Assembly (NCBI GenBank): GCA_017504795.1
Contig: JAFVQM010000015.1
Coordinates: 1-64,000, forward strand
DNA length: 64,000 bases
Reading direction: 5' to 3'
Source: Clostridia bacterium
Lineage (GTDB): Bacteria > Bacillota > Clostridia > Christensenellales > Borkfalkiaceae
The stretch's first letter is position 1, and the number at the start of each line of letters is the position of its first letter. Made by a program: the position numbers and the translations under genes. This document shows positions 1 through 64,000 of the stretch, piece by piece. The notes beneath the pieces were generated by a model. The model was not told where the DNA came from. It searched no databases and saw nothing but the letters and a program-made list of their open reading frames with translations.

Positions 1-1
1 A

Positions 2-1507
2 ATTCCGCGCGGTAGCGCTTCGGCTAGTGCAAACTGGGGAACTTATCCCGGAGAAGGCGACGTTGATTTTTACGCATTATACACGGGCGCTACGGCATCT
101 CAATACGAACTCGTAGTGTTACAAGAGTGGTGGCTTACCGCTGGCGAGCATACTCACGAATACACTATTCTAAATTATGATATATCTAACCACTGGTACG
201 GATGCGTTTGCGGAAAAATTAAAGAAAAAGAAGCGCATACGGGCGGAACGGCTACCGAAACGGAGAACGCCGTTTGTTCGGTATGTAGCCAAGAATACGG
301 CGTAGCAGTAAGTGGTTCACACGTTTTCGACCAAAAAGTGGTTGATATAAAATATCTTAAAACCCCTGCAACTTGCGAAGATAAGGCGAGATACTACTAT
401 TCTTGTGAATGTGGAGAAAAGGGTTTTCAACACTTTGAATACGGCAACGCGCTTGGGCACGATTATAGCGAACCCGTGTCTGACGGAAACGGCAACCACG
501 TTCAAACGTGCCTTAACGACAAAAGCCACGTTTTAACTACGAAATGTACGGGCGAAATTGCAATTTGTGGCGAAAAAGCCGTTTGTACGGTTTGCGGTGG
601 TTTTTATAGTGGTGCGTCCAAACACGACGTAGACGACAACAATTTCTGTAGAAATTGCCACTCAGTTTATGCCGATATGACGGCTAGTGTAGTCGAACTC
701 GGTATACCCACGCTTTTATCGTATAAAGAAACAGACCTTAGAAACTGCGCTTGGGATACTTATTATTATAAAGGAAAAATATACCGTGGCAGTGGCTCGC
801 TTGATTCGTCTAAACCCGCGTCTATTTGGGCGTACGACGTTGAAAAGGCTAGATGGTATGAAGAAGTAGTTACAAACGACGTTAGTATCGAGCGTTTCGT
901 GGAAATTGACGGTAAACTTATAGCCCCCGGCGCGGACCCAACGGGCAGTTGGGCTTACGGCAACTATTATGAACTTGACGAAAACGGTTGGAGAACGGAT
1001 ACGAGCGTTCCTGATGGCGTACATATGTTTGACGTCATAAAATATGACGGTAAAATCTTCTACGGCTTAGGCACAAACTATAATATAACACCGCTTGTCT
1101 ACACCGAAAACGGCGTTGATTATACTTACGTAGACTTCTATAATAACGGAGTCAAACTGGATTTATCAAAGACCGCGCAAGGTGAAACCGGTATAAGAGT
1201 TTATGAACTATTTGTCTATAAAGGTGAGTTGCACGCTTATATAATATACAAAGGCGTGTACAGTATTTATAAGTTTGATGGCACTAAGATGGTTTGTATA
1301 AACGAAGAGCCGGCTTATGGTCAATATAGTAGCAACTTCAACACGTGGAATAACGGTTTTGAGATTGACGGTGTTTACTATATAATAGTTGGCGTAGTAT
1401 ACGCCGTAACTGACTTTACCGACTATACCGCCTTCAAAAAATACGTTTTACCTAATAATGAAGTAGTAGCCGACGCTGTTTATAAAGACGGCAAGATTAC
1501 TTGTTAA
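2..1507 (+). CDS. Secreted Cys-pair/beta-propeller-like surface protein, 5'-partial and ended by a frameshift
   Basis: The frame is open from base 2, so the true start lies upstream; the ATG at 116 is internal. The first ~35 residues resemble the end of an InlB-type (Listeria-Bacteroides) repeat. Next come several Cys-pair segments (CVCG, CSVC, CECG, CTVCG, CRNC), as in clostridial surface proteins. From ~700 on the protein is paralogous to the lipoprotein at 3190-4302: both have IWAYD, then DGKL, then a WAYGN/WSYGN motif, then a YDGKI/YGGKI motif, probably beta-propeller blades. Translation stops at 1507 while homology continues in another frame, so one base seems to be missing near 1498. 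Binding function unknown. Confidence 0.75.
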   Translation: MPRGSASASANWGTYPGEGDVDFYALYTGATASQYELVVLQEWWLTAGEHTHEYTILNYDISNHWYGCVCGKIKEKEAHTGGTATETENAVCSVCSQEYGVAVSGSHVFDQKVVDIKYLKTPATCEDKARYYYSCECGEKGFQHFEYGNALGHDYSEPVSDGNGNHVQTCLNDKSHVLTTKCTGEIAICGEKAVCTVCGGFYSGASKHDVDDNNFCRNCHSVYADMTASVVELGIPTLLSYKETDLRNCAWDTYYYKGKIYRGSGSLDSSKPASIWAYDVEKARWYEEVVTNDVSIERFVEIDGKLIAPGADPTGSWAYGNYYELDENGWRTDTSVPDGVHMFDVIKYDGKIFYGLGTNYNITPLVYTENGVDYTYVDFYNNGVKLDLSKTAQGETGIRVYELFVYKGELHAYIIYKGVYSIYKFDGTKMVCINEEPAYGQYSSNFNTWNNGFEIDGVYYIIVGVVYAVTDFTDYTAFKKYVLPNNEVVADAVYKDGKITC

Positions 1508-1725
1508 CTTATGAAAAAACTGCGGTTAACGGCAAGTATAAAGCAAGGATTTACGAAAGTGAAACGATGAAAGAAGATTCTTTCGTTGAAGTGGTTAGTT
1601 TCGATTACGAGATACCTCCGCTTACCTTTGATAAAGTAGGAGACGATTTCTACGTTTCAATGGGAAATAGATACACTACGTCGTCCACGAAAAACGGAAT
1701 GCTACTAAAAGTAAGCGTAGAATAA
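1501..1725 (+). pseudogene. Frameshifted C-terminal part of the preceding surface protein
   Basis: This frame continues the preceding protein. Its reading (LLTYE at the start, later LTFDKVGDDFYVSMGNR) aligns with the end of the paralogue at 3190-4302 (LLAYTG, later LSFDKDGDTFYIGMGDR). Adding one T in the run near 1498 would restore GKIYLLTY across the junction. No ribosome binding site precedes it, so it is not an independent gene. It is either a real decayed gene or a single-base assembly error. Confidence 0.8.
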
Positions 1726-1731
1726 AACGAT

Positions 1732-1760
1732 AAAAAGGATAGCAGGTGCTATCCTTTTTT
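1732..1760 (+). terminator. Rho-independent terminator
   Basis: Twelve-base stem AAAAAGGATAGC with loop AGGT and a complementary arm running into a T tract. It closes the surface protein gene. Confidence 0.85.
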
Positions 1761-1809
1761 GATATTTTATTTTAGAAATAAAATAATTTCAAAGAAACAC
1801 AGTAAGATA

Positions 1810-1838
1810 TTGACAAAAAAAATAAAGGTGTGTAAAAT
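1810..1838 (+). promoter_or_regulatory. Sigma-A promoter of alaA
   Basis: TTGACA at 1810-1815, 17-bp spacer, TAAAAT at 1833-1838. Predicts an untranslated leader of about 25 nt containing the GAGG ribosome binding site. Confidence 0.8.
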
Positions 1839-1870
1839 TATACTTGAAAATAAAAAACCGAGGTAATGTT

Positions 1871-3085
1871 ATGCAATACAAGTTTATGGCAGAACGTATG
1901 GAAAATATCCATTCAGATATTCGCGGTCCGGTATTTTTTAGGGCGCTTGAAATGGAAGCGCAAGGCGAAAAGGTGTTAAAATTAAACACGGGTAACCCCG
2001 CAACTTTCGGCTTTAAGATGCCGAAGTCCATTAAAGAAGTTATTATAAAGGACGTTGAAAAATCGTTAGGCTACTGCGGTCTTAGAGGTATGAAGACGGC
2101 GCAAGAAGCGATTGTCGAATACGAAACTTCAAAAGGCATTCAAGGCTTAACTGTTGACGACGTGTTTATAACTAACGGCGTTAGCGAAGCGGCAAGTATG
2201 TTAACTACCGCGCTCGTAGGTGTTGGCGACGAAGTTTTGATGCCAAGCCCTTGTTATTCGCTTTGGTCGAACTCGGTTTTAGCGTCTGGTGGCGTTCCCG
2301 TTTACTACGACTGTAACGAAGAAGAAAATTGGAGCCCCGATATTGACGATATTAAAGCAAAAATCACTAAAAAGACTAAGGCAATCGTAATTATCAACCC
2401 TAACAACCCAACAGGCGTGTTATATCCTAATAGCGTTCTACTTGAAATTGCTGAAATTGCAAGACAAAACGATATAGTAGTTTTCTCTGACGAAATTTAC
2501 GATAGGCTCGTGTTTGACGGCAAAGTTCACACTTCGTTTGCTAAACTTGCGCCAGATCTAACCGTTGTTACTTTGAACGGCCTTTCAAAATCTCACTGTG
2601 TATGCGGGTTAAGGTGTGGCTGGATTTGTTTAAGTGGCAATACCGAAAAGGCAAAAGAACTCAACAAAGCGCTCGTGGCGATAGCGTCTGTAAGGCTTTG
2701 CTCGAACGCGCTTATGCAACTTATTATCCCCACCGCGCTTAAAGATACCGAATACACCAAGCAAATGCTTTGTGAAACGGGTAGACTTTACCTTCAAAGA
2801 AAGGCGTGCGTTGAAGCAATTAACGAAATTGACGGTTTATCGGTAGTTCCTAACGACGGTGCTTTCTACATCTTCCCCAAAATCGATACTGAAAGATTTA
2901 ACGTAACCGACGATAAGGCTTTTGCAAGGGGCTTACTTGAAGCAAAGAAGATTTTAATCGTTGCAGGAACGGGCTTTGGCTACAAAACGCCCGACCACTT
3001 CCGCGTGGTAATGCTTCCTGAACACCAAACCTTACGCCAAGCAATGTACGACATTGGCGACTACTTACAAACCTTAAAGAAATAA
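1871..3085 (+). CDS. alaA: Alanine/glutamate-pyruvate aminotransferase (AlaA-like)
   Basis: PLP-dependent class I/II aminotransferase, cytosolic, expected to convert pyruvate plus glutamate to alanine plus 2-oxoglutarate. Close to E. coli AlaA in layout: IRGPVF near the N-terminus, LKLNTGNPATFGF, INPNNPTG, SDEIYD, and the Schiff-base lysine in NGLSKSH near residue 240. The ATG at 1871 is chosen because GAGG lies 7 nt upstream; a TTG at 1844 in the same frame has no such site. About 404 residues, the normal family size. Single gene between two terminators with its own promoter. AlaA is the most likely member of a broad family. Confidence 0.85.
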   Translation: MQYKFMAERMENIHSDIRGPVFFRALEMEAQGEKVLKLNTGNPATFGFKMPKSIKEVIIKDVEKSLGYCGLRGMKTAQEAIVEYETSKGIQGLTVDDVFITNGVSEAASMLTTALVGVGDEVLMPSPCYSLWSNSVLASGGVPVYYDCNEEENWSPDIDDIKAKITKKTKAIVIINPNNPTGVLYPNSVLLEIAEIARQNDIVVFSDEIYDRLVFDGKVHTSFAKLAPDLTVVTLNGLSKSHCVCGLRCGWICLSGNTEKAKELNKALVAIASVRLCSNALMQLIIPTALKDTEYTKQMLCETGRLYLQRKACVEAINEIDGLSVVPNDGAFYIFPKIDTERFNVTDDKAFARGLLEAKKILIVAGTGFGYKTPDHFRVVMLPEHQTLRQAMYDIGDYLQTLKK

Positions 3086-3092
3086 TAATTTT

Positions 3093-3118
3093 AAGCGCAT
3101 CGAAAGGTGCGCTTTTAA
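3093..3118 (+). terminator. Rho-independent terminator after alaA
   Basis: AAGCGCA stem with complement TGCGCTT around an 8-nt loop, followed by TTTAATTTT. Confidence 0.75.
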
Positions 3119-3153
3119 TTTTACTATGACTAGTAAAATTTGTATGCATAATA

Positions 3154-3182
3154 TTGAAAACTATAAATTCTTGTGTTATAAT
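3154..3182 (+). promoter_or_regulatory. Promoter predicting a leaderless lipoprotein mRNA
   Basis: TTGAAA at 3154-3159, 17-bp spacer, TATAAT at 3177-3182. The ATG begins at 3190, 7 nt after the -10 box, so transcription should start at or next to the start codon. No purine-rich ribosome binding site lies upstream. Confidence 0.75.
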
Positions 3183-3189
3183 ACAAACT

Positions 3190-4302
3190 ATGAAAAAAAG
3201 AGTTATTAAAATTTTATCGCTGGTATTAGCACTTTTTTTAAGTGTAATATCGTTTAGCGGTTGCGGTAAAGTAGAAGTTAAAGAAATTGGCAATCCCTCA
3301 GAAAAGCAGTTTTCATTAGGCGCTATGGCGCGTTGTCCGTGGGATATAAAGGTTTTTGAAGGAAAAGTTTACGTAGGTAGTGGAGATTACGGCGCAAATA
3401 CCGGACCTATCGTTATTTGGGCGTATGATATCGCTAGTGGAAAGTGGGTTAGCACGGGTAGTGTTAGAGACGAAGCCGTTACAACTTTCAAAGTAATCGA
3501 TGGAAAACTTACCGTTCCAGGCATCGACCCGATGGGAACTTGGAGTTACGGCAACGTTTATCAGTTAGAAGGCGATAAGTGGAAAACCTACTCTAAAATA
3601 CCCAACGGCATACACAACTTTGATATGGTAGAGTATGGCGGTAAAATATACGCAGGTATAGGCGTTAATTTTGAGAATTCGCCCGTAGCGGTTGGAACGT
3701 CACTTAACGAACCTTTTGAATTTTTACCCCTTTACAAAAACGGTGCTTTGGTTGACGCTAATGCTATGAATTTATTACAATATAGATGCTACGACTTATT
3801 CGTGCACAACCAAAACTTGTACGCTATGGTATGCTTTGCAAGAGAAGTAGGCTCAACCTTAGAAGTTTATAAACTAAACGGCAACCAACTCGAATATTTT
3901 TCAGATGCTAGCAGTATGCTTGCCACAAGGCAGTACGGCACGAACTTGTTAGAAAGCAAGGTTTCGTTTGGGTCTAGTATGTATTTTTCAAGGGGCGTTT
4001 TATATAGGTCAAGCGACATACAAAGTTTCAACGTGGTAAATTTACCAGGTGGCGAAAGTGTTTGCGATCTTATGGTATCTGGTGGCAAAATGTATCTTTT
4101 GGCCTATACGGGAAGTGACGGGGGCTATCAAGTTTCCATCTACCAAACGGAAGACGAAGAAAATTACGAAAAAGTTTTAGATTTTGAATATTCGGTAAGA
4201 CCTTTAAGTTTTGATAAGGACGGGGACACTTTTTATATAGGAATGGGCGACAGAACGCTAAATAACGATAAAACGGGCATGATTTTAGCCGTTAAAAAGT
4301 AA
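3190..4302 (+). CDS. Beta-propeller-like lipoprotein
   Basis: Signal peptide MKKRVIKILSLVLALFLS followed by lipobox FSGC, so an anchored extracytoplasmic lipoprotein. The body has repeated segments (WDIKVFEGKVYVGSG, IWAYD, DGKL, WSYGN, YGGKIYAGIG) that suggest propeller blades. It is paralogous to the disrupted protein at 2-1725 but lacks its Cys-rich N-terminus. The start at 3190 is set by the signal peptide; a start at 3154 would overlap the -35 box. The GH28 enzyme gene follows after 8 nt, so a role in binding or sensing glycans is possible but not shown. No known family was recognised. Confidence 0.75.
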   Translation: MKKRVIKILSLVLALFLSVISFSGCGKVEVKEIGNPSEKQFSLGAMARCPWDIKVFEGKVYVGSGDYGANTGPIVIWAYDIASGKWVSTGSVRDEAVTTFKVIDGKLTVPGIDPMGTWSYGNVYQLEGDKWKTYSKIPNGIHNFDMVEYGGKIYAGIGVNFENSPVAVGTSLNEPFEFLPLYKNGALVDANAMNLLQYRCYDLFVHNQNLYAMVCFAREVGSTLEVYKLNGNQLEYFSDASSMLATRQYGTNLLESKVSFGSSMYFSRGVLYRSSDIQSFNVVNLPGGESVCDLMVSGGKMYLLAYTGSDGGYQVSIYQTEDEENYEKVLDFEYSVRPLSFDKDGDTFYIGMGDRTLNNDKTGMILAVKK

Positions 4303-4310
4303 GGAGTTTT

Positions 4311-5603
4311 ATGATTAACTTAAAAGATTACATAGTAGGAAACGAAGTTTTTTATACCGAAACTTTTCAAAAGGCGATAGACGATGCGAGTAGATTAAAG
4401 CAAACGCTTTTCGTACCCGTTGGCGAGTATTTGCTTGGCACGGTTGAACTTAAAAGTAACGTTTCAATTATTTTTGAAGACGGAACTATCCTTTTAGGCT
4501 CAAAAAATCTTGACGACTTTTACGACGATCAAATTCTTTTTGAGCCTTGCTATCAAGATTTGTCGCACAGCAGTTATTCAAAATCGCTTTTTTACGGCTC
4601 GGATATTGAAAACGTTTCTATAAAAGGTAGAGTTACTATAAATATGCAGTCGGCTTGGGCGCCTAAGGAAAGCAAAAGGCACGGTCATCGTGGCGCAAAA
4701 GCCATTTCTATAAAATACGGCGAAAATTTAAGGTTTGAAGATTTTGAAATTATAAACGCCACCGATATCGCTATGCTTTTAGGCGCTTGCAAGCGCGTGT
4801 TTATAAGGGGGCTTTACATAAAGTCGCATATTGACGGAATAAGCCCCGACGGGTGTGAAGACGTAATAATTTCAGACTGTAATTTATTCTGTGGCGACGA
4901 TGCGCTTGTGTTCAAAACGTCATTATTTGATGGAAAAGTTCATCATTTGAAAAGGATTACCGTTACAAACTGTATAATTTCGTCAAGGTGCAACGCCATA
5001 AAATTCGGCACGGAAACGACCGGCGATATGAAATACGTTACCATATCAAACTGCGTAATACACCACTCGCAATGCACGGGTATTTCGATAGAAACGGTTG
5101 ACGGGGCTAACGTAGAAGCCATAAATATAAGCGATATCGTTATGGAAAACGTTACTTGCCCTATCTTTATAGCGCTTGGTAAACGTATGCGCGCGCCCGA
5201 AGGCACAAAGGTAGGTAGTATGAAAAATATAACCCTATCAAACATTTACGCCGATAATAGTGACGAAGTTTATAAGTCAATTGACTTTTACTATATCTAC
5301 ATAAAAGAAGGTAGCGAATACGAGCAAAACGGCTGTATTGCAAGTAGCATAGTAAATTTAACCGATAATCCGCTTGAAAACGTAACTTTACAAAACGTTC
5401 ACTTAAAGGTAATGGGCGGTAAAACGCTGAGCGACGTTGACTATAAGGAAAACCCAACGGGATACCCAACTCACTATATGAACGGCTTTGTACTTCCCGC
5501 GTACGGCATGTACGTTAAAGGCGTTAAAAACCTTAAACTTAACGACGTTACGTTCGAAACCATTAAGCCTGACGAAAGGCAAGAACTTTTAATAGTAGAT
5601 TAA
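4311..5603 (+). CDS. GH28-like (polygalacturonase fold) glycoside hydrolase
   Basis: Parallel beta-helix protein of 430 residues. It has the GH28-type pair DGISPDGC (near residue 175) and GDDALVFK (near 195), which hold the catalytic aspartates of polygalacturonases. The usual GHG and RIK motifs are not clear, and this region reads CNAIKFGTET instead, so substrate specificity may differ from classic endo-polygalacturonase. No signal peptide, so it probably acts in the cytosol on imported pectic oligosaccharides. AAGGAG precedes the ATG, 8 nt after the lipoprotein gene, so they are co-transcribed. A shared terminator follows. Confidence 0.8.
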   Translation: MINLKDYIVGNEVFYTETFQKAIDDASRLKQTLFVPVGEYLLGTVELKSNVSIIFEDGTILLGSKNLDDFYDDQILFEPCYQDLSHSSYSKSLFYGSDIENVSIKGRVTINMQSAWAPKESKRHGHRGAKAISIKYGENLRFEDFEIINATDIAMLLGACKRVFIRGLYIKSHIDGISPDGCEDVIISDCNLFCGDDALVFKTSLFDGKVHHLKRITVTNCIISSRCNAIKFGTETTGDMKYVTISNCVIHHSQCTGISIETVDGANVEAINISDIVMENVTCPIFIALGKRMRAPEGTKVGSMKNITLSNIYADNSDEVYKSIDFYYIYIKEGSEYEQNGCIASSIVNLTDNPLENVTLQNVHLKVMGGKTLSDVDYKENPTGYPTHYMNGFVLPAYGMYVKGVKNLKLNDVTFETIKPDERQELLIVD

Positions 5604-5618
5604 AACTTAATAAAAAAT

Positions 5619-5655
5619 AACGCTCGTTTCAAAACTTGAAACGAGCGTTTTCATT
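5619..5655. terminator. Bidirectional terminator
   Basis: Perfect 12-bp stem AACGCTCGTTTC with a 7-nt loop, A-rich on one side and T-rich on the other. It serves the GH28 gene and the convergent minus-strand operon. Confidence 0.85.
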
Positions 5656-5656
5656 T

Positions 5657-7612
5657 TTAAGAGATATAAAGTATTAGTGGTTTTAACGGATAAACTGTTA
5701 AGTCAAGCGTGTAAACGTTACCGTTTTTACTAAATTTAACGTCAACCTTTTCACCGCTCGGAGCAAGCATTTTAATACTATTTACGTTATCGCGAATACA
5801 TAGCGCAATATTTTCAATCTCGTCAGCGTTCATATCTAAAACGGAAACTAAAAGAGAGCCGTCTTTCAAATAGCCTGCTTTTAAGTAAACGTCAACGTCG
5901 CCCGTGTAGTAAACGGGGAGTTTGTTAAGCGAAGATAACAGCCTTATAAGTTGGGTTTTACGCGTTTGCGTTAAGAACCCCATACCGCTGTGATACGTTC
6001 TTTTTACAGAAGGAGTTCCCGCAAATACTACGATATTACCGCCTAGTTCATTTTTATAAACGGTAACGCCGGGGAATAAATAGTCTTTGGTAACGCCTTC
6101 GTCAAGCGTGTTATAAACGTAGGAGTCGATTTTAACGTTCTCGTCTTTAACGACTATTTTTTTAAGGTTTGCCTGGTTTTGCATCATTACCGTTTCATTG
6201 GCGCAAATTTCGCCTTTTATGGGCGAACCGTCGTGCTCAACTACGTCAATTCCTAGATATTTTCCGTAGCCACGGTCGATAAAATACTCGGCAATTTTCG
6301 AGTCGATAAAACAATCGCTTGATAAGAGTTTAATAATCTCGTCGTCAGTATAATTTTCGTAAGAAGTAGACTCGTAACCTTCAAGGCAAGAAACGCCCTT
6401 ACTTTCGTCACAAGAAAAGAATAACGGGATACCTAGCGATTCAAGTGCGCAGTAAGCCCAACCGCAGTTCTCGTTTTTAACGGGCTGGTCAAGTCTTGGA
6501 GTAAAGTAAACGTTACAGCCTTGCCAGTCAACGCCTTCTTTTACGTCGTTATGAAGTTGCTCGTAAAAACCAAAGTGCTTTGCTAAAATCTTTCTGTAAG
6601 CAACGCCTGATTCGGGCTCGTACGGTCCGCGAGTTATCCAGTGTTTAGCGCCCGAACAACCTTCTAAAAGCGAAATGGTGTATTGAGAGTGAAGTTCTGA
6701 TGCCGAAGTTCCGTATCTATTTTGTGGGCAGGTATCCGTTTCGCCTAAAATAAGGTCGATTTTGCCGTTTAGTTTTTGAACGTAATTTGCCGCTCTTTGT
6801 GACGCGTAAGAATAAGTCCTTAACGTAGAAATACAGTATCTTCCGTTGTTTATTCTAAGCGTAGACGGTTGACCTTTACCCGTAAGTGCTTTTACTATTT
6901 CAACGGCATGGTCAACGCGGTAAGAACCGCCACCACAGTCGGAACAAGTAATGTCAGGGTTAACGCTATCTATTGCTTTTCTTACTATTTTTGCAATATT
7001 TACTACCGATTTTTGTTGTAAATCGATATATGCCTTATGGTATTTTTTCGCCTTTTCATCTTTTTTAGCAAAAATTTCAGCGTACTCTTCACGCGTTAAA
7101 TTTTCGCCTAAATATTCGTTTAACTCGTTAAGATGAAGCGGGCACAAACATCCCCTACCTGGCCTTGTTATAAGCCTTAAATCGTCGTCCATCATTATAG
7201 TTTTGGGGTTGGTTTTAGCAAGCGTTACTATGGTGTTGAAAACGTAATTTTGAAAGCCTTCGTCAAGCGGACACATTTGTTCTTTTACAATTCCGTCCAT
7301 CATTCCAACGTGAAGTTGATAGGGCGGGCGCTTACCAAGTGCCCAGCCGTGCCCCATAAGAGACTGAACGAGTATTCCACTAGGAACGCCCATTTCGTCT
7401 AAAATATTTTTGAATTTAAGGTATTTTTGAGCGAGTTTTTCGGCTTTGTTTTCTACGGGGTTACCTTCGGGAACTAAACTCATTAAAAAGAGTGGGCAAG
7501 CGGTAACGCCACTATTATATTGCTCTTTGATGTCGTTGCAAACGTCTAAAATTTTATCGTCAGGAACGGATAAACGCATAATTGAATACGCGTATAAATT
7601 GCCTTTACCCAT
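5657..7612 (-). CDS. Putative glycoside hydrolase-like protein, family not recognised
   Basis: Soluble protein of 651 residues without signal peptide. The N-terminal half looks like a TIM-barrel glycosidase: an acidic MMDDDLRL segment, then GCLCPLHLNE, then GETDTCPQNRYG and EGCSGAKHWITRG. The middle resembles the Rossmann-like trimerisation domain of GH42-type enzymes, and the C-terminus resembles a small beta-sandwich. I infer a cytosolic carbohydrase but cannot name the family or substrate. AAGGAG lies 7 nt before the ATG. It follows the SGNH esterase gene by 15 nt on the same strand, so the two probably act in sequence on an acylated glycan. Confidence 0.55.
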   Translation of the reverse strand: MGKGNLYAYSIMRLSVPDDKILDVCNDIKEQYNSGVTACPLFLMSLVPEGNPVENKAEKLAQKYLKFKNILDEMGVPSGILVQSLMGHGWALGKRPPYQLHVGMMDGIVKEQMCPLDEGFQNYVFNTIVTLAKTNPKTIMMDDDLRLITRPGRGCLCPLHLNELNEYLGENLTREEYAEIFAKKDEKAKKYHKAYIDLQQKSVVNIAKIVRKAIDSVNPDITCSDCGGGSYRVDHAVEIVKALTGKGQPSTLRINNGRYCISTLRTYSYASQRAANYVQKLNGKIDLILGETDTCPQNRYGTSASELHSQYTISLLEGCSGAKHWITRGPYEPESGVAYRKILAKHFGFYEQLHNDVKEGVDWQGCNVYFTPRLDQPVKNENCGWAYCALESLGIPLFFSCDESKGVSCLEGYESTSYENYTDDEIIKLLSSDCFIDSKIAEYFIDRGYGKYLGIDVVEHDGSPIKGEICANETVMMQNQANLKKIVVKDENVKIDSYVYNTLDEGVTKDYLFPGVTVYKNELGGNIVVFAGTPSVKRTYHSGMGFLTQTRKTQLIRLLSSLNKLPVYYTGDVDVYLKAGYLKDGSLLVSVLDMNADEIENIALCIRDNVNSIKMLAPSGEKVDVKFSKNGNVYTLDLTVYPLKPLILYIS

Positions 7613-7627
7613 AATAATCTCCTTTAA

Positions 7628-8701
7628 TTATTTGTTAAGTATTTTATCAAGTACAGGATATATGGTTTTAGCCATACGCAAAAAGCCTATATCGTTGGGG
7701 TGGCATAGGTCCACCGTACAAACTTCGCGGTCTTCGTCGCCAAAAAGAGAATACCCGTCTATAAAATAAACGTTTTTATCCCCTTCGTTTAACGCTCTTT
7801 CATAAGTGTTTTTTATAAGGTCGCGCCTTTCGTAGCCTTGGTCTTTATATTCTGGGCCGGGCGCTGAAATCATAACGATAGGCGTTTCGGGGTTTTTATC
7901 TCTTATAGTTTTATAAAGTGGGTAGTGCGTTTTTTCAAGGTGTTCATACGTTGGGGCGTTGTGGTCGTAGTCAAGTACGAAAACGCTAGCGTCAAGCGAT
8001 GCAAGATAGTTAGCCATAGTCGGCTCGCCTTTTGCGTTCCCTGAAAAACCTAAATTTATAAAATCACTATCGAGCATTCTTCCAAGGTGTGAAATATAAT
8101 CGTTACCCGTTCTTGACGCGCAACCCCCTTGCGTTATAGACGAGCCGTAAAAAACCATAGGCTTTTGGTGCTTGTATTTTTTATGTTCAAAAATTTGCGA
8201 GCCTTTTTTAAGCCCGATATAAAGCGATTTTACGCCGTTGTATAATGGAAAGTAAAGTTCAATATCTCTAAGGTCGTTGCGGTTATATTTTTTGTTTAGT
8301 TGAAAGGCTAGCGGGCTATCGAGCGGACTGTCGTAAATTTCTTTTACCGCAATAAAATATATGGCTTGGAATTTGCCGTTGGTGTAAAGCGAAAACCCGT
8401 GCGAGCCAGCAAGTGGCATATGTGGCATACAGTACTCGGTTGGAATAACGCATTTTATAGCGATATAGGGAGAATTTGTTCTAAATCTAAGCCTACCGCC
8501 GGTAGTGTAAGTTGCAAAATACTTAACGCCCGAGTTTACAGTGCTAGCCACTTCGTGTGGCATACGGCGAAAGCGTTCTTCTTCTTTGTTATAGTAAATG
8601 CCGTGAAGCGAAAATGGTTTTTCGGTCACGTCAAACCACTCGACGTCAGGCTCGTCAAGTGGTGGAAGAGCAAAATTTTTATCTAACTTTGTAATATCCA
8701 T
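7628..8701 (-). CDS. SGNH/GDSL hydrolase, carbohydrate-esterase-like
   Basis: Two-part protein: an N-terminal beta-sandwich (about residues 1-170) and a C-terminal SGNH esterase. Block I is VFYGSSITQGG with the nucleophilic serine, GFSGNAKGE follows, and the Asp-His pair is in DLCHPND near the C-terminus. Such enzymes remove acetyl or other acyl groups from polysaccharides; no signal peptide is seen. The start at 8701 has AAGGAG directly upstream; the upstream in-frame ATG at 8749 would lie within the promoter. First gene of a two-gene operon with the putative glycosidase. Confidence 0.8.
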   Translation of the reverse strand: MDITKLDKNFALPPLDEPDVEWFDVTEKPFSLHGIYYNKEEERFRRMPHEVASTVNSGVKYFATYTTGGRLRFRTNSPYIAIKCVIPTEYCMPHMPLAGSHGFSLYTNGKFQAIYFIAVKEIYDSPLDSPLAFQLNKKYNRNDLRDIELYFPLYNGVKSLYIGLKKGSQIFEHKKYKHQKPMVFYGSSITQGGCASRTGNDYISHLGRMLDSDFINLGFSGNAKGEPTMANYLASLDASVFVLDYDHNAPTYEHLEKTHYPLYKTIRDKNPETPIVMISAPGPEYKDQGYERRDLIKNTYERALNEGDKNVYFIDGYSLFGDEDREVCTVDLCHPNDIGFLRMAKTIYPVLDKILNK

Positions 8702-8720
8702 AATAAATCTCCTTAGATTT

Positions 8721-8749
8721 ATTATATTACTTAAAAATAGGCTTGTCAA
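8721..8749 (-). promoter_or_regulatory. Promoter of the SGNH esterase operon
   Basis: On the minus strand TTGACA (8749-8744), 17-bp spacer, TATAAT (8726-8721). It is divergent from the glpK promoter, whose -35 box begins only 9 bp away. Confidence 0.85.
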
Positions 8750-8758
8750 TAAACGCTA

Positions 8759-8787
8759 TTGAAAATAAAACAAAGTTGTGCTAAAAT
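8759..8787 (+). promoter_or_regulatory. Promoter predicting a leaderless glpK mRNA
   Basis: TTGAAA at 8759-8764, 17-bp spacer, TAAAAT at 8782-8787. The glpK ATG is at 8794, exactly 6 nt after the -10 box. There is no ribosome binding site in the intervening AT-rich bases. Confidence 0.8.
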
Positions 8788-8793
8788 TAAATT

Positions 8794-10269
8794 ATGAAAA
8801 AATACATTTTAGCGCTTGACGAAGGCACGACTAGTGCTCGCGCAATATTATTCGATAAAGATTTTAACGCCGTTTCGGTTGCTCAGCACCCGATAACCCA
8901 AATTTACCCAAACCCCGGCTGGGTTGAGCAAGACCCTTTGGAAATTTATTCCGCCCAACTGTCCGCTATGACCGAGTGTATCGCAAAAAGCGACGTTAAA
9001 GGTAGCGAAATTTCGTGCGTGGGAATAACCAACCAACGCGAAACCACTATCGTGTGGGAAAAGGCTAGCGGAAAGCCCGTGTATAACGCTATCGTTTGGC
9101 AATGCCGTAGAACGGCGGATATTATGAAATCGCTTGAAGATAAAGGCTACGGCGAATATATTTCCCAAACCACCGGGCTTAAAATGGACGCGTATTTCAG
9201 CGCATCTAAAATAAAATGGATACTAGATAACGTTTCTGGCGCGCGTGAAAAGGCGGAGCGCGGTGAACTTTTATTCGGTACGGTTGACACCTATCTTCTT
9301 TGGAAACTCACGGGTGGCGAAGTTCATTTAACGGATAGAACTAACGCGTCACGCACTATGCTTTACAATATAAAAACCGACCTATGGGACGATAAACTGC
9401 TTGAAATTTTTAATATTCCTAAATCGATGCTACCTAAAATTAAGCCTTCGGGCGACGAGTATGCAAAGATAAATATACTTGGTGAAAGCATTGTCGTTTC
9501 GGCGGTTGCGGGCGACCAACAGTCTGCGCTATACGGGCAAGGTTGCGTAAATAAAGGGGACGCTAAGTGTACCTACGGTACGGGTTGCTTTTTACTAGCA
9601 AACACGGGCGAAACTTTCGTTTCTAGTAAACACGGGTTACTTACCACCGTTACTGCAAGCGTTAAAGGAGAGCCGATAGGATACGCCTTAGAAGGTAGCG
9701 TTTTCGTTGGCGGTGCGGTTATTCAATGGTTGCGTGATGAACTTAAAATTCTATCTTCGTCAAAAGACAGTGAGCGTCTAGCCACCAAGGTTGAAGATAG
9801 TGGCGGAGTGTATCTCGTTCCCGCCTTTGCGGGCTTGGGTGCGCCGTACTGGGATATGGACGCGCGCGGTACGATAGTAGGGATAACGCGTGGAACTAAT
9901 AGAAATCATATAATAAGGGCGGGTTTAGAGTCTATTGCCTATCAAACGGGTGACGTGATTGATGCGATAGGCGAAGAACTAGGCGAAAAATTAAAAACGC
10001 TAAAAGTTGACGGTGGCGCATCACAAAACGGGTTTTTAATGCAGTTTCAAGCAGATATATCAAACCTTTCGGTTATAAAAACTAAATCGCCCGAAGCCAC
10101 GGCTATGGGCGTTGCTATGCTAGCAGGTATAACCGCAGAAATGCTAAGTAAAGAAGAAGTTTTACAAAAACTATCAATAACTAAAACCTACGAGCCAAAA
10201 CTACCTGAAAACAAGCGCGAAAACCTTGTAAAAGGTTGGCAAAACGCGGTTAGAAAAGCCATTTTATAG
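8794..10269 (+). CDS. glpK: Glycerol kinase
   Basis: FGGY-family kinase of 491 residues making sn-glycerol 3-phosphate from glycerol and ATP in the cytosol. Diagnostic segments: DEGTTSARAILFD at the N-terminus, GITNQRETT, NAIVWQCRRT, DRTNASRTML, AGDQQSALYGQ, YGTGCFLL, GLGAPYWD and KVDGGASQNGFLMQFQAD. Full length. The start codon seems to be the first codon of the mRNA. A lipase-like hydrolase gene follows after 8 nt, suggesting that glycerol is released from glycerides and used directly. No GlpF or GlpD gene is in the window. Confidence 0.95.
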   Translation: MKKYILALDEGTTSARAILFDKDFNAVSVAQHPITQIYPNPGWVEQDPLEIYSAQLSAMTECIAKSDVKGSEISCVGITNQRETTIVWEKASGKPVYNAIVWQCRRTADIMKSLEDKGYGEYISQTTGLKMDAYFSASKIKWILDNVSGAREKAERGELLFGTVDTYLLWKLTGGEVHLTDRTNASRTMLYNIKTDLWDDKLLEIFNIPKSMLPKIKPSGDEYAKINILGESIVVSAVAGDQQSALYGQGCVNKGDAKCTYGTGCFLLANTGETFVSSKHGLLTTVTASVKGEPIGYALEGSVFVGGAVIQWLRDELKILSSSKDSERLATKVEDSGGVYLVPAFAGLGAPYWDMDARGTIVGITRGTNRNHIIRAGLESIAYQTGDVIDAIGEELGEKLKTLKVDGGASQNGFLMQFQADISNLSVIKTKSPEATAMGVAMLAGITAEMLSKEEVLQKLSITKTYEPKLPENKRENLVKGWQNAVRKAIL

Positions 10270-10277
10270 GAGATAAT

Positions 10278-11198
10278 ATGAACGTTCAAATTATAGAAAA
10301 AAGTGTACTTTCCACGGATAAAATTCACTATCTTAAAGGCAAAGTGTATTTACCAGAAGGGCAGATTAAAGGGTATTTTCAAGTAGTTCACGGAATGACT
10401 GAACACATAGGTAGATACCACGATTTTTTACTTGAAATTGCAAAAAACGGCTATATTGCTTTCGCGTTTGACAACCTTGGGCACGGTTACACCGCAAAAG
10501 ATAGATCAGAACTTGGCTATATCGCCAAAAAGGGCGGTTACAAACTTTTATGTAGTGACGTTTTTGAGTTCTATAACGCCGTAAAAAACGAATACGGCGA
10601 ATACCCCCACTATTTAATGGGGCACAGTATGGGCTCGTTTATCGTTAGATTTGCTAGCGCTTTCGTAAACCAGCCCACAAAACTAATAGTAATGGGCACG
10701 GGCGGTAAAAATCCGCTTGCAAGCGCGGGTATTTTAATTATTAAAATCCTTAAACTTTTCAAAGGCGATAAACACGTTAGTAAGTTTATAGACGATATGG
10801 CTTTCGGCTCGTACAACAAAAAATTTGAAAGTGAAGGCAGTAGAAGAAGTTGGCTCACAACCGACGAAACCGTCCGCCAAAAATACGATAAAGACGAGTT
10901 TTGTAATTACCGCTTTACCCTTTCGGCAATGCAAGATTTAATAACCTTAAACAAGGAAGTAAACTTACCTAAATGGTATAAAAATTTCCCGAAAAAGTTG
11001 CCCGTTTTACTCGTTTCTGGCGGGGACGATCCCGTTGGCGATTACGGAAAAGGCGTTTTAGAAGTTTACAAAAACCTAAAACAAAACGACTGCGACGTCA
11101 AAGTTAAAATTTACGAAAACGCCCGCCACGAAATCTTGAACGAACCGCTTTTCAAAAACGCCGTTATAAGCGATATTTTAGATTTTATTAGCAAATAA
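10278..11198 (+). CDS. Alpha/beta hydrolase, monoacylglycerol lipase-like
   Basis: Serine hydrolase of the Hydrolase_4 (monoglyceride lipase/lysophospholipase) group, 306 residues. It shows VVHGMTEH (oxyanion region), GHSMGS with the nucleophile near residue 116, SGGDDPVGD (acid) and NARHEILNE (histidine). No signal peptide, so cytosolic. AGGAG lies just before the ATG, 8 nt after glpK, so co-transcribed. The pairing with glycerol kinase favours monoacylglycerol or lysophospholipid as substrate, but this is inferred from context. Confidence 0.8.
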   Translation: MNVQIIEKSVLSTDKIHYLKGKVYLPEGQIKGYFQVVHGMTEHIGRYHDFLLEIAKNGYIAFAFDNLGHGYTAKDRSELGYIAKKGGYKLLCSDVFEFYNAVKNEYGEYPHYLMGHSMGSFIVRFASAFVNQPTKLIVMGTGGKNPLASAGILIIKILKLFKGDKHVSKFIDDMAFGSYNKKFESEGSRRSWLTTDETVRQKYDKDEFCNYRFTLSAMQDLITLNKEVNLPKWYKNFPKKLPVLLVSGGDDPVGDYGKGVLEVYKNLKQNDCDVKVKIYENARHEILNEPLFKNAVISDILDFISK

Positions 11199-11217
11199 CG
11201 TTAAAACGTTATAAAAG

Positions 11218-11246
11218 TTGACTAATAGTGTAAAATTTGTTAAAAT
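11218..11246 (+). promoter_or_regulatory. Promoter of the CapD-like gene
   Basis: TTGACT at 11218-11223, 17-bp spacer, TAAAAT at 11241-11246. Predicts a leader of about 43 nt that contains the AAGGTG ribosome binding site. Confidence 0.75.
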
Positions 11247-11295
11247 ATAAACACGTACTAAAAAATTTCTACGCTTTCAGTGTTCAAGGTGTATT

Positions 11296-13140
11296 ATGAA
11301 AAGAAGAAATAACGTAAAAGTTAGAAACGCCTTTTTCCCTATAATGGGGGACGTTTTGGCAATATTCATCTCCGCGTCCATCGCGCTTATGGCGGAAGGG
11401 TATAAAGAACAACTTACCTATCCCGCAATGCTGTGGATAATGTTTAACGTTGTGCTTATAACGTTTTCCTTTTATTTTACGGGGCATTACTCGATAGTAT
11501 TTAAGATGATAAGTTCTTACGAAATCGTAAGAATAACCGCAACGATTATACTAATAGGTGGCTTAAACGTTTTATTTGCGGCGGTTTCCTTTCAAAAAGT
11601 AATATCTTTCCGTGGCGTTTTAATCTTTATGCTTTACGGTATGCTTTCAACGATAGCGCTACTTCTTTTAAGAAAAATTTCTTCGGTAATTCACCATAAC
11701 TATATAAATAAAAACGATAAGCGCACCCACGTTATGATAGTAGGCGCGGGTAGTGCGGGCGTTCAACTTATTAAAGAAATGAACGTTTTAGATAAAGTTA
11801 AATACGTTCCCGTTTGTATCGTTGACGACGATTTGGAAAAGCAAAACGAATACGTTGGCGGTATTAAAGTTTGCGGTACGACAGAAGACGTTGAAAAGTT
11901 AGTTAAAGAATATTCGGTTAAAGAAATTTTTATCACTATGCCTTCGGTTTCTAAAAAGCGCGTTAGCGATATCGTTAGAAAGTGCAAAAACACCGGTTGC
12001 GTAGTTAAAACGTTACCCGATTTATCTCAACTAGCCAACGGTAAAGTCACGCTTGACAACTTAAAGCCCGTTGACGTTAAAGACCTATTAGGTCGTGAGC
12101 AAACGGAAGTTAACCTTGAACAAATTAAAGGCTATATCAAAGGTAAAGTAGTTTTAGTAACGGGCGGTGGCGGTTCGATAGGCAGTGAACTTTGCCGTCA
12201 AATTATAACCTTTAACCCCGCTCAACTTATAATACTTGATAACTACGAAAACAATGCCTATGAAATCGAGCAGGAATTACAGCGCAAATACCCCCACCGC
12301 GACATACTCGCCCTTATTGCAAATATCCGCGAAATGGGTAAAATGGAAAAGGTTTTTTCTAAATACAAACCGCAAATAGTTTTCCACGCCGCTGCACATA
12401 AACACGTTCCGCTTATGGAAACTAGTCCTAACGAAGCCGTTAAAAACAACGTGTTCGGAACGCTAAATCTCGCCCGTTGTGCGGACAAGTTTGGGGTTGA
12501 AACTTTCGTTCAAATATCCACCGATAAGGCGGTTAACCCCACAAACATTATGGGTGCAACCAAGCGCATTTGCGAGATGATTATCCAAACGATAGGCAAG
12601 CACAGTAAGTCTACTAAGTTCGTTGCGGTAAGGTTTGGCAACGTTCTTGGTTCTAACGGTTCGGTAATACCGCTTTTCAAAAAACAAATAGAAGAAGGTG
12701 GCCCCGTTACCGTTACGCATAAAGACGTTGTTCGTTACTTTATGACTATTCAAGAAGCGGTTACCCTAGTTCTTCAAGCGGGCGCTTTTGCAAAAAGCGG
12801 TCAAATCTTCGTTCTAGATATGGGCGAACAAGTTCGAATTTACGACCTTGCTTGCAACCTTATAAGATTATCGGGGTACGAGCCCAACGTAGATATAGAT
12901 ATCGTTTGTACAGGTCTACGCCCAGGCGAAAAACTATACGAAGAAAGGCTTATGGACGAAGAGGGTTTACAAAAAACTTCTAACGGGCAAATAAGTATTG
13001 CTCGCCCTATAAATATCGACGAAGATAAACTTTGGACTATACTTGACCGTTTGTACAAAGAAGCCTACGAAGAAACCGAAAATATGAAATATTCGGTTAA
13101 GGAGTTGGTGGATACTTATACTATTGACGAACGTTTTTAA
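11296..13140 (+). CDS. Membrane nucleotide-sugar 4,6-dehydratase (CapD/PglF/WbpM type)
   Basis: 614 residues. About four transmembrane helices occupy residues 10-120. A first Rossmann fold begins at VGAGSAGVQL (near 150), and the catalytic SDR domain at GGGGSIGSELC (near 290). STDKAVNPTNIMGATKR carries Met in place of the usual catalytic Tyr before Lys, as in inverting UDP-GlcNAc 4,6-dehydratases. The C-terminal GLRPGEKLYEE is diagnostic. It makes a 4-keto-6-deoxy sugar nucleotide for surface glycan or glycoprotein synthesis. No other polysaccharide genes adjoin it. The stop codon overlaps a dispersed repeat. Confidence 0.88.
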   Translation: MKRRNNVKVRNAFFPIMGDVLAIFISASIALMAEGYKEQLTYPAMLWIMFNVVLITFSFYFTGHYSIVFKMISSYEIVRITATIILIGGLNVLFAAVSFQKVISFRGVLIFMLYGMLSTIALLLLRKISSVIHHNYINKNDKRTHVMIVGAGSAGVQLIKEMNVLDKVKYVPVCIVDDDLEKQNEYVGGIKVCGTTEDVEKLVKEYSVKEIFITMPSVSKKRVSDIVRKCKNTGCVVKTLPDLSQLANGKVTLDNLKPVDVKDLLGREQTEVNLEQIKGYIKGKVVLVTGGGGSIGSELCRQIITFNPAQLIILDNYENNAYEIEQELQRKYPHRDILALIANIREMGKMEKVFSKYKPQIVFHAAAHKHVPLMETSPNEAVKNNVFGTLNLARCADKFGVETFVQISTDKAVNPTNIMGATKRICEMIIQTIGKHSKSTKFVAVRFGNVLGSNGSVIPLFKKQIEEGGPVTVTHKDVVRYFMTIQEAVTLVLQAGAFAKSGQIFVLDMGEQVRIYDLACNLIRLSGYEPNVDIDIVCTGLRPGEKLYEERLMDEEGLQKTSNGQISIARPINIDEDKLWTILDRLYKEAYEETENMKYSVKELVDTYTIDERF

Positions 13141-13262
13141 GCCACCATTTCGGGCATTATGCGTCGTTTCTACTTAGTCGATAGACTTCGTTGACCAACA
13201 AGGTCTAACTCAGCCTATCGCCTTCGTGAGCCTAGCCTAACACCCAAACTGGTGTCTTAAAA
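13135..13262. repeat. Dispersed hairpin repeat, degenerate copy
   Basis: Starts at TTTTTAAGCCACC (containing the stop of the upstream gene) and ends with the near-complement GGTGTCTTAAAA. The centre has a GACC-loop-GGTC hairpin. Most divergent of six copies in the window. Confidence 0.55.
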
Positions 13263-13390
13263 TTTTAAGCCCTTATAAACGGCGCAATACTGCGTTACTG
13301 CCGTCGCCGAGTGTCTACAATGACCAAAAAGGTCTATTGTAACCACTCGTCTAGGCGAGCCTTGTCTTGCTTGTTTCTAACGTCTTAAAA
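13263..13390. repeat. Dispersed hairpin repeat
   Basis: Begins TTTTAAGCCCTTATAAACGG and ends TAACGTCTTAAAA, so the ends are inverted repeats. The centre is CAATGACC, A-rich loop, GGTCTATTG. The 3' half, with CACTCGTCTAGGCGAGCC and TTGCTTGTTTCTAA, is nearly identical to the copy ending at 28880. Noncoding. Confidence 0.75.
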
Positions 13391-13418
13391 TAGTAAATTG
13401 TTATAGGCTTAAAAAATT

Positions 13419-13450
13419 AAAAGCATAGGATTACCTATGCTTTTTTTATA
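13419..13450. terminator. Hairpin terminator
   Basis: AAAAGCATAGG, 4-nt loop, CCTATGCTTTTTT. Between the dispersed repeats and ackA; may end transcription arriving from either side. Confidence 0.65.
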
Positions 13451-13482
13451 TATAAAAACAACCACAACTTTATAATAAAACT

Positions 13483-13515
13483 TAAAAAAGCGTAGGTTTC
13501 CCTACGCTTTTTTGT
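13483..13515 (-). terminator. Terminator of ackA
   Basis: AAAAAGCGTAGG, TTTC loop, CCTACGCTTTTT. Symmetric, directly after the ackA stop on the minus strand. Confidence 0.8.
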
Positions 13516-13521
13516 TACGAA

Positions 13522-14709
13522 TTATTTAGATAAGTTAAGGGTATCAAGAGCAATCATATATTCTTCGTTGGTAGGAATTACGTAAACTTTAACCTTTGAG
13601 CCCTTTTTAGAAATTTCACCAACCGTACCCGACGGGATATTAGCGTTTGCTTCTTTATCAAAGTCAACTCCGATAAACGAAAGGTCGCTTGCAACTTCTT
13701 CACGGAGCGCTCTGTCGTTTTCACCGATACCTGCGGTGAATACGATAGCGTCAACGCCGTTCATTTCGGCAACGTACGAGCCGATAATCTTTTTAATGTT
13801 GTGCTTTAATATTTCAAGCGCGAGTTTAGCGCGGTAGTTACCGTTGCTTGCTGCTTGTCTTATATCTCTGCAATCGCTAGACACGCCCGAAACGCCGAGT
13901 AAACCGCCTTTTTGAGTGATAAGTTTATCAGCCTCTTCCGCAGAAATACCTTTTACCTTTTGGATATAAGGAACGATAGTCGGGTCGATAGAACCGCTAC
14001 GAGTTCCCATAGGAACACCGTCTTGCGGGGTAAAGCCCATTGACGTATCTACTGCCTTTCCGTTTACGGTAGCAGTGATAGACGAGCCGTTACCCAAGTG
14101 GCAGGTAATAATTTTGCTTTCTTTGTTTTTCAAAAGGTCCATCGCGATACCTGCAACGTATCTGTGCGAAGTGCCGTGGAAACCGTATCTTCTAATTTTA
14201 AGTTCTTCAAAGAGTTCGTAAGGTATCGGGTAAACGTAAGCGTAGGGCTCGATAGTCGAGTAGTACGAAGTATCGAAAACACCAACGTGGTTAACGTTAG
14301 GCATAACTTCTTTACAAGCCTTAAAGCCGTTGATTGCCGGTGGGCCGTGTAAGGGGTTAATACCCACTATGCTTTCAAGGTACTTAACTTCTTCTTCACC
14401 TAAAATGCACGATTTTTTAAGTTCGCCACCGTGAGCAAAGCGGTGACCTACTGCAACGATTTCATCAACCGACGAGATAACGCCCTTGTCCTTATCCGTT
14501 AAAAGTTCAAGAACGAGTTTAATTGCGGCGCGGTGATCGGGGAAATCCGCATTGATTTTATAGTCAGGCTTGCCGGGGCATTTGTGAGTAATAATACCGT
14601 CAATCCCGATGCGTTCGCAGTTGCCTTTTGCTAAAACGGTGTTAGTGCTCATATCAAAAAGTTGATATTTAAGCGACGAACTGCCTGCGTTTAGAACTAA
14701 AATTTTCAT
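13522..14709 (-). CDS. ackA: Acetate kinase
   Basis: 395 residues, the usual length. Acetokinase signatures: LNAGSSSLKYQLFD at the N-terminus, GHRFAHGG, FDTSYYSTIEP, RYGFHGTSHRYV, CHLGNGSSI, MGFTPQDGVPMGTRSG and FTAGIGEND. It converts acetyl phosphate plus ADP to acetate plus ATP, the last energy-yielding step of acetate fermentation. AAGGAG lies upstream of the ATG at 14709. It has its own promoter and terminators. No phosphotransacetylase gene (pta) is adjacent, unlike in many clostridia. Confidence 0.96.
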   Translation of the reverse strand: MKILVLNAGSSSLKYQLFDMSTNTVLAKGNCERIGIDGIITHKCPGKPDYKINADFPDHRAAIKLVLELLTDKDKGVISSVDEIVAVGHRFAHGGELKKSCILGEEEVKYLESIVGINPLHGPPAINGFKACKEVMPNVNHVGVFDTSYYSTIEPYAYVYPIPYELFEELKIRRYGFHGTSHRYVAGIAMDLLKNKESKIITCHLGNGSSITATVNGKAVDTSMGFTPQDGVPMGTRSGSIDPTIVPYIQKVKGISAEEADKLITQKGGLLGVSGVSSDCRDIRQAASNGNYRAKLALEILKHNIKKIIGSYVAEMNGVDAIVFTAGIGENDRALREEVASDLSFIGVDFDKEANANIPSGTVGEISKKGSKVKVYVIPTNEEYMIALDTLNLSK

Positions 14710-14796
14710 CTACTAATCTCCTTATTTTAATAAAGTTACGGGTGAAACGCCACACTTTTATAAAAAGGGCTTAATGCGCAAACACCTTACTGCGAT

Positions 14797-14825
14797 ATAA
14801 TATCACAAATTTTCGGTTTTGTCTA
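14797..14825 (-). promoter_or_regulatory. Promoter of ackA
   Basis: Minus strand TAGACA (14825-14820), 17-bp spacer, TATTAT (14802-14797). The leader is about 80 nt. Confidence 0.65.
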
Positions 14826-14840
14826 TATTTAGTTATTATC

Positions 14841-14870
14841 TTGACAGAAAAATCTTTTTATTGATATAAT
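14841..14870 (+). promoter_or_regulatory. Promoter of the GH36-like gene
   Basis: TTGACA at 14841-14846, 18-bp spacer, TATAAT at 14865-14870. Divergent from the ackA promoter, with about 15 bp between the two -35 boxes. Confidence 0.8.
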
Positions 14871-14919
14871 GTGAGGGTAACCGATAAAAATTTAACTTTC
14901 ATTTTGAAACGGGGTTTAT

Positions 14920-16914
14920 ATGATAAAAATTTTTGAAAAAAGCGATTTATACACCTTTGAAAACCAAAAAATTCGCCTAACTTTGCAAGCGGTAGGCGGA
15001 AGAATTTTTACAAAAAGTTTACTTAACAAATTAAGCGGTTACGAGTGGAAAAACAACGAAGATAGTTTGCCTACCGTTTATATTCCGGGGTTTGATTATT
15101 CTAAGAGTAAAATGTCCTTTTGTAGTGGGCGCGCGGTATCTGAAAACGGTAAAGTTTACGGCTACGGCGAGTTTGTTTTTGAAGGGGAAAACGCTCAAAT
15201 TTACTACACGCTTTGTATTTTTGACGACCTACCCGTAATAAAAGCAAGCGTAAAACTAAACGGCAAAATCGAGTGCAACGAGCAAAGTTTCAAGCAAAAT
15301 ATTCCTGACGGGGTGTTGACGGGCAAGGAAGCAATTCTCAACGAATATATCCCTGAAAACGCCTGCATTTTCACTTTGGGCGCAAGCGACAATCACTTAA
15401 ACCTTACCCAAGTTGAACTCTTTGACGCGACTGACGACCACAATTTACTCAAAACCGAAAAGACTTTTGAACTTTACAGCCCTTGGTCTAAAAAATATCA
15501 AGGAAATATTTTTATCGTTGACGCGTACGTTGAAAACCAAGCGGTTATGCTTGTAAAAGAAGGCCCGACCAAAATCGCCCAAAGCGGTGATACCGAGTTC
15601 GACTTTTATTTTAACAAATATAAAAGCCTATCCGTTTGCGGTTTAGGCGTTTCTTTCAAACAGCCGTTTGAAATTGAAAAGGATATACCTTTGTATTCCG
15701 CGTCAATCGTAGTTGGGGATAAAAACTCGGTAATATACGATTATCATAACTACTACAAGTCTGGCGTATCGGCGGTGCAAAGCGCCCCGCAAATTCTATC
15801 TAACACTTGGGGTGATAGAAACGCCGACAGTTGCCTTAACGAAAAGTTTATGATAAAGGAACTAATTTACGCCGAAAAACTTGGGGTTGACGTTATTCAA
15901 CTTGACGACGGGTGGCAAAAAGGCCACACGGCAGGCTCACTCGTTAAAAAGGGTGGCGCGCAGATAGGTGAAGGTATGTACGACCAGCAACCCGATTTTT
16001 GGGAAGTTAGAGAAACTTTTCCTAATGGTCTTAAACCTATTATAGAAAGCGCTACCGAAAAAGGCATTGAAGTTGGGCTTTGGTACTCGTGCGACGCGAC
16101 TGACGACTATAAATACTATCAAAAAGATATTGACAACATCTTAAACCTTTACAAAAAACACGGCGTTACCACTTTTAAGATAGACGGAATAAGGCTCAAA
16201 AATAAAAAGTGCGAGAAAAACGTTTATAAAATTTTATCAACTATCCGCGAAAAAACTAACGGGGTTATAAAAATCAATATGGATATAACTGCGGGTAGGC
16301 GCTTTGGTTATACCTATATGCGCGAGTTTGGTAACTTGTTTTTAGAAAATAGGTTCACAAAATCAAGAACCTATTATCCGCATAGAACGCTTAGAAATTT
16401 GTGGGACATATCAAAGTATATTCCAACGCAACGCTTTCAAATAGAGTGCGTTAACGTAAAAAAGAACGCTGACAAATACTTAGGCGATAAACTTGCGCCT
16501 ATAAACTACGAGCAAGACTACGCCTTTGCAATTACGATGGTTGCAAATCCGCTTATGTGGATGGAAATGCAAAATTTAGACGATAAAAGCGTTAAACTCT
16601 TATCAAAAATCATAACCGTTTACAAATCGGTGCGCGGTGATTTTGAAAAGGCGTTTATATCGCCTATCGGCAACCGCCCAAACGGCGTAACCTTTACCGG
16701 CTTTAACGTACAAGTCGAAAAGGGTAGGGGATACTTACTTTTATTTAAGGAACTTTGCAGTGACAGGTCTTTTAACTTCAACGTAGACATAAAAGGTAAA
16801 ACGTTAACCGCGCTTTATAAATCGGATAAAAGCATATCGGTTAAAATTAAGGGAAACGCGGTGAACTTTTCGTCTTCAAAGCAAGGCGTATTTGCGCTGT
16901 ATAAGTACGAGTAA
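14920..16914 (+). CDS. GH36-like alpha-galactosidase/raffinose-synthase-type glycosidase
   Basis: 664 residues, no signal peptide, hence cytosolic. An N-terminal beta-sandwich (1-280) precedes a TIM barrel with DVIQLDDGWQKG (near 325), WYSCDATDDY and FKIDGIRLKN (near 420). The K-x-D motif gives the expected nucleophile aspartate of clan GH-D. A small C-terminal beta domain follows. The barrel fits GH36 alpha-galactosidases acting on raffinose-family sugars or galactosyl oligosaccharides. The linkage cannot be fixed from sequence. Single gene with its own promoter and a shared terminator. Confidence 0.8.
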   Translation: MIKIFEKSDLYTFENQKIRLTLQAVGGRIFTKSLLNKLSGYEWKNNEDSLPTVYIPGFDYSKSKMSFCSGRAVSENGKVYGYGEFVFEGENAQIYYTLCIFDDLPVIKASVKLNGKIECNEQSFKQNIPDGVLTGKEAILNEYIPENACIFTLGASDNHLNLTQVELFDATDDHNLLKTEKTFELYSPWSKKYQGNIFIVDAYVENQAVMLVKEGPTKIAQSGDTEFDFYFNKYKSLSVCGLGVSFKQPFEIEKDIPLYSASIVVGDKNSVIYDYHNYYKSGVSAVQSAPQILSNTWGDRNADSCLNEKFMIKELIYAEKLGVDVIQLDDGWQKGHTAGSLVKKGGAQIGEGMYDQQPDFWEVRETFPNGLKPIIESATEKGIEVGLWYSCDATDDYKYYQKDIDNILNLYKKHGVTTFKIDGIRLKNKKCEKNVYKILSTIREKTNGVIKINMDITAGRRFGYTYMREFGNLFLENRFTKSRTYYPHRTLRNLWDISKYIPTQRFQIECVNVKKNADKYLGDKLAPINYEQDYAFAITMVANPLMWMEMQNLDDKSVKLLSKIITVYKSVRGDFEKAFISPIGNRPNGVTFTGFNVQVEKGRGYLLLFKELCSDRSFNFNVDIKGKTLTALYKSDKSISVKIKGNAVNFSSSKQGVFALYKYE

Positions 16915-16954
16915 AATAGCGGTTTTTCTTAGGAAAACCCCTTAAAATCATAAA

Positions 16955-16981
16955 AAAAGAACGGCTTTTAGCCGTTCTTTA
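16955..16981. terminator. Bidirectional terminator
   Basis: AAAGAACGGCT stem, short loop, AGCCGTTCTTT. Between the convergent GH36-like and HU genes. Confidence 0.85.
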
Positions 16982-16991
16982 ATTTGCGAAT

Positions 16992-17267
16992 TTATTTATT
17001 AAATAATGCCTTGTAAGATTTGCTGAATTTCGCATTTGGTGCTTTGCATGCAGGAATAACAACTTTTTCTTTGGTCGCGGGATTAACGCCTTCCCTTGCA
17101 TTTTTTGCTTTAAGGTCAAAGGTAGCAAAGCCTGAGATGTGTACGTACTCGCCATTTTGTAAGCACTCGGTAATAGTGTCAATAAAAGTTGCAACTAAAA
17201 CTTCTGCCTCCTTAATGGTAACGCCGAGCCTATCTGCATACGCTCTTGTAAATTCGCTTTTGTTCAT
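16992..17267 (-). CDS. hup: HU-family DNA-binding protein
   Basis: Nucleoid protein of 91 residues. MNKSEFTRAYADRLGVT is the start of the dimerising helices; the beta-arm region includes FATFDLKAKNAREGVNPATKEK and ends with a Lys-rich tail. HU binds DNA non-specifically as a dimer and bends it. The arm has the conserved NP before ATKEK. AAGGGGG precedes the ATG. Strong promoter and a short leader with a terminal hairpin suggest high expression. Single gene. Confidence 0.93.
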   Translation of the reverse strand: MNKSEFTRAYADRLGVTIKEAEVLVATFIDTITECLQNGEYVHISGFATFDLKAKNAREGVNPATKEKVVIPACKAPNAKFSKSYKALFNK

Positions 17268-17283
17268 AAAAACCCCCTTATTT

Positions 17284-17299
17284 GTGTTGTTTTCAACAC
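17284..17299 (-). promoter_or_regulatory. Hairpin at the 5' end of the HU mRNA
   Basis: Six-base stem GTGTTG/CAACAC with a 4-nt loop, right after the predicted start site. May protect the transcript's 5' end. Confidence 0.5.
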
Positions 17300-17310
17300 A
17301 TTATATACTA

Positions 17311-17338
17311 ATTATAGCATATATTTGTATAATTTCAA
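17311..17338 (-). promoter_or_regulatory. Promoter of hup
   Basis: Minus strand TTGAAA (17338-17333), 16-bp spacer, TATAAT (17316-17311). Confidence 0.7.
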
Positions 17339-17364
17339 GGGGGTTTTGAAAATTTTTTATTAAG

Positions 17365-17393
17365 TTGACAATCTTGTTATTTTTTATTAAAAT
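17365..17393 (+). promoter_or_regulatory. Promoter predicting a leaderless mRNA for the AraM-like gene
   Basis: TTGACA at 17365-17370, 17-bp spacer, TAAAAT at 17388-17393. The ATG at 17400 is 6 nt after the -10 box, and no ribosome binding site lies between. Confidence 0.8.
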
Positions 17394-17399
17394 ACTTAT

Positions 17400-18617
17400 A
17401 TGAAAAGGTTTTACAGTTTAGAAAAAGAATTTAATAGCGAAATTCTACGTAAAGAGTTTGCAAACGCCGTATTTATCGGCAAACTTTTAGATGCTTTTTC
17501 AAGCCGTAAAGCCGAACTTTTGCAAGGAAAAATCGAAGTCGTTATGACGGAAAGCGATTTTTCAAAAGTAGGTAATATCGTTCTCGGTGCGCTAAAATCG
17601 TGCAATATAAAACCAGCGCTACTGCTCATTGAAGAAAACGATTTTCACTATACGGCGGTTAGAAAGTCTTTTTCGGTAGGGCTTAGCGGTGTTATTGCCG
17701 TTGGCGACAAAAATTTACTCTCGGCGATAAGGTACTACGCATCGCTAAGCGATATACCTTGCTACGCCGTTCCCACCACGCCGTATATCGAACTCCTGTC
17801 GGCAAATAACGTTTATCTTAAAACGGGTGGGCTGGTTGCGGTTATGCCGTCAAAGCCGTTTAGAAATATATTTATTGACGAAGCCGTCATCTTAAAGGCG
17901 GAAAACGAGCACTTTTCCAAGGCGTATATATCGGTTATGAGTAAACTCACCGCGCTTATCGATTATAAAATGGACTGTTTTTTGTCGGGAAACAAAGTTG
18001 ACGGCGAGTTGTTTACGGCAACTAAGAAAGCGATAAACACGCTTGCCACGATAACTTCTTACGAAAATTATAAAACGGCTATAATAGGCGCGCAACTTTA
18101 TCTATTATCTATAAGTTTAGACGCTCCCTTTCAAGGTAGCGGTGTTTGTGTTATTAAAAACGCGCTTTCGCTATTTTGTAAAAATCTAAGCGGTGGGGAT
18201 AAAACGCTTATCGCGTTTGAAAAAACGGCAAAAATATACCATATGCTTTTTTCTAACGATTTATCCGACCTTTTGTCCGTTCCCGACTACGAAGGTGATC
18301 TTTTAACCCTTGAACAATTTTCAGGTTACGAGCGCGCTCATTTTTACAAAAACCTAAAAATTCCCAGTGAAAAGCGTAGAAAACTTATAAATATGCTACT
18401 AGACAAAACGCGAGATGATTTCAAAAAGGAAACCACGGTTATTCTTTCAGTACTTCCAAGCGTAATAAAAATTTATAGCCAACTAAACGGCAAAAAAAGA
18501 CAAACTATATCGTATAAACAAACAAAAAACTCGGTTAATTTAGGTAGTTATTTAACGGATAGAACTTCCGTTTTAACCCTATGCCGTGACTTGGGGATAT
18601 TAAAATGCGCAAACTAG
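17400..18617 (+). CDS. Degenerate glycerol-1-phosphate dehydrogenase (AraM/EgsA)-like protein
   Basis: 405 residues, cytosolic. The segment VIAVGDKNLLSAIRYYA followed by IPCYAVPTTP recalls the NAD-binding loop and PTA motif of G1P dehydrogenases and iron alcohol dehydrogenases. FIDEAVILKA and SVMSKLTALIDYK also align in style with AraM. The Asp/His metal ligands are not evident, so it may be catalytically dead or altered. The next gene, a NagD/AraL-type phosphatase, overlaps by 13 nt, echoing araL-araM linkage in B. subtilis. Assignment is by motif similarity and context only. Confidence 0.5.
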   Translation: MKRFYSLEKEFNSEILRKEFANAVFIGKLLDAFSSRKAELLQGKIEVVMTESDFSKVGNIVLGALKSCNIKPALLLIEENDFHYTAVRKSFSVGLSGVIAVGDKNLLSAIRYYASLSDIPCYAVPTTPYIELLSANNVYLKTGGLVAVMPSKPFRNIFIDEAVILKAENEHFSKAYISVMSKLTALIDYKMDCFLSGNKVDGELFTATKKAINTLATITSYENYKTAIIGAQLYLLSISLDAPFQGSGVCVIKNALSLFCKNLSGGDKTLIAFEKTAKIYHMLFSNDLSDLLSVPDYEGDLLTLEQFSGYERAHFYKNLKIPSEKRRKLINMLLDKTRDDFKKETTVILSVLPSVIKIYSQLNGKKRQTISYKQTKNSVNLGSYLTDRTSVLTLCRDLGILKCAN

Positions 18618-19417
18618 ATAAAAATTTAACTGAAACCTTACGTAAAACTAAATACTTTCTTCTCGATTTAGACGGGACGTTGTATCTTGAAAACAAGCCT
18701 ATCGGCGATATGAAAAACACCCTTAAATTTTTAAGAGATAAGGGTAAAAAACTTATATATTTAACCAACAATTCGTCAAAGGGCGCTCACACCTACGTTG
18801 AAAAACTTAAAAACATAGGCTTTTATGAAGAAGGCGATTTAGTGTATTCGTCGGGCGTGGCTACTATCGAGTACTTAAATAGATATTATAAAGGAAAATC
18901 CGTGTGTCTTTTGGGAACGGAATCGTATAGGCAAGAGATGATAAACGGCGGTATAAACGTTGTAGACGGTGATAGAGCAGACGTTGCCGTTTTATCGTAC
19001 GACACTGAACTAAGTTATGAAAAACTTTGTAATTTCGTAAGGGCTATTCACTTTGGCGCAACTTATATCGCAACGCACCCTGACGTTAATTGCCCGGCGG
19101 AAGACGTGTATCTCCCAGATGCCGGCTCGTTTATAAAAATGATAGAAACGGCACTCGGCTACACGCCCAAGGTGGTAATAGGCAAACCTAATAATATAAT
19201 GGGCGAAAACTTAAAGGCAAAGTTTTCAGAAAACGACGATTTTTCCTTTATGATGGTTGGCGATAGGCTTTACACGGATATTGCCTTTGGCAAAAACTGC
19301 AACTTTCCTACAATGCTAGTTTTAAGTGGTGAAACTACCGAAGATATGATACCCAGCGCCGAAAAACAACCCGATTTTATCTTAGAGAGTTTTAACGACG
19401 TGAAAAATTATTTTTAA
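18605..19417 (+). CDS. HAD-IIA (NagD/AraL-like) sugar phosphatase
   Basis: 270 residues. HAD motif I is LLDLDGTLYL (near residue 20), motif II is LTNNSSKG, the IIA cap contains VLSYDTELSYEKLC and ATHPDVNCPAED, and motif III/IV is GKPNNIMG followed by MVGDRLYTDI. These enzymes dephosphorylate small sugar or polyol phosphates. The start overlaps the upstream AraM-like gene by 13 nt, indicating translational coupling. The pair may act on glycerol-phosphate-type metabolites; this is an inference. Confidence 0.85.
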   Translation: MRKLDKNLTETLRKTKYFLLDLDGTLYLENKPIGDMKNTLKFLRDKGKKLIYLTNNSSKGAHTYVEKLKNIGFYEEGDLVYSSGVATIEYLNRYYKGKSVCLLGTESYRQEMINGGINVVDGDRADVAVLSYDTELSYEKLCNFVRAIHFGATYIATHPDVNCPAEDVYLPDAGSFIKMIETALGYTPKVVIGKPNNIMGENLKAKFSENDDFSFMMVGDRLYTDIAFGKNCNFPTMLVLSGETTEDMIPSAEKQPDFILESFNDVKNYF

Positions 19418-19447
19418 TAGGGTATAAAACCAAAAATATAGGGCAAT

Positions 19448-19480
19448 AATTCCTACTGCTAAGGCGGTGGGAATTTTTTT
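19448..19480 (+). terminator. Terminator-like hairpin abutting the next start codon
   Basis: AATTCC then a wobble-containing stem around a TAAG loop, then GGAATT and a run of seven T ending directly at ATG 19481. The only purine-rich ribosome binding candidate (GGCGGTGGG) lies in the 3' arm. It may both terminate upstream transcription and occlude translation. Confidence 0.6.
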
Positions 19481-19867
19481 ATGTTAAAAAACTTGTTTGC
19501 AGTATTATCCTTTATCTTTATTTTATTTTTTTGCTTGCCGTTAGGAAGTTTAGAGGGAGCTGTGTTTTCAACTGAAAAATCAAGCGGTGATTTTATAGGC
19601 GGTAAAACTCTTAAACCTGAAAACTATTTTCAAATAGACGGGGTGGCCGTATCTCTTCCTAGTGGTTGCAATTTTTACGATACGGTTGAACTTTTAAGCG
19701 CAAAACAAGTGCATTATTTCACTGACGGAACGGTTGAAAACTACTACTTTTTCAGTGAAAAACTGCCAAAAAGCGAAATGATAAACGGCAAAAAAGTAAA
19801 CTTTCACGTTGCCGTTTCAAACGGTAAAGTAACGGTGGGAAGCCCGATAATTTATTACGGATACTAG
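19481..19867 (+). CDS. Small secreted protein of unknown function
   Basis: 128 residues with an N-terminal hydrophobic helix (residues 4-24) that looks like a signal peptide or membrane anchor; no lipobox. The rest is a small soluble domain with aromatic residues (YFQIDGVAV, VHYFTDGTVENYYFF, FHVAVSNGKV). Not recognised. It lies 20 nt before the SpoIIQ-like gene and probably shares its transcript, so a cell-envelope or sporulation role is possible. The start codon follows a hairpin that may control its translation. Confidence 0.6.
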   Translation: MLKNLFAVLSFIFILFFCLPLGSLEGAVFSTEKSSGDFIGGKTLKPENYFQIDGVAVSLPSGCNFYDTVELLSAKQVHYFTDGTVENYYFFSEKLPKSEMINGKKVNFHVAVSNGKVTVGSPIIYYGY

Positions 19868-19887
19868 TACATAAACGGAGGTATATT

Positions 19888-20577
19888 ATGTCAAAAAATT
19901 CAAAAGTAACAGATTTTATAAGAAGAAACGCATACTATTTAGCGTTCGTGTTGTGTTTAGCGGTGCTTGCAGTTATTACCGTTGCACTAGTTATGTCGGG
20001 AACGAATAACGACTCAATTCAAACGGGCGGAAACGACCAAATCGTAGATGCCCCTGACGACGGCAATAACCCGACTGACGGAACAAACGGCGAAGATAAG
20101 CCGAGCGACCAAACTCCCGTACAGCCCCCGAAGGACGAAGAGCCCACCCCAACCGTAATTATTTTCGATATGCCGGTATTTGGCGGTAGCGTAATTAAAG
20201 ACTACGTTGGCGCAAGCGTCGTGTACAACCAAACGCTAGGGTTATATAGCGGGCATAAAGCGATAGACTTTGGCGCGGAAGAGGGAACGGAAGTCTTTTG
20301 CGTATACGACGGCGTTATCGAAAGCATTGAAATTTCAAAAGTAAACGGAACTAGCGTTACGGTAGATCACGGAAACGGCTTAAAGTCAGTTTACAACTCT
20401 ATTGAAGTTCACGAAGACTTGCAAGAAGGCGCAACCGTGTATAAAGGCGACGCGCTCGGCACGGTATCCACGAACAATAAAACCGAGCATTTAGACGGTG
20501 CTCATCTTCACTTTGAAGTTTGGGAAAACGGCGAAAAAGTAGACCCTAACAAATATTTAATAAGCGAAGGCAAGTAA
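19888..20577 (+). CDS. M23/LytM peptidase-domain membrane protein, SpoIIQ-like
   Basis: 229 residues: short cytosolic tail, one transmembrane helix (about 15-38), a Pro/Asp/Gly-rich linker (45-95), then an M23 domain. Metal-site motifs are GHKAIDFG and HLHFEVW; the usual HxGxD is shifted to HKAID but keeps His and Asp. This size and topology match clostridial SpoIIQ, which spans the forespore membrane and pairs with SpoIIIAH during engulfment. GGAGG lies upstream of the ATG. A vegetative peptidoglycan endopeptidase is the alternative; neither spoIID nor spoIIIAH is in view. Confidence 0.7.
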   Translation: MSKNSKVTDFIRRNAYYLAFVLCLAVLAVITVALVMSGTNNDSIQTGGNDQIVDAPDDGNNPTDGTNGEDKPSDQTPVQPPKDEEPTPTVIIFDMPVFGGSVIKDYVGASVVYNQTLGLYSGHKAIDFGAEEGTEVFCVYDGVIESIEISKVNGTSVTVDHGNGLKSVYNSIEVHEDLQEGATVYKGDALGTVSTNNKTEHLDGAHLHFEVWENGEKVDPNKYLISEGK

Positions 20578-20583
20578 TAAAAT

Positions 20584-20619
20584 TAAAGCCCTTAAAGTAC
20601 AATATTTTGAGGGCTTTTT
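20584..20619 (+). terminator. Terminator whose 3' arm carries the next gene's ribosome binding site
   Basis: AAAGCCCTTAAA pairs with TTTTGAGGGCTTT and is followed by a T tract. GAGGG in the 3' arm lies 8 nt before the ATG at 20622, so the same bases serve as terminator stem and ribosome binding site. Confidence 0.7.
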
Positions 20620-20621
20620 TA

Positions 20622-22073
20622 ATGAAAAAAATTATAGTTTTAACCTTGGTTGTAGCACTTTTTATTCCGCTAGTTGGTTGCGGAGAAAAAAGTGATAAAA
20701 AAATCTCTAACTACGATATATCTATATCGCTAAACGCCGATATGACGCTAGATGGAAAAATGACCTATTCTTTCACCCCAAACAGCGATATATCGAGTGT
20801 TTATTTTTCGCTTTATCCTAACGCTTTTTCTAGTACTGCGGAGATATCGCCCGTGTATAAAATGGACGAACTTAGTGCCTATCCAAACGGAAAAAGTTAC
20901 GGAGATATACAAATAACAACGGTAAAATCTCGTGGGAAAGCCCTTGATTTTGAAGTTACGGGCAAAAATAACGGAACGCTAAAAGTTGGGCTTAACGAAA
21001 CTGTTAAAAGTGGTAAAGAGATAGATATCTATATTGAGTTTAAGGTAAAACTAGCAAACGTTAAACACCGAACGGGCTATGGTGACGACACCGTAAACCT
21101 AACGAATTTTTACCCCGTTGCTTGCGTTTTAGAAAACGGCAAGTATTACGAAAGCGTATATTACCCCGCGGGTGACCCGTTTTACTTAGAGTGTTCAAAC
21201 TATAAAGTGAGTTTGACCGTTCCGCCTACGTACGTCGTTGCTAGTTCCCTAGCGCCTATATCTACCGTGTGGTCGGCGGATAACACTGAGTATAACTACG
21301 AGCGAGAAAACGTTCGAGATATAGCGTTTATTTTATCAAAAAACTTTAACGTATTAGAAAAAACTTGCAACGGCGTTAGCGTAAAATACTACTATTACGG
21401 TGATAAAAACCCCGAAAAAACGCTTGACACGGCTTGTAGTTCGCTACGCTATTTCAGTGATAAATACTATCGTTATCCTTACGCCGAATACGTGGTAGCA
21501 GAAGGCGATTTCATCTACGGCGGTATGGAATATCCTTGTTTGAGTTTAATATCTAGTAGCGTTTCAAACGACTACCGCGATTACGTAGTCGCGCACGAAA
21601 CGGCGCACCAGTGGTTTTATGGAATTTTAGGCGTTAACCAAAACGAAATAGGCTTTTTCGACGAGGGTTTAACCGAACTATCCACCGCGCTTTTTTTAAG
21701 CGAATATACCGATACTTCGTTAGATAACTACGTAAATCAAGCGATAAATTCTTACCTTTCAATAAGAGAAGCGCTAGTATACGCGGGCAATACGCGCCCG
21801 CCTGTAATGGACAGAAACTTAAAAGATTTTTCAAGCGAAGCGGAATACGTTATGATAGCGTACAACCGTTCGGAAATAGCCTTTAACGACGTTAGAAAAA
21901 CGCTTGGCGACGCTAAGTTTTTTAAGTTTATAAAAGGCTTTATAAATCAAAACGCCTATAAAAACGTAACCCTTAAAGATTTTGAAAAAGCGCTAAATAA
22001 AACGTCAAAAACTGCGGGAAAAGTCTTCAATTTATACGTAAACGGCGAAAAGGTAGTTCAAAAAGCCGAATAA
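20622..22073 (+). CDS. M1-like (gluzincin) metallopeptidase lipoprotein
   Basis: Signal peptide MKKIIVLTLVVALFIPL with lipobox LVGC, so an exported lipoprotein of about 483 residues. The N-terminal beta domain resembles the M1 aminopeptidase saddle. The zinc site HETAHQW is near residue 325, and the third ligand glutamate sits in NEIGFFDEGLTE about 20 residues later; GGMEYPCL precedes as the GAMEN-like substrate loop. It should release N-terminal residues from peptides at the cell surface. The start at 20622 is fixed by the signal peptide; a TTG at 20607 lies inside the terminator stem. Confidence 0.82.
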   Translation: MKKIIVLTLVVALFIPLVGCGEKSDKKISNYDISISLNADMTLDGKMTYSFTPNSDISSVYFSLYPNAFSSTAEISPVYKMDELSAYPNGKSYGDIQITTVKSRGKALDFEVTGKNNGTLKVGLNETVKSGKEIDIYIEFKVKLANVKHRTGYGDDTVNLTNFYPVACVLENGKYYESVYYPAGDPFYLECSNYKVSLTVPPTYVVASSLAPISTVWSADNTEYNYERENVRDIAFILSKNFNVLEKTCNGVSVKYYYYGDKNPEKTLDTACSSLRYFSDKYYRYPYAEYVVAEGDFIYGGMEYPCLSLISSSVSNDYRDYVVAHETAHQWFYGILGVNQNEIGFFDEGLTELSTALFLSEYTDTSLDNYVNQAINSYLSIREALVYAGNTRPPVMDRNLKDFSSEAEYVMIAYNRSEIAFNDVRKTLGDAKFFKFIKGFINQNAYKNVTLKDFEKALNKTSKTAGKVFNLYVNGEKVVQKAE

Positions 22074-22108
22074 TAAGCCTATTTTATAAATTCATTTATA
22101 AAAAAACA

Positions 22109-22137
22109 TTGACAACAAGACTTTATAATGATAAAAT
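22109..22137 (+). promoter_or_regulatory. Promoter of the LRR lipoprotein gene
   Basis: TTGACA at 22109-22114, 17-bp spacer, TAAAAT at 22132-22137. The leader carries a GTCCGC-GTA-GCGGAC hairpin at 22148-22162, near its 5' end. Confidence 0.8.
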
Positions 22138-22191
22138 GAAAAAAAATGTCCGCGTAGCGGACGTTGTTACATAAATTAAGGAGTCTTTTTA

Positions 22192-23367
22192 ATGTCAAAA
22201 CTACTAAAAACCTTAACTACGATTATACTTGCGCTTATGCTTTCAACCGCCCTTATCGCCTGTGACGACGGTGGGGACGATGGTAACGATGCAACCGTAA
22301 CCGGCGAATTCGTTTACGAACTCGAAACGGGTGAAGACGATAATGGTGACGAGTACGATTATTACAAAATTACCGGTTACACCGTAACTAGTGAAGACGC
22401 GCTCAAAATGGCAGAAGGCGACTTCTCTTCGTTTACTGACGCACAGCGTAAAATCAAAATTCCTGCAACCTACAAAAACCTTCCGGTTGAAGAAATTGCA
22501 AGCATGGCATTTTCAGACCAAGTAATTTTGACTAGCGTTGATTTTGAAGGTAGCAACGTCAAAAAAATAGGCGTGGGCGCTTTCTCGGGCTGTACTTCGC
22601 TTACTGAGATTAAAAATCTTCCTTTCATAGGCGCTTCAAGTGAAGCCGTTGGCGCGGAAAGAGTGTTAGGTCACCTTTTCGGAGCGTCGTCACTCAGCGA
22701 CAAAAACACCGAGGTAACTGCAAAAGTTTACTACGAAGTTGAAGAAGCGGACACTACGTTTAACGTTCCCACTTCGCTTAAAAAAGTTTCAACTACCGTT
22801 ACTGAAATTCCCGAATGCGCTTTCTACGGTCTTTCAATGCTTGAAGAAGTTTCTTACCCTAACGCCACCGAAATCGGCAAAGGCGCTTTCTCTGGTTGTT
22901 CGGTTATGTTGACGGCAGATTTATCAAAAGTGGTTTATATATACGACGGTGCTTTTGAAAACTGCACGGCACTTCAAGAAGTTAATCTTTCTCAAAACAC
23001 CGTGCTTTTACACGTTGGCGACAATGCGTTTATGGGCTGTTCGCGTTTAGGTTATAACTTTGTTATAAGTGACGAAACCGCACTTACCGTTTCTCTTCCC
23101 GATACCGTAACGTATCTCGGCGCAAACGCTTTCAAAGATTGTTCTACCTTAAAATACGTGGTTTTAGGTTCGGGCATTGCCGAAGTTAAAACGGGTACGT
23201 TTAGCGGTTGTTCTGAACTTGCAAAAGTAACTATTAAAAACGCTAGCGTCGTAGTAAGGGCAAGTTCGTTCGTTGACGTAAACGAAAAGGTAAAAATTTA
23301 TAAAGCTGACGGGGTTACTGAAATTACTTTACAAAACGAGGCTTACGGCAAACCTACTAAGGCTTAA
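22192..23367 (+). CDS. BspA-type leucine-rich-repeat lipoprotein
   Basis: Signal peptide with lipobox LIAC, then an acidic linker, then repeats of the LRR_5 kind: IASMAFSD, KIGVGAFSGCTSL, IPECAFYGLSML, EIGKGAFSGCS, YIYDGAFENCTAL, HVGDNAFMGCSRL, YLGANAFKDCSTL and KTGTFSGCSEL. Such proteins bind host or bacterial surface ligands and are common in gut Firmicutes. AAGGAG lies 10 nt before the ATG. Own promoter; the next gene follows after 45 nt. Confidence 0.88.
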   Translation: MSKLLKTLTTIILALMLSTALIACDDGGDDGNDATVTGEFVYELETGEDDNGDEYDYYKITGYTVTSEDALKMAEGDFSSFTDAQRKIKIPATYKNLPVEEIASMAFSDQVILTSVDFEGSNVKKIGVGAFSGCTSLTEIKNLPFIGASSEAVGAERVLGHLFGASSLSDKNTEVTAKVYYEVEEADTTFNVPTSLKKVSTTVTEIPECAFYGLSMLEEVSYPNATEIGKGAFSGCSVMLTADLSKVVYIYDGAFENCTALQEVNLSQNTVLLHVGDNAFMGCSRLGYNFVISDETALTVSLPDTVTYLGANAFKDCSTLKYVVLGSGIAEVKTGTFSGCSELAKVTIKNASVVVRASSFVDVNEKVKIYKADGVTEITLQNEAYGKPTKA

Positions 23368-23412
23368 TAGAACTAAATTAACAAAAGAATTTAATTTTTC
23401 ATAGGGGGTTAT

Positions 23413-25713
23413 ATGGAAAAGAAGAATTTAGGCGTATATCTTAAAGGGGTATACAAAGGTTGTAACTTGTTCGCTTGCCTAATAGCAGGCGTACTCATTG
23501 GCGCGCTCGTATATTTGGGCGAAACGCTCGGTGCATTTGAAAAGTTTGCGGGGGCAAAACTCGGTTATCAACTTACCGTTTTAATTCCGTTAGGGCTTGG
23601 CGTTTTGGCGCTACTTGGCGTAGCGATTAAAGGCTTGTTTGATAAAAACGTTAGCACCACCGATAGCCTTGCGGTTATGGGCGTGGTTTTAACCGTTCTA
23701 TCGCTCGTTTACGCTCTAACGTCAATTAGCACGGACACTTTCGTTTGGAAAATTATCGCGTTTGCTATAATTTTCGTTTTAACGGTTGCCGTAATCGCCG
23801 TTAGAGTGAATAAGTGTGACGGTACGGTAAAAGTTAACTATGATGACGTTCCGCCGGCAAACGCCACTATCAAAACGTATTACAAAACTTTCTTCAAAAA
23901 ATATTTAGCGTTTGCTATCGTGTTTGCAGTGCTTATGGTAGTTGGTCTTATCCTTATGGATAAAGCAAACTTCGTAACTACGTTATTTAGCGCTAAAAAC
24001 CTTGGTACGACTATAACTATGCTAGTTATGGTGGCAATTCTATTTTTAACGCTTTACGTTGCAAGAATAAAAGATAGAGATATCGATTTTATCGACGTGT
24101 TGCTTTTCGTAATGTTATTTGCAGGGCTTGCAATGGTTGCAATTACTTTTATGGTAGGCAAAAACAACCAACTTTTAGTAGGTGCATTTGCAGGCGCAAC
24201 GCTCGTTTTATCAGTAGTATTATCAATTATTGCAATCAAAAACACTCACATAGAAACTAAAACTGAAACCGAAGAATACGTGAGCGCTAAGTCTGGCGTT
24301 AAGGCGTATTTCGTATCCCTTAAAAAACACGTTAGCATCGTAACGCTTATTGCCGTTTCGCTTATCGTAGCGGGCGCACTTGCTTGGCTTTTAATTTCAA
24401 GTTCCGCATCGGCGCTAATAAACGGCTTAAAACTTGAAAACAGAAAGGAATTCACGATAGCGATACTCGTGGTTGCGGTGTTCGTTTTAGCCCTTATGTT
24501 TGCTGACGTTTCGCTCCACAGAGTTGAAACGATAGACCTTATTATGGTGGTAACTGCGGTAGCAAGTATCGTTGCGCTTATAGTTGACCAACTCATAATG
24601 AAACAAACGTATGTAATCGGCGGTTTACTCTTTACCTTGGTGGCGGTTATATCTATTGCGTTTATCGTGCTTAGAACCCGCTTTGTAAAACTTATGCCCG
24701 AAAAGGTGGTTGAAGATGTTCAAGTTAAGGTAGATGAGCCTATCGCCCAAACGGCAACTGAAACCGCTTGTGAAACGCCTACCGAAACCGTAGTTCAAAC
24801 TGAAAACCAAGCGGTGGCGGTTGAAGAAACGGTTGCAACCGAATCTCCCGAACTTACGGTAGTTGAAGAAGAAGTTCCTGTAAAACTCAAACGCGTTAAC
24901 GTTAAAAAGTCGTTTGAAATTTATCTTAGAACGGGCGACGAGCAAGTTAAGGAAAACTACTCGGCAATAAAGAACGAACTTTTAAGTTACGGCATACATT
25001 CAAGGCTTACCAAGATGAGAGAAAACTTCTCTAAAAAAGGTTTGTCTATGAGTAGGGTTAAACCCGAAAAGAATTTAAGAATTCAAGCAAAACTTTTAAT
25101 TCGTGGTAAATTCTTAAAACTCTATCTCAACGTTGACCCAAATAGTGTTGACGCTAAGTATTTTAGAATTAAAGACGTGTCGTCCAAAATGCCTGACCAA
25201 CCCACGTTTATAAAAGTTCGCTCAAAACTCTCGCTTAAACGCGCGCTCGAACTCATTACTTTACTTGCTGAAAAAGAAGGCTTTAAGAAGAAAAAGAAGT
25301 TCGTGCCCGTTGACTACAAGTTAGAACTCGGCGATGAAAACCTTTCGTATATGCAAAAACTCGGCTACGACTATATGGTTAAAGATAGCGTAACCTACCA
25401 AGAAGTTTTACAGTACAAAGAAGAGTGGGCTGAAAGAGTTATAAAGACTAAAATCGTGCCCGACGCTGAAAGGTACATTTACGACGAAATTTCGCTTAAA
25501 TACATAGAAAAAGAGTATGATGACGGCGCTACCGTTGACCTTGAATCTTTAAGGCAAAAAGGTCTTATCAAAATCAACTGCAACCACTTGACGGTGACTG
25601 CTAGCGAAACGCTTTCTAAAAAACTTTATATTGAAGCAAACGCTATCGATAATAAAACCGCGCAAATGGTAATTATTGCAGGTGGCGAAGTAACTAAACT
25701 TATATTCGACTAA
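23413..25713 (+). CDS. Polytopic membrane protein with L15-like C-terminal domain
   Basis: 766 residues. Roughly ten to twelve hydrophobic helices fill residues 20-430, arranged as two or three similar blocks. A Glu/Thr-rich linker follows (440-490), then a domain with KNELLSYG, FLKLYLNVDP and IKDVSSK (500-640) shared with the protein at 33777-34739. The last 60 residues (VDLESLRQKGLIKIN, KKLYIEANA, AGGEV) resemble the C-terminal part of ribosomal protein L15. Function unknown; the tail may bind RNA or ribosomes, which is speculation. AGGGGG precedes the ATG; a terminator follows. Confidence 0.7.
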   Translation: MEKKNLGVYLKGVYKGCNLFACLIAGVLIGALVYLGETLGAFEKFAGAKLGYQLTVLIPLGLGVLALLGVAIKGLFDKNVSTTDSLAVMGVVLTVLSLVYALTSISTDTFVWKIIAFAIIFVLTVAVIAVRVNKCDGTVKVNYDDVPPANATIKTYYKTFFKKYLAFAIVFAVLMVVGLILMDKANFVTTLFSAKNLGTTITMLVMVAILFLTLYVARIKDRDIDFIDVLLFVMLFAGLAMVAITFMVGKNNQLLVGAFAGATLVLSVVLSIIAIKNTHIETKTETEEYVSAKSGVKAYFVSLKKHVSIVTLIAVSLIVAGALAWLLISSSASALINGLKLENRKEFTIAILVVAVFVLALMFADVSLHRVETIDLIMVVTAVASIVALIVDQLIMKQTYVIGGLLFTLVAVISIAFIVLRTRFVKLMPEKVVEDVQVKVDEPIAQTATETACETPTETVVQTENQAVAVEETVATESPELTVVEEEVPVKLKRVNVKKSFEIYLRTGDEQVKENYSAIKNELLSYGIHSRLTKMRENFSKKGLSMSRVKPEKNLRIQAKLLIRGKFLKLYLNVDPNSVDAKYFRIKDVSSKMPDQPTFIKVRSKLSLKRALELITLLAEKEGFKKKKKFVPVDYKLELGDENLSYMQKLGYDYMVKDSVTYQEVLQYKEEWAERVIKTKIVPDAERYIYDEISLKYIEKEYDDGATVDLESLRQKGLIKINCNHLTVTASETLSKKLYIEANAIDNKTAQMVIIAGGEVTKLIFD

Positions 25714-25715
25714 TA

Positions 25716-25746
25716 AAAAAAGGAGTTCAATTTTGAACTCCTTTTT
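25716..25746. terminator. Bidirectional terminator
   Basis: AAAAAGGAGTTCAA and its complement TTGAACTCCTTTTT around a short loop, between convergent genes. Confidence 0.85.
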
Positions 25747-25750
25747 AATT

Positions 25751-26368
25751 TTAATCGTTCGTTTTAGGTTTACTTTTAACGAGTTTAACTATAAATATAG
25801 TTAGCATTATAATTGCGATAATAAGTAGTATCGTAATAATTAAATCTACGTACGCGCCGAAAATAAAGGTAATAAGCGTAATGATTGAGCCTGCGATTAA
25901 GTTGCCTATTATTATCGGCAAGAAAGCGTCGCGAAATTTCATATTCAAAAATACGGCGATGCCAGTCCCCGTCCAAACTCCCGTTACGGGAAAGGGTATG
26001 GCAACGAAAATAAATAGCGCAAGCATCAAAAACTTTCTCACTTGTGTTTCGGGTTTTTGGGTGGCGTTTTTAGAAACGTTTTTAGCCTTTTCTTCAAATA
26101 CCGCTTCAATCTTTTGAATAATTTTTTTGATAAACTTTATTTTTTTAAGAAGATTAAATATGGGTATCAAAAGAAAAAATATCGGAATAACGATAAGTGA
26201 CGAGCCGATATACGCTAGCGTTGCCGACTTTATAAGGTCGAGCCCAAGCCCCGTGCCTATCGGGATAGCGCCTTTAAGTTCTATAAGCGGAAACATCGAA
26301 ACAAGTAGCGTAATAAGTTCGCTATTATCGGTTACGCTTTTGAAAAAATTTAATAGAATTTCGCCCAT
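25751..26368 (-). CDS. Small multidrug export (COG2426) family membrane protein
   Basis: 205 residues with about five transmembrane helices. Family features are PLIELKGAIPIGTGLGL near the N-terminus and FVAIPFPVTGVWTGTGIAVFL in the second half; these Pro/Gly-rich motifs are repeated halves typical of COG2426. The family name implies export, but the substrate is not established. The start at 26368 has AGGAG upstream; the longer frame from 26413 has none. Divergent from ttcA, with 73 bp between start codons. Confidence 0.8.
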   Translation of the reverse strand: MGEILLNFFKSVTDNSELITLLVSMFPLIELKGAIPIGTGLGLDLIKSATLAYIGSSLIVIPIFFLLIPIFNLLKKIKFIKKIIQKIEAVFEEKAKNVSKNATQKPETQVRKFLMLALFIFVAIPFPVTGVWTGTGIAVFLNMKFRDAFLPIIIGNLIAGSIITLITFIFGAYVDLIITILLIIAIIMLTIFIVKLVKSKPKTND

Positions 26369-26441
26369 AACTCTCCTAAAACTGTTGCTTTTACTCAAAA
26401 AGTATTTTATCATATTCGTATAAATAATGCAAGGGGTAAAA

Positions 26442-27185
26442 ATGTATACTTTACAACAACTTATGTCGCCCGTGCGCCGTGCGGTTAGCGATTTTCATAT
26501 GATTAAAGAAGGCGATAAAATTGCGGTAGGGCTATCTGGTGGAAAGGATAGTATCGCGCTACTTTCCGCCCTTGCTGGGCTTAGGCGGTTTTATCCTGAA
26601 AAATTTGAAATCGTTGCCGTTAGAATTGATACGGGCATAGGCTACAACGAACAAGAAGAAAAAAGCCTAGCAGATTATTGCGAGCAAATAGGTGTAGATT
26701 ACCACGTGGAAAAAACTCAAATTTACCAAGTGGTGTTTGACGAGAGAAAGGAGAAAAACCCTTGTTCACTCTGCGCGAATATGCGCCGTGGCGCGCTTAA
26801 CTCGACCGCAAAAAATTTAGGTTGCAACAAAGTGGCGCTCGGCCACCATGCTGACGATTTGATTGAAACTTTCTTTCTCTCAATGATATACGAAGGTAGG
26901 CTTTCAACCTTTCAGCCGGTAACCTACCTATCCAAGGCGGATTTAACCGTTATTCGCCCGCTTATCTACGTTAAAGAACACGAGATTGTTTCCTTTTCAA
27001 AAGATAAGCCGATACTTAAAAATCCCTGCCCGGTAGACAAGTTTACCAAGCGTGAAGAAATAAAGAAAACGCTTAAAGATTTAAGCGCAGATTACCCCTT
27101 ACTTAAAGAAAACGTTTTCAACGCGCTGGTTGACGATAGTAGGCACAATTTAATCAAAAAACCGCTTGAAAAGAGTGGCGAATAG
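26442..27185 (+). CDS. ttcA: TtcA-family tRNA 2-thiocytidine (C32) thiolase
   Basis: 247 residues, PP-loop ATPase. SGGKDSIALL near residue 30 binds ATP; NPCSLCANMRRG gives the CxxC, and NPCPVD another cysteine, matching the Fe-S-dependent TtcA/TtuA group rather than TilS. GHHADDLIETFF is the conserved second motif. It thiolates cytidine 32 of certain tRNAs. AAGGGG lies just before the ATG at 26442, which is preferred to the longer frame. rhaB follows after 37 nt on the same strand. Confidence 0.85.
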   Translation: MYTLQQLMSPVRRAVSDFHMIKEGDKIAVGLSGGKDSIALLSALAGLRRFYPEKFEIVAVRIDTGIGYNEQEEKSLADYCEQIGVDYHVEKTQIYQVVFDERKEKNPCSLCANMRRGALNSTAKNLGCNKVALGHHADDLIETFFLSMIYEGRLSTFQPVTYLSKADLTVIRPLIYVKEHEIVSFSKDKPILKNPCPVDKFTKREEIKKTLKDLSADYPLLKENVFNALVDDSRHNLIKKPLEKSGE

Positions 27186-27222
27186 TGGTATACTATTATT
27201 ATATATAGAAAAGGAGTTAAAA

Positions 27223-28608
27223 ATGTATTATTTAGCAGTTGATATAGGCGCTTCAAGTGGTAGGCATATTTTATGTAGTTACGAAAACGGCAAACTTTCC
27301 CTAAAAGAAATTTATCGTTTTTCTAACGGTGCAGTTAAAAAGAACGGCACTTTGGTGTGGGACGTGGAGTCGCTTTTTTCTAGCATCGTAGCGGGTATTA
27401 AAGAGTGTAAAAACCTAGGTATTATTCCGTATTCCGTAGGCATAGATACTTGGGGGGTAGACTACGCGCTTTTAGACGAGAACGACAATTTAATTGGTGA
27501 CGTTATCTCGTATCGTGACGCTAGGACCGAAAAGTCTATTTTAGAAGTTGAAAAGATTATCCCGTTTGAAGAAAGTTATAAAATAACGGGTATTCAACGC
27601 GCTCAGTATAACACCGTATACCAACTTTACGCCGATAAAATGAGTGGAAAACTTGCAAAGGCTAAAACTATGCTTTCTATTCCAGACTACTTGCATTTCT
27701 TGCTTAGCGGTGTAAAAAAGAACGAATATACTCATGCAACCACGTCAGGGCTCGTTGATGCAAAAACGGGCGACTGGTCGTTTGAAATGATAGATAAACT
27801 CGGCTACCCACGTGAAATATTCGGCAAACTCTATAACCCGGGCGAAGTTCTTGGCGACCTTAGAAAAGAAATCCAAGAAGAAGTTGGGTTTAATACCAAA
27901 GTAGTATTCCCTGCCTCGCACGATACGGCTAGCGCCGTTATGGCGGTTCCCGCAATTAAAGGCTGTCCCCTTTACATTTCAAGTGGCACTTGGTCACTAC
28001 TCGGCACGGAACTTGACGCGCCTATCACAAACGAAGAAGCGTTTAAGTTCAACGCCACCAACGAAGGTGGTTTTGGTGGTACGATAAGATTTTTAAGAAA
28101 CATAACGGGTATGTGGGCTATCCAAAGTGTTAAAAAAGAACTCGGTGGCAAGTACAGTTATGACGACCTTATGAATTTAGCAATAGATTGCAAATCAACA
28201 GGTAGTATTATCGACCTTAACGACAATAGGTTTTTAGCGCCCGAAAGTATGATAGGCGCAATCAAGGGTTACTGTGAAGAACACGGATTAGTAGTTCCCG
28301 AAACTGTTGGCGAGATTATGGACGTTATTTATCGCAGTTTAGCAACCATTTACGCCGAAACGATTATTGCAACCGAAAAAATCACGGGCAAAAAGTTTGA
28401 CGTTTTGAATATCGTAGGCGGTGGCAGTAAGGACGAATATCTTAACAAACTCACCAAAAAATACACGGGCAAAAGAGTTCTTGCAGGTCCTACCGAAGGC
28501 ACCGCAGTTGGTAACTTACTTGCGCAAATAATTTCCGCCGGCGAGATTAAAGACTTACACGAAGGTAGAGTGGTAGTTAAGAATTCCTTTGACGTAATCG
28601 AAATTTAA
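27223..28608 (+). CDS. rhaB: Rhamnulokinase
   Basis: FGGY kinase of 461 residues that phosphorylates L-rhamnulose. The N-terminal phosphate loop is VDIGASSGRHIL; GIDTWGVDYALLD, SYRDART, QRAQYNTVYQLYA, PASHDTASAVMAVP, SSGTWSLLG and NVGGGSKDEYLN follow, all typical of RhaB. AAGGAG lies upstream of ATG 27223. No rhaA, rhaD or regulator is adjacent, so the rhamnose genes are scattered. Together with the GH28 enzyme it suggests use of rhamnogalacturonan-type pectin. Confidence 0.92.
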   Translation: MYYLAVDIGASSGRHILCSYENGKLSLKEIYRFSNGAVKKNGTLVWDVESLFSSIVAGIKECKNLGIIPYSVGIDTWGVDYALLDENDNLIGDVISYRDARTEKSILEVEKIIPFEESYKITGIQRAQYNTVYQLYADKMSGKLAKAKTMLSIPDYLHFLLSGVKKNEYTHATTSGLVDAKTGDWSFEMIDKLGYPREIFGKLYNPGEVLGDLRKEIQEEVGFNTKVVFPASHDTASAVMAVPAIKGCPLYISSGTWSLLGTELDAPITNEEAFKFNATNEGGFGGTIRFLRNITGMWAIQSVKKELGGKYSYDDLMNLAIDCKSTGSIIDLNDNRFLAPESMIGAIKGYCEEHGLVVPETVGEIMDVIYRSLATIYAETIIATEKITGKKFDVLNIVGGGSKDEYLNKLTKKYTGKRVLAGPTEGTAVGNLLAQIISAGEIKDLHEGRVVVKNSFDVIEI

Positions 28609-28739
28609 TTTTTAAGCCGTTATTTGCTACGTCTATCTTCGTTACTGCTACGGTTTTGCGACCATCACAACCAAAAAGGTTAGTGCTGTCCGCAATCCCT
28701 TGCGAGCCTTGATATACTTGCAACTAACGTCTTAAAATA
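28609..28739. repeat. Dispersed hairpin repeat
   Basis: Begins TTTTTAAGCCGTTA right after the rhaB stop and ends CTAACGTCTTAAAATA. The centre is AACC, A-rich loop, GGTT, a compensated variant of GACC/GGTC in other copies. Confidence 0.7.
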
Positions 28740-28880
28740 TCTCTTAGCATAAGTTTAGGGTTTACCCTTAAACCAAGTTGTAATAGGGTTTGAGATAAGT
28801 GGACTTCGATGACTGATAAGGTCTATTGCAACCACTCGTCTAGGCGAGCCTTGTCTTGCTTGTTTCTAATGGCTTAAATA
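28740..28880. repeat. Dispersed hairpin repeat, tandem copy
   Basis: The 3' half matches the copy at 13263-13390 (AAGGTCTATTGCAACCACTC and the following 50 bases), ending TAATGGCTTAAATA. The 5' half is divergent and contains GTTTAGGGTTTACCCTTAAAC, a separate hairpin. Confidence 0.65.
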
Positions 28881-28906
28881 TACAAGTTTTAATAAACAAA
28901 TAAAAG

Positions 28907-28938
28907 AAACTCTCGTTTGAATAAAGCGAGAGTTTTTT
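28907..28938 (+). terminator. Hairpin terminator
   Basis: AAACTCTCG, 11-nt loop, CGAGAGTTTTTT. Ends transcription from rhaB after the two repeats. Confidence 0.75.
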
Positions 28939-29052
28939 GTTTGGAATTTGTGTTTTTCACGCAAATTTCAATTAGTTTGTATAAAATACGTATTGTGTAA
29001 GTTAGTATATTATGGTAAAATTTGATTAGAAACGAAACTTTTTGCTAAACGT

Positions 29053-29170
29053 ATAGAAATAGCGTAAAAAGTGATTAAATACACCTTATAGTCAAGTTGA
29101 CTATAAGGTTATAAAGGTGTAAAAACGCAATAATTTTTAGCATAGTATATTTTACTAAAGGAGTTAAGTC
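29053..29170 (+). promoter_or_regulatory. Duplicated regulatory region, copy 1, with 25-bp palindrome
   Basis: Near-identical to 29981-30105. Contains CCTTATAGTCAA and its exact complement around one G (29084-29108), and ends with a conserved AT-rich block, TAGCATAGTATATTTTAC, leading into AAGGAGTTA and the ATG. The palindrome could be an operator or an RNA stem. Confidence 0.6.
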
Positions 29171-29995
29171 ATGAAGAAAACTTTTGTAGATAGATTTTTT
29201 ACTGCGGTGGCAGTTATAAAATGGGTGTATGCTGCTTTATTAATATTTGCGCTTGCTTTTTTTGTGTGGCTTATACTTTTCTATGATAGTTGTGTTGTAA
29301 AAAATAAGGTTATTTGCCATAATGATGAGTATTTTATATATAGAGTTACAGAAGATAACAAGGTTCATGTAATAGGTTTAACGGATAAAGGCAAAGAACA
29401 AACGTATTTAATTATACCAGAGAAAATAGACGGGAAAACGGTTAATAATATAGGTTGTACAAATGCAACTCAAGTTACGGTTATTGAAGAAAAATATGGA
29501 AGTAAAGATTATGCTCAAATAAAAAGTGATAATTTGAAAAAAATCTTTTTAACCTCAGACGTGCAAATTATAAATGCTGGATTTACCGGTAAGGCTATAC
29601 AAAGTCTAAAATATGAAGGAACAATGTTTATATTAAATACAAGTAGTTGGAGTGGTGAAAAGGCTTATAAATCTTCATATGCAACCACAAGTATATCTAT
29701 AAGGGCAAACGTATCGTATTTTTACAATTACGGAAATTCGCCTAACGACGGATATTATTGGATAGATAATTACGATTACGGCGAAAAGGTAGAATTTATA
29801 CCGCCCGTGCCTACGCGTGCTGGTTACACCTTTGGCGGTTGGTATAAAGAAAGCGAGTGTATAAACAAGTGGGATTTTGAAATTGACAGGTTACCAGATT
29901 ATTTGTTTAGTGAAGGAACTCCACCAGATCCAGAAAATTATAGACCAATTTACCAAGAAACTAAATTATATGCAAAATGGATAGACATAGCGTAA
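29171..29995 (+). CDS. Membrane-anchored surface protein with InlB B-repeat
   Basis: 274 residues: short cytosolic tail, one strong transmembrane helix (12-38), a middle region with LRR_5-like character (IIPEKIDGKTVNNIGC, LKKIFLTSDVQIINAGF), then an InlB/Listeria-Bacteroides repeat with PTRAGYTFGGWYKE and a final KLYAKW. Such repeats sit on the outer surface of gut Firmicutes. Base composition is more AT-rich than neighbouring housekeeping genes. AAGGAG lies 9 nt before the ATG. Function unknown, probably adhesion. Confidence 0.7.
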   Translation: MKKTFVDRFFTAVAVIKWVYAALLIFALAFFVWLILFYDSCVVKNKVICHNDEYFIYRVTEDNKVHVIGLTDKGKEQTYLIIPEKIDGKTVNNIGCTNATQVTVIEEKYGSKDYAQIKSDNLKKIFLTSDVQIINAGFTGKAIQSLKYEGTMFILNTSSWSGEKAYKSSYATTSISIRANVSYFYNYGNSPNDGYYWIDNYDYGEKVEFIPPVPTRAGYTFGGWYKESECINKWDFEIDRLPDYLFSEGTPPDPENYRPIYQETKLYAKWIDIA

Positions 29996-30105
29996 AAAGT
30001 GATTAAATATACCTTATAGTCATTTTGACTATAAGATTATAAAAGGGCAGAAACAAAAAATGTAATAATTTTTAGCATAGTATATTTTACTAAAGGAGTT
30101 AGAGT
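29981..30105 (+). promoter_or_regulatory. Duplicated regulatory region, copy 2
   Basis: Repeats the layout of 29053-29170: ATAGCGTAAAAAGTGATTAA, the palindrome CTTATAGTCA/TGACTATAAG (30013-30035), then TAGCATAGTATATTTTAC and AAGGAGTTAG. It overlaps the last codons of the upstream gene. Confidence 0.6.
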
Positions 30106-30612
30106 ATGAAGAAAATTAAAAAAATATTATCAGCCCTAATAGCGTTAGCATTATTAATTAGTGTATCTATGCTTACCGCTTGTGATAGCAATTACGTACT
30201 TGTGGATCTTAAAACGGGTTACGAGCAAGGTTTAATAAATTATGACGATTTATTAAATATTGCTTATTATGGGGGACCTGTTTCTCTTAATCAAGATAAA
30301 TTTGCTAATAATTTTAAACCTAATCCAAAAGGCGAATTGAGTGAAGATATTAAAAAGTCAATTAAAAAATCGCTTGTAGATTATTGTAACAAAAAATATA
30401 ATAGGTTATTCACAACGAATAATGTAAAATTAGGAGAGTTTTATGGAGAATATAATGGGTATCTTGTTTTTGCGTTTTATGTAAGCTCTTATTTTAATAT
30501 TAATAACGGCAATGATTCCACTCTAGAAATACCTCTTTACAATGTGGGTGGATTTTATTTTAATGAAAAAGGACATAAAGAACTAGGTATTTATCTTTGG
30601 AAAAAATTGTAG
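30106..30612 (+). CDS. Small lipoprotein of unknown function
   Basis: 168 residues with signal peptide and lipobox LTAC. The mature part has no recognised family; it includes TGYEQGLINYDDLLNIAYY and a C-terminal GGFYFNEKGHKELGIYLWKKL-like end. AT-rich like its upstream neighbour, with which it shares a duplicated regulatory region, so the two are probably co-regulated. AAGGAG is 8 nt before the ATG. Confidence 0.7.
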   Translation: MKKIKKILSALIALALLISVSMLTACDSNYVLVDLKTGYEQGLINYDDLLNIAYYGGPVSLNQDKFANNFKPNPKGELSEDIKKSIKKSLVDYCNKKYNRLFTTNNVKLGEFYGEYNGYLVFAFYVSSYFNINNGNDSTLEIPLYNVGGFYFNEKGHKELGIYLWKKL

Positions 30613-30621
30613 GAGTGTTGT

Positions 30622-30741
30622 ATGAATATAACTAAAAATAAGTCATTAACGTTTTTATCATTATTATTTATTTCAGTTATTAGTTTTGTTATAAGCATAA
30701 CATGTTTTTGTATAATGAAAAACGGCTTAGCAATTTGCTAG
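30622..30741 (+). CDS. Possible 39-residue membrane peptide
   Basis: Short frame with GGAG 6 nt before the ATG, 9 nt after the lipoprotein stop. It encodes one hydrophobic helix (FLSLLFISVISFVISITCF) and ends inside the terminator stem. Size and composition fit a small membrane peptide, but there is no homology support. Confidence 0.4.
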   Translation: MNITKNKSLTFLSLLFISVISFVISITCFCIMKNGLAIC

Positions 30742-30757
30742 GCCGTTAGTTTTTTTA
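30721..30757. terminator. Bidirectional terminator
   Basis: AACGGCTTAGCA with a 3-nt loop and complement TGCTAGGCCGTT, T tract on the plus side and A tract upstream. Serves the convergent minus-strand gene as well. Confidence 0.8.
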
Positions 30758-32239
30758 CTTTTTAATACTTTTATCTTCGTAAACTGCCGTGCTGGTTGAT
30801 ATTATGCCGAGTTTTCTTAGCATTTTGCTATCAATGTGCGGTAGTAGTACCGACGTGTGCATCTGCGCACCGCTAAGCATAGGTAGTTTAGATATAGCAA
30901 GTTGAGCGTACTTATTCGTTACCGACGAACTCGATAACGCTATAAGCATTTCGTCAATATGTAGCCTTGGCGTTACTGACGAGAGATATTTTACTTTAAG
31001 TTCGGTTATAGGAACTATTCTTTCAGGAAGTAAAATTTTAATATCGTCACTAATTCCGGCAAGATGTTTAAGCGCGTTTATAAGCATAGCGCTTTGGCTT
31101 TCCAAAAGTTCGCTCGTTTTACCCGTTATTATAGTTCCGTCTTCAAGTTCGATAGCGCTACAAGGAACTCTTTCTTTTACGGTTTTTTGCGTGCAAGCAA
31201 CGTAAACCTTTCTATCTTCAACCGAAACGTTAAGCCCTTGCATAAGGTGGTAAATTTTCTCGCTTTCGTCAGGGTCTAAATTGTTTCTTCTCTCGTTTTC
31301 AAGCGCCTTGAAATAACGGCGTATAATCTCTTGTTTAGATGCTTCCCTACAAACTTCGTCGTCAGAAATGGCAAAGCCCGCCATATTAACGCCCATATCC
31401 GTAGGCGACTTATAGGGCGATATTCCCATAAGTTTTTCAAACAAGGTGTTAAGAACGGGGAAAATCTCCACGTCACGATTATAGTTAGTGGTGGTTACGC
31501 CGTAGGCAGATAAATGCCACGGGTCTATCATATTAACGTCATTAAGGTCGGCGGTTGCCGCTTCGTACGCCACGTTTACGGGGTGCTTTAAGGGTAAGTT
31601 CCAAATAGGAAAAGTTTCGTATTTAGCGTACCCCGATTTAATACCCCTTTTAAGGTCGTGATAAATGTTAGATAAGCAAGTAGCCATCTTACCGCTACCA
31701 GGGCCTGGGGCGGTTACTACTACTAAATTTCTAGAAGTTTCAATATAGTCGTTCTTGCCGTAGCCCTCGTCACTAATAATATGCTGAACGTTAGATGGAT
31801 ACCCTTTAATAAGATAGTGGCGGTAAACTTTGAGCCCCATCTTTTTAAGGCGCTTAGCAAATAGTACCGCGGGCTCGTTAGACTGGTCGAACTTAGATAA
31901 CACCACGCTACCAACTAATAATCCGTAACTTCTAAAAATACCGATAAGGCGCACCACGTCTTGATCGTAGGTTATGCCAAGGTCTGAGCGGACTTTATTT
32001 TTTTGTATATCAAGCGAGTTGATAACTATAACGATTTCAGCCTTGTCTTTAAGTTTAGAAAGCATTTTAATCTTATTGTCAGGCGCAAAGCCGGGAAGAA
32101 CGCGCGCAGCGTGATTATCGTCAAAAAGTTTACCGCCGAATTCAAGGTACAACTTTCCGCCGAACTCGTTTATGCGTTCGGAAATCTTTTCAGATTGCAT
32201 AGATAAATACTTCTCGCTGTCAAACCCGATTTTCATCAT
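30755..32239 (-). CDS. DUF1846 family protein
   Basis: 494 residues, cytosolic, full length for DUF1846. Characteristic segments: GFDSEKYLSMQSEKISERI at the start, YLEFGGKLFDD, VVTAPGPGSGKMATCLSN (a P-loop-like stretch), HPVNVAYEAATADLNDVN and LPMLSGAQMHTSV. The family is widespread in anaerobic Firmicutes, and its biochemical role is not firmly established. AGGGG lies 7 nt before ATG 32239; a second ATG follows directly. Single gene. Confidence 0.85.
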   Translation of the reverse strand: MMKIGFDSEKYLSMQSEKISERINEFGGKLYLEFGGKLFDDNHAARVLPGFAPDNKIKMLSKLKDKAEIVIVINSLDIQKNKVRSDLGITYDQDVVRLIGIFRSYGLLVGSVVLSKFDQSNEPAVLFAKRLKKMGLKVYRHYLIKGYPSNVQHIISDEGYGKNDYIETSRNLVVVTAPGPGSGKMATCLSNIYHDLKRGIKSGYAKYETFPIWNLPLKHPVNVAYEAATADLNDVNMIDPWHLSAYGVTTTNYNRDVEIFPVLNTLFEKLMGISPYKSPTDMGVNMAGFAISDDEVCREASKQEIIRRYFKALENERRNNLDPDESEKIYHLMQGLNVSVEDRKVYVACTQKTVKERVPCSAIELEDGTIITGKTSELLESQSAMLINALKHLAGISDDIKILLPERIVPITELKVKYLSSVTPRLHIDEMLIALSSSSVTNKYAQLAISKLPMLSGAQMHTSVLLPHIDSKMLRKLGIISTSTAVYEDKSIKK

Positions 32240-32341
32240 ACGTTTACCCCTAAGATTAAATACCTTTATATTTTACCACACTTAACTACTTTAATCAACA
32301 CAAAGCGCGAAAAAATAATTTTTTTCTTGTCAACTAAACCG

Positions 32342-32370
32342 TTTACATAAATTAAAAATAAGTATATAAT
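32342..32370 (+). promoter_or_regulatory. Promoter of mrp-yqeY
   Basis: TTTACA at 32342-32347, 17-bp spacer, TATAAT at 32365-32370. Confidence 0.7.
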
Positions 32371-32401
32371 AAATACGTATCACTAAATTTTTGGAGGACA
32401 T

Positions 32402-33223
32402 ATGAGTACTTGTAATCACGACTGTTCGTCTTGCAATAAAGGCGACTGCAAGGATAGAGATTTTACCGTAAAGGCAAAGCCCGGCACGGAATTTAAGAAA
32501 ATTATCGCCGTTATGAGCGGTAAAGGTGGGGTAGGCAAGTCGCTTATCACAACGCTTTTAGCGGTTGAATCAAACAAGCGCGGTCTTAAAACCGCCGTTT
32601 TAGATGCGGACGTTACAGGGCCGTCAATCCCCAAAGCATTCGGTCTTACTGAAAACGACAGGGCGCAAGGTTCTGACGACGGGCTTTTCCCCGTAGAAAC
32701 CAGGTCGGGCGTTAAAATTATGAGTATGAACTCGTTACTTGAAGAACCGTCAATGCCCGTAGTTTGGCGCGGTCCTATAATATCGGGCGTTGTAAAGCAG
32801 TTTTATACCGACGTTTTGTGGGGTAAAAACGACGTTATGTTTATCGATATGCCCCCAGGCACGGGTGACGTTCCTTTAACCGTTTTTCAAAGTTTCAAAA
32901 TTGACGGTATCGTCGTAGTAACCACCCCGCAAGACCTTGTTTCTATGATAGTTGAAAAGTCGGTAAAAATGGCTAATATGATGAACGTTCCTATCGTTGG
33001 CATAGTTGAAAATATGAGTTACGCCGTGTGTCCTGACTGTAAAAAGCCGATATACATTTTCGGCAAGGGTAAAACTGACGAGATTGCAAGCGAATACGGG
33101 CTTGAAGTTTTAGCAAAACTTCCTATAAACCCCGAAATTGCAACGCTTATCGACAAGGGCTTGGCGGACGAGATTGACACGTCATCCCTTAAAAACGCAA
33201 TAGATAAAATTATAAAGGAGTAG
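32402..33223 (+). CDS. mrp: Mrp/NBP35-type Fe-S cluster carrier ATPase
   Basis: 273 residues. A short Cys cluster (CNHDCSSCNKGDC) precedes the deviant Walker A GKGGVGKS near residue 43. DADVTGPSIP, FIDMPPGTGDVPLT and a C-terminal CPDC complete the family pattern. It carries and transfers [4Fe-4S] clusters to apoproteins in the cytosol as an ATP-dependent dimer. The N-terminal cysteines make it resemble the NBP35 subgroup. GGAGG lies before the ATG. yqeY follows after 4 nt. Confidence 0.9.
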   Translation: MSTCNHDCSSCNKGDCKDRDFTVKAKPGTEFKKIIAVMSGKGGVGKSLITTLLAVESNKRGLKTAVLDADVTGPSIPKAFGLTENDRAQGSDDGLFPVETRSGVKIMSMNSLLEEPSMPVVWRGPIISGVVKQFYTDVLWGKNDVMFIDMPPGTGDVPLTVFQSFKIDGIVVVTTPQDLVSMIVEKSVKMANMMNVPIVGIVENMSYAVCPDCKKPIYIFGKGKTDEIASEYGLEVLAKLPINPEIATLIDKGLADEIDTSSLKNAIDKIIKE

Positions 33224-33227
33224 TATT

Positions 33228-33653
33228 ATGACGCTTGAACAATTCAAAAAAGAAAAAATCGAGGCTATGAAACAAAAGGATAAAGACAAGGTTTCAGCCC
33301 TAAACGTAATTATAACTAAAATTATGGCGCTCACTATCGAAAGGCGCGCAAGCGGTTTAGAAGTAACGGAAGGTGACGTTGACAGTCTACTTCAAAAAGC
33401 CGAAAAGGAACTTACCGAAGAGCGCGAAGGCTTTATCAAAGCAGGTAGAGAAGAAAACGTTGTGTCTTTAACTAACCAAATCGAAGTTATCAAAAAATAT
33501 CTTCCTAAACTTTTGTCGGAAGACGAAATTAAAGAGATTATTTCCACCCTTGAAGATAGGTCGATGCCGTCTATTATGAAACATTTTAAGCAAAACTACC
33601 AAGGTAAAGTGGATATGAGAGTGGTCAGCGCGCTTGCAAAGGCTCAAAACTAA
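33228..33653 (+). CDS. yqeY: GatB/YqeY domain protein
   Basis: 141 residues. Matches YqeY: an N-terminal KDKDKVSALNVIITKI helix, then EVTEGDVDSLLQKAEKELTEE, a YLPKLLSEDEIKEII helix and the C-terminal MRVVSALAKAQN. It resembles the tail of the GatB amidotransferase subunit, and its stand-alone role is unclear. AAAGGAG precedes the ATG; co-transcribed with mrp. Confidence 0.88.
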   Translation: MTLEQFKKEKIEAMKQKDKDKVSALNVIITKIMALTIERRASGLEVTEGDVDSLLQKAEKELTEEREGFIKAGREENVVSLTNQIEVIKKYLPKLLSEDEIKEIISTLEDRSMPSIMKHFKQNYQGKVDMRVVSALAKAQN

Positions 33654-33692
33654 CAAAAAATAGTCTATAAGGCGGAAATTTTAATAAAACTA

Positions 33693-33721
33693 TTGATATT
33701 TTTGTAAAAATACGCTATACT
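33693..33721 (+). promoter_or_regulatory. Promoter of the 33777 gene
   Basis: TTGATA at 33693-33698, 17-bp spacer, TATACT at 33716-33721. Confidence 0.7.
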
Positions 33722-33776
33722 TAATAACGTAAAAGTCAAACGGCTTTTTAAGGTATTAAAACGAAGGTATAAATTT

Positions 33777-34739
33777 ATGGCATACGACAATAAAGATTTT
33801 ATTCAAGAAGACGTGTTGTTCAAAACACAGCCCAAAAAGGTAGAAGAAGTTTCTTCACCCGTTGAGAGTTTCGATAGTTCTGACTTTGGCTCGGAAGTAT
33901 TGTTTTCTAGTCCCGTAAACAGGGGTGGCGAAATTGAAGAATTTACTTTCGACGAAGAATCGCCCATTGAAAATCTTTTAATGGAGAACGACGAAGTTGT
34001 TGAAGAAGCGCTTTTCGTAAACGAGCGCCCCGCAGTATCAAGCATTGAAGAACTTTCGCCGATAGAAGAACTCTCCGTTTTCGAAGAGCCTATCGAAGTT
34101 GTTGAAGAGCCCGTTATCGCCGAAGAAAACCTAGAATTTTCAGAGCCCAACCGCCCAACTACCGTATCCGAAGAAGTTTTATTTAGCGGTGAAGAAGAAC
34201 CCACGACTGCTGAAATTGACAATTCGCAAACCGTTGTTTCCCCCGAACTTACCGCACTTGGTTCGGCTAGTGACGATTTAGCAGTTGAAAAGGCTGAAAA
34301 GCCCGTTTATATCGAGAAAAACTTTGCTCAAAAGTTCTTAGAAGCGGATAAAGAAATTCTTAAACGTTATGATGAACTTAAAAACATTATCCTTTTATAC
34401 AAAGGTGTAAAATCTCGTGTATCCAACGATTTTGACAGTTTTAATATGGGAAGAACTCAACTTTTCAAACTTGGTTTCTCTACCCAGTCGTTAAAACTTT
34501 ACTTAAACCTTGATTATAGCGAAGTTGAACCAAGGCTCAAATGTAAAGACGTTTCGCACAAAAAAGCCTACGCCCAAGTTCCTGTATTTTTAAGAATTAA
34601 ATCGCCAAGGGCTATGCGAAACGCTAAATACCTTATCGAAAAAGTAGTTCAAAAACACGGCCTTAAAGAAAACCCCAAAGCCGTTTACGTAGATAGTATT
34701 CAAATACTTAAAGAGAAGGCTAAGACTTACAACAAATAA
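33777..34739 (+). CDS. Acidic-linker protein with the LKLYLN domain
   Basis: 320 residues, soluble. Residues 1-180 are acidic and low-complexity (many Glu, Ser, Val; VVEEPVIAEENLEF style), probably disordered. The C-terminal ~135 residues carry a folded domain: KNIILLYKGVKSRVSNDFDSF, GRTQLFKLG, LKLYLNLDY, CKDVSHKKA, VPVFLRIKS and KYLIEKVVQKHGLKE. The same domain occurs in the polytopic protein at 23413-25713. I believe it recurs in clostridial proteins without assigned function. Own promoter; a dispersed repeat begins at its stop codon. Confidence 0.7.
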   Translation: MAYDNKDFIQEDVLFKTQPKKVEEVSSPVESFDSSDFGSEVLFSSPVNRGGEIEEFTFDEESPIENLLMENDEVVEEALFVNERPAVSSIEELSPIEELSVFEEPIEVVEEPVIAEENLEFSEPNRPTTVSEEVLFSGEEEPTTAEIDNSQTVVSPELTALGSASDDLAVEKAEKPVYIEKNFAQKFLEADKEILKRYDELKNIILLYKGVKSRVSNDFDSFNMGRTQLFKLGFSTQSLKLYLNLDYSEVEPRLKCKDVSHKKAYAQVPVFLRIKSPRAMRNAKYLIEKVVQKHGLKENPKAVYVDSIQILKEKAKTYNK

Positions 34740-34871
34740 TTTTTAATCCGTTATAAACTTCGTTATGCTTTGTTCTTTGCGTTTTTGTGAAATTCCTGCG
34801 ACCGACAAGGTCGCTCCCTTCCACAAAAACTGCAAACGCCTCGCCTAACTCGTTTCTAACGTCTTAAAATA
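34739..34871. repeat. Dispersed hairpin repeat, subfamily 2
   Basis: Begins TTTTTAATCCGTTATAAAC and ends TAACGTCTTAAAA. TTTGCGTTTTTGTG pairs with CACAAAAACTGCAAA around an inner GCGACC/GGTCGC hairpin. Close relative of the copy at 36191. Confidence 0.75.
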
Positions 34872-34914
34872 TCGCTTAGTATAGGCAAATTATAAAAGTA
34901 TTTATAAAAAAAAT

Positions 34915-34946
34915 AAAACACGGTGCTTTGACTAGCACTGTGTTTT
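34915..34946. terminator. Bidirectional terminator
   Basis: AAAACACGGTGCT, 6-nt loop, AGCACTGTGTTTTTT between convergent genes. Confidence 0.8.
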
Positions 34947-34953
34947 TTGTTTG

Positions 34954-35388
34954 TTATAGGTGTTTTTTTAATCTTTCTTCAAAGTCTTCTTCCATCGCTA
35001 GTAGGCGCTTTGCAAATTCCATTGCTTTATCGTCGGTTAAGCACTCGGTTTCGTTTATGATTTTAGTAAGTTCAGTTATTCCCATAACCGTACCCTTTAT
35101 CATAATTTCAGCGATATGACTGTGCGTTGAGTCAAACGCCGTGTTCATTTTAATAGCCGACCACATCATTGCCTTTTTCATAGCGCCGATATCTTTAATT
35201 TCATATCCCTTTTCGCGCATATACGAAGTAAGGTCAGAAATAAAACTTTCATAGCCTTGATACTGGTCGTGAATTTCGTTTCGTAAAGCGTCGTTTTCAA
35301 TTTCGGGCATAACGTCTGAAATTGATTGAAGCGCAATGCTAGCGCCACGATAAACTTCGCCTATAAAGTCAAGATTACAATTTTCCAT
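34954..35388 (-). CDS. Predicted four-helix-bundle (ferritin-like, DUF2383-type) protein
   Basis: 144 residues, all-helical and acidic. Segments such as YRGASIALQSISDVMPEI, EIHDQYQGYESFISDLTSYMREKGYE and DSTHSHIAEIMIKGTVMGI look like the helices of DUF2383/ferritin-like bundles with spaced His and Glu. Metal binding is possible but not proven. GGGGG lies 8 nt before the ATG. It is divergent from the rplU leader. Confidence 0.6.
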   Translation of the reverse strand: MENCNLDFIGEVYRGASIALQSISDVMPEIENDALRNEIHDQYQGYESFISDLTSYMREKGYEIKDIGAMKKAMMWSAIKMNTAFDSTHSHIAEIMIKGTVMGITELTKIINETECLTDDKAMEFAKRLLAMEEDFEERLKKHL

Positions 35389-35456
35389 AAAAATACCCCC
35401 ATATATTGTTATGTAGTTATAATGCGCTACCTAAAATTAAATATGCGTTAAAATAG

Positions 35457-35485
35457 TTGACAAAAAAATTAAAATTTTGTAAAAT
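35457..35485 (+). promoter_or_regulatory. Promoter of rplU-rpmA
   Basis: TTGACA at 35457-35462, 17-bp spacer, TAAAAT at 35480-35485. Confidence 0.85.
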
Positions 35486-35491
35486 ACCTAG

Positions 35492-35565
35492 GAACCGCTC
35501 GGAAAGGGCTCCGGAAGTGTGGATTATCCACCGCCTTAAATCACGGCGAGATTAGACAGGAGGAG
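35492..35565 (+). ncRNA. L21 leader (ribosomal protein autoregulatory RNA)
   Basis: Structured leader between the promoter and rplU: GGAACCGCTCGG, AGGGCTCC, GTGGATTATCCAC stem, then CGCCTT...AAATCACGGCG. Position and general form match the Rfam L21 leader of Firmicutes, where excess L21 represses its own operon. Identified by eye, not by covariance search. Confidence 0.7.
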
Positions 35566-35572
35566 TACTAAA

Positions 35573-35884
35573 ATGTACGCAATTATCGAGAACGGCAATA
35601 AGCAATACAAAGTTGCGGTAGGCGATATCGTTAAACTTGAAAAACTTGATGCCGAAGTTGGCGCGAGCGTAGAATTCAACGCATTGTTCGTGACTGACGG
35701 AAAGAGTGTAAAAGTAGGCAAGGACGCGAAGGCGTTCAAAGTAGCAGGTGAAGTTCTTGCACAAGACAAGGCTAAGAAGATTATCGTCTTCAAATACAAG
35801 TCTAAAAAGAACATCAGAAAGAAACAAGGTCATAGACAACCTTTTACGGCTGTTAAGATTACCGAGATTAGTAAAGGAGAATAA
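35573..35884 (+). CDS. rplU: Ribosomal protein bL21
   Basis: 103 residues: [18 protein letters not shown] at the start, then [16 protein letters not shown], and the C-terminal [19 protein letters not shown], which contacts 23S rRNA. GGAGGAG lies 8 nt before the ATG. Controlled by the upstream leader. rpmA follows after 2 nt; the protease gene prp that normally lies between them in Firmicutes is absent. Confidence 0.97.
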
Positions 35885-35886
35885 TT

Positions 35887-36159
35887 ATGTTTTTGATTAA
35901 ATTATTTGCTCATAAAAAAGGTGTTGGTAGTTCAAGAAACGGCCGTGACAGTGAAGCAAAACGCTTAGGCATTAAGCGTGCGGACGGTCAAAAGGTTTTA
36001 GCAGGCTCAATTCTCGTTAGACAAAGGGGTACTAAATTCTACCCTGGTAAAAACGTTGGTTGCGGTAAAGATTACACTTTATTTGCAACGGTTAACGGCG
36101 TTGTTAGATACGAAAGAGTTGGTAAGGATAAAAAGCAAGTTTCGGTTTACGAAGCATAA
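35887..36159 (+). CDS. rpmA: Ribosomal protein bL27 with N-terminal extension
   Basis: 90 residues. The body [21 protein letters not shown] is standard bL27. Seven extra residues, MFLIKLF, precede Ala-His; in Firmicutes a comparable extension ending in LQFF or similar is removed by the protease Prp. Here the site would be KLF|A, a shortened variant. AAAGGAG lies before the ATG. The mature N-terminus reaches the peptidyl-transferase centre, so processing matters for function. Confidence 0.95.
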
Positions 36160-36165
36160 AACAAA

Positions 36166-36195
36166 AAGCGTAGGAAAGTTTCCTACGCTTTTTTT
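36166..36195 (+). terminator. Terminator after rpmA
   Basis: AAAAAGCGTAGGAAA and TTTCCTACGCTTTTTTT; the T tract merges with the start of the next dispersed repeat. Confidence 0.85.
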
Positions 36196-36366
36196 AAGCC
36201 CTTATAAACGGCGTTATGCTTTGTTCTTTGCACTTTTGCGAAATTCCTACGACCGACAAGGTCGCTTCCTTCCGCAAAAGCACAAACGCCTCGCCTAACT
36301 TGTTTCTAACGGCTTATTTAATTGATTAGTTGAGCCTTGCCTAATACCGCAACTAACGGCTTAAAT
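36191..36366. repeat. Dispersed hairpin repeat, subfamily 2, extended
   Basis: Begins TTTTTAAGCCCTTATAAACG. CTTTTGCG pairs with CGCAAAAG around ACGACC/GGTCGC, with bases that differ from the 34739 copy in matching pairs. Ends first at TAACGGCTTA (36308-36317) and again at TAACGGCTTAAA (36354-36365). Confidence 0.75.
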
Positions 36367-36407
36367 TCAAGTTATAAAATTCTATATAGAAAATCTCCGC
36401 AACGCAA

Positions 36408-36445
36408 ACCGTTAGTTTGCATATCACTATGCGTTAGCATAATAT
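36408..36445. repeat. Tandem small hairpins
   Basis: GCAAAC-CGTTA-GTTTGC followed by TATGC-GTTA-GCATA, separated by ATATCAC. Two neighbouring stems with GTTA loops just after the 3' end of the minus-strand gene at 36458. Confidence 0.5.
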
Positions 36446-36457
36446 AACTTATATACG

Positions 36458-37294
36458 TTATGCTTTTTTCACGATTTCTCCCGTTTGGGCGTTTTGAAAA
36501 ATTACGTAATAGCCGTCTTTAAGTGGGTTATAGGGCGATAAAGGTATAAACTCGCAGTATGAAGATAGTTCGGGTGGAGAAGATAGATAATTTCCTATAA
36601 CGGCGTAGCAAACGTATTTAATAGCGCCTAGTTCGTGAACTATTCCAACAGAATAAAACCTATCCTTATCGTAATTTATTTTAACGAAATCGCTGTTTGG
36701 AATAAGTGAGCAAAGGCTATAATCACGCTCGTAACTATCCAAAATTTTATCTAATTTTTCTCTAACGGTTTGGTAGTAGTTTTCCTTGTCACAATTGCCA
36801 TTTCCGTTTTCATATAATGTAGTTCCGCCCGTTTCTTCCGTTTTTGGCGGGCTATTTTTATTTTGGCTATCCCCGTAGCCATTTTGGTTACAAACGCTTT
36901 GTTTTTCAATTTCTGCCTCGTAATAGTTTTCGGTGGCGATTATCTCGTCGTCGTAAGAACTTTGCTTTTTGTTTTCAAGAAGATAATTTATCCCTTTACT
37001 TTCCCCAAAAGAACCGAATAGAAGTGGGGTATCGCCGTCTAATAAAACGGCTGAAAACCCGTTTTGCACACCGCTTGAAACTTTAACTTCAAATCGTAGC
37101 GCGGTCGGTTTATAAACGCAAACGCCATCGCCGAAAACGTAGTAAATAAGAGTGTAATTACCCTTGTTAAAACCACTGCTAAAAATCTCTACTTTTACGG
37201 TTGATATGCCGTTTTCACTTTCAAATTTCATCGTGCAGTTATCTTTTCCGCTAAGCCTATCAAGCACCAAAAACTTTCTAAAATAATTACTCAT
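36458..37294 (-). CDS. Conserved-looking clostridial hypothetical protein
   Basis: 278 residues, no signal peptide. N-terminal part (SNYFRKFLVLDRLSGKDNCTMKF-like start, GISTVKVEIF) looks like a beta-rich domain that ends near GSFGESKGIN. A low-complexity linker (150-190) follows, then a C-terminal domain with YSLCSLIPNSDFVKINYDKDRFYSVGIVHE. The start at 37294 has AGGGTG upstream; longer frames lack one. Two-domain layout with a disordered link is common among uncharacterised clostridial proteins, but I do not recognise the family. Confidence 0.65.
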   Translation of the reverse strand: MSNYFRKFLVLDRLSGKDNCTMKFESENGISTVKVEIFSSGFNKGNYTLIYYVFGDGVCVYKPTALRFEVKVSSGVQNGFSAVLLDGDTPLLFGSFGESKGINYLLENKKQSSYDDEIIATENYYEAEIEKQSVCNQNGYGDSQNKNSPPKTEETGGTTLYENGNGNCDKENYYQTVREKLDKILDSYERDYSLCSLIPNSDFVKINYDKDRFYSVGIVHELGAIKYVCYAVIGNYLSSPPELSSYCEFIPLSPYNPLKDGYYVIFQNAQTGEIVKKA

Positions 37295-37425
37295 ATAACA
37301 CCCTAAAAGGCGTTGTCGCCCGTATATAATATATTTTTTTTCGTGAATAAAAATAACGTATTTTGAAAATTTAGAGAATATTTTGTAAATTAAGTAAAAG
37401 TATAACAAAAAGGTTAAAAAAGGTG

Positions 37426-37454
37426 TTTACAAGTAAAAATTTTTATGTTAAAAT
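37426..37454 (+). promoter_or_regulatory. Promoter of pckA, long leader
   Basis: TTTACA at 37426-37431, 17-bp spacer, TAAAAT at 37449-37454. Leaves a leader of about 190 nt with small stems (e.g. ACGCCGTAGGCGT, AAGTTGATTTTACGACTT). No known riboswitch recognised. Confidence 0.6.
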
Positions 37455-37652
37455 GTATTCGGTGGAATTTGACGAAGTTTTGCGTTTTTACGATTGCAAG
37501 AGTGGGCTAAACTTGTCAAAATAAACACAAAACAACGATAAAGTACGCCGTAGGCGTGCATAATTAAAATAGTAAAAAATAAGTTGATTTTACGACTTAA
37601 TTATATTAAACTAAAAACAAATAACATTTTCATTATATAGGAGGCATTTGTA

Positions 37653-39470
37653 ATGAAATACCAAATCAGTAACGAATTTACCAAAAACGCACAAGTTTTG
37701 AAGTTCGTTGAAGACAGCGCAAATCTTTGCAAACCCGAAAAAATCGTATGGATTACGGGTGACGAGGCTCAACTTGAAGAACTTCGTAAAGAAGCACTTT
37801 CAACCGGCGAACTTATCAAACTTAACGAAGAAAAACTTCCTGGTTGCTATCTTCACCGTTCTGACCCGAACGACGTTGCTCGTGTAGAAGGCAGAACTTT
37901 CATTTGTACCGAAAAGGAAGAAGACGCTGGTCCTATCAACAACTGGATGGCACCTAGCGAGGCATACGAAAAAGTAGGCGCTATATTTGACGGTTCTATG
38001 AAAGGCAGAACCATGTACGTTATTCCTTACTCTATGGGCGCTGTTGGTTCAACCTTCTCGAAAGTTGGTATCGAAGTAACCGACTCTATCTACGTAGTAG
38101 TAAGCATGAAGATTATGACCAGAATCGGTCAAGCCGTGCTTGACGTTTTGGGTGACAGTAACGACTTCGTTCGCGGTCTTCACTCGAAAGCCGATCTCGA
38201 CCCTGAAAAGAGATACATTTTACACTTCCCGCAAGACAATACTATTTGGTCTGTAAACTCTGGTTACGGCGGAAACGTATTACTTGGCAAAAAGTGTTTT
38301 GCTCTTAGAATTGCATCTTACCAAGGCAAAAACGAAGGCTGGATGGCTGAGCATATGCTTATCGTTGGTATCCAAAACCCCCAAGGCGAAATCAACTACA
38401 TCACTGCTGCATTCCCCTCGGCTTGCGGTAAGACCAACCTTGCAATGCTTATTCCCCCTGAAATTTATCAAAAGAAGGGTTATAAAGTATGGTGTGTAGG
38501 TGACGATATTGCTTGGCTCCGTGTAGGTAAAGACGGTAGACTTTGGGCTATCAACCCCGAAAACGGTTTCTTCGGCGTTGCACCTGGTACTAACAAAAAA
38601 TCTAACCCCAACGCTTTATACTCTACTATGAAAAACACCATTTTCACCAACGTAGCGTTAGACCCTGAAACTAACACCGTTTGGTGGGAAGCAATGGAAA
38701 AAGACACGGCAGACAAGAAAAAACCGGCTAATCTTATTGACTGGAAGGGCAATCCTTGGACTCCTGACACCGTTGATAAAGACGGTAAGGAAGTTAAAGC
38801 GGCTCATCCTAACAGCCGTTTCACTGCACCTGCCGTTAACTGCCCCTGCATTTCTTCTGAATTCGAAGCACCCGAAGGCGTTCCTGTAACCGCTATCGTA
38901 TTCGGTGGTAGACGTGCTAAAACCGCACCGCTCGTATATCAATCGAGAGACTGGAATAGCGGTGTATTCGTAGGTTCGATAATGGCGTCTGAAACCACTG
39001 CTGCTGCAACCGGCGCGGTAGGTGTTGTAAGACGTGACCCGATGGCAATGCGTCCGTTCGTAGGCTACAATATGGCAGACTACTTTGCTCACTGGATTGA
39101 AATGGGCGACAAGATTAAAAATCAACCCAAAATCTTCAACGTTAACTGGTTCAGAACCGACGATGAAGGCAACTTCATTTGGCCGGGCTTTGGTGACAAC
39201 CTTAGAGTTCTTGAATGGATTATCAGAAGATGCAAGAACGAAGTTGGCGCTAACGAAGTGGCTATCGGTTACGTTCCTAACGCAGAAGATATCAACATTG
39301 AAGGTCTTGATATCGACGTTGATACCGTTAAAGAACTCCTTAACGTAGACAAGGCTACTTGGCTTGAAGAAGTTAAGGGTATTAAAGAATTCTACGCTCA
39401 ATTTGGTAACAAACTTCCAAAAGAACTTGCCGACGAATTGAACGCGTTAGAAGAAAGACTTTCTAAATAA
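37653..39470 (+). CDS. pckG: Phosphoenolpyruvate carboxykinase (GTP)
   Basis: 605 residues, the GTP-dependent type. RTMYVIPYSMGAVGS, FPSACGKTNLAMLIPP (P-loop kinase-1a motif), VGDDIAWLR, NPENGFFGVAPGT, and FGGRRAKTAPLVY are diagnostic. It interconverts oxaloacetate plus GTP with PEP plus CO2; in fermenting anaerobes it often runs in the carboxylating direction towards C4 acids. GGAGG lies before the ATG. Codon use looks like that of a highly expressed gene (many AAC, ACC, GGT). Single gene with a long leader. Confidence 0.95.
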   Translation: MKYQISNEFTKNAQVLKFVEDSANLCKPEKIVWITGDEAQLEELRKEALSTGELIKLNEEKLPGCYLHRSDPNDVARVEGRTFICTEKEEDAGPINNWMAPSEAYEKVGAIFDGSMKGRTMYVIPYSMGAVGSTFSKVGIEVTDSIYVVVSMKIMTRIGQAVLDVLGDSNDFVRGLHSKADLDPEKRYILHFPQDNTIWSVNSGYGGNVLLGKKCFALRIASYQGKNEGWMAEHMLIVGIQNPQGEINYITAAFPSACGKTNLAMLIPPEIYQKKGYKVWCVGDDIAWLRVGKDGRLWAINPENGFFGVAPGTNKKSNPNALYSTMKNTIFTNVALDPETNTVWWEAMEKDTADKKKPANLIDWKGNPWTPDTVDKDGKEVKAAHPNSRFTAPAVNCPCISSEFEAPEGVPVTAIVFGGRRAKTAPLVYQSRDWNSGVFVGSIMASETTAAATGAVGVVRRDPMAMRPFVGYNMADYFAHWIEMGDKIKNQPKIFNVNWFRTDDEGNFIWPGFGDNLRVLEWIIRRCKNEVGANEVAIGYVPNAEDINIEGLDIDVDTVKELLNVDKATWLEEVKGIKEFYAQFGNKLPKELADELNALEERLSK

Positions 39471-39491
39471 TAAAAATTAAAACTTAAAAAG

Positions 39492-39520
39492 TTGCCGTCG
39501 CCAAAGCGACGGCAATTTAT
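39492..39520 (+). terminator. Hairpin after pckA
   Basis: TTGCCGTCGC-CAAA-GCGACGGCAA followed by TTTATT; a strong stem with a short T tract. Confidence 0.75.
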
Positions 39521-39580
39521 TCCCCCTTTTCACAAAAGACGTATAAAAAATAAGATGTTATCAATAATAAAAGGTGAGTT

Positions 39581-40369
39581 ATGTCAAAAATTTGTTACGT
39601 TTTAGGCGCTGGTGGTGCGCGTGGTATATCGCATATAGGCTTTTTGCAAGCCATGGAAGAAAACGGCATAAAACCTGACTTTATTGCAGGCTGTTCAATG
39701 GGTTCGGTAGTGGGCGCGTGTTATTCTAACGGTATGAAACCCAAAGAGATGATGGAAGTTGTTAATAGCCTAAAAATGTCTGATATTGCGGACGCGTCGC
39801 TTTTTCCTTTTAATAAAAAAAGTTTATTGCGTTCTGTAAAACTTAGAAACAAACTTGAAAGCGTAATAGGAAAAGTCAAGTTTGAAGACCTTAAAATTCC
39901 TTTTGAGTGTATTGCTGCGGATATTGTTTCAGGAAAGGTTATAACCTTTAATTCGGGTGACGTTACTGAGGCTGTTCACGCAAGTTCTGCTATCCCAGGC
40001 GTTTTCAAACCCGTTGAAAAAGACGGTATGGTGCTCGTTGACGGTGGTACGTTTATGCCCCTTCCGCTTAACTGCGTTAAAGACTTTGATGCCGACGTAG
40101 TTATTGCAGTTGACGTTCTTGGTGATCTTCACGAATATAGAGAAGGTGGGCTTTTAGCACATATTTTACGCGTGGTTGACGCGAATAACTACTATCTTAA
40201 AAAGCGTCAATTACACTCGTATAGGCACGATTTATTAGTCACTCCTGATCTTGGTGATATGAGCCCGTATAAAGTTGAAAAACTTACGTTTGCTTACGAA
40301 CAAGGCTACAAAGCAGGAATGCAAAATCTTAAAAAGATAGAAAAAATTATTGAAAAAAAGAGTAAATAA
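39581..40369 (+). CDS. Patatin-like phospholipase (RssA-type)
   Basis: 262 residues, no signal peptide. VLGAGGARGISHIG is the oxyanion G-rich motif, GCSMGSVVG (near residue 45) carries the nucleophilic serine, and DGGTF (near 155) the partner aspartate of the Ser-Asp dyad. The bacterial RssA/YchK group hydrolyses lipid acyl esters. AAAAGGTG lies upstream of the ATG. Single gene between terminators. Confidence 0.88.
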   Translation: MSKICYVLGAGGARGISHIGFLQAMEENGIKPDFIAGCSMGSVVGACYSNGMKPKEMMEVVNSLKMSDIADASLFPFNKKSLLRSVKLRNKLESVIGKVKFEDLKIPFECIAADIVSGKVITFNSGDVTEAVHASSAIPGVFKPVEKDGMVLVDGGTFMPLPLNCVKDFDADVVIAVDVLGDLHEYREGGLLAHILRVVDANNYYLKKRQLHSYRHDLLVTPDLGDMSPYKVEKLTFAYEQGYKAGMQNLKKIEKIIEKKSK

Positions 40370-40371
40370 AA

Positions 40372-40410
40372 AAAATTCTCCGCTAAGCGTAGCGGAGAAT
40401 TTTATTTTTG
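40372..40410. terminator. Bidirectional terminator
   Basis: AAAATTCTCCGCT and AGCGGAGAATTTT around a 6-nt loop, T-rich on both outer strands. It overlaps the 3' end of the small minus-strand gene. Confidence 0.85.
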
Positions 40411-40620
40411 CTTATCTATTCGCTTAGAGATTTCGTTATGCCTTTTTATATACGACAAATACGGTGCTAAGTTGCTTGTTTTGGGTGGGTTTTCTTGGGA
40501 GTTTTTAGTGTTTTTTATAGGTGTAGCGGTGGCGTTTGGTGTGTTATTAGATACGTTTTTAATTGCTTTTTCTAACGGTAAAAGTTTTTCAATTAAGTCA
40601 AATAAACCGAATTTTTGCAT
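40402..40620 (-). CDS. Small hypothetical protein
   Basis: 72 residues. An amphipathic N-terminal helix (MQKFGLFDLIEKLLPLEKAI) is followed by an Asn/Pro/Thr-rich spacer and a C-terminal YIKRHNEISKRI. GGGG lies 5 nt before the ATG, and the terminator at its end is convergent with the patatin gene, both supporting a real gene. The layout, helix plus Pro-rich linker plus basic tail, is seen in small clostridial proteins of unknown role. The frame in the opposite direction (40472-40663) has no ribosome binding site. Confidence 0.55.
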   Translation of the reverse strand: MQKFGLFDLIEKLLPLEKAIKNVSNNTPNATATPIKNTKNSQENPPKTSNLAPYLSYIKRHNEISKRIDKQK

Positions 40621-40670
40621 AAAAACCCCAAATGCTATCAAATTCTTAGCGTTTTTTCACTAAAAAGTTA

Positions 40671-40699
40671 TTGATTATTATTTATTTTTAGTATATAAT
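40671..40699 (+). promoter_or_regulatory. Promoter of the 40765 lipoprotein
   Basis: TTGATT at 40671-40676, 17-bp spacer, TATAAT at 40694-40699. Leader about 60 nt. Confidence 0.65.
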
Positions 40700-40764
40700 A
40701 TATTAGCGTATATACCTTTATAATTACGCGCTTTGTTGTAATATATTCCATTTTAGGAGAAAAT

Positions 40765-42297
40765 ATGAAGAAATTACTTTTATTGTTGATTGCCATACTT
40801 ACAATGTCGTTTGCTCTCACGGGTTGTGGGGAAGACGTTACGCCCCTTTCAAACGTAGGGGGTGACGTGAAATCTGGCAACGGCACTTTTGCCGTAGAAA
40901 AAGGCGATTACGTTTACTTTGTAAACGGCATTGGCGATATGACTCAGTCTAACAAAATGGGCGAAGTTGTTAAGGGTGCTCTCGTTAGAGTTAAAACTAC
41001 CGATATCGGCAAAGAAGATGCTAAGATTGAAACGGTTATTCCTAAATTTGTAAACACTTCGTCTGCGATAAGCGGTGTGTATATTTATGGTGACACCGTT
41101 TATTACGCTACCCCGTATGACGGAAAGGATAAAACGGGCGAAGTTAGAAGAGATTACACCGATTTTAGAACTTTCGACCTTAAAACGGGTAAATCTACTC
41201 AAATTTTATTCGAGTCTAAAACCGTTAACAAATACAAATACGTAAGCAACTCAAACGGCGTATTTTTAATGTATGACGTTACCGAAACGGTAGACGAAAA
41301 AGAAGTTAAAACCTTTAACGTTTACAAAACGAACGGGGACAAGGTTTTCTCGGTTGACGGCTATGGTGAACTTTTGATGGCGGACGATAATTCGGATAAA
41401 GCGTTCTACACTAAAACCGCATATTCAGAAGAATTAGAGCAAGACGAAAACTTTACCGAAGTTTATATGTACACGGCAGGTGCTAGCCAAGCGGAAGTAG
41501 TATTTAGTGGTTGTGGTGAAAACGCCAAACTTAGAGACGGTAGAAATTCCGCTGATTACACCGCTAAAATCTTAAAGTATAGCGACCTTTCGGGCGTTAA
41601 AGTAACCTTAATTAAAAACACGGGTAAAATTCTCGTTATGAAAGTTACTTCGAACGACGCGAACTTATCCGCTTATTACTTCGGTTTAACGATAGCGGAC
41701 GGGGTTAAGGTATCTTCCCTTAAAGAACTCGGCGTGTCTGACGAGTATTTGGACGCGGCTATCACCGCAAATTCTTACTACAAATCACTTAACGAAATCT
41801 ACTACATTGAAAATACTACGAACCTTAAAGGCTTAGTTAAATTCAACTACGAAAATTTAAGTGACGTATATCACGGTAGAACTCAAATATCCGACGATGC
41901 TAACGGTTACAATATCGCTTTCGAGCAAGACGGATACTTGTATATTTCTGGTACTGCTAACGACTATTACAGAATTAAACTTGACGGGGCTAATAAACTT
42001 AAAAAGATTAACTCGGCAAACGTTAACTCGCTTACTTCGTGGTTTGTTCCAAGAGTTATAGGCAATAAATTTATCTGCACGTATTCTGACTCGCTTTTCC
42101 AAAGTTACGTTTTCGCTATCGACATTGAAAACGCCGATAACGACGATTATCAAGATTATATTGACGAGTATGCAACCTTAGATAGAGAAAAAGTTCTCAA
42201 CCTTAACAAGACCTTACTCGGCATAAAGAACGATCCGGACAAAACCTTTTTTGAAACCTTACTTGATTCTACCTATCCAGAAGACGACGAAGATTAA
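40765..42297 (+). CDS. Lipoprotein, DUF5050-like beta-propeller
   Basis: 510 residues. Signal peptide MKKLLLLLIAILTMSFA with lipobox LTGC, then repeated short blades such as EKGDYVYFVNGIG, GVYIYGDTVYYATP, DGYLYISGTANDYYRIKL and LNEIYYIENTTNL. This pattern (Y-F/Y-x-N, K/R, ring of hydrophobic strands) suits DUF5050-type propellers of clostridial surface lipoproteins. Ends with an acidic tail. Function unknown; perhaps ligand binding at the surface. AGGAG precedes the ATG. Confidence 0.75.
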   Translation: MKKLLLLLIAILTMSFALTGCGEDVTPLSNVGGDVKSGNGTFAVEKGDYVYFVNGIGDMTQSNKMGEVVKGALVRVKTTDIGKEDAKIETVIPKFVNTSSAISGVYIYGDTVYYATPYDGKDKTGEVRRDYTDFRTFDLKTGKSTQILFESKTVNKYKYVSNSNGVFLMYDVTETVDEKEVKTFNVYKTNGDKVFSVDGYGELLMADDNSDKAFYTKTAYSEELEQDENFTEVYMYTAGASQAEVVFSGCGENAKLRDGRNSADYTAKILKYSDLSGVKVTLIKNTGKILVMKVTSNDANLSAYYFGLTIADGVKVSSLKELGVSDEYLDAAITANSYYKSLNEIYYIENTTNLKGLVKFNYENLSDVYHGRTQISDDANGYNIAFEQDGYLYISGTANDYYRIKLDGANKLKKINSANVNSLTSWFVPRVIGNKFICTYSDSLFQSYVFAIDIENADNDDYQDYIDEYATLDREKVLNLNKTLLGIKNDPDKTFFETLLDSTYPEDDED

Positions 42298-42330
42298 AAA
42301 AAGTCCGCCGATATCACGGCGGGCTTTTTA
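42297..42330 (+). terminator. Terminator after the 40765 lipoprotein
   Basis: AAGTCCGCCG-ATATCA-CGGCGGGCTTTTT. Confidence 0.85.
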
Positions 42331-42355
42331 ACGGAAATAAAAACAAGTAAAATCT

Positions 42356-43405
42356 ATGAAAATTCTCTCTTACGATATTGAAAGCACTACGGGTAGTCAT
42401 AGTGACGCTAGTATGTGCACTTTCGGTTACTGTATAGCCGACGAAAAATTTAATATTTTAGAGCAAAGAGATATCGTTATGCGCCCTTACACTAGGCGAT
42501 ACGAGCCTAGAATTAAACTCCATTACGACAAGAGTTTTATCAAGGCGCAACAGCCCTTTCCCTTTTGGTACGAAGAAATAAAAGGGCTTTTTGCTAGTTG
42601 CGATTTAATAATAGGCTTTTCCGTTTCTAACGACGTTGACTTTCTCAACAACGCCTGCCAAGTTTATAAACTTGACAAAATAGTTTACGACTTTGTAGAC
42701 GTGCAACTTCTTCACAAAACCGTTTACAAAAAGCAAAATATGTGCGGTTTAGAAGGCGTTGCTAACGAGTTTGGTATCGAATATCTTGCTCACCGCAGTG
42801 ATGAGGACGCGCGCGTCACCTTGCTAGTTCTTAAACGCATGGCAAGTGATTTAGGGCTTAGTGTTGACGAACTTTTAAGAAGGTTTCATATAACCCCCGG
42901 CGTTAACAGTCAAACGGAAACATTTCCTTGCACTAACGGAACGTACACAAAAAAGGAAATTAACTACCTTATCAACCTATTTATCGAAAAAAACCGTCGC
43001 CACAGCAGGCGTTATAAGGGTGGGCTTTCGTATAAATCGTTTGCTTTTTCAGACGAAATTCGCTACGGCGATATCGACCTATATCGCAAGATGATAAAGC
43101 GCATTTACGACCTTAACGGTAGGGTTGGGCAAATTGAAAATAGCAACCACTTCGTATCAACACAAGGCGAGTTTACCGATAAGGAAAAGAAGTCTTTAAC
43201 GCTTAGAAACGAAGGCAGAAAAAGAATTACCCCTATAACGCTTGAAAAAATGCTTTCAATGCTTGGGGAACTTCCAAATATAGATTTTTCAAGTGACGTT
43301 GAACTTGTAAAACAACATAGGCGCGAAGTTAGAAAAAAGCGCGAACAAGCGCGCTTAGAGAGAAAGGCGCAATTTGAAAAACAACGCGAAAAAAAGCAAG
43401 GCTAA
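42356..43405 (+). CDS. DEDD-type 3'-5' exonuclease domain protein
   Basis: 349 residues. Residues 1-170 form a DnaQ-like exonuclease: motif I SYDIEST (Asp6, Glu8), motif II GFSVSNDVDFL and motif III AHRSDEDAR. The C-terminal half is basic, with charged helices (RRHSRRYKGGLSYK, RREVRKKREQARLERK), likely nucleic-acid binding. Role in repair or RNA trimming unknown. No clear ribosome binding site precedes the ATG at 42356; a TAAAAT lies only 2 nt upstream, too close to be its -10 box. The terminator of the upstream gene is 25 nt away. Confidence 0.75.
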   Translation: MKILSYDIESTTGSHSDASMCTFGYCIADEKFNILEQRDIVMRPYTRRYEPRIKLHYDKSFIKAQQPFPFWYEEIKGLFASCDLIIGFSVSNDVDFLNNACQVYKLDKIVYDFVDVQLLHKTVYKKQNMCGLEGVANEFGIEYLAHRSDEDARVTLLVLKRMASDLGLSVDELLRRFHITPGVNSQTETFPCTNGTYTKKEINYLINLFIEKNRRHSRRYKGGLSYKSFAFSDEIRYGDIDLYRKMIKRIYDLNGRVGQIENSNHFVSTQGEFTDKEKKSLTLRNEGRKRITPITLEKMLSMLGELPNIDFSSDVELVKQHRREVRKKREQARLERKAQFEKQREKKQG

Positions 43406-43427
43406 GCCTTGCTTTTTCTATTTATAA
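43391..43427. repeat. 37-bp direct repeat, left copy (contains a terminator)
   Basis: AAAAAGCAAGGC-TAA-GCCTTGCTTTTT followed by CTATTTATAA, identical to 44264-44300. It ends the exonuclease gene (the stop codon is inside) and the minus-strand XRE gene. Confidence 0.85.
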
Positions 43428-43431
43428 CTTA

Positions 43432-43746
43432 TTATTGCTCTAACGCTTTTATATAGCCTAATACTTTATTTTGGTCTTCTTCGGATAAAAGATTAAAAGA
43501 AGAAAGTAATTCATTTTCTTTCTTCGTGGTGTTAATGTCTTTACTAGATGAAAAATAATCGTTTTCAACACCAACTAAATACTCAAACGTGCAATTAAAA
43601 TAATTACACAATTTAATAATATCGCTGATGCAAGGCTCGGCTTTCCCTTGCTCCCATTTAGCGTAAGTATACCTTTTAACGCCAATTGCTTTGGCAACGG
43701 TATCTTGTGTTACGCCTTTTTCAGATCTTAAAGTAAAAAGTTGCAT
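43432..43746 (-). CDS. XRE-family transcriptional regulator
   Basis: 104 residues. Helix-turn-helix at residues 8-60: GVTQDTVAKAIGVKRYTYAKWEQGKAEP, then LCNYFNCTFEYLVG. The C-terminal tail (KENELLSSFNLLSEEDQNKVLGYIKAL) is a dimerisation-type helix found in Cro/CI-like repressors. The start at 43746 has AAAGGGG upstream; the longer frame to 44070 runs into the divergent gene and is not credible. Divergent from an unknown gene with a shared operator; the pair lies between 37-bp direct repeats. Confidence 0.85.
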   Translation of the reverse strand: MQLFTLRSEKGVTQDTVAKAIGVKRYTYAKWEQGKAEPCISDIIKLCNYFNCTFEYLVGVENDYFSSSKDINTTKKENELLSSFNLLSEEDQNKVLGYIKALEQ

Positions 43747-43780
43747 AATTTTCCCCTTTCTGTAAAAAGTGTAGCAATAA

Positions 43781-43823
43781 TTTCCACAAAAGGCTTGACA
43801 GTGGAAAAAAATGCTCGTAAAAT
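43781..43823 (+). promoter_or_regulatory. Divergent control region with inverted-repeat operator
   Basis: TTGACA at 43795-43800, 17-bp spacer, TAAAAT at 43818-43823 drive the plus-strand gene. TTTCCAC (43781-43787) and GTGGAAA (43801-43807) form an inverted repeat that encloses the -35 box, ideal for repression by the adjacent XRE protein. Confidence 0.7.
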
Positions 43824-43867
43824 TTAAGCGTATGAGCAAATAATGCTCAAATAGGGGGGGTGAAATT

Positions 43868-44257
43868 ATGAATACAACGCGTAAAAATAAACTTATTGAG
43901 TATTTGTATCCGTCAACTACGGCTATTGATTTTATGTTTGGTGATTTGTACGTTGAACTATCAAGCATACTGCCTAAAAAGTTATGTTTTTCAAAAGATA
44001 ACTTAAATAAAAAAGTTAGAGACAATAATTTAGAATTAGCAGTGTATCTAGTAAATAAGTTTTTAGTCAATAACCCGCTATATAAAAAGCGGTTATCTGA
44101 GTTTTATCCGCATAGAGATTATAGCGTGCTCGTTGGGGATATAATAGTAGGTTATATTTTATATCTTACGCCCCACATAAATAAAGGGACGGGGGCAGAC
44201 GTTTTTTTAGATAAGCGCAGTATATGTTTTTCAAAAGTATCAATATTAGATTTATAA
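43868..44257 (+). CDS. Hypothetical protein of the XRE-linked module
   Basis: 129 residues, no signal peptide or membrane helix of clear strength; one hydrophobic stretch (VLVGDIIVGYILYLTP) lies near residue 95. Mostly helical by composition. A GGGGGGG run 8 nt before the ATG is its ribosome binding site. It does not resemble a family I know. Its position, divergent from an XRE repressor and inside direct repeats, suggests a small accessory module (phage remnant, toxin-like or defence gene), but nothing in the protein proves it. Confidence 0.6.
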   Translation: MNTTRKNKLIEYLYPSTTAIDFMFGDLYVELSSILPKKLCFSKDNLNKKVRDNNLELAVYLVNKFLVNNPLYKKRLSEFYPHRDYSVLVGDIIVGYILYLTPHINKGTGADVFLDKRSICFSKVSILDL

Positions 44258-44263
44258 CAAACT

Positions 44264-44300
44264 AAAAAGCAAGGCTAAGCCTTGCTTTTTCTATTTATAA
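44264..44300. repeat. 37-bp direct repeat, right copy
   Basis: Exact repeat of 43391-43427, 873 bp downstream; also a terminator for the 129-residue gene. Confidence 0.85.
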
Positions 44301-44352
44301 TGGTTTTAGTAAGATATCTAATTAAATTTTTTTAATTATTCGTCACTACCAC

Positions 44353-44381
44353 TTGACCTTTGCTTTTATATAAGATATAAT
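44353..44381 (+). promoter_or_regulatory. Promoter of the DUF4143 ATPase
   Basis: TTGACC at 44353-44358, 17-bp spacer, TATAAT at 44376-44381. The leader contains a small GGGGAAATATCTCC hairpin. Confidence 0.75.
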
Positions 44382-44434
44382 AAAATTACGAAAAACGGGG
44401 AAATATCTCCTAAAAACGAAACGGTGGTTTATTT

Positions 44435-45688
44435 ATGGAAATTAAAAGAGATTTTTATTTGCAAAAGCTTATTGATAGAGAAAACAATGGTTTAATAAAA
44501 ATCGTTACGGGTATTAGGCGCTCGGGTAAATCATATTTGCTAAATACGCTTTTTTGCAATTATCTTAATGAAAAAGGCGTTGATAACGACCATATTATAA
44601 AAGTTGCGCTCGATTCGGAAGAAAGTTTACCATTGCTCAAATCTATGGCGCTTACTAATTACGTAAAAGAACGTATTAAAGACAATAAGACGCACTACGT
44701 TATTCTTGACGAAATTCAAAAGGTAACTAACTTTGTTGCTATATTAAACGGCTTTTTAAGACTGCCTAACGTAGATATTTACGTTACGGGTAGCAACTCT
44801 AAATTCTTGTCGTCAGACATTGTAACCGAGTTTCGTGGGCGTGGTGATGAAATTAGAATGTATCCACTCTCTTTTTCGGAATTTTGTTCTGCTTATGACG
44901 GTAGAGTTGAAAAAGCGTGGAAAGATTACTATACTTTCGGTGGTTTGCCACTCGTATTGTTTCAAAAGAGCGACGAGGCTAAAATGAATTACCTTTCAGG
45001 GCAATTAAACAACGTTTATATCAACGACGTTGTTGAACGTAACGGCATTTATAACCAAGTTGAACTTGGAATACTACTTGAAGTCGTTTCTTCGTCTATT
45101 GGCTCACTTGTTAATCCGTTAAAACTATCAAACACTTTCAAAAGCGTTTCTGATTCTTCTATTACAGATAGAACGATTGCTAAGTATTTACAGTATCTAC
45201 AAGACGCGTTTATCCTTGAAAAGTCAAAGCGATTTGACGTTAAGGGTAAAAAATATATGGCAACGCCTGCAAAACACTATTTTACTGATTTAGGTATTAG
45301 AAACGCTGTTGTTAATTTCCGTCAAACGGAAGAAACGCATATTATGGAGAACGTTATCTACATTGAACTTCGTATGCGTGGGTTTAACGTTGACGTTGGT
45401 CTTGTAGAAGTAAAAGAAAAGCAAGAAGACGGTAAATATACGAAAAAGAAATTAGAAATTGACTTTATTGCAAATAAAGGCAATAACAAGTATTATATTC
45501 AGTCAGCATTTAGCGCTTCTCTCCCTGAAAAAAGAGAACAAGAAGAGCGTTCACTTATAAAAGTAAACGATTCATTTAAGAAAATAATCGTTGTTCGTGA
45601 TGACATTAAGCCTTATCGTGACGATAACGGCATATTAACTATCGGCTTATTTGACTTTTTATTAGAGCCTAATAGCCTTGATATGTAA
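44435..45688 (+). CDS. AAA_14/DUF4143 ATPase
   Basis: 417 residues. Walker A GIRRSGKSYLL near residue 27, Walker B HYVILDEIQKV near 90, sensor VTGSNSKFLSSD, then SFSEFC, and the C-terminal DUF4143 nuclease-like domain with LEIDFIANKGNNKYYIQSAF. These proteins are frequent in gut anaerobes, often in variable loci, and their role is unclear (defence or DNA metabolism suggested). The ribosome binding site is weak (ACGGTGG). Own promoter and terminator. Confidence 0.88.
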   Translation: MEIKRDFYLQKLIDRENNGLIKIVTGIRRSGKSYLLNTLFCNYLNEKGVDNDHIIKVALDSEESLPLLKSMALTNYVKERIKDNKTHYVILDEIQKVTNFVAILNGFLRLPNVDIYVTGSNSKFLSSDIVTEFRGRGDEIRMYPLSFSEFCSAYDGRVEKAWKDYYTFGGLPLVLFQKSDEAKMNYLSGQLNNVYINDVVERNGIYNQVELGILLEVVSSSIGSLVNPLKLSNTFKSVSDSSITDRTIAKYLQYLQDAFILEKSKRFDVKGKKYMATPAKHYFTDLGIRNAVVNFRQTEETHIMENVIYIELRMRGFNVDVGLVEVKEKQEDGKYTKKKLEIDFIANKGNNKYYIQSAFSASLPEKREQEERSLIKVNDSFKKIIVVRDDIKPYRDDNGILTIGLFDFLLEPNSLDM

Positions 45689-45716
45689 GCCCCTTATAAA
45701 TGATTAAAAACACGTA

Positions 45717-45750
45717 AAAAAATAACTTGGGAAACCCCAAGTTATTTTTA
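45717..45750. terminator. Bidirectional terminator
   Basis: AATAACTTGGG, short loop, CCCAAGTTATTTTT between convergent genes. Confidence 0.85.
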
Positions 45751-45751
45751 T

Positions 45752-46759
45752 TTATAAAATTACTATGCCGTGAGATTTAGCCTCTTCTTCTAACCCGTCA
45801 GGCCACAAAGATACTTGAACTTCGCCGATATGTGCTTTTTGTAAAATAAACATACACAGCCTTGACTGACCTATGCCACCGCCTATCGTTAGTGGAAGTT
45901 CGCCGTTTAGAATTTGCTTATGATAGTCAAATGCAAGCCTTTCTTCGGCGTTTGCTATTTTAAGTTGAGAAACGAGCGACTTTTCGTCAACCCTAATTCC
46001 CATACTTGAAATTTCAAAGGGTGCGTCTAAAATCTCGTTATAGAAAAGAATATCGCCGTTTAATTCCCAATCGTCGTAATCGGGGGCGCGGTTGTCGTGC
46101 GGTTTGCCGTTTTTAAGGGGCTTGCCTATCTGCATTAAAAATACCGTGCCATACTTTTTAGTAAGGGCGTATTCGCGCTCTTTATCGTTGAAATTAGGAT
46201 ACAATTCTTCGGCTTCGCCGGCAGTTATAAACTTTACGTTTTCGTTTACGTTAAGCGATAAAAACGGGAATTCCTTTTTTGCCATTTCGTTAACTTCGGA
46301 GATAGATTTTACTATTAAAGTAACTATTTCTTTCAAAAATTCTACCGTTCTATCCTTTCTGTCGATAACCCTTTCCCAGTCCCACTGGTCAACGTAGATT
46401 GAGTGAACGTTGTCAACCTTATCGTCACGGCGGATAGCGTTCATATCGGTATATAAGCCGTAACCCGACTTATAGCCGTATTTTTTAAGCGCAGTTCTTT
46501 TCCACTTTGCTAGGCTGTGAACGATTTCGGCATCGCGACCGAGTTCCTTAACGTCAAACCTAACGGCTCTTTCAACGCCCGACAAATCGTCGTTAAGCCC
46601 GGTGTTAGAAAAAACGAGTAGGGGCGCGGTAACTCTTGAAAGGTTAAGTTTTTCCGAGAAAACCCTTTCAAAATTATCCTTAACGAATTTTATTGCCTTT
46701 TGGTTGGTAATAAGGTCTGAGTTACTTTTGTAGTTTTTAGGAATATATAAGTTTTTCAT
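45752..46759 (-). CDS. asnA: Aspartate-ammonia ligase (AsnA)
   Basis: 335 residues, class-II aminoacyl-tRNA-synthetase fold. Diagnostic stretches: LSRVTAPLLV, GVERAVRFDV, VHSLAKWKR, LYTDMNAIRRDD, YVDQWDWERV, GIRVDEKSL and the C-terminal GGGIGQSRLCMFIL. It makes asparagine from aspartate, ammonia and ATP. The ATG at 46759 has AAGGA 6 nt upstream; an in-frame TTG at 46765 is less likely. It follows galM by 2 nt and is co-transcribed with it. Confidence 0.95.
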   Translation of the reverse strand: MKNLYIPKNYKSNSDLITNQKAIKFVKDNFERVFSEKLNLSRVTAPLLVFSNTGLNDDLSGVERAVRFDVKELGRDAEIVHSLAKWKRTALKKYGYKSGYGLYTDMNAIRRDDKVDNVHSIYVDQWDWERVIDRKDRTVEFLKEIVTLIVKSISEVNEMAKKEFPFLSLNVNENVKFITAGEAEELYPNFNDKEREYALTKKYGTVFLMQIGKPLKNGKPHDNRAPDYDDWELNGDILFYNEILDAPFEISSMGIRVDEKSLVSQLKIANAEERLAFDYHKQILNGELPLTIGGGIGQSRLCMFILQKAHIGEVQVSLWPDGLEEEAKSHGIVIL

Positions 46760-46761
46760 AA

Positions 46762-47805
46762 TCAATCCTTTTTAAGTGAAAACAAGTATTCCGTTTTCAC
46801 GTAGTATTTATCAGTTGGAGATAGTATAGACGACGGGAAGTTTTTATTGTTAACCGCGTCAGGATACGTTTGAGTTTCCAAGCAAATAGACGTATTTTGT
46901 TTATACGTTTTACCGCCTTTGCCAACTCTATCGGTTAAAAAGTAGCCGGTGTATAGTTGAAGCCCGTAGTTACTAGTTTTAACTGTTAATTCTATACCGC
47001 TACGCTTAGAGTATAGCCAAGCAACTTCTTTATGTTTACCGTTAGCGTTAAGGCAAAAATTACAGTCGTACCCGTGCATAAACTCAATTTGCTTATCGTT
47101 AGATAAAATATCCGTTTTTATTTGCTTAAAATCTCTAAAATCAAAGGGCGTATTTTCAACGTTTATAAAGTTACCCGTTGGGATAAGCCCTTCGTCAACT
47201 TCCAAAACCCTATCTGCATCAATTTTAACAAACGCGTCGTGCGAGGTGGGTTCACCAGCCCCGTCTAAACAAAAATACGAGTGGTTAGTTAGGTTGCAAA
47301 CGGTTTTTTTATCGGTTATAGCAAAGTACTCGATAACTAGGCTACTGCCGTTTAACGTGAATTTGGTTTCAACTTGTAAATTACCGGGGAAATTTTCTTC
47401 CCCGTCCTTTGATAAATACGATAAAGTGATAGAATTTTCTTCTACGTTTATAGATTTTACCGACCAAACTTTGTGCGAAAAGCCTATATTACCGCCGTGA
47501 AGATTATTATCCCCGTCGTTCTTATTGAGTTTAATAAGCGTATCGTCAAGATAAAATTCGGCGTTTTTAATGCGGTTGCCGTTTCTGCCTACGGTTGCGC
47601 CCAAGTACCCGTCAAACTCTTCGTAGGAAGATAAATCGCTATAACCCATAACCACGTCTAACACCCCGTGGTTTGACGGAACTATAAGCGATTGAATAGT
47701 AGCGCCAAACGTTAAAATCGACGCCACGCTAGAACCTGATATAAGGTCGAACTTGTAAACTTTTTCGCCCGATTTCGTAGTTCCAAACAACGATTTTTCT
47801 ATCAT
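46762..47805 (-). CDS. galM: Aldose 1-epimerase (galactose mutarotase)
   Basis: 347 residues. Family motifs: LTFGATIQSLIVP, VVMGYSDLSSYE, GATVGRNGNRI, NLHGGNIGFSHKVW, NLTNHSYFCLDG (catalytic-site region) and ETQTYPDAVNN near the C-terminus with the glutamate base. It equilibrates alpha and beta anomers of galactose or glucose. Start uncertain: ATGs at 47811 and 47805 both lie behind a weak GGGT; I chose 47805 by family alignment (IEKSLFG). First gene of a pair with asnA. Confidence 0.88.
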   Translation of the reverse strand: MIEKSLFGTTKSGEKVYKFDLISGSSVASILTFGATIQSLIVPSNHGVLDVVMGYSDLSSYEEFDGYLGATVGRNGNRIKNAEFYLDDTLIKLNKNDGDNNLHGGNIGFSHKVWSVKSINVEENSITLSYLSKDGEENFPGNLQVETKFTLNGSSLVIEYFAITDKKTVCNLTNHSYFCLDGAGEPTSHDAFVKIDADRVLEVDEGLIPTGNFINVENTPFDFRDFKQIKTDILSNDKQIEFMHGYDCNFCLNANGKHKEVAWLYSKRSGIELTVKTSNYGLQLYTGYFLTDRVGKGGKTYKQNTSICLETQTYPDAVNNKNFPSSILSPTDKYYVKTEYLFSLKKD

Positions 47806-47838
47806 AAACATTAAACCCAAAATAATTTAATATATTAA

Positions 47839-47867
47839 ATAATAACAATTTTTATATTTTAAGTCAA
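47839..47867 (-). promoter_or_regulatory. Promoter of galM-asnA
   Basis: Minus strand TTGACT (47867-47862), 17-bp spacer, TATTAT (47844-47839). Confidence 0.7.
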
Positions 47868-47901
47868 GCGTAGGCTAGATAAAAAGAAAAAAGGGTGAAA
47901 T

Positions 47902-48162
47902 ATGGGGTTTTCAGAAAGTATTAACGGGTTTTTAAGGCTTTGTAATTTAGGCGATTGTCCATACCGCATAACCGTACTTGGTAGCGGTGGCGTTTACGTT
48001 GAAGGCGTTTTGAAAATTTGCGACGTAAAGCCCGACCTTATTATTTTAATATTAAAGGGTGGAAAGGTAATTTTTTCGGGTAAAAATTTAAGTCTTTCTT
48101 CCTACGTTGAAAAGGACTTATCAATTAGCGGAAAGGTGGAAAAAATAGAGTGGCGAGAATAA
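47902..48162 (+). CDS. yqfC: Sporulation protein YqfC
   Basis: 86 residues of the YabP/YqfC family: PYRITVLGSGGVYVEGVLKI followed by KGGKVIFSGKNLSL and a short C-terminal strand. Implicated in spore formation in the mother cell (family knowledge); the usual sigma-E control cannot be confirmed here. AAAGGGTG precedes the ATG. First gene of a long operon; yqfD overlaps by 13 nt. Confidence 0.85.
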   Translation: MGFSESINGFLRLCNLGDCPYRITVLGSGGVYVEGVLKICDVKPDLIILILKGGKVIFSGKNLSLSSYVEKDLSISGKVEKIEWRE

Positions 48163-49061
48163 AAAAGGGGCTACTTTTAGCCGAGTATTACGTAAAGGGG
48201 GAAAACCTTAGATACCTGCCTGAACTATTACATAGAAAGGGGGCTGACGTTCACTATTTTAATGAGATAAGTAAAACCGAGTGCCATATCGAGATAGACT
48301 TTATAGATAGTTATAAATTTTTTGCTATTTGCAAAAATATGTGCTATAATAAAAAAATAATAAAGTACTCTGGGTTACTAGCCCCTTTAACTTTCTTTAT
48401 TAAGAAAGTGGGATACCTAGTCGGAGCGGTACTGTTTTTAGTTATAACCGCGATTGCAAACAACCTTGTTTTAGACGTTAAAGTGATAGGTAGCGGTAGT
48501 TGTTTTGAAAGCCAAACTAAGGATATAATTTATAGTCAAGGCGTTTCAAAATACTCCTTTTTTTGGGATATTGACTATAAATCGCTCGAAAGAGAAATTT
48601 TAGTTAAAAGCCCAAGGCTATCGTTCGTTTCGGTTAAAAAGAAAGGTAACGTTTTGGTAATTGATACGGCGCTATCTTCTAGCGAGCCCGAAGTTCTAGG
48701 CAAAAACGTTTGCGACTTAGTATCTAGTTGCGACGGGGTAGTTGAAGAAATTACCGTTTTGCGTGGCACTGCGCTAGTGAGTGCGGGGCAACGAGTTAAA
48801 CAAGGTGACGTTTTAGTTGGCGCATACCTTTTAGGAAAAGACGATAGCGTTTACGACACTTTCGTTATCGCTCGGGTTAAAATACTTAAAAAGAGCGAAT
48901 ACTTTTATAAGTGCAACGGCGCTAGCGAGAAAGACGTTTCTATTGCCTACGCGCTTGCCGAGTTTAATAGTAGCGGTGAAATAAAAGATAAAAGCCACGA
49001 GATTGTAGATGGTGGCGTAAAAGTAACGTTAACCGTAAGAGTTACGGTGTACGGAGGGTAG
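48150..49061 (+). CDS. yqfD: Sporulation protein YqfD
   Basis: 303 residues, somewhat shorter than B. subtilis YqfD. An N-terminal cytosolic region (1-75) is followed by one transmembrane helix (about 82-105, VGYLVGAVLFLVITAIANNL) and an extracytoplasmic part with FWDIDYKSLEREILVKSPRLSFVSVKKKGN and VVEEITVLRGTALVSAGQRVKQGDVLV, the hallmark of the family. GTG start overlapping yqfC. Role in sporulation, exact function unknown. Next gene phoH begins 1 nt after the stop. Confidence 0.88.
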   Translation: MARIKKGLLLAEYYVKGENLRYLPELLHRKGADVHYFNEISKTECHIEIDFIDSYKFFAICKNMCYNKKIIKYSGLLAPLTFFIKKVGYLVGAVLFLVITAIANNLVLDVKVIGSGSCFESQTKDIIYSQGVSKYSFFWDIDYKSLEREILVKSPRLSFVSVKKKGNVLVIDTALSSSEPEVLGKNVCDLVSSCDGVVEEITVLRGTALVSAGQRVKQGDVLVGAYLLGKDDSVYDTFVIARVKILKKSEYFYKCNGASEKDVSIAYALAEFNSSGEIKDKSHEIVDGGVKVTLTVRVTVYGG

Positions 49062-49062
49062 T

Positions 49063-50046
49063 TTGAAAAAGTTTGAAGTTAGCGTAAAAATAAGCGAAAA
49101 AATTCTAGGCGAATTTTTGGGCGTATTTGACGAAAACCTTAATTTAATAGGTAGAGAACTCGACGTAACTTGTTTTGTGGACGACGGGTGTATAAAAATT
49201 TCAGGCGAGAAAGAAAAGGTGTTGTTTGCCGAAAGCGTTGTAAAAACGCTTAGCGAAGTAGTAAAGGCAAGCGAACCGCTAGATAAGTCTAGAATTTTAT
49301 ACTGTATTGAAATGGCAAGGTCGGGCGATATTTCCGGCATTGAAAAAACGTTTAGCGGTGTAGTTGCAATAACTTCAAAAGGCAAGCAAATCAAACCCAA
49401 AACGGTAGGTCAAAAAAAGTACGTTGACGCGATAGGTAAAAACACCGTTATCTTCGGCGTAGGCCCAGCGGGTACGGGTAAAACGTATCTTGCGGTGTGC
49501 ATGGCGTCGGTCGCGTACAAGCAAAAGCAAATTGAAAAAATCATTTTAACTCGTCCCGCGGTTGAAGCAGGCGAAAAACTAGGCTTTTTACCCGGTGACC
49601 TACAAAATAAAGTAGACCCGTATTTAAGACCGCTTTACGACGCGCTTTCTGAAATGTTCGGGTTTGAAACGTACCAAAAACTTATCGAAAAAGGGGTAAT
49701 AGAAATCGCGCCACTTGCATACATGCGCGGTAGAACGCTCTCTAACAGTTTTATAATACTAGACGAGGCTCAAAACACCACCAAAGAACAAATGAAAATG
49801 TTTTTAACAAGGCTTGGCGAGAACAGTAAAATGGTAATTACGGGTGACGTTACGCAAATAGACCTTCCCGTAGGAAAACAAAGTGGGCTTACTCACGCAA
49901 CTAGTATTCTCAAAGGGATAGACGGGGTTGAAACGGTAACCTTGTCGCATAAAGACGTGGTTAGAAACCCGCTAGTTGCCGAAATCGTCAAGGCATACAC
50001 TAAATATGAAGAAAAATCTCAAAAGGAATTAAAAAATGAGCAGTAA
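49063..50046 (+). CDS. phoH: PhoH-like ATPase
   Basis: 327 residues. KH-like N-terminus, then the P-loop GPAGTGKTYLAV near residue 133, LTRPAVEAGEKLGFLPGD, FIILDEAQNTTKEQMKMFLTRLG (Walker B) and ITGDVTQIDLP. PhoH/PhoL proteins are ATPases or helicases linked to RNA and ribosome metabolism, usually next to ybeY and era as here. It starts with TTG, GGAGGG lying 4 nt upstream. pgpH overlaps its end by 11 nt. Confidence 0.92.
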   Translation: MKKFEVSVKISEKILGEFLGVFDENLNLIGRELDVTCFVDDGCIKISGEKEKVLFAESVVKTLSEVVKASEPLDKSRILYCIEMARSGDISGIEKTFSGVVAITSKGKQIKPKTVGQKKYVDAIGKNTVIFGVGPAGTGKTYLAVCMASVAYKQKQIEKIILTRPAVEAGEKLGFLPGDLQNKVDPYLRPLYDALSEMFGFETYQKLIEKGVIEIAPLAYMRGRTLSNSFIILDEAQNTTKEQMKMFLTRLGENSKMVITGDVTQIDLPVGKQSGLTHATSILKGIDGVETVTLSHKDVVRNPLVAEIVKAYTKYEEKSQKELKNEQ

Positions 50047-51490
50047 CTCAACGATAAAATGGGGTAAAAAAGAACTATTCAAAGCGATAACAGCGTTTTT
50101 GTTTAACACGTTTATAATAATGGCGTTTATATTAGTTGCGCTGTTTATAAAACACGGTAGTGTAGGCGGTACTATTTCGTTTATAGTATCAAATTTTAGG
50201 CTTTCTCTGTTTACCGTGTTTGCAGTAGTTGTAACTTCGGTCGGTATGTTTTTATACTTTTACCACCAAAACAAAAAACTAATTAGCAAAACGCGTAATA
50301 TTACTATGCTGTATAGCGTAGTTTTACTCGGGCTTATAGCGTCGTATAGTATCGGCAAAATAAACCCGTATTTCCGCCCCGTTTCACTATGTGCAATTCT
50401 CGTACTCGTGCTAACGGACAAGCGTACCGCAGTATTTATGAACACCGTTTACGCAAGCCTTATGCTACTTACGGATATTATTTGCTCGTCGTTCGGCGGT
50501 CAAGGAAACTACGTTTTAGTTTCGCTTATTATGACCTTAACTTGCGGAACGGTTTCAGTGTTTTTAGTAGACGGAGAAGGCTCTCGCGCAAAGGTTCTTG
50601 CAATGGGCTTTTTAATCTCAATTCCCGCAATACTCTTTGCCATTTGCGTAGAGTTCACCTTTGAATTTAGAAACCTTATAGCCCCCTTATTGTTCGCGCT
50701 TGGTAGCGGTTTGTTATCCGTTTCGATTATGACGGTAATTTTACCTGTATACGAACTACTTTTTAGCGCTCTTACTAATTTTAGACTTACCGAACTTACC
50801 GACCACAAATCTAAACTTATAAAAGAGTTGTCAGTTAGCGCTCCTGGTACGTTTAGCCACACGATAATCGTTGCTATGCTTGCCGAGGCTTGCGGAAACG
50901 CCATAGGTGAAAACCCCTTACTCGTTCGCGCATGCGCGTACTATCACGATATCGGCAAACTCAAAAACCCCGATATGTTTACTGAAAACCAAAGCGGTAA
51001 AAACCCGCATGACGAACTTTCCCCAGAACTTTCAACCGATATTATTCGTTCGCACGCCAAAGACGGGGCTGAACTCATTAGAAAAAGAAGGCTCCCCGAA
51101 GTTTTTGCCGACGCTGCCGAACAACACCACGGCACTCTACCTATTAGGTATTTTTATATGAAAGCGTCAAAGTTTACAGACGGTAAACTCGGCATAGAAA
51201 ATTTCAGTTATTACGGACCTAAACCGCAAAATAAAGTCAACGCTATCATTATGATATGCGACGCTTGCGAGGCAAAGGTTAGAACGGTTGGCAACCGCAC
51301 TCACGAAAACGTTGACAAGGCGGTTAAAGAAATTATCGAAGAGAGAATGGAACTCGACCAGTTCAACGAGTGCGATATCACGTTTAAGGAACTCGATATC
51401 ATAAGAAACACCATAACCAACACTTTGTCGGGCGTGTACCACGAAAGAGTGAGATACCCAAAACTCAAAATAGGTGGTAGACGTGGCTGA
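50036..51490 (+). CDS. pgpH: PgpH-type HD phosphohydrolase lacking the extracytoplasmic domain
   Basis: 484 residues against roughly 700 or more in B. subtilis and Listeria PgpH. About eight transmembrane helices (16-265) lead to a cytosolic HD domain with HTIIVAMLAEACG, CAYYHDIGKL, NPHDELSPELS and AEQHHGTLP. The HD residues for c-di-AMP hydrolysis are present. What is missing is the large periplasm-facing 7TMR-HDED segment between the first and second helices. AAGGAA lies 9 nt before the ATG, which overlaps phoH. Confidence 0.88.
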   Translation: MSSNSTIKWGKKELFKAITAFLFNTFIIMAFILVALFIKHGSVGGTISFIVSNFRLSLFTVFAVVVTSVGMFLYFYHQNKKLISKTRNITMLYSVVLLGLIASYSIGKINPYFRPVSLCAILVLVLTDKRTAVFMNTVYASLMLLTDIICSSFGGQGNYVLVSLIMTLTCGTVSVFLVDGEGSRAKVLAMGFLISIPAILFAICVEFTFEFRNLIAPLLFALGSGLLSVSIMTVILPVYELLFSALTNFRLTELTDHKSKLIKELSVSAPGTFSHTIIVAMLAEACGNAIGENPLLVRACAYYHDIGKLKNPDMFTENQSGKNPHDELSPELSTDIIRSHAKDGAELIRKRRLPEVFADAAEQHHGTLPIRYFYMKASKFTDGKLGIENFSYYGPKPQNKVNAIIMICDACEAKVRTVGNRTHENVDKAVKEIIEERMELDQFNECDITFKELDIIRNTITNTLSGVYHERVRYPKLKIGGRRG

Positions 51491-51959
51491 TATTAAAGTT
51501 TTAACTTGTGATAAAATTCCGTTTGACTATAACGCTATTGCTAGCGCTACTATGAAAGCGCTTAATCAAAGCGGTAGCGTTTCGGTTGAACTTAGCATTG
51601 TAGACGAAGAATTTATCAAAAAAACCAACCTAGAATTTCGCGGTATCGATAGGGTGACGGACGTTTTGTCCTTTCCTTCGCTTGACGGCGTGCGTTATAA
51701 AAACGTTGACGCTAGCGACTTTCCGCTAGATATCGACGAAGACGGTAGAGTGTTTTTGGGCAGTATTATCATTTGCGATAAAAGGGCGAAAGAGCAGGCT
51801 TTGGAGTTTGGGCATAGCGAAAATAGAGAGTATTGTTATTTGTTTTGCCACGGCTTACTTCACTTATTTGGTTACGACCACGTAGTAGATAGTGACGATA
51901 TAGAGATGCGCGCCTTGGCAAACAAGGTATTAAAATTAGCAAAGGTAGATAACTTATGA
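51483..51959 (+). CDS. ybeY: Endoribonuclease YbeY
   Basis: About 158 residues. The metal site HGLLHLFGYDH is complete; DRVTDVLSFP and FLGSIIIC are the other family blocks. Functions in 16S rRNA 3' end maturation and ribosome quality control. The start is taken as GTG 51483 because AGGTGG lies 5 nt upstream; a GTG at 51474 is also in frame. It overlaps pgpH by 8 nt, and its stop overlaps the era start (ATGA). Confidence 0.92.
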   Translation: MADIKVLTCDKIPFDYNAIASATMKALNQSGSVSVELSIVDEEFIKKTNLEFRGIDRVTDVLSFPSLDGVRYKNVDASDFPLDIDEDGRVFLGSIIICDKRAKEQALEFGHSENREYCYLFCHGLLHLFGYDHVVDSDDIEMRALANKVLKLAKVDNL

Positions 51960-52330
51960 AAAGTGGAACGGTAGCGGTTGTCGGTAGGGCAAACGCGGGT
52001 AAATCAACGCTTATAAACGTAATAGTAGGGGAAAAGGTTGCAATAGTATCGCCAAAACCCCAAACCACGCGCGATAGAATTTTAGGCGTGCTAACGACAA
52101 GCGATTATCAACTAGTGTTTGAAGATACCCCCGGGTTTTACAAGTCGACCACCGAACTCAATAAAAAAATGCAAAAGACGGCGCGCAAAACCGCCAAGGA
52201 CGTTGATGTTATTCTATTCGTTTTAGACGGGCATAGCGGTATTAGTGACGACGATTTGAAACTACTTTCTTCAATTATATCTGACGTTCCCGTAATCGTA
52301 GCAATGAGTAAAACGGATATTATGCCCTAG
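51956..52330 (+). CDS. era: GTPase Era, N-terminal part ended by an in-frame TAG
   Basis: Codons 1-124 of era. G1 GRANAGKST (family usual GRPNVGKST), G2 QTTRDRILG, G3 DTPGF and G4 SKTD. TAG at codon 125 (52328-52330) stops translation just after G4. The same frame continues downstream with the rest of a normal Era up to 52843. ATGA coupling with ybeY argues that the reading frame and gene are real. Era is essential for 30S assembly, so the stop must be a sequencing or assembly error, a recent mutation, or be read through. Confidence 0.85.
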   Translation: MKSGTVAVVGRANAGKSTLINVIVGEKVAIVSPKPQTTRDRILGVLTTSDYQLVFEDTPGFYKSTTELNKKMQKTARKTAKDVDVILFVLDGHSGISDDDLKLLSSIISDVPVIVAMSKTDIMP

Positions 52331-52843
52331 GAAAATATCCCCGAAAACTTAGTTAAGATAGCAAGCGTCGAGGGGGTTAGCGAGATAATACCCGTATCGG
52401 CTAGAAAGAATAGAAACGTTCATGAACTTATAAACACCATACTAAAATACGTGCCTACGCAAGATAGAATTTTTAAGGAAGACGTCGTGTCTGACAAGTC
52501 TGAAAAGTTTATGGTTTCAGAGATAATGCGCGAAAAAATTCTTCTTAAACTCGATAAAGAAATTCCGCACGGGGTGGCGGTTATAGTTAACGTTTTTGAA
52601 AAAAAGCGCAACGGCGTTTACGATATAAATTTGGATATCGTATGCGAAAAGTCGAACCATAAGGCGATTATCATAGGAAAGCAAGGGCAAATGCTTAAAG
52701 AAATAAGCGCTTACGCCCGCCAAGATATGGAAAAGTTTTTAGGCTCGAAAGTGTTTTTAACAACTTTTGTAAAGGTCAAAGAAAACTGGCGAGATAAGTC
52801 CGCGCTTATAAAAGAGTTCGGTTATACTGACGATATATTATGA
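52331..52843 (+). pseudogene. era: GTPase Era, C-terminal part after the in-frame stop
   Basis: Same frame as the preceding segment, with no break. EIIPVSARKN is the G5 region, then SDKSEKFMVSEIMREKILLKL leads to the KH RNA-binding domain with AIIIGKQGQMLKEI near its centre and FVKVKENWRD at the end. An ORF could restart at GTG 52451, but no ribosome binding site is there. Together the two parts give about 295 codons, the normal Era size. The stop overlaps trmB by ATGA. Confidence 0.85.
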
Positions 52844-53514
52844 GAGCAAGGCGTAAAAAGAATTTAGATAAAAGGGCAAATCTTGCAAGTAAAGTTATAG
52901 TTCTATCTAAAACGAGCGAAGTTTTAGGACTCCCAGAAGATGAAAGGTATGACGTATACTACCCTGAAAAACTGTTTGATAACGACAACCCCGTAGAACT
53001 TGAAATAGGTTGTGGCAAGGGTAGGTTTATAACCGAGAAAGCCGAAAACAATAAAAGCATAAACTATATAGGCGTTGAAATTCAACTTAACGTTTTGATA
53101 TCGGGCGCTGAAAAAATCGTTGAAAAGGGGCTTAAAAACGCAAAACTTTTCAACGTTGGGGCGGAGATATTAAAGTACACTTTGCCTGAAAAATCAATTT
53201 CAAAGTTGTATCTTAACTTTTCTTGCCCGTATCCTAAAAAGCAGTACGAAAACCACCGCTTAACATATAAAAGTTTTCTAGAAATTTACAAGTATTTACT
53301 TAAAGACGGGGCTGAAATCGAGTTCAAAACGGATAACGACGACTTCTTTGAATATTCTGTAAATTCGCTACTAGAAAACGGGTTTGAAATAACCTATCTA
53401 ACGCGTGACCTTCACGCTGGCGATACAACGGGTAACGTTTTAACCGAGTACGAAGAAAAGTTTGTAAAACTTAAAAAAAATATAAATAAACTCACAGCGA
53501 GGATAAAAAAATGA
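52840..53514 (+). CDS. trmB: tRNA (guanine-N7)-methyltransferase
   Basis: 224 residues. The SAM site is ELEIGCGKGRFI near residue 50, then GVEIQLNVLISGAEK and LYLNFSCPYPKKQYENHRLT near 130. The last motif is SDPWPK in well-studied TrmB proteins; here Asp and Trp are replaced by Cys and Tyr. FKTDNDDFFEYS and a C-terminal TEYEEKF follow as usual. It makes m7G46 in tRNA. Start overlaps era (ATGA), so translation is coupled. Confidence 0.9.
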   Translation: MRARRKKNLDKRANLASKVIVLSKTSEVLGLPEDERYDVYYPEKLFDNDNPVELEIGCGKGRFITEKAENNKSINYIGVEIQLNVLISGAEKIVEKGLKNAKLFNVGAEILKYTLPEKSISKLYLNFSCPYPKKQYENHRLTYKSFLEIYKYLLKDGAEIEFKTDNDDFFEYSVNSLLENGFEITYLTRDLHAGDTTGNVLTEYEEKFVKLKKNINKLTARIKK

Positions 53515-54371
53515 AAGTATTTACCATTAACCTTTACGACTATTTTGGTCTGGAAAAACCCGAAAACTCAGCAGGCGAATTAACCTGCTATATAACTGAT
53601 AGAGCAAAAGAATATGGCGCTAATCGTTTGCGCCCTGCAATGCTAGTTATTCCGGGCGGAGCGTATGCTTATTGTAGCGCGAGAGAGGCTGAACCCGTTG
53701 CGCTTAAATTTTTAACGCAAGGTTATTGTTCGTTCGTGCTTGACTATTCTCCGTCGCCTTTTAGATATCCCACTCAGCATAGAGAGGCTGGTATGGCTAT
53801 GGCGTATATCCGTAAAGAAGCAGAAAATTTCGGTATAAGAACGGATAACGTTTGCGCTATCGGGTTCTCAGCAGGCGGGCATTTATGCGGATGCTTGGCA
53901 ACAATGTACGATAGCCCCGTACTCGATATTTTAGGCGAAGATAAATCGCTTGTTAAACCCGATGCGTGCGCCCTAATGTATCCCGTTGTTATATACGGCG
54001 AAAAGGGCCATAATTGGAGTTTTAACAATATTTGTGGGGACGACGAAGAACTTAAAAACAGCATATCCCTTGAAAAATGCGTTACTGAAAAAAGCGTACC
54101 CGCGTACATTTTCTCTACCGTTGGCGACAAAGCCGTTCCTTGCAAAAACAGTTTAGCACTTGCTTGCGCTTATGAAGATAAAGGCGTTCCTTTTAGTTTA
54201 CATATTTACGAAAAAGGTAGCCACGGCTTATCGGTTAACGATATAACTAGCGATAAAGCAAGCGTTTTAGCAACCAGACTTCCAGGCACCGCCGAAGATT
54301 ACAATCAATGGGTGGGTCAAGTTACTAACTGGCTTAAAGAACGCGGTTTTGAAGTTTTAGACAACGAATAA
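53511..54371 (+). CDS. Alpha/beta hydrolase (acetyl esterase/lipase type)
   Basis: 286 residues, no signal peptide. PGGAYAYCSAREAEPVAL is the oxyanion GGGxY-like segment, GFSAGGHLCG (near residue 123) holds the nucleophile, and the C-terminal GSHGLSV has the histidine. Similar to BD-FAE and Aes-like carbohydrate acetyl or feruloyl esterases. Its start overlaps trmB by ATGA, an unusual extension of a housekeeping operon by a catabolic enzyme. tRNA-Leu follows. Confidence 0.8.
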   Translation: MKVFTINLYDYFGLEKPENSAGELTCYITDRAKEYGANRLRPAMLVIPGGAYAYCSAREAEPVALKFLTQGYCSFVLDYSPSPFRYPTQHREAGMAMAYIRKEAENFGIRTDNVCAIGFSAGGHLCGCLATMYDSPVLDILGEDKSLVKPDACALMYPVVIYGEKGHNWSFNNICGDDEELKNSISLEKCVTEKSVPAYIFSTVGDKAVPCKNSLALACAYEDKGVPFSLHIYEKGSHGLSVNDITSDKASVLATRLPGTAEDYNQWVGQVTNWLKERGFEVLDNE

Positions 54372-54400
54372 TTTAATAGAAAGCGGTTTTTCCGCTTTAC

Positions 54401-54483
54401 GCGGACGTGGCGGAACTGGCAGACGCTCAGGTCTCAGAAGCCTGTGGTTACCCGTGTGAGTTCAAATCTCATCGTCCGCACCA
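54401..54483 (+). tRNA. tRNA-Leu (CAG)
   Basis: Class II tRNA of 83 nt with encoded CCA. Acceptor GCGGACG/CGTCCGC, anticodon loop CT-CAG-AA at 54433-54439, short variable arm, TTCAAATC T-loop. Reads CUG. Confidence 0.93.
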
Positions 54484-54485
54484 AA

Positions 54486-54522
54486 AAATCGACAAGTTTC
54501 GATAGAGACTTGTCGATTTTTA
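54486..54522. terminator. Terminator after tRNA-Leu
   Basis: AAAATCGACAAGT and a near-complement ACTTGTCGATTTT around a short loop, with T tract. Confidence 0.8.
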
Positions 54523-54779
54523 CTTCTTCACTATTACCTCTTCACTCTTCACTTTTCACTCGAAACTTGTCGATTAGGTAATAGGTAATAAGTAATAGTG
54601 AAAAAGTGTCGTTGTTTTTTATATAAGCCACAGGCTTGGTATCTCATCACGGCATAGCCGTGATTTCGCATTTTATCTTTCCGTTTGACATTTAATTTTT
54701 AGGGTGCTAAAATACTCTTATGCCGTAAATGGTTACGGCATTTATTCTAAAAAGATTATATTATAAAAGGTGAAAAGTT
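54522..54779. repeat. Intergenic stretch with inverted repeats
   Basis: Holds no gene. TTCACTATTAC (54527-54537) and GTAATAGTGAA (54592-54602) form a long-range inverted repeat; the terminator's ACTTGTCGATT recurs at 54565-54575; AAGCC-ACA-GGCTT and ATCACGGC-AT-GCCGTGAT-like stems follow at 54625-54663. A ribosome binding site for the next gene ends the stretch. Confidence 0.5.
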
Positions 54780-55484
54780 ATGGTTCCCGAGGTTTTTGGT
54801 ATAGAACACGTTTTATATATGATAATATCAACGGTGGTTTCGGTAATAGGCTTTATTTTGATAAAAAAATACGCTAAAACCGAAAAGGCGCAAAACGTAA
54901 TTATAAAAATTACGGCGGGGCTACTTTTTATATCTATACTTGCAAATAGGCTTTCGCAAGTGTTTAGATACGGGCAAGTAAGGTGGTATTGCATTATCCC
55001 AGATAGTTACTGCGGAATGAGTAGTTTAGTGCTTGCTCTTGCCGTTTTATTAGGGAAAAAAGACAACGCCTTTTTACACTTCGTGTGGTTGCTTGGGCTT
55101 TTTGGCGGAATAGCAACGGTAATATACCCAACGTTCGTTAGTCAAGACGCGTCATTTTTCTATCTCCCCACCATTTCAGGGTTACTTCATCACAGTTTTT
55201 CGGCAATAACCGCGATAATGGTTTTATTGTTTAAGCAAATAAATATAACGTATAAAAAATGGCATTACGTCTTATTAGGGTTTACTTGTTATATAACCGT
55301 AGGCGCGTTTTTAATGGCGGTGTTTAACGTGAGTGACGCGTATCATATAGTAGAACCGCTTTTACCTAATACACCGCTTACCGCTTGGGTTATGGCGCCT
55401 ATGTACGCGGTGGGGCACGGCCTAGTGTTTTTAGGTGTTGAACTTGGCAAAAAGTTTAATAAAAAACAATTAAAAGGTGAGTAA
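54780..55484 (+). CDS. YwaF-like (TIGR02206-type) membrane protein
   Basis: 234 residues with about six transmembrane helices. The conserved segment is DSYCGMSSLVLALAVL, which holds the position of the YwaF 'HxC' helix, and TISGLLHHSFSAIT follows. YwaF proteins are uncharacterised integral membrane proteins of Firmicutes. AAAGGTG lies upstream of the ATG. The following gene, a second family member, begins 1 nt after its stop, so the two are co-transcribed, perhaps as a heteromer. Confidence 0.65.
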   Translation: MVPEVFGIEHVLYMIISTVVSVIGFILIKKYAKTEKAQNVIIKITAGLLFISILANRLSQVFRYGQVRWYCIIPDSYCGMSSLVLALAVLLGKKDNAFLHFVWLLGLFGGIATVIYPTFVSQDASFFYLPTISGLLHHSFSAITAIMVLLFKQINITYKKWHYVLLGFTCYITVGAFLMAVFNVSDAYHIVEPLLPNTPLTAWVMAPMYAVGHGLVFLGVELGKKFNKKQLKGE

Positions 55485-55485
55485 A

Positions 55486-56229
55486 ATGACTTTTACACTA
55501 TGGTCGTTTGGGCATTTTTTATATATGTTATCGCCCTTTATTATCTTTTTAGTTATTTATTTTTTAGTAAGAGATAAATCTCAAAAAGTTAAAGATATTA
55601 TAGGCTACGTTTTAGGTGGAATTTCTATATTTATTCTAGTTATTAGGAACGTTGATATCTTTGTAAGAAGTGGGTGGGATTTAGAAGTTATTCCCCTTCA
55701 AGTATGCCATATAGGTAGTTTGGTTGCGGGGTTTTGTTTGATTTTCAAAAGGAAGTGGCTAATATTAACCGCGTTTTGCTTTAACCTAATACCCGCGTTT
55801 TTGGCTATGGTTTTTGCAGATTCCTTAGCAAATTACGATACGTTACTTAAAATTAGACCGCAAACGTATATTTGGGGGCATATATTTATTATCGTTTGCG
55901 CCCTATACGCAATAACGGTTTTTCGCCCGAAATTTTCAAAAATAGATTTATATAAATCGCTAATATTCGTTGGCGCAATGGCGGTAGTTGCAATAGTTTG
56001 CAATTCTTTATTTAGAAAACTATTTAGTTGGGAACCTAATTATTTTTACCTATTTAACTATAAAGGAACACCGCTTAAATTTTTATACGAAGTATTTTCG
56101 CCGTCAATATACGGTTGGTTTGAAATAAACTGGTTCTACGTTCTATCGCTACTAGCGGTATTTATCGGCGTGTTTATAGCAACGTATTTTTTAGCAAAAT
56201 TTATAGTAAAAAAACTCTCTACAAAATAA
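55486..56229 (+). CDS. YwaF-like membrane protein
   Basis: 247 residues, about six helices. EVIPLQVCHIGSLVAGFCLIF is the characteristic helix, with NYKGTPLKFLYE and WFEINWFYVLS near the end. ATG 55486 is used because AAAAGGTG, which overlaps the end of the upstream gene, is 7 nt away; an earlier GTG in frame at 55477 has no site. It shares fold and size with the neighbours at 54780 and 57347. Confidence 0.75.
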   Translation: MTFTLWSFGHFLYMLSPFIIFLVIYFLVRDKSQKVKDIIGYVLGGISIFILVIRNVDIFVRSGWDLEVIPLQVCHIGSLVAGFCLIFKRKWLILTAFCFNLIPAFLAMVFADSLANYDTLLKIRPQTYIWGHIFIIVCALYAITVFRPKFSKIDLYKSLIFVGAMAVVAIVCNSLFRKLFSWEPNYFYLFNYKGTPLKFLYEVFSPSIYGWFEINWFYVLSLLAVFIGVFIATYFLAKFIVKKLSTK

Positions 56230-56232
56230 AAT

Positions 56233-56262
56233 AAGGAACTTGCAAATTTGCAAGTTCCTTTT
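56233..56262. terminator. Bidirectional terminator
   Basis: AAGGAACTTGCAAA and TTTGCAAGTTCCTTTTT between convergent genes. Confidence 0.85.
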
Positions 56263-56265
56263 TCG

Positions 56266-57282
56266 TTAAAACACGGGTATAGGGCCGAAAAGTACGCTAA
56301 TTAGCGCAAACATAATAGGTATTGTTATAACGCAAATAACGTGCGATACGAGTGTTAAAGACGCGCCCGTAGACGGGTCGCCCCCAAACGCTTCGGGGAA
56401 GACTATCGTGTTCATACCAAGTGGCGTTGCGTACACGAAAAACATCAAAAACAAAAAGGTGTTATCTACGGTAATTCCAATTGCGTTTGCAAGGGATATA
56501 ATGCCAAACGATACAAGTACTAAAACGGTGGGAATTAAAACTAAGCGGAATACGGTTGCAACGTAAACTTTTGCGTTTGCCACCATTTTTTTAAGGTTAT
56601 ATTTAGCAACCGTTACGCCTGCAAGTAGCATTGCAACGGGCGCCATACAACTACCAAGGTCGGAAATACAATCGGTTAAAAATACGCAAGCCGAACTATT
56701 ATACATAACTTCGCCAAGCCCCGTTATGCCGATAAGCATACCTATTAAAAGAGCAACCGTAGGCGGGTTAAGTAGGCTTTTAATAGTTTGCTTTACCGTG
56801 CGCTTTTGCTGTGATTTAGGAACTAGCGTGCTAATACCCCAAGTGTAGATAACGATAGAACACGGTAGCGTTACGAAGTTAAAGTAAGTATAGCCTTCCA
56901 TACCGAAAAGGGCTATAACTAGCGGTGCGCCCATATAACCGTAGTTGCCAAAAGTAAGCGCGTATTTATAAACGTTTCGCTCGTACGCTTCTTTATCCTT
57001 AACGAAGAATTTAGCAAGAAAAGTTGCTAAAAATACGGCTAGAATTACAATAATAATTGAAAGTACGAAAAGCGATGCGTACGCCCCGATAGATTTAACC
57101 GTAAAGTTTTTCGCCATTGAATTAAAACTAAGCGCAGGTGAGAACACGAAGGTAAGTAGTTTTGCCATTACCTTTGACGCGTTTTCGGGTAAAAGTTTAG
57201 TCTTTACGAGTATAAAGCCTATCGCCATAAATAAAAACAATGAAAGCATAGGCGTAAGTGATGCTATAAATATTTCTTTCAT
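56266..57282 (-). CDS. AEC-family (auxin efflux carrier-like) transporter
   Basis: 338 residues with about ten transmembrane helices in two halves. ALTFGNYGYMGAPLVIALFG is the conserved crossover region of the first half; GMNTIVFPEAFGGDPSTGASLTLVSHV marks the second. AEC members export organic acids such as malate, malonate or auxin. The ATG is at the predicted transcription start, so a leaderless mRNA is likely. YwaF-like genes lie on both sides. Confidence 0.85.
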   Translation of the reverse strand: MKEIFIASLTPMLSLFLFMAIGFILVKTKLLPENASKVMAKLLTFVFSPALSFNSMAKNFTVKSIGAYASLFVLSIIIVILAVFLATFLAKFFVKDKEAYERNVYKYALTFGNYGYMGAPLVIALFGMEGYTYFNFVTLPCSIVIYTWGISTLVPKSQQKRTVKQTIKSLLNPPTVALLIGMLIGITGLGEVMYNSSACVFLTDCISDLGSCMAPVAMLLAGVTVAKYNLKKMVANAKVYVATVFRLVLIPTVLVLVSFGIISLANAIGITVDNTFLFLMFFVYATPLGMNTIVFPEAFGGDPSTGASLTLVSHVICVITIPIMFALISVLFGPIPVF

Positions 57283-57288
57283 ACGATA

Positions 57289-57317
57289 ATTTTAGTCTTT
57301 TTATAACGCTAAGTCAA
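57289..57317 (-). promoter_or_regulatory. Promoter predicting a leaderless AEC transporter mRNA
   Basis: Minus strand TTGACT (57317-57312), 17-bp spacer, TAAAAT (57294-57289), then 6 nt to the ATG at 57282; no ribosome binding site. Confidence 0.8.
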
Positions 57318-57319
57318 AT

Positions 57320-57345
57320 AAAAAAGTGGGGGTTAACCCACTTAT
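57320..57345 (-). terminator. Terminator of the YwaF-like gene at 57347
   Basis: AAGTGGG and CCCACTT around a 6-nt loop; minus-strand T tract. It overlaps the start of the AEC promoter. Confidence 0.75.
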
Positions 57346-57346
57346 A

Positions 57347-58105
57347 TTATTTTTTGCTAAACTTTTTAGTTAAGTAACTTAAAAGCCTAAATAAGTTGTA
57401 TGCCAAAGTTACGAAAATTAAGTTTACTATCGAAACGATAACTACGTATAGCGTTTGAGTTAGAAAATAACCAAGCGTTGGCTGTAAAGAAACCCTTAAA
57501 TTTTCAAGCGGTGGAACGTTGCAGTGATAGAAGTTGTTAAAATTCGTTTGTAAAATTTGAGCCATACTTCCTGCAATAACGCAGTAAACGGCAATAAAAA
57601 CTAAAACCGATACCATATCTTTTTTGAAGTTGGGCGTATAAAGGTCTAAACAAACTATTAAAACGAAAGTAAAGGTGGCTACCGTGTGAAATACCGTGGT
57701 GTGAAAATCCCAAAAGTTATTAAAAGTGCCGGCGATAGCGTCACCACTATATATTACCGACGGGTATATCGCCATAAGCATAAAAAGTGCACCGCAAACG
57801 GTGGTAGTAACCGCGCGAACGCGGTCTTTATACTTTCCGTTATAAAACGACATTAGCGGTAAAAGATATAAAAACAACGAGCAAAAGTGTAGTGGAATAT
57901 GATATAAGTCGTACCCGTTTATAAAAGATTTAATTTGTTTAATAATTTCAAGCACTAATAAAAAAACCGTACAAATCTGAAAGGGAATCATACGAATTTT
58001 TTCAGGCTTTTTTCCTAGAAAAATTCTAAGCACAACGCCTAATGCTATCATAACGATAAATGAGGGAAGTAACGTCTTTACGTGATTTTGTGACCAAAGT
58101 TCCAT
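57347..58105 (-). CDS. YwaF-like membrane protein
   Basis: 252 residues, about seven helices. YHIPLHFCSLFLYLLPLMSF is the family helix with His and Cys; NNFWDFHTTVFHTVATFTF is the other conserved part. AGGAG precedes the ATG. The promoter TTGACA, 17 bp, TAAACT is upstream on the same strand. Third YwaF-like gene in 3.3 kb, facing the other two with the AEC transporter between. Confidence 0.72.
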   Translation of the reverse strand: MELWSQNHVKTLLPSFIVMIALGVVLRIFLGKKPEKIRMIPFQICTVFLLVLEIIKQIKSFINGYDLYHIPLHFCSLFLYLLPLMSFYNGKYKDRVRAVTTTVCGALFMLMAIYPSVIYSGDAIAGTFNNFWDFHTTVFHTVATFTFVLIVCLDLYTPNFKKDMVSVLVFIAVYCVIAGSMAQILQTNFNNFYHCNVPPLENLRVSLQPTLGYFLTQTLYVVIVSIVNLIFVTLAYNLFRLLSYLTKKFSKK

Positions 58106-58281
58106 AGTTTTCTCCTAAGTATTGATATGATAAGTTTATATCGTAAAACAAAAATTGTCAATAGTAGCATAAAAAACTAATTTTTGAAAAGTTGTAAAAA
58201 TATTTTGACTTTATTTTATTAGTATGCTATTATAATTAAGCAATTTAATTGTTTTTCATAATTTCAGTCATAAAAAAACAA

Positions 58282-58373
58282 GGAAAAGTACCCAAGTGGC
58301 TGAAGGGGCTCCCCTGCTAAGGGAGTAGTACGTGAATAACGTAGCGCGGGTTCAAATCCCGCCTTTTCCGCCA
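58282..58373 (+). tRNA. tRNA-Ser (GCT)
   Basis: Class II tRNA of 92 nt with encoded CCA. Acceptor GGAAAAG/CTTTTCC with discriminator G, anticodon loop CT-GCT-AA at 58314-58320, long variable arm (TACGTG...), T-loop TTCAAAT. Reads AGC/AGU. Its 3' end is duplicated downstream. Confidence 0.93.
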
Positions 58374-58384
58374 AAAAAAGCAAG
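58358..58384. repeat. tRNA-Ser 3'-end repeat, copy 1 (in the tRNA)
   Basis: The tRNA 3' terminus plus the following A tract and GCAAG of the terminator. It is repeated at 58503-58523 (21 bp, CCCGCC to AAAAAA) and 59291-59312 (22 bp, CTTTTCC to GCAAG). Confidence 0.8.
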
Positions 58385-58405
58385 TCTAAAAGGCTTGCTT
58401 TTTTT
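58374..58405 (+). terminator. Terminator after tRNA-Ser
   Basis: AAAAAAAGCAAG, loop with TCTAAAAG, CTTGCTTTTTTT. Confidence 0.85.
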
Positions 58406-58724
58406 GTGTTCAAAGTCGGTATTTTCACCCAAGGGTTCAATCGCTTGCCGCGGACGGCAACCCTTTTGTCGCACTGCGACATTTCCCCTAATAGGGGAAT
58501 CCCCCGCCTTTTCCGCCAAAAAACCGCAGTAGTTTTTACTACCGCGGTTTTTTGCTGTAACGCTGGGTTCGGGATTTGAACGGGTAGGGAGTCGCAACTT
58601 ACAAAGTAATATTTTTAAGTTAGTTGCGACTAAACGGTGGACACCCACCGTTTACTACCCCGGCGTGATAGCAACCCCAACGGGGCGTAAGTTTTGCAAC
58701 GCAAAATTGCGGAGCAAATCCCGC
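58406..58724. repeat. Cluster of short hairpins
   Basis: No gene. Stems seen: AAGGGTT/AACCCTT enclosing GCCG/CGGC, GTCGCA-CT-TGCGAC-like, TTCCCCT/AGGGGAA, the terminator ACCGC-GTAGT/ACTAC-GCGGTTTTTT (58523-58552), AGTCGCAACT/AGTTGCGACT, ACGGTGG/CCACCGT, CCCC/GGGG and TTTTGC/GCAAAA. Contains copy 2 of the tRNA-Ser end. Looks like accumulated repeats beside an integration hotspot. Confidence 0.5.
58503..58523. repeat. tRNA-Ser 3'-end repeat, copy 2
   Basis: Exact 21-bp match to 58358-58378, about 145 bp downstream. Confidence 0.8.
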
Positions 58725-58925
58725 CTAATTAAACATTTGATATACTTGAATTTTAATTACTTTTGCAATTTTGAAAAGTGCAATTATTTTAAAGTTGTCA
58801 TATCCAGCCATAATCTTGTTTAATGTACTAGGACTAATTTTACACATTTTGCAAAATTTTGTTTTACTTATTTTGTTTTTCAACATATACTTTTCAATTA
58901 TTTCAATGTTAATTAAATACTTCAT
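58725..58925 (-). CDS. XRE/Cro-CI-type small regulator
   Basis: 66 residues, almost only a helix-turn-helix: NKISKTKFCKMCKISPSTLNKIMAG. AAAGGGGG lies upstream of the ATG. Divergent from a second XRE gene with three palindromic operators between them, the layout of a phage cI/cro switch. AT-rich compared with housekeeping genes. The matching integrase and structural genes are not present. Confidence 0.75.
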   Translation of the reverse strand: MKYLINIEIIEKYMLKNKISKTKFCKMCKISPSTLNKIMAGYDNFKIIALFKIAKVIKIQVYQMFN

Positions 58926-58939
58926 ATTTATCCCCCTTT

Positions 58940-59005
58940 TACCATTTGGTATATATTATATATTTACCGATTGGTAAATGTCAACTATTTTATTACCATT
59001 TGGTA
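58940..59005. promoter_or_regulatory. Three palindromic operators between divergent XRE genes
   Basis: TACCATTTGGTA at 58940-58951, TTTACCGATTGGTAAA at 58963-58978 and TACCATTTGGTA at 58994-59005. Centres are 25 and 29 bp apart. They cover both promoter regions. Confidence 0.75.
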
Positions 59006-59033
59006 TACACTAATAAAAAAACAAGGAGATAGT

Positions 59034-59237
59034 ATGAATAAATTTGCAGAGAGATTAAAAGAATTAAGGTTTGAAAAAAACCTCACACAATATGAATTAT
59101 CTAAAAAAGTTAATATAAGTACCGCTTGCATTAACCGTTGGGAAAAGAATTTAAGAGTTCCAAACATTGATAGTATAATTATTCTTTGTCAATTTTTTGG
59201 TTGTTCATCAGATTATTTAATAGGTTTGGAAGACTAA
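59034..59237 (+). CDS. XRE-family regulator
   Basis: 67 residues: FAERLKELRFEKNLTQYELSKKVNISTACINRWEKNLRVP is a complete HTH_3, followed by the LCQFFGCSSDYLIGLED tail. AAGGAGAT lies 6 nt before the ATG at 59034; the longer frame from 58971 begins in the operator. Partner of the divergent small XRE gene. Probably the immunity or switch part of a decayed integrated element. Confidence 0.82.
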   Translation: MNKFAERLKELRFEKNLTQYELSKKVNISTACINRWEKNLRVPNIDSIIILCQFFGCSSDYLIGLED

Positions 59238-59290
59238 CTCTACATATAAAAAATTCTAAAACTCAATTATAAGTTCAAACGCAATCACCA

Positions 59291-59330
59291 CTTTTCCGCC
59301 AAAAAAAGCAAGGTTTTATACCTTGTTTTG
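59291..59330. repeat. tRNA-Ser 3'-end repeat, copy 3, with terminator
   Basis: 22 bp identical to 58363-58384, then a GCAAGG-TTTTATA-CCTTG stem and TTTT. Marks the right end of the segment that starts at the tRNA. Confidence 0.8.
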
Positions 59331-59359
59331 GGTTTTACGTGGTATTTTTTTATGCCCTA

Positions 59360-59388
59360 TTGATTTTTCATATATTTATTGTTATAAT
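59360..59388 (+). promoter_or_regulatory. Promoter of the 59420 lipoprotein gene
   Basis: TTGATT at 59360-59365, 17-bp spacer, TATAAT at 59383-59388. Confidence 0.7.
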
Positions 59389-59419
59389 AAATATAATTTT
59401 AATAAAGGAAATGGATAGT

Positions 59420-62400
59420 ATGAAAAAGACTTTATTCTGTATAATTTTAGCAATTATATCAATTTTTAGTTTTTCCTTCGTGGCTTGTAACCCAGGTGGA
59501 GAAGACCCGGGCCCTGTTGCTAATGCTGAACTTGACGAGTATAACCAAATAGTTAACCAAATGAAAGACGTGTTTACCCAAGTTTCTAATCAGCCGGCAT
59601 CAATAGTTTCTAATCGGCTAGCATCAACGGGTGCAGATACTTTAATGAAAGCAAATAATGGCTACGGCGAAAAGAAATTAAACGGCGTAACGGGTGCAAG
59701 TTTATATAATTCGCAAGCGTTGCTTACAAGTTCTAACGAAAGTATAATATCAAATATGTTTGCGATTATGAACGCTGATTTAACAAAGAAAGAGTCTAAC
59801 GATATGGACTATTACGCTTATGGTATAGACTTTTCTACGATGACGGCGAGAATTGCAGGTTATGCGGCAAACAACTATTTTAAGGTAAGTTCATTTTACG
59901 GCTTAAATATTTTGATGGATTATGGTGGAAATACTGTAATTAACGCAAGCGTAGAAAAAGAAGGGAACACTATAAAAACCTATTTGTTTACAACCTTCAA
60001 AAATTCTAGAAATGAACTTTTCAAAGAGTATAACTATGCTGAAATAAATTTCACGAGTAAAACGAATTTTAACATTTTAGTTATAGACTACGTTTATGAT
60101 GAGCAGGATAGTATTACGTCACAAACGATGATTTATGCATCAAGCGACGAAGACTTTTTCTTGCTTAGTGGAGATATTGATAATCCAAAAACGGGAATAG
60201 CTTTCTTTGATTTGGGAGAGTCAAGTCCTGCATACGTTCTTGAAGGCAATAAAACGAATACTATAAGTAATTTATACGGCATTATGTCGCAAGAGTTTGC
60301 TTTGTCAAGCCAAGACAAAGCCAAAATAGGTGGCTTATACAACACGCAAGATTATTCTATAAGTTACGATAAAGTCGTTCAAGCGAAAACCGACCTTGGC
60401 ATTTTAATAAACACGGATAGTGAAGAATACGTTCCGCCGATCGGTTTTGTTTCTAACAAAAACGCAGAAGATTTAATCGGCAGAAAAACTTTACAAGCCT
60501 TTGTTGATGATGGCAAAAGTGTTGACGGCACGACCTTAACAATTCCTGACGAATTTAATTATTTAAGTGGTGGCATATATTTTCAAGCCGATATAGACAC
60601 GCTCGTTATCCCGTCATCTATTAAAGGAATTGTGGTTTACGACTATAACTGGAACCACTCTATTTTAGATGATACGCTTTGCTATGATTATGAAGGTGGC
60701 AGATATAAAGCGTGGGGTGGAATTTTAACTTCTTACGTTTTAGATAATAACGGCGAGTTTATGGATCAAAACAGAAAACCATTTAAGAAGTTTATACTTT
60801 TAGATGATAACGGCGAGCCAACTAATGAAACGGATGCTTTTGTTTTAGATGATATGGGCAACCTTTGGCTAAAAGATTCTAACGGCAACAAAAACTACTT
60901 ATGGGGCTTTGTAAGTGAGCCTTTATCAGACACCCTTTATTTACCGTCACCAACTTATGAAATGATAAATAATAAATACGTCGAAGTTGAACATTTCTAT
61001 GGCGGAAATTTCTCTACGTACTTACAAAACGTTGGAAAGGCTGATGATTACGTAGACACAATTAAACATCTTGTTATAGAAGGATACGTTGTTGAGCAAG
61101 ACATTCCAGAAATGGGAATTCAGGCGGGATTCAAACTTTTAAGAAATAATTTCCTTATGAAATATGATACCCCAGACGGCACGAGTATTGGTTTTGATTG
61201 GAAGTTTGACACCGTTACTATAAATAACGTCATCAATGGCGCGAGAGTAGGTATAGGCGACATGTTTGGCGGTCAAACAAAAATTGGAAAAGTCATCTTA
61301 AACGGAGACTTTGAAACCATTACGTATGTCAACGGTTATATAATAACTGAAGAAAACCAAAATCCATCAAGTGGTGGTGGAGATAAGGTGGATATTGCTT
61401 TGCCAGACAATGGGCCAAATGGACCAAAGGTTATCGGAACTTACGCGTTTAGTGAAGATTATGAATTAAACGGTAGAGAAAACGCATATTTTTCTTACGA
61501 TAGCATTGTTTATGGTAAAAAAGTTGTTGAAATATACGATGACGAGCATCAACTCCCTGTTTTCCCAGATGCAGAAACCTTGGTTATTAAATCAAGCGTC
61601 ACCGAACTTAGGGTTGATCATTCTTTATTACAAATAGGTATATATACTATGCCGGAAGATAGAAAACTCACAATAGAGTTTGAAAATATAGCAGGAATCA
61701 CCTTAGACTCTTTCTTTATTAACGATTTTATGGGGCAAGATTCAAATAGGGTAGAAAAAATCAAGTTTAACGTTTCTGAAACTTATATGCAAAAGTTCCT
61801 TGAAAACATAGCGTGGAACAATTATGCAAGTTGGCTTTCTGAAGCGATAAATTCTGGCAAATATACCATTGAATACGGCACTCCTCACCCTGCTGAAAAC
61901 GAGTTCTTTGAAAACTTTGATTTTAACGATGGATACGTTAGAAAAAAAGAAACCAACACGGCGACCACGTTTGAAATTAACGACGAGTTTTTAAGTTTAG
62001 TTAAGCAAGTTACAGGCAAAGAGTTAAGAGACCTTTATTTGGGCGGTGACTATGAAACTAACGTAAAAGTTATTCTAAATATAAGTAAAGAGTACGTTGA
62101 TAACGGTGGAGCAATTCCTAGCGTTAGTGGTGTAAATATCGTTGAAATTGCAAGCGAAATGAAAGAATTTGACGACCTTACTGCAATTTTAGATAGAATT
62201 TGCCCAACTGATAAAGCGAAACTTATATTTAACGGCACTAAGCAAGAATTAACGAGTCGCACGCAAGGTTTAGGCGAAACATATATAACAAAGTTACTAT
62301 ACGCTGAATACTATTATTATGAAGAAATTTCGTTCTCTGACAATGAAACTCTTTATAGGGGCTTTGTTAATAGTACTTTGACGTATGAAGATGAAAGAAT

Positions 62401-62740
62401 TAAACTTTCAATAACCTATGTTGACGGCGTGCAAACAGAATATCATTTCGAAGACAAGTTAAATCTAAGCGTGTCTTATACGGGTGAAAATAACAACGCA
62501 AACGATTATGATGATAACGATATATATTGGGTGATAAGCGTAGGTATGTACGAGATAGAAGGCGAGTCTTTCACGTATGGAGACCAAACGATTATCATTC
62601 CTAAATATGAACTTACAATCCGTTATGCATATGGTGAAAACGAAGATTATTCCCTTATCTTCGTATACGGAACAGACGACTCAGAATACAGTGTAAAATT
62701 TGGCATAAATTCGTTGCCACCGACGATAACGATTTCATAA
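59420..62740 (+). CDS. Large surface lipoprotein of unknown function
   Basis: About 1106 residues. Signal peptide MKKTLFCIILAIISIFSFS with lipobox FVAC, then PGGEDPGP. Repeated short segments such as DGTTLTIPDEFNYLSGGIYF, DTLVIPSSIKGIVVYDY and AETLVIKSSVTELRVD recall the LRR_5/BspA style, mixed with long acidic, aromatic beta stretches. A mid-region PSSGGGDK linker separates two halves. ATG 59420 is set by the signal peptide and AAAGGA 10 nt upstream. No enzyme domain recognised; likely adhesion or binding. Confidence 0.7.
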   Translation: MKKTLFCIILAIISIFSFSFVACNPGGEDPGPVANAELDEYNQIVNQMKDVFTQVSNQPASIVSNRLASTGADTLMKANNGYGEKKLNGVTGASLYNSQALLTSSNESIISNMFAIMNADLTKKESNDMDYYAYGIDFSTMTARIAGYAANNYFKVSSFYGLNILMDYGGNTVINASVEKEGNTIKTYLFTTFKNSRNELFKEYNYAEINFTSKTNFNILVIDYVYDEQDSITSQTMIYASSDEDFFLLSGDIDNPKTGIAFFDLGESSPAYVLEGNKTNTISNLYGIMSQEFALSSQDKAKIGGLYNTQDYSISYDKVVQAKTDLGILINTDSEEYVPPIGFVSNKNAEDLIGRKTLQAFVDDGKSVDGTTLTIPDEFNYLSGGIYFQADIDTLVIPSSIKGIVVYDYNWNHSILDDTLCYDYEGGRYKAWGGILTSYVLDNNGEFMDQNRKPFKKFILLDDNGEPTNETDAFVLDDMGNLWLKDSNGNKNYLWGFVSEPLSDTLYLPSPTYEMINNKYVEVEHFYGGNFSTYLQNVGKADDYVDTIKHLVIEGYVVEQDIPEMGIQAGFKLLRNNFLMKYDTPDGTSIGFDWKFDTVTINNVINGARVGIGDMFGGQTKIGKVILNGDFETITYVNGYIITEENQNPSSGGGDKVDIALPDNGPNGPKVIGTYAFSEDYELNGRENAYFSYDSIVYGKKVVEIYDDEHQLPVFPDAETLVIKSSVTELRVDHSLLQIGIYTMPEDRKLTIEFENIAGITLDSFFINDFMGQDSNRVEKIKFNVSETYMQKFLENIAWNNYASWLSEAINSGKYTIEYGTPHPAENEFFENFDFNDGYVRKKETNTATTFEINDEFLSLVKQVTGKELRDLYLGGDYETNVKVILNISKEYVDNGGAIPSVSGVNIVEIASEMKEFDDLTAILDRICPTDKAKLIFNGTKQELTSRTQGLGETYITKLLYAEYYYYEEISFSDNETLYRGFVNSTLTYEDERIKLSITYVDGVQTEYHFEDKLNLSVSYTGENNNANDYDDNDIYWVISVGMYEIEGESFTYGDQTIIIPKYELTIRYAYGENEDYSLIFVYGTDDSEYSVKFGINSLPPTITIS

Positions 62741-62806
62741 TTTACAATAAAACACAAATTGATATTTACCAAACTAAGTAGAATAATCGATTTCAAGGAG
62801 AATTGT

Positions 62807-64000
62807 ATGAAAAAAATACTTAAACGAGTGTTTTTACTAACCTTGTGTGTTATGTTTACGCTTTTCACCGCTTGTGGTGACGATAGCGGAAATGCTGGTG
62901 GCACGAACCTTAACTCAACTGAATATCAAGGCAGTTCTTTTAACGATAGCAACGTGGTTGAAGTTTGCGGTGTGTATAGCGCAGTTCCTAAAACTGTTGA
63001 AGCGGTAATTTCACTTTCGCCCACTTACGAAGATAGGGGAGGCGTAATCTTTGGAAATTACGACGGGAAAAACCCCTGCGTTAACTTTGAAGTTCACGAA
63101 GGCGGTTGCCCCCGCTTTTACTACTCGTGTAACGGCGAAGTTCAAGACGTTTTGTTTTCAACCGACGTTCGCTCCGAAACCTTTACTCATATTGCCTTTA
63201 CGTTTTCTAAAACCGAAGTGGTTTTATACGTTGACGGCGTTGAAAAAGAAAGGGAAAGTCTTACTATAACCGAAGAGATAACCGACCTATCAACCCCCTT
63301 TTGCATAGGTGGTGACCAGCGCTCGGCAAACTCGCAGTACTTTAAGGGCAAGATAAAAAGCGTTTGTTTATATTCTAGCGTTAAATCGCCTAGCGAAATT
63401 AAGAGTGATAAAAACGGCGTTGATTTGCAGAGCGATACGATTATGGGCTGTTATTTGTTTAACGCCTTGTCTGGTGGCGACGTTATCGTAGACTTATCAA
63501 AAAACTCCTTAAACGCAAAAGTGTATAGCGAGTGGCTTAGCGAAGGCGCAAACGTAACCGACTACGATTTTTCGTTTATGGTAATAGGGGATACTCAGAT
63601 AATAACTTCCGAGCACCCCGACAAACTCAAAAATATATACGACTACGTTTTAGATAACGTTGAAAGTAAAAAGGTAAAGCACGTATTTGGCGTTGGTGAC
63701 ATAACCGACCGTGACGCGACTTCCGAGTGGTGGACTGCAACCGAGCAAATTAGTAGGCTTGACGGGGTAGTTCCGTATTCGGTGATACGCGGTAATCACG
63801 ACATATATAGCGCGAATAAAAAACTTTCTAACAAATCGTATTTTGACGATTATTTTGGAACTGACGACTGTTTTTACAGTGACGAGTACGTAGATTGTTA
63901 TAAAGGTGACGGAAACGCTTTCAAGGCTAGAAACACCGTTCACGAATTTTCGGCAGGCGGAAGAGATTATTTAGTAATTTGTTTAGACTACGGCGCGGAT
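62807..64000 (+). CDS. LamG-metallophosphoesterase lipoprotein, 3'-partial
   Basis: 398 codons in the window, open to its end. Signal peptide with lipobox FTAC. Residues about 45-220 form a concanavalin/LamG-like domain (FTHIAFTFSKTEVVLYVDGVEKE, FCIGGDQRS). From about 255 a calcineurin-like phosphoesterase begins: FMVIGDTQII (motif I, Asp), GVGDITDRD (motif II) and RGNHDIY (motif III); the later His motifs are beyond the edge. AAGGAG lies 7 nt before the ATG. Extracellular phosphatase or nuclease role inferred. Confidence 0.85.
   Translation, partial: MKKILKRVFLLTLCVMFTLFTACGDDSGNAGGTNLNSTEYQGSSFNDSNVVEVCGVYSAVPKTVEAVISLSPTYEDRGGVIFGNYDGKNPCVNFEVHEGGCPRFYYSCNGEVQDVLFSTDVRSETFTHIAFTFSKTEVVLYVDGVEKERESLTITEEITDLSTPFCIGGDQRSANSQYFKGKIKSVCLYSSVKSPSEIKSDKNGVDLQSDTIMGCYLFNALSGGDVIVDLSKNSLNAKVYSEWLSEGANVTDYDFSFMVIGDTQIITSEHPDKLKNIYDYVLDNVESKKVKHVFGVGDITDRDATSEWWTATEQISRLDGVVPYSVIRGNHDIYSANKKLSNKSYFDDYFGTDDCFYSDEYVDCYKGDGNAFKARNTVHEFSAGGRDYLVICLDYGAD

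What the first reader, a model, noticed from the sequence alone, without database searches (positions are those of the whole stretch)
34739..36366. Dispersed intergenic hairpin family with compensatory base changes
Copies at 34739-34871 and 36191-36317 share ends (TTTTTAA-CC.TTATAAAC and TAACG.CTTA) and a long stem. In one the outer stem is GTTTTTGTG/CACAAAAAC, in the other CTTTTGCG/CGCAAAAG: both arms changed together. The inner RACC/GGTY hairpin is kept in all six copies of the window, including an AACC/GGTT version at 28609. Structure rather than sequence seems to be selected, as for a MITE, REPIN or structured RNA. I do not recognise it.
Basis: partly seen in the sequence, partly recalled or inferred. 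Interest (0 to 1): 0.72.

Follow-up and report, generated by a model that had tools for sequence, protein, structure and literature searches.

The report
Replication-oriented DNA hairpins at gene ends
Bacterial genomes related to gut Clostridia carry up to about ninety copies each of a 130-base hairpin whose shape is kept while its sequence varies; most copies start at the stop codon of a gene and nearly all point the way the chromosome is replicated, so they likely spread as folded single-stranded DNA by an enzyme still unknown.

Summary
The window has six copies of a ~130-nt imperfect hairpin; the own genome 72, the nine genomes of the genus 3-94 each, and 81 of 121 family genomes at least one match. 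Covariation is strong: 90.7% of 4416 cells paired against 73.6% shuffled, 34 of 39 pairs with double changes. No Rfam match at gathering score.

Two stronger facts followed. (1) Orientation is tied to replication: 193 copy clusters on 52 contigs, one exception; element strand agrees with GC skew in 39 of 41 stretches, and on both copy-bearing contigs found to cross a clear skew switch it flips with it. (2) Copies start at stop codons of leading-strand genes: 28 of 546 leading, 0 of 171 lagging. Sites can be empty in relatives; orthologous sites mostly hold versions no more alike than random.

Best reading: a DNA-level, structure-recognised palindromic element, likely moved or exchanged as folded ssDNA at the fork. 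It resembles IS200/IS605 derivatives and integron attC sites but is a member of neither: Y1 transposase in 0 of 9 genus genomes, none of five typed recombinases an integron integrase, attC box order reversed. The enzyme was not found; an RNA role is not excluded.

The parts
34739..34870 (+). copy 5 of the hairpin element (GAAATTCCTGCGACC core type), starts at the stop codon of the 320-aa gene 33777-34739
   Evidence: model R1 127.3 bits; RNA fold z -7.6; ORF end
34871..34886 (+). 3' tail motif ATCGCTTAGTATAGGC behind the hairpin
   Evidence: seen directly; a rough pattern for such tails fits 30 of 112 copies, 3% of shuffled flanks
36190..36320 (+). copy 6, behind a terminator-like hairpin that follows rpmA (L27); its left T-run is shared with that hairpin
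   Evidence: model R1 116.5 bits; rpmA by TIGR00062
36321..36366 (+). decayed extra right-arm module (GCAACTAACGGCTTAAA)
   Evidence: read from sequence
13133..13263 (+). copy 1, abutting copy 2
   Evidence: R1 match, E 6.7e-15
13261..13391 (+). copy 2
   Evidence: R1 131.1 bits
28608..28738 (+). copy 3 (AACC/GGTT tip), at the stop codon of an FGGY carbohydrate kinase gene
   Evidence: R1 122.8 bits; Pfam FGGY
28758..28880 (+). copy 4, degenerate tandem unit
   Evidence: R1 46.2 bits

Best explanation
A family of about 130-bp imperfect-palindrome DNA elements starts mostly at stop codons of leading-strand genes, lies in one orientation relative to replication, and likely spreads and is exchanged as a folded single DNA strand at the replication fork. 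By GC skew the written (+) strand is the one that equals the lagging-strand template. The fold, with its kept T.C mismatches, internal loops and one-base bulge, is predicted to be what an unidentified protein recognises, so the helices may drift in sequence while staying paired. Entry would be next to TAA on the lagging-strand template, which would explain both the orientation and the position behind stop codons of leading-strand genes. Template switching or gene conversion probably then re-matches arms and swaps versions between sites. The elements carry no gene; the enzyme is not identified.
For: Covariation: 34 of 39 pairs with double changes, score 0.420 against 0.142 shuffled and at most 0.092 slid. 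Polarity: 288 copies in six genomes; 193 clusters on 52 multi-cluster contigs, 1 on the minority strand, P 2e-21 if strand merely followed the 76:24 coding bias. GC skew on the contig's element strand is positive in 39 of 41 stretches. Other genera: 80 clusters on 28 contigs (first 150 of 316 matches shown), 3 minority, 2 of them on contigs that cross a skew switch: G075:C10 eight minus copies, then one plus, skew turning at ~170 kb; G031:C4 six minus, then three plus, skew turning at ~140 kb and positive to the contig end; dnaA within 10 kb in both. Position: upstream gene co-oriented in 67 of 75 distinct copies, its end within -20 to +15 nt of the element in 49 of 75; 28 of 546 leading genes against 0 of 171 lagging carry a copy behind the stop, p 9e-4. 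Gain/loss: purH-purD filled in G001, empty in G000 and G004; purF-purM filled in G005 and G000, empty in G004 (gene names by Pfam). Versions: 17 orthologous pairs (73-95% aa), elements within the random range in 15 (six of the pairs come from four loci). Host-matched outer stems in L009 and L024, by eye.
Against: No mobilising enzyme: Y1_Tnp 0 of 9 genus genomes, RVT_1 1 of 9, ordinary genes only (14 of 14 ORFs) between eight close pairs of copies. No single-stranded intermediate, excision or target duplication was seen. The pur differences could be losses. Occupied sites are shared between species beyond chance (2 of 4 against 0 of 66, p 0.0025), which also fits inheritance with selection. 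Of 35 copies (of 112) whose outermost left arm departs from TTTAA, only 6 are fully re-paired there. Wobble counts (G.T 30, A.C 23) equal those of this group's terminator-like hairpins (29:22), so they do not tell DNA from RNA. The - strand folds better in 109 of 113 copies, and that is the leading-strand template, where ssDNA is scarcer. Possible exceptions: G001:C3:38075, G038:C4:15476, and G000:C37:71392, where skew falls to -0.045 while the copy keeps the contig's strand. In the genus the copies do not flip at dnaA, so replication direction there rests on GC skew.
Confidence: 0.45

Rival explanations
1. A structured 3'-UTR RNA (mRNA stabiliser, processing or termination element) carried by leading-strand genes; the fold is kept because the transcript needs it.
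For: Upstream gene co-oriented in 67 of 75 copies and usually ending at the element; strong conserved fold with loops and bulge; inserted inside pur operons; terminator-like hairpins abut or lie in the left arm of some copies; shared sites.
Against: Does not explain why 0 of 171 lagging-strand genes carry one or why 1 of 193 clusters is on the minority strand. Some copies stand behind a terminator-like hairpin and would be little transcribed. Eight of 75 upstream genes run the other way, some of these being doubtful ORFs. No Rfam match at gathering score.
Confidence: 0.25
2. Not mobile now: an old family whose arms are kept complementary by replication template switching (quasipalindrome correction, strand-biased) and whose versions are shuffled by gene conversion; no protein recognises the fold.
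For: Double changes with hardly any intermediate, e.g. A-T 58/G-C 43/T-A 9 with 1 wobble and 2 unpaired; right arm matches the host gene end in L009 and L024; versions differ at orthologous sites. Template switching is reported to make compensatory changes and to be commoner on the leading strand in E. coli (PMC8794818, passages seen).
Against: It should erase the T.C mismatch kept in 102 of 115 copies and the internal loops. It does not by itself confine copies to one orientation, nor make new copies.
Confidence: 0.2
3. Integron-like folded recombination sites (attC analogues) used by the resident XerS-like tyrosine recombinase, spread over the chromosome instead of in one cassette array.
For: Shared features: folded structure over sequence, position behind stop codons, one orientation; in 25 of 30 sedentary integrons the recombinogenic attC strand is on the leading-strand template (PMC5371416, passages seen), where here the better-folding strand lies. 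A ~350-aa tyrosine recombinase is found in 7 of 9 genus genomes by length, with a contig-end fragment in G000; two of these and one of G031 were typed, nearest XerS.
Against: None of five typed recombinases reaches the integron integrase cut-off (best 77.8 against 265 bits). Box order is GTT...AAC, the reverse of attC (sequence, rule recalled). Copies lie kilobases to tens of kilobases apart with ordinary genes between. XerS is the usual dimer-resolution enzyme (recalled).
Confidence: 0.05

Closest known systems
IS200/IS605 family and its non-autonomous derivatives (REP/REPIN-RAYT; PATE, recalled)
   Same: Hairpins recognised as ssDNA; orientation follows replication because excision and insertion use the lagging-strand template (PMC5371812 and PMC6006769, passages seen).
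   Different: Element is about 130 nt with seven helices, most covarying, not a 20-40 nt hairpin with a fixed foot; Y1 protein in 0 of 9 genus genomes.
Bacterial MITE-like palindromic repeats: ERIC, RUP, Correia/NEMIS (and BOX)
   Same: About 100-200 bp, mostly intergenic, stable full-length stem-loop, many copies; transcripts of some affect neighbours (PMC2229807, passages seen; BOX from a search listing).
   Different: Those are described by terminal repeats and target duplications; here helices vary with pairing kept, orientation is replication-bound, and the start is at stop codons.
Integron attC sites
   Same: Structure over sequence, common orientation, strand placement relative to replication (PMC5371416); position behind the CDS (recalled).
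   Different: No integron integrase found, reversed box order, dispersed over the chromosome, tandem units without cassettes.
Replication template-switch (quasipalindrome) mutation
   Same: Gives multi-base compensatory changes in one step (PMC8794818).
   Different: A mutational process, not an element; does not explain kept mismatches or polarity.

Membership tests
REPIN/REP-RAYT | Y1 (TnpA-REP) transposase gene in the genome | tested here: not met
   PF01797: 0 of 9 genus genomes, 45 of 121 in the family; the MAGs are 84-94% complete, so a miss in all nine is unlikely
REPIN/REP-RAYT | short (20-40 nt) hairpin with 5' GT[AG]G foot, paired in inverted order | tested here: not met
   consensus of 115 distinct matches shows one ~130-nt hairpin without such a foot; foot rule from PMC6006769
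MITE (DDE type) | fixed terminal inverted repeats shared with an autonomous transposon | tested here: inconclusive
   TTTAA left arm in 77 of 112 copies; no autonomous partner in eight intervals between close copies; transposon families other than Y1, RVT_1 and tyrosine recombinases were not searched
MITE (DDE type) | target-site duplication | tested here: inconclusive
   filled and empty pur sites compared by eye; no clear duplication, relatives only 80-91% alike
Integron attC | integron integrase in the genome | tested here: inconclusive
   five tyrosine recombinases from four genomes typed, none over the TIGR02249 cut-off; the other PF00589 matches in 19 genomes were not typed
Integron attC | RYYYAAC first, GTTRRRY last on the cassette strand | tested here: not met
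   here GTTATGC lies left and GCCTAAC right; rule recalled
Known structured RNA | Rfam family match | tested here: not met
   whole window at gathering score: two tRNAs only; 28500-36500 to E 5: only sub-threshold hits touching copies, e.g. L20_leader 27.1 bits against 58.7
Known structured RNA | transcribed, function at RNA level | not testable with these tools
   no RNA-seq
IS200/IS605-like ssDNA mobility (works like) | orientation follows replication | tested here: met
IS200/IS605-like ssDNA mobility (works like) | ssDNA intermediate and HUH chemistry | not testable with these tools
   needs experiment; no Y1 gene in 9 genus genomes

The most novel reading that the evidence does not exclude
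A new class of structure-coded, replication-polar mobile DNA: folded lagging-strand hairpins dispersed over the whole chromosome, entering at TAA of leading-strand genes, rebuilding their outer arm from the host gene end and exchanging versions at fixed sites, run by a recombinase that is neither Y1 nor an integron integrase.
Probability: 0.25. Interest if true: 0.85.

Novelty: new variant of a known kind. Interest (0 to 1): 0.68.

Why it matters
Here the orientation of a dispersed repeat relative to replication is nearly absolute (1 of 193 clusters against), holds in several genera, and is joined with strong structural covariation and an anchor at stop codons. That would give a natural test bed for how DNA secondary structure at the fork drives insertion, and for how compensatory changes arise almost without intermediates. 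It also warns that covariation alone does not prove an RNA: such a family could be mistaken for a regulatory RNA. The copies could serve as strand markers to orient contigs of these uncultured genomes.

Tried and rejected
Phage origin: a right-end pattern matched 15 viral contigs, none with a full element by a regular-expression scan; the 17-letter pattern is short, so this is a weak negative. Plasmid and phage record collections were not searched.

Retroelement: RVT_1 in 2 of 28 genomes, 1 of 9 in the genus.

Origin at dnaA: in the genus the copies do not flip at dnaA (G003:C13, G000:C37); in G031 and G075 dnaA lies near the switch.

Wobble asymmetry as a DNA/RNA test: tRNA stems gave 26 G.T to 0 A.C of 315 pairs (15 tRNAs), terminator-like hairpins 29:22 of 1926, the element 30:23 beside 2345 Watson-Crick cells with one fixed T-G column pair left out.

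Void or corrected counts: one search used loci without turning them to the element's strand; one search turned them but counted some copies twice (91 loci, 82 of 90 upstream genes co-oriented); removes the double counts (76 copies, 67 of 75) and is the one used.

Autonomous partner: all 14 ORFs of at least 90 aa in eight intervals between close copies match ordinary families.

Papers: seven searches listed nothing on this family; only open-access PMC text is held, so I claim no more than that.

Full report
WHAT IS THERE. The window holds six + strand copies of one element: 13133-13263, 13261-13391, 28608-28738, 28758-28880, 34739-34870, 36190-36320. A DNA search with one copy gives 37 matches in the own genome (1.40 Mb, 39 contigs). 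I aligned 52 copies picked by regular expression, so a favourable start, built covariance model R1 and found 72 matches in the own genome and 3-94 in each of the nine genomes of the genus, 501 in all. In the family 81 of 121 genomes and 15 of 18 genera have at least one match (stricter filters, at most 28 candidates scored per genome, many matches weak). The four named relatives of a neighbouring gene are 'Clostridia bacterium' MAGs from ruminant gut; the own genome itself is unnamed.

STRUCTURE. On 135 matches (115 distinct) from 100 of the fetched sources I counted a 39-pair hairpin: 90.7% of 4416 cells pair (shuffled 73.6%), 741 cells changed on both sides (shuffled 225), covariation 0.420 (shuffled 0.142; slid versions 0.058-0.092). 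The structure was partly derived from these sequences, which favours the unslid version. Kept unpaired features: T opposite C in 102 of 115 in the first helix and 84 of 115 in the second, a one-base bulge below the RACC/GGTY tip, and a mostly five-base A-rich loop. As DNA the - strand folds better in 109 of 113, as RNA in 104 of 113.

POLARITY. Listing the copies of G000, G001 and G003-G006 (288 on 82 contigs), 193 clusters more than 1 kb apart on 52 multi-cluster contigs show one minority cluster, at G001:C3:38075. G002, G007 and G008 were seen only in part; none of the 32 multi-copy contigs among the first 150 rows is mixed. The contig's element strand is the G-rich one in 39 of 41 stretches; the other two are slightly negative: G004:C1 1-20 kb, without a copy, and G000:C37 60-80 kb (0.019 and -0.045 per 10 kb), whose copy at 71392 keeps the contig's strand. 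That block is mostly antisense genes next to dnaA, so it may be an exception or a local effect. Coding bases agree with the element strand in only 76% (567147 of 741861). In seven genomes of four other genera (150 of 316 matches shown) 80 clusters on 28 contigs give three minority members: G038:C4:15476 is a true exception; G031:C4 and G075:C10 cross a GC-skew switch and the orientation turns there. G004:C6 also changes skew but has no copy. So the polarity is bound to replication as read from GC skew, and the written strand equals the lagging-strand template.

POSITION. Of 76 distinct copies with 1.5-kb flanks, the upstream gene is co-oriented in 67 of 75 and the downstream gene in 46 of 75; the upstream gene ends within -20 to +15 nt of the element in 49 of 75 (simple ORF calls, some of the eight opposite ones doubtful but kept). 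In a second count, 76 of 113 copies have a co-oriented ORF ending within 60 nt before or about 30 nt inside the element; the stop lies at -5 to +3 in 35, further inside (usually the element's own TAA) in 29, at 4-15 in 1 and beyond 15 in 11. In 41 stretches from contigs chosen because they carry copies, 28 of 546 leading and 0 of 171 lagging genes have a co-oriented copy behind the stop (p 9e-4). In L009 and L024 the gene's last codons form the left outer arm and the right arm is complementary to them (read by eye); but of 35 copies with a deviating outermost left arm only 6 are fully re-paired there.

DYNAMICS. purH-purD carries a copy in G001 and none in G000 and G004 (90-91% aa); purF-purM carries one in G005 and G000, none in G004 (gene names by Pfam on G000). 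These could be gains or losses. Among 70 reciprocal-best gene pairs leading in both the own and the G003/G004 stretches, element-bearing own genes had an element at the ortholog in 2 of 4 cases, element-free ones in 0 of 66 (p 0.0025): sites are shared beyond chance, on small numbers. Yet at 17 orthologous pairs (flanking protein 73-95% identical; six pairs from four loci; loci fetched because they carry copies) the elements are at or below the 70th percentile of random pairs in 15 and near the 95th in 2: versions are mostly exchanged or re-inserted. Tandem units occur at many sites.

ENZYME. Y1_Tnp in 0 of 9 genus genomes, RVT_1 in one. A ~350-aa tyrosine recombinase occurs in 7 of 9 genus genomes by length; those of G001, G003 and G031 are nearest XerS but under its cut-off (188-206 of 267 bits), and the G001 gene adjoins an HflX-like GTPase gene. 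No typed recombinase is an integron integrase. Genes between close copies are ordinary. Other transposase families were not searched.

MECHANISM. Shown: conserved fold, orientation, stop-codon anchor, variable occupancy, differing versions. Inferred: folded ssDNA on the lagging-strand template as the mobile or exchanged form; TAA-side entry; re-matching of arms by template switching. Literature: IS200/IS605 orientation follows replication (PMC5371812, PMC6006769), attC strand placement (PMC5371416), template switching making compensatory changes (PMC8794818), small bacterial repeats (PMC2229807); of each I saw passages only.

VERDICT. I file it as a new variant of dispersed palindromic repeats, not as REPIN, attC or known RNA.

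Noticed in passing
window 29004-29180 and 29932-30115: Two 79-90% identical upstream regions (about 180 nt, with an inverted repeat CCTTATAGTCA..TGACTATAAGG) precede two adjacent genes at 29171 (Flg_new repeat protein) and 30106; a duplicated promoter/leader.
   Followed up: no
window 36380-36460; L059 reverse strand around 9.0-9.6 kb: A second, different family of short repeated hairpin-like strings (GCATATCACTATGCGTTAGCATAATATAAC and similar) lies beside some copies.
   Followed up: no
G000:C37, G003:C13, G026:C17: dnaA lies between copies of one orientation and runs against it, while in G031 and G075 it is near the skew switch: dnaA may have left the origin in these genera (skew not measured in G026).
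   Followed up: partly
G001:C3:38075 and G038:C4:15476: Two copies against the local polarity; the first stands about 0.1 kb from a normally oriented copy.
   Followed up: no
L059, L060, L104, L129, L138 (left arms): Some copies have a terminator-like hairpin inside the left outer arm (TTTTTAAGACATAAAAAAG-hairpin-CTTTTTTATTCCG), making a side branch.
   Followed up: partly
window 43391-43427 and 44264-44300: Two identical 37-nt bidirectional terminator-like hairpins 873 bp apart.
   Followed up: no
G004:C6 (223717 bp): A long contig without any R1 match that changes GC-skew sign; copies are not spread evenly over the chromosome.
   Followed up: no
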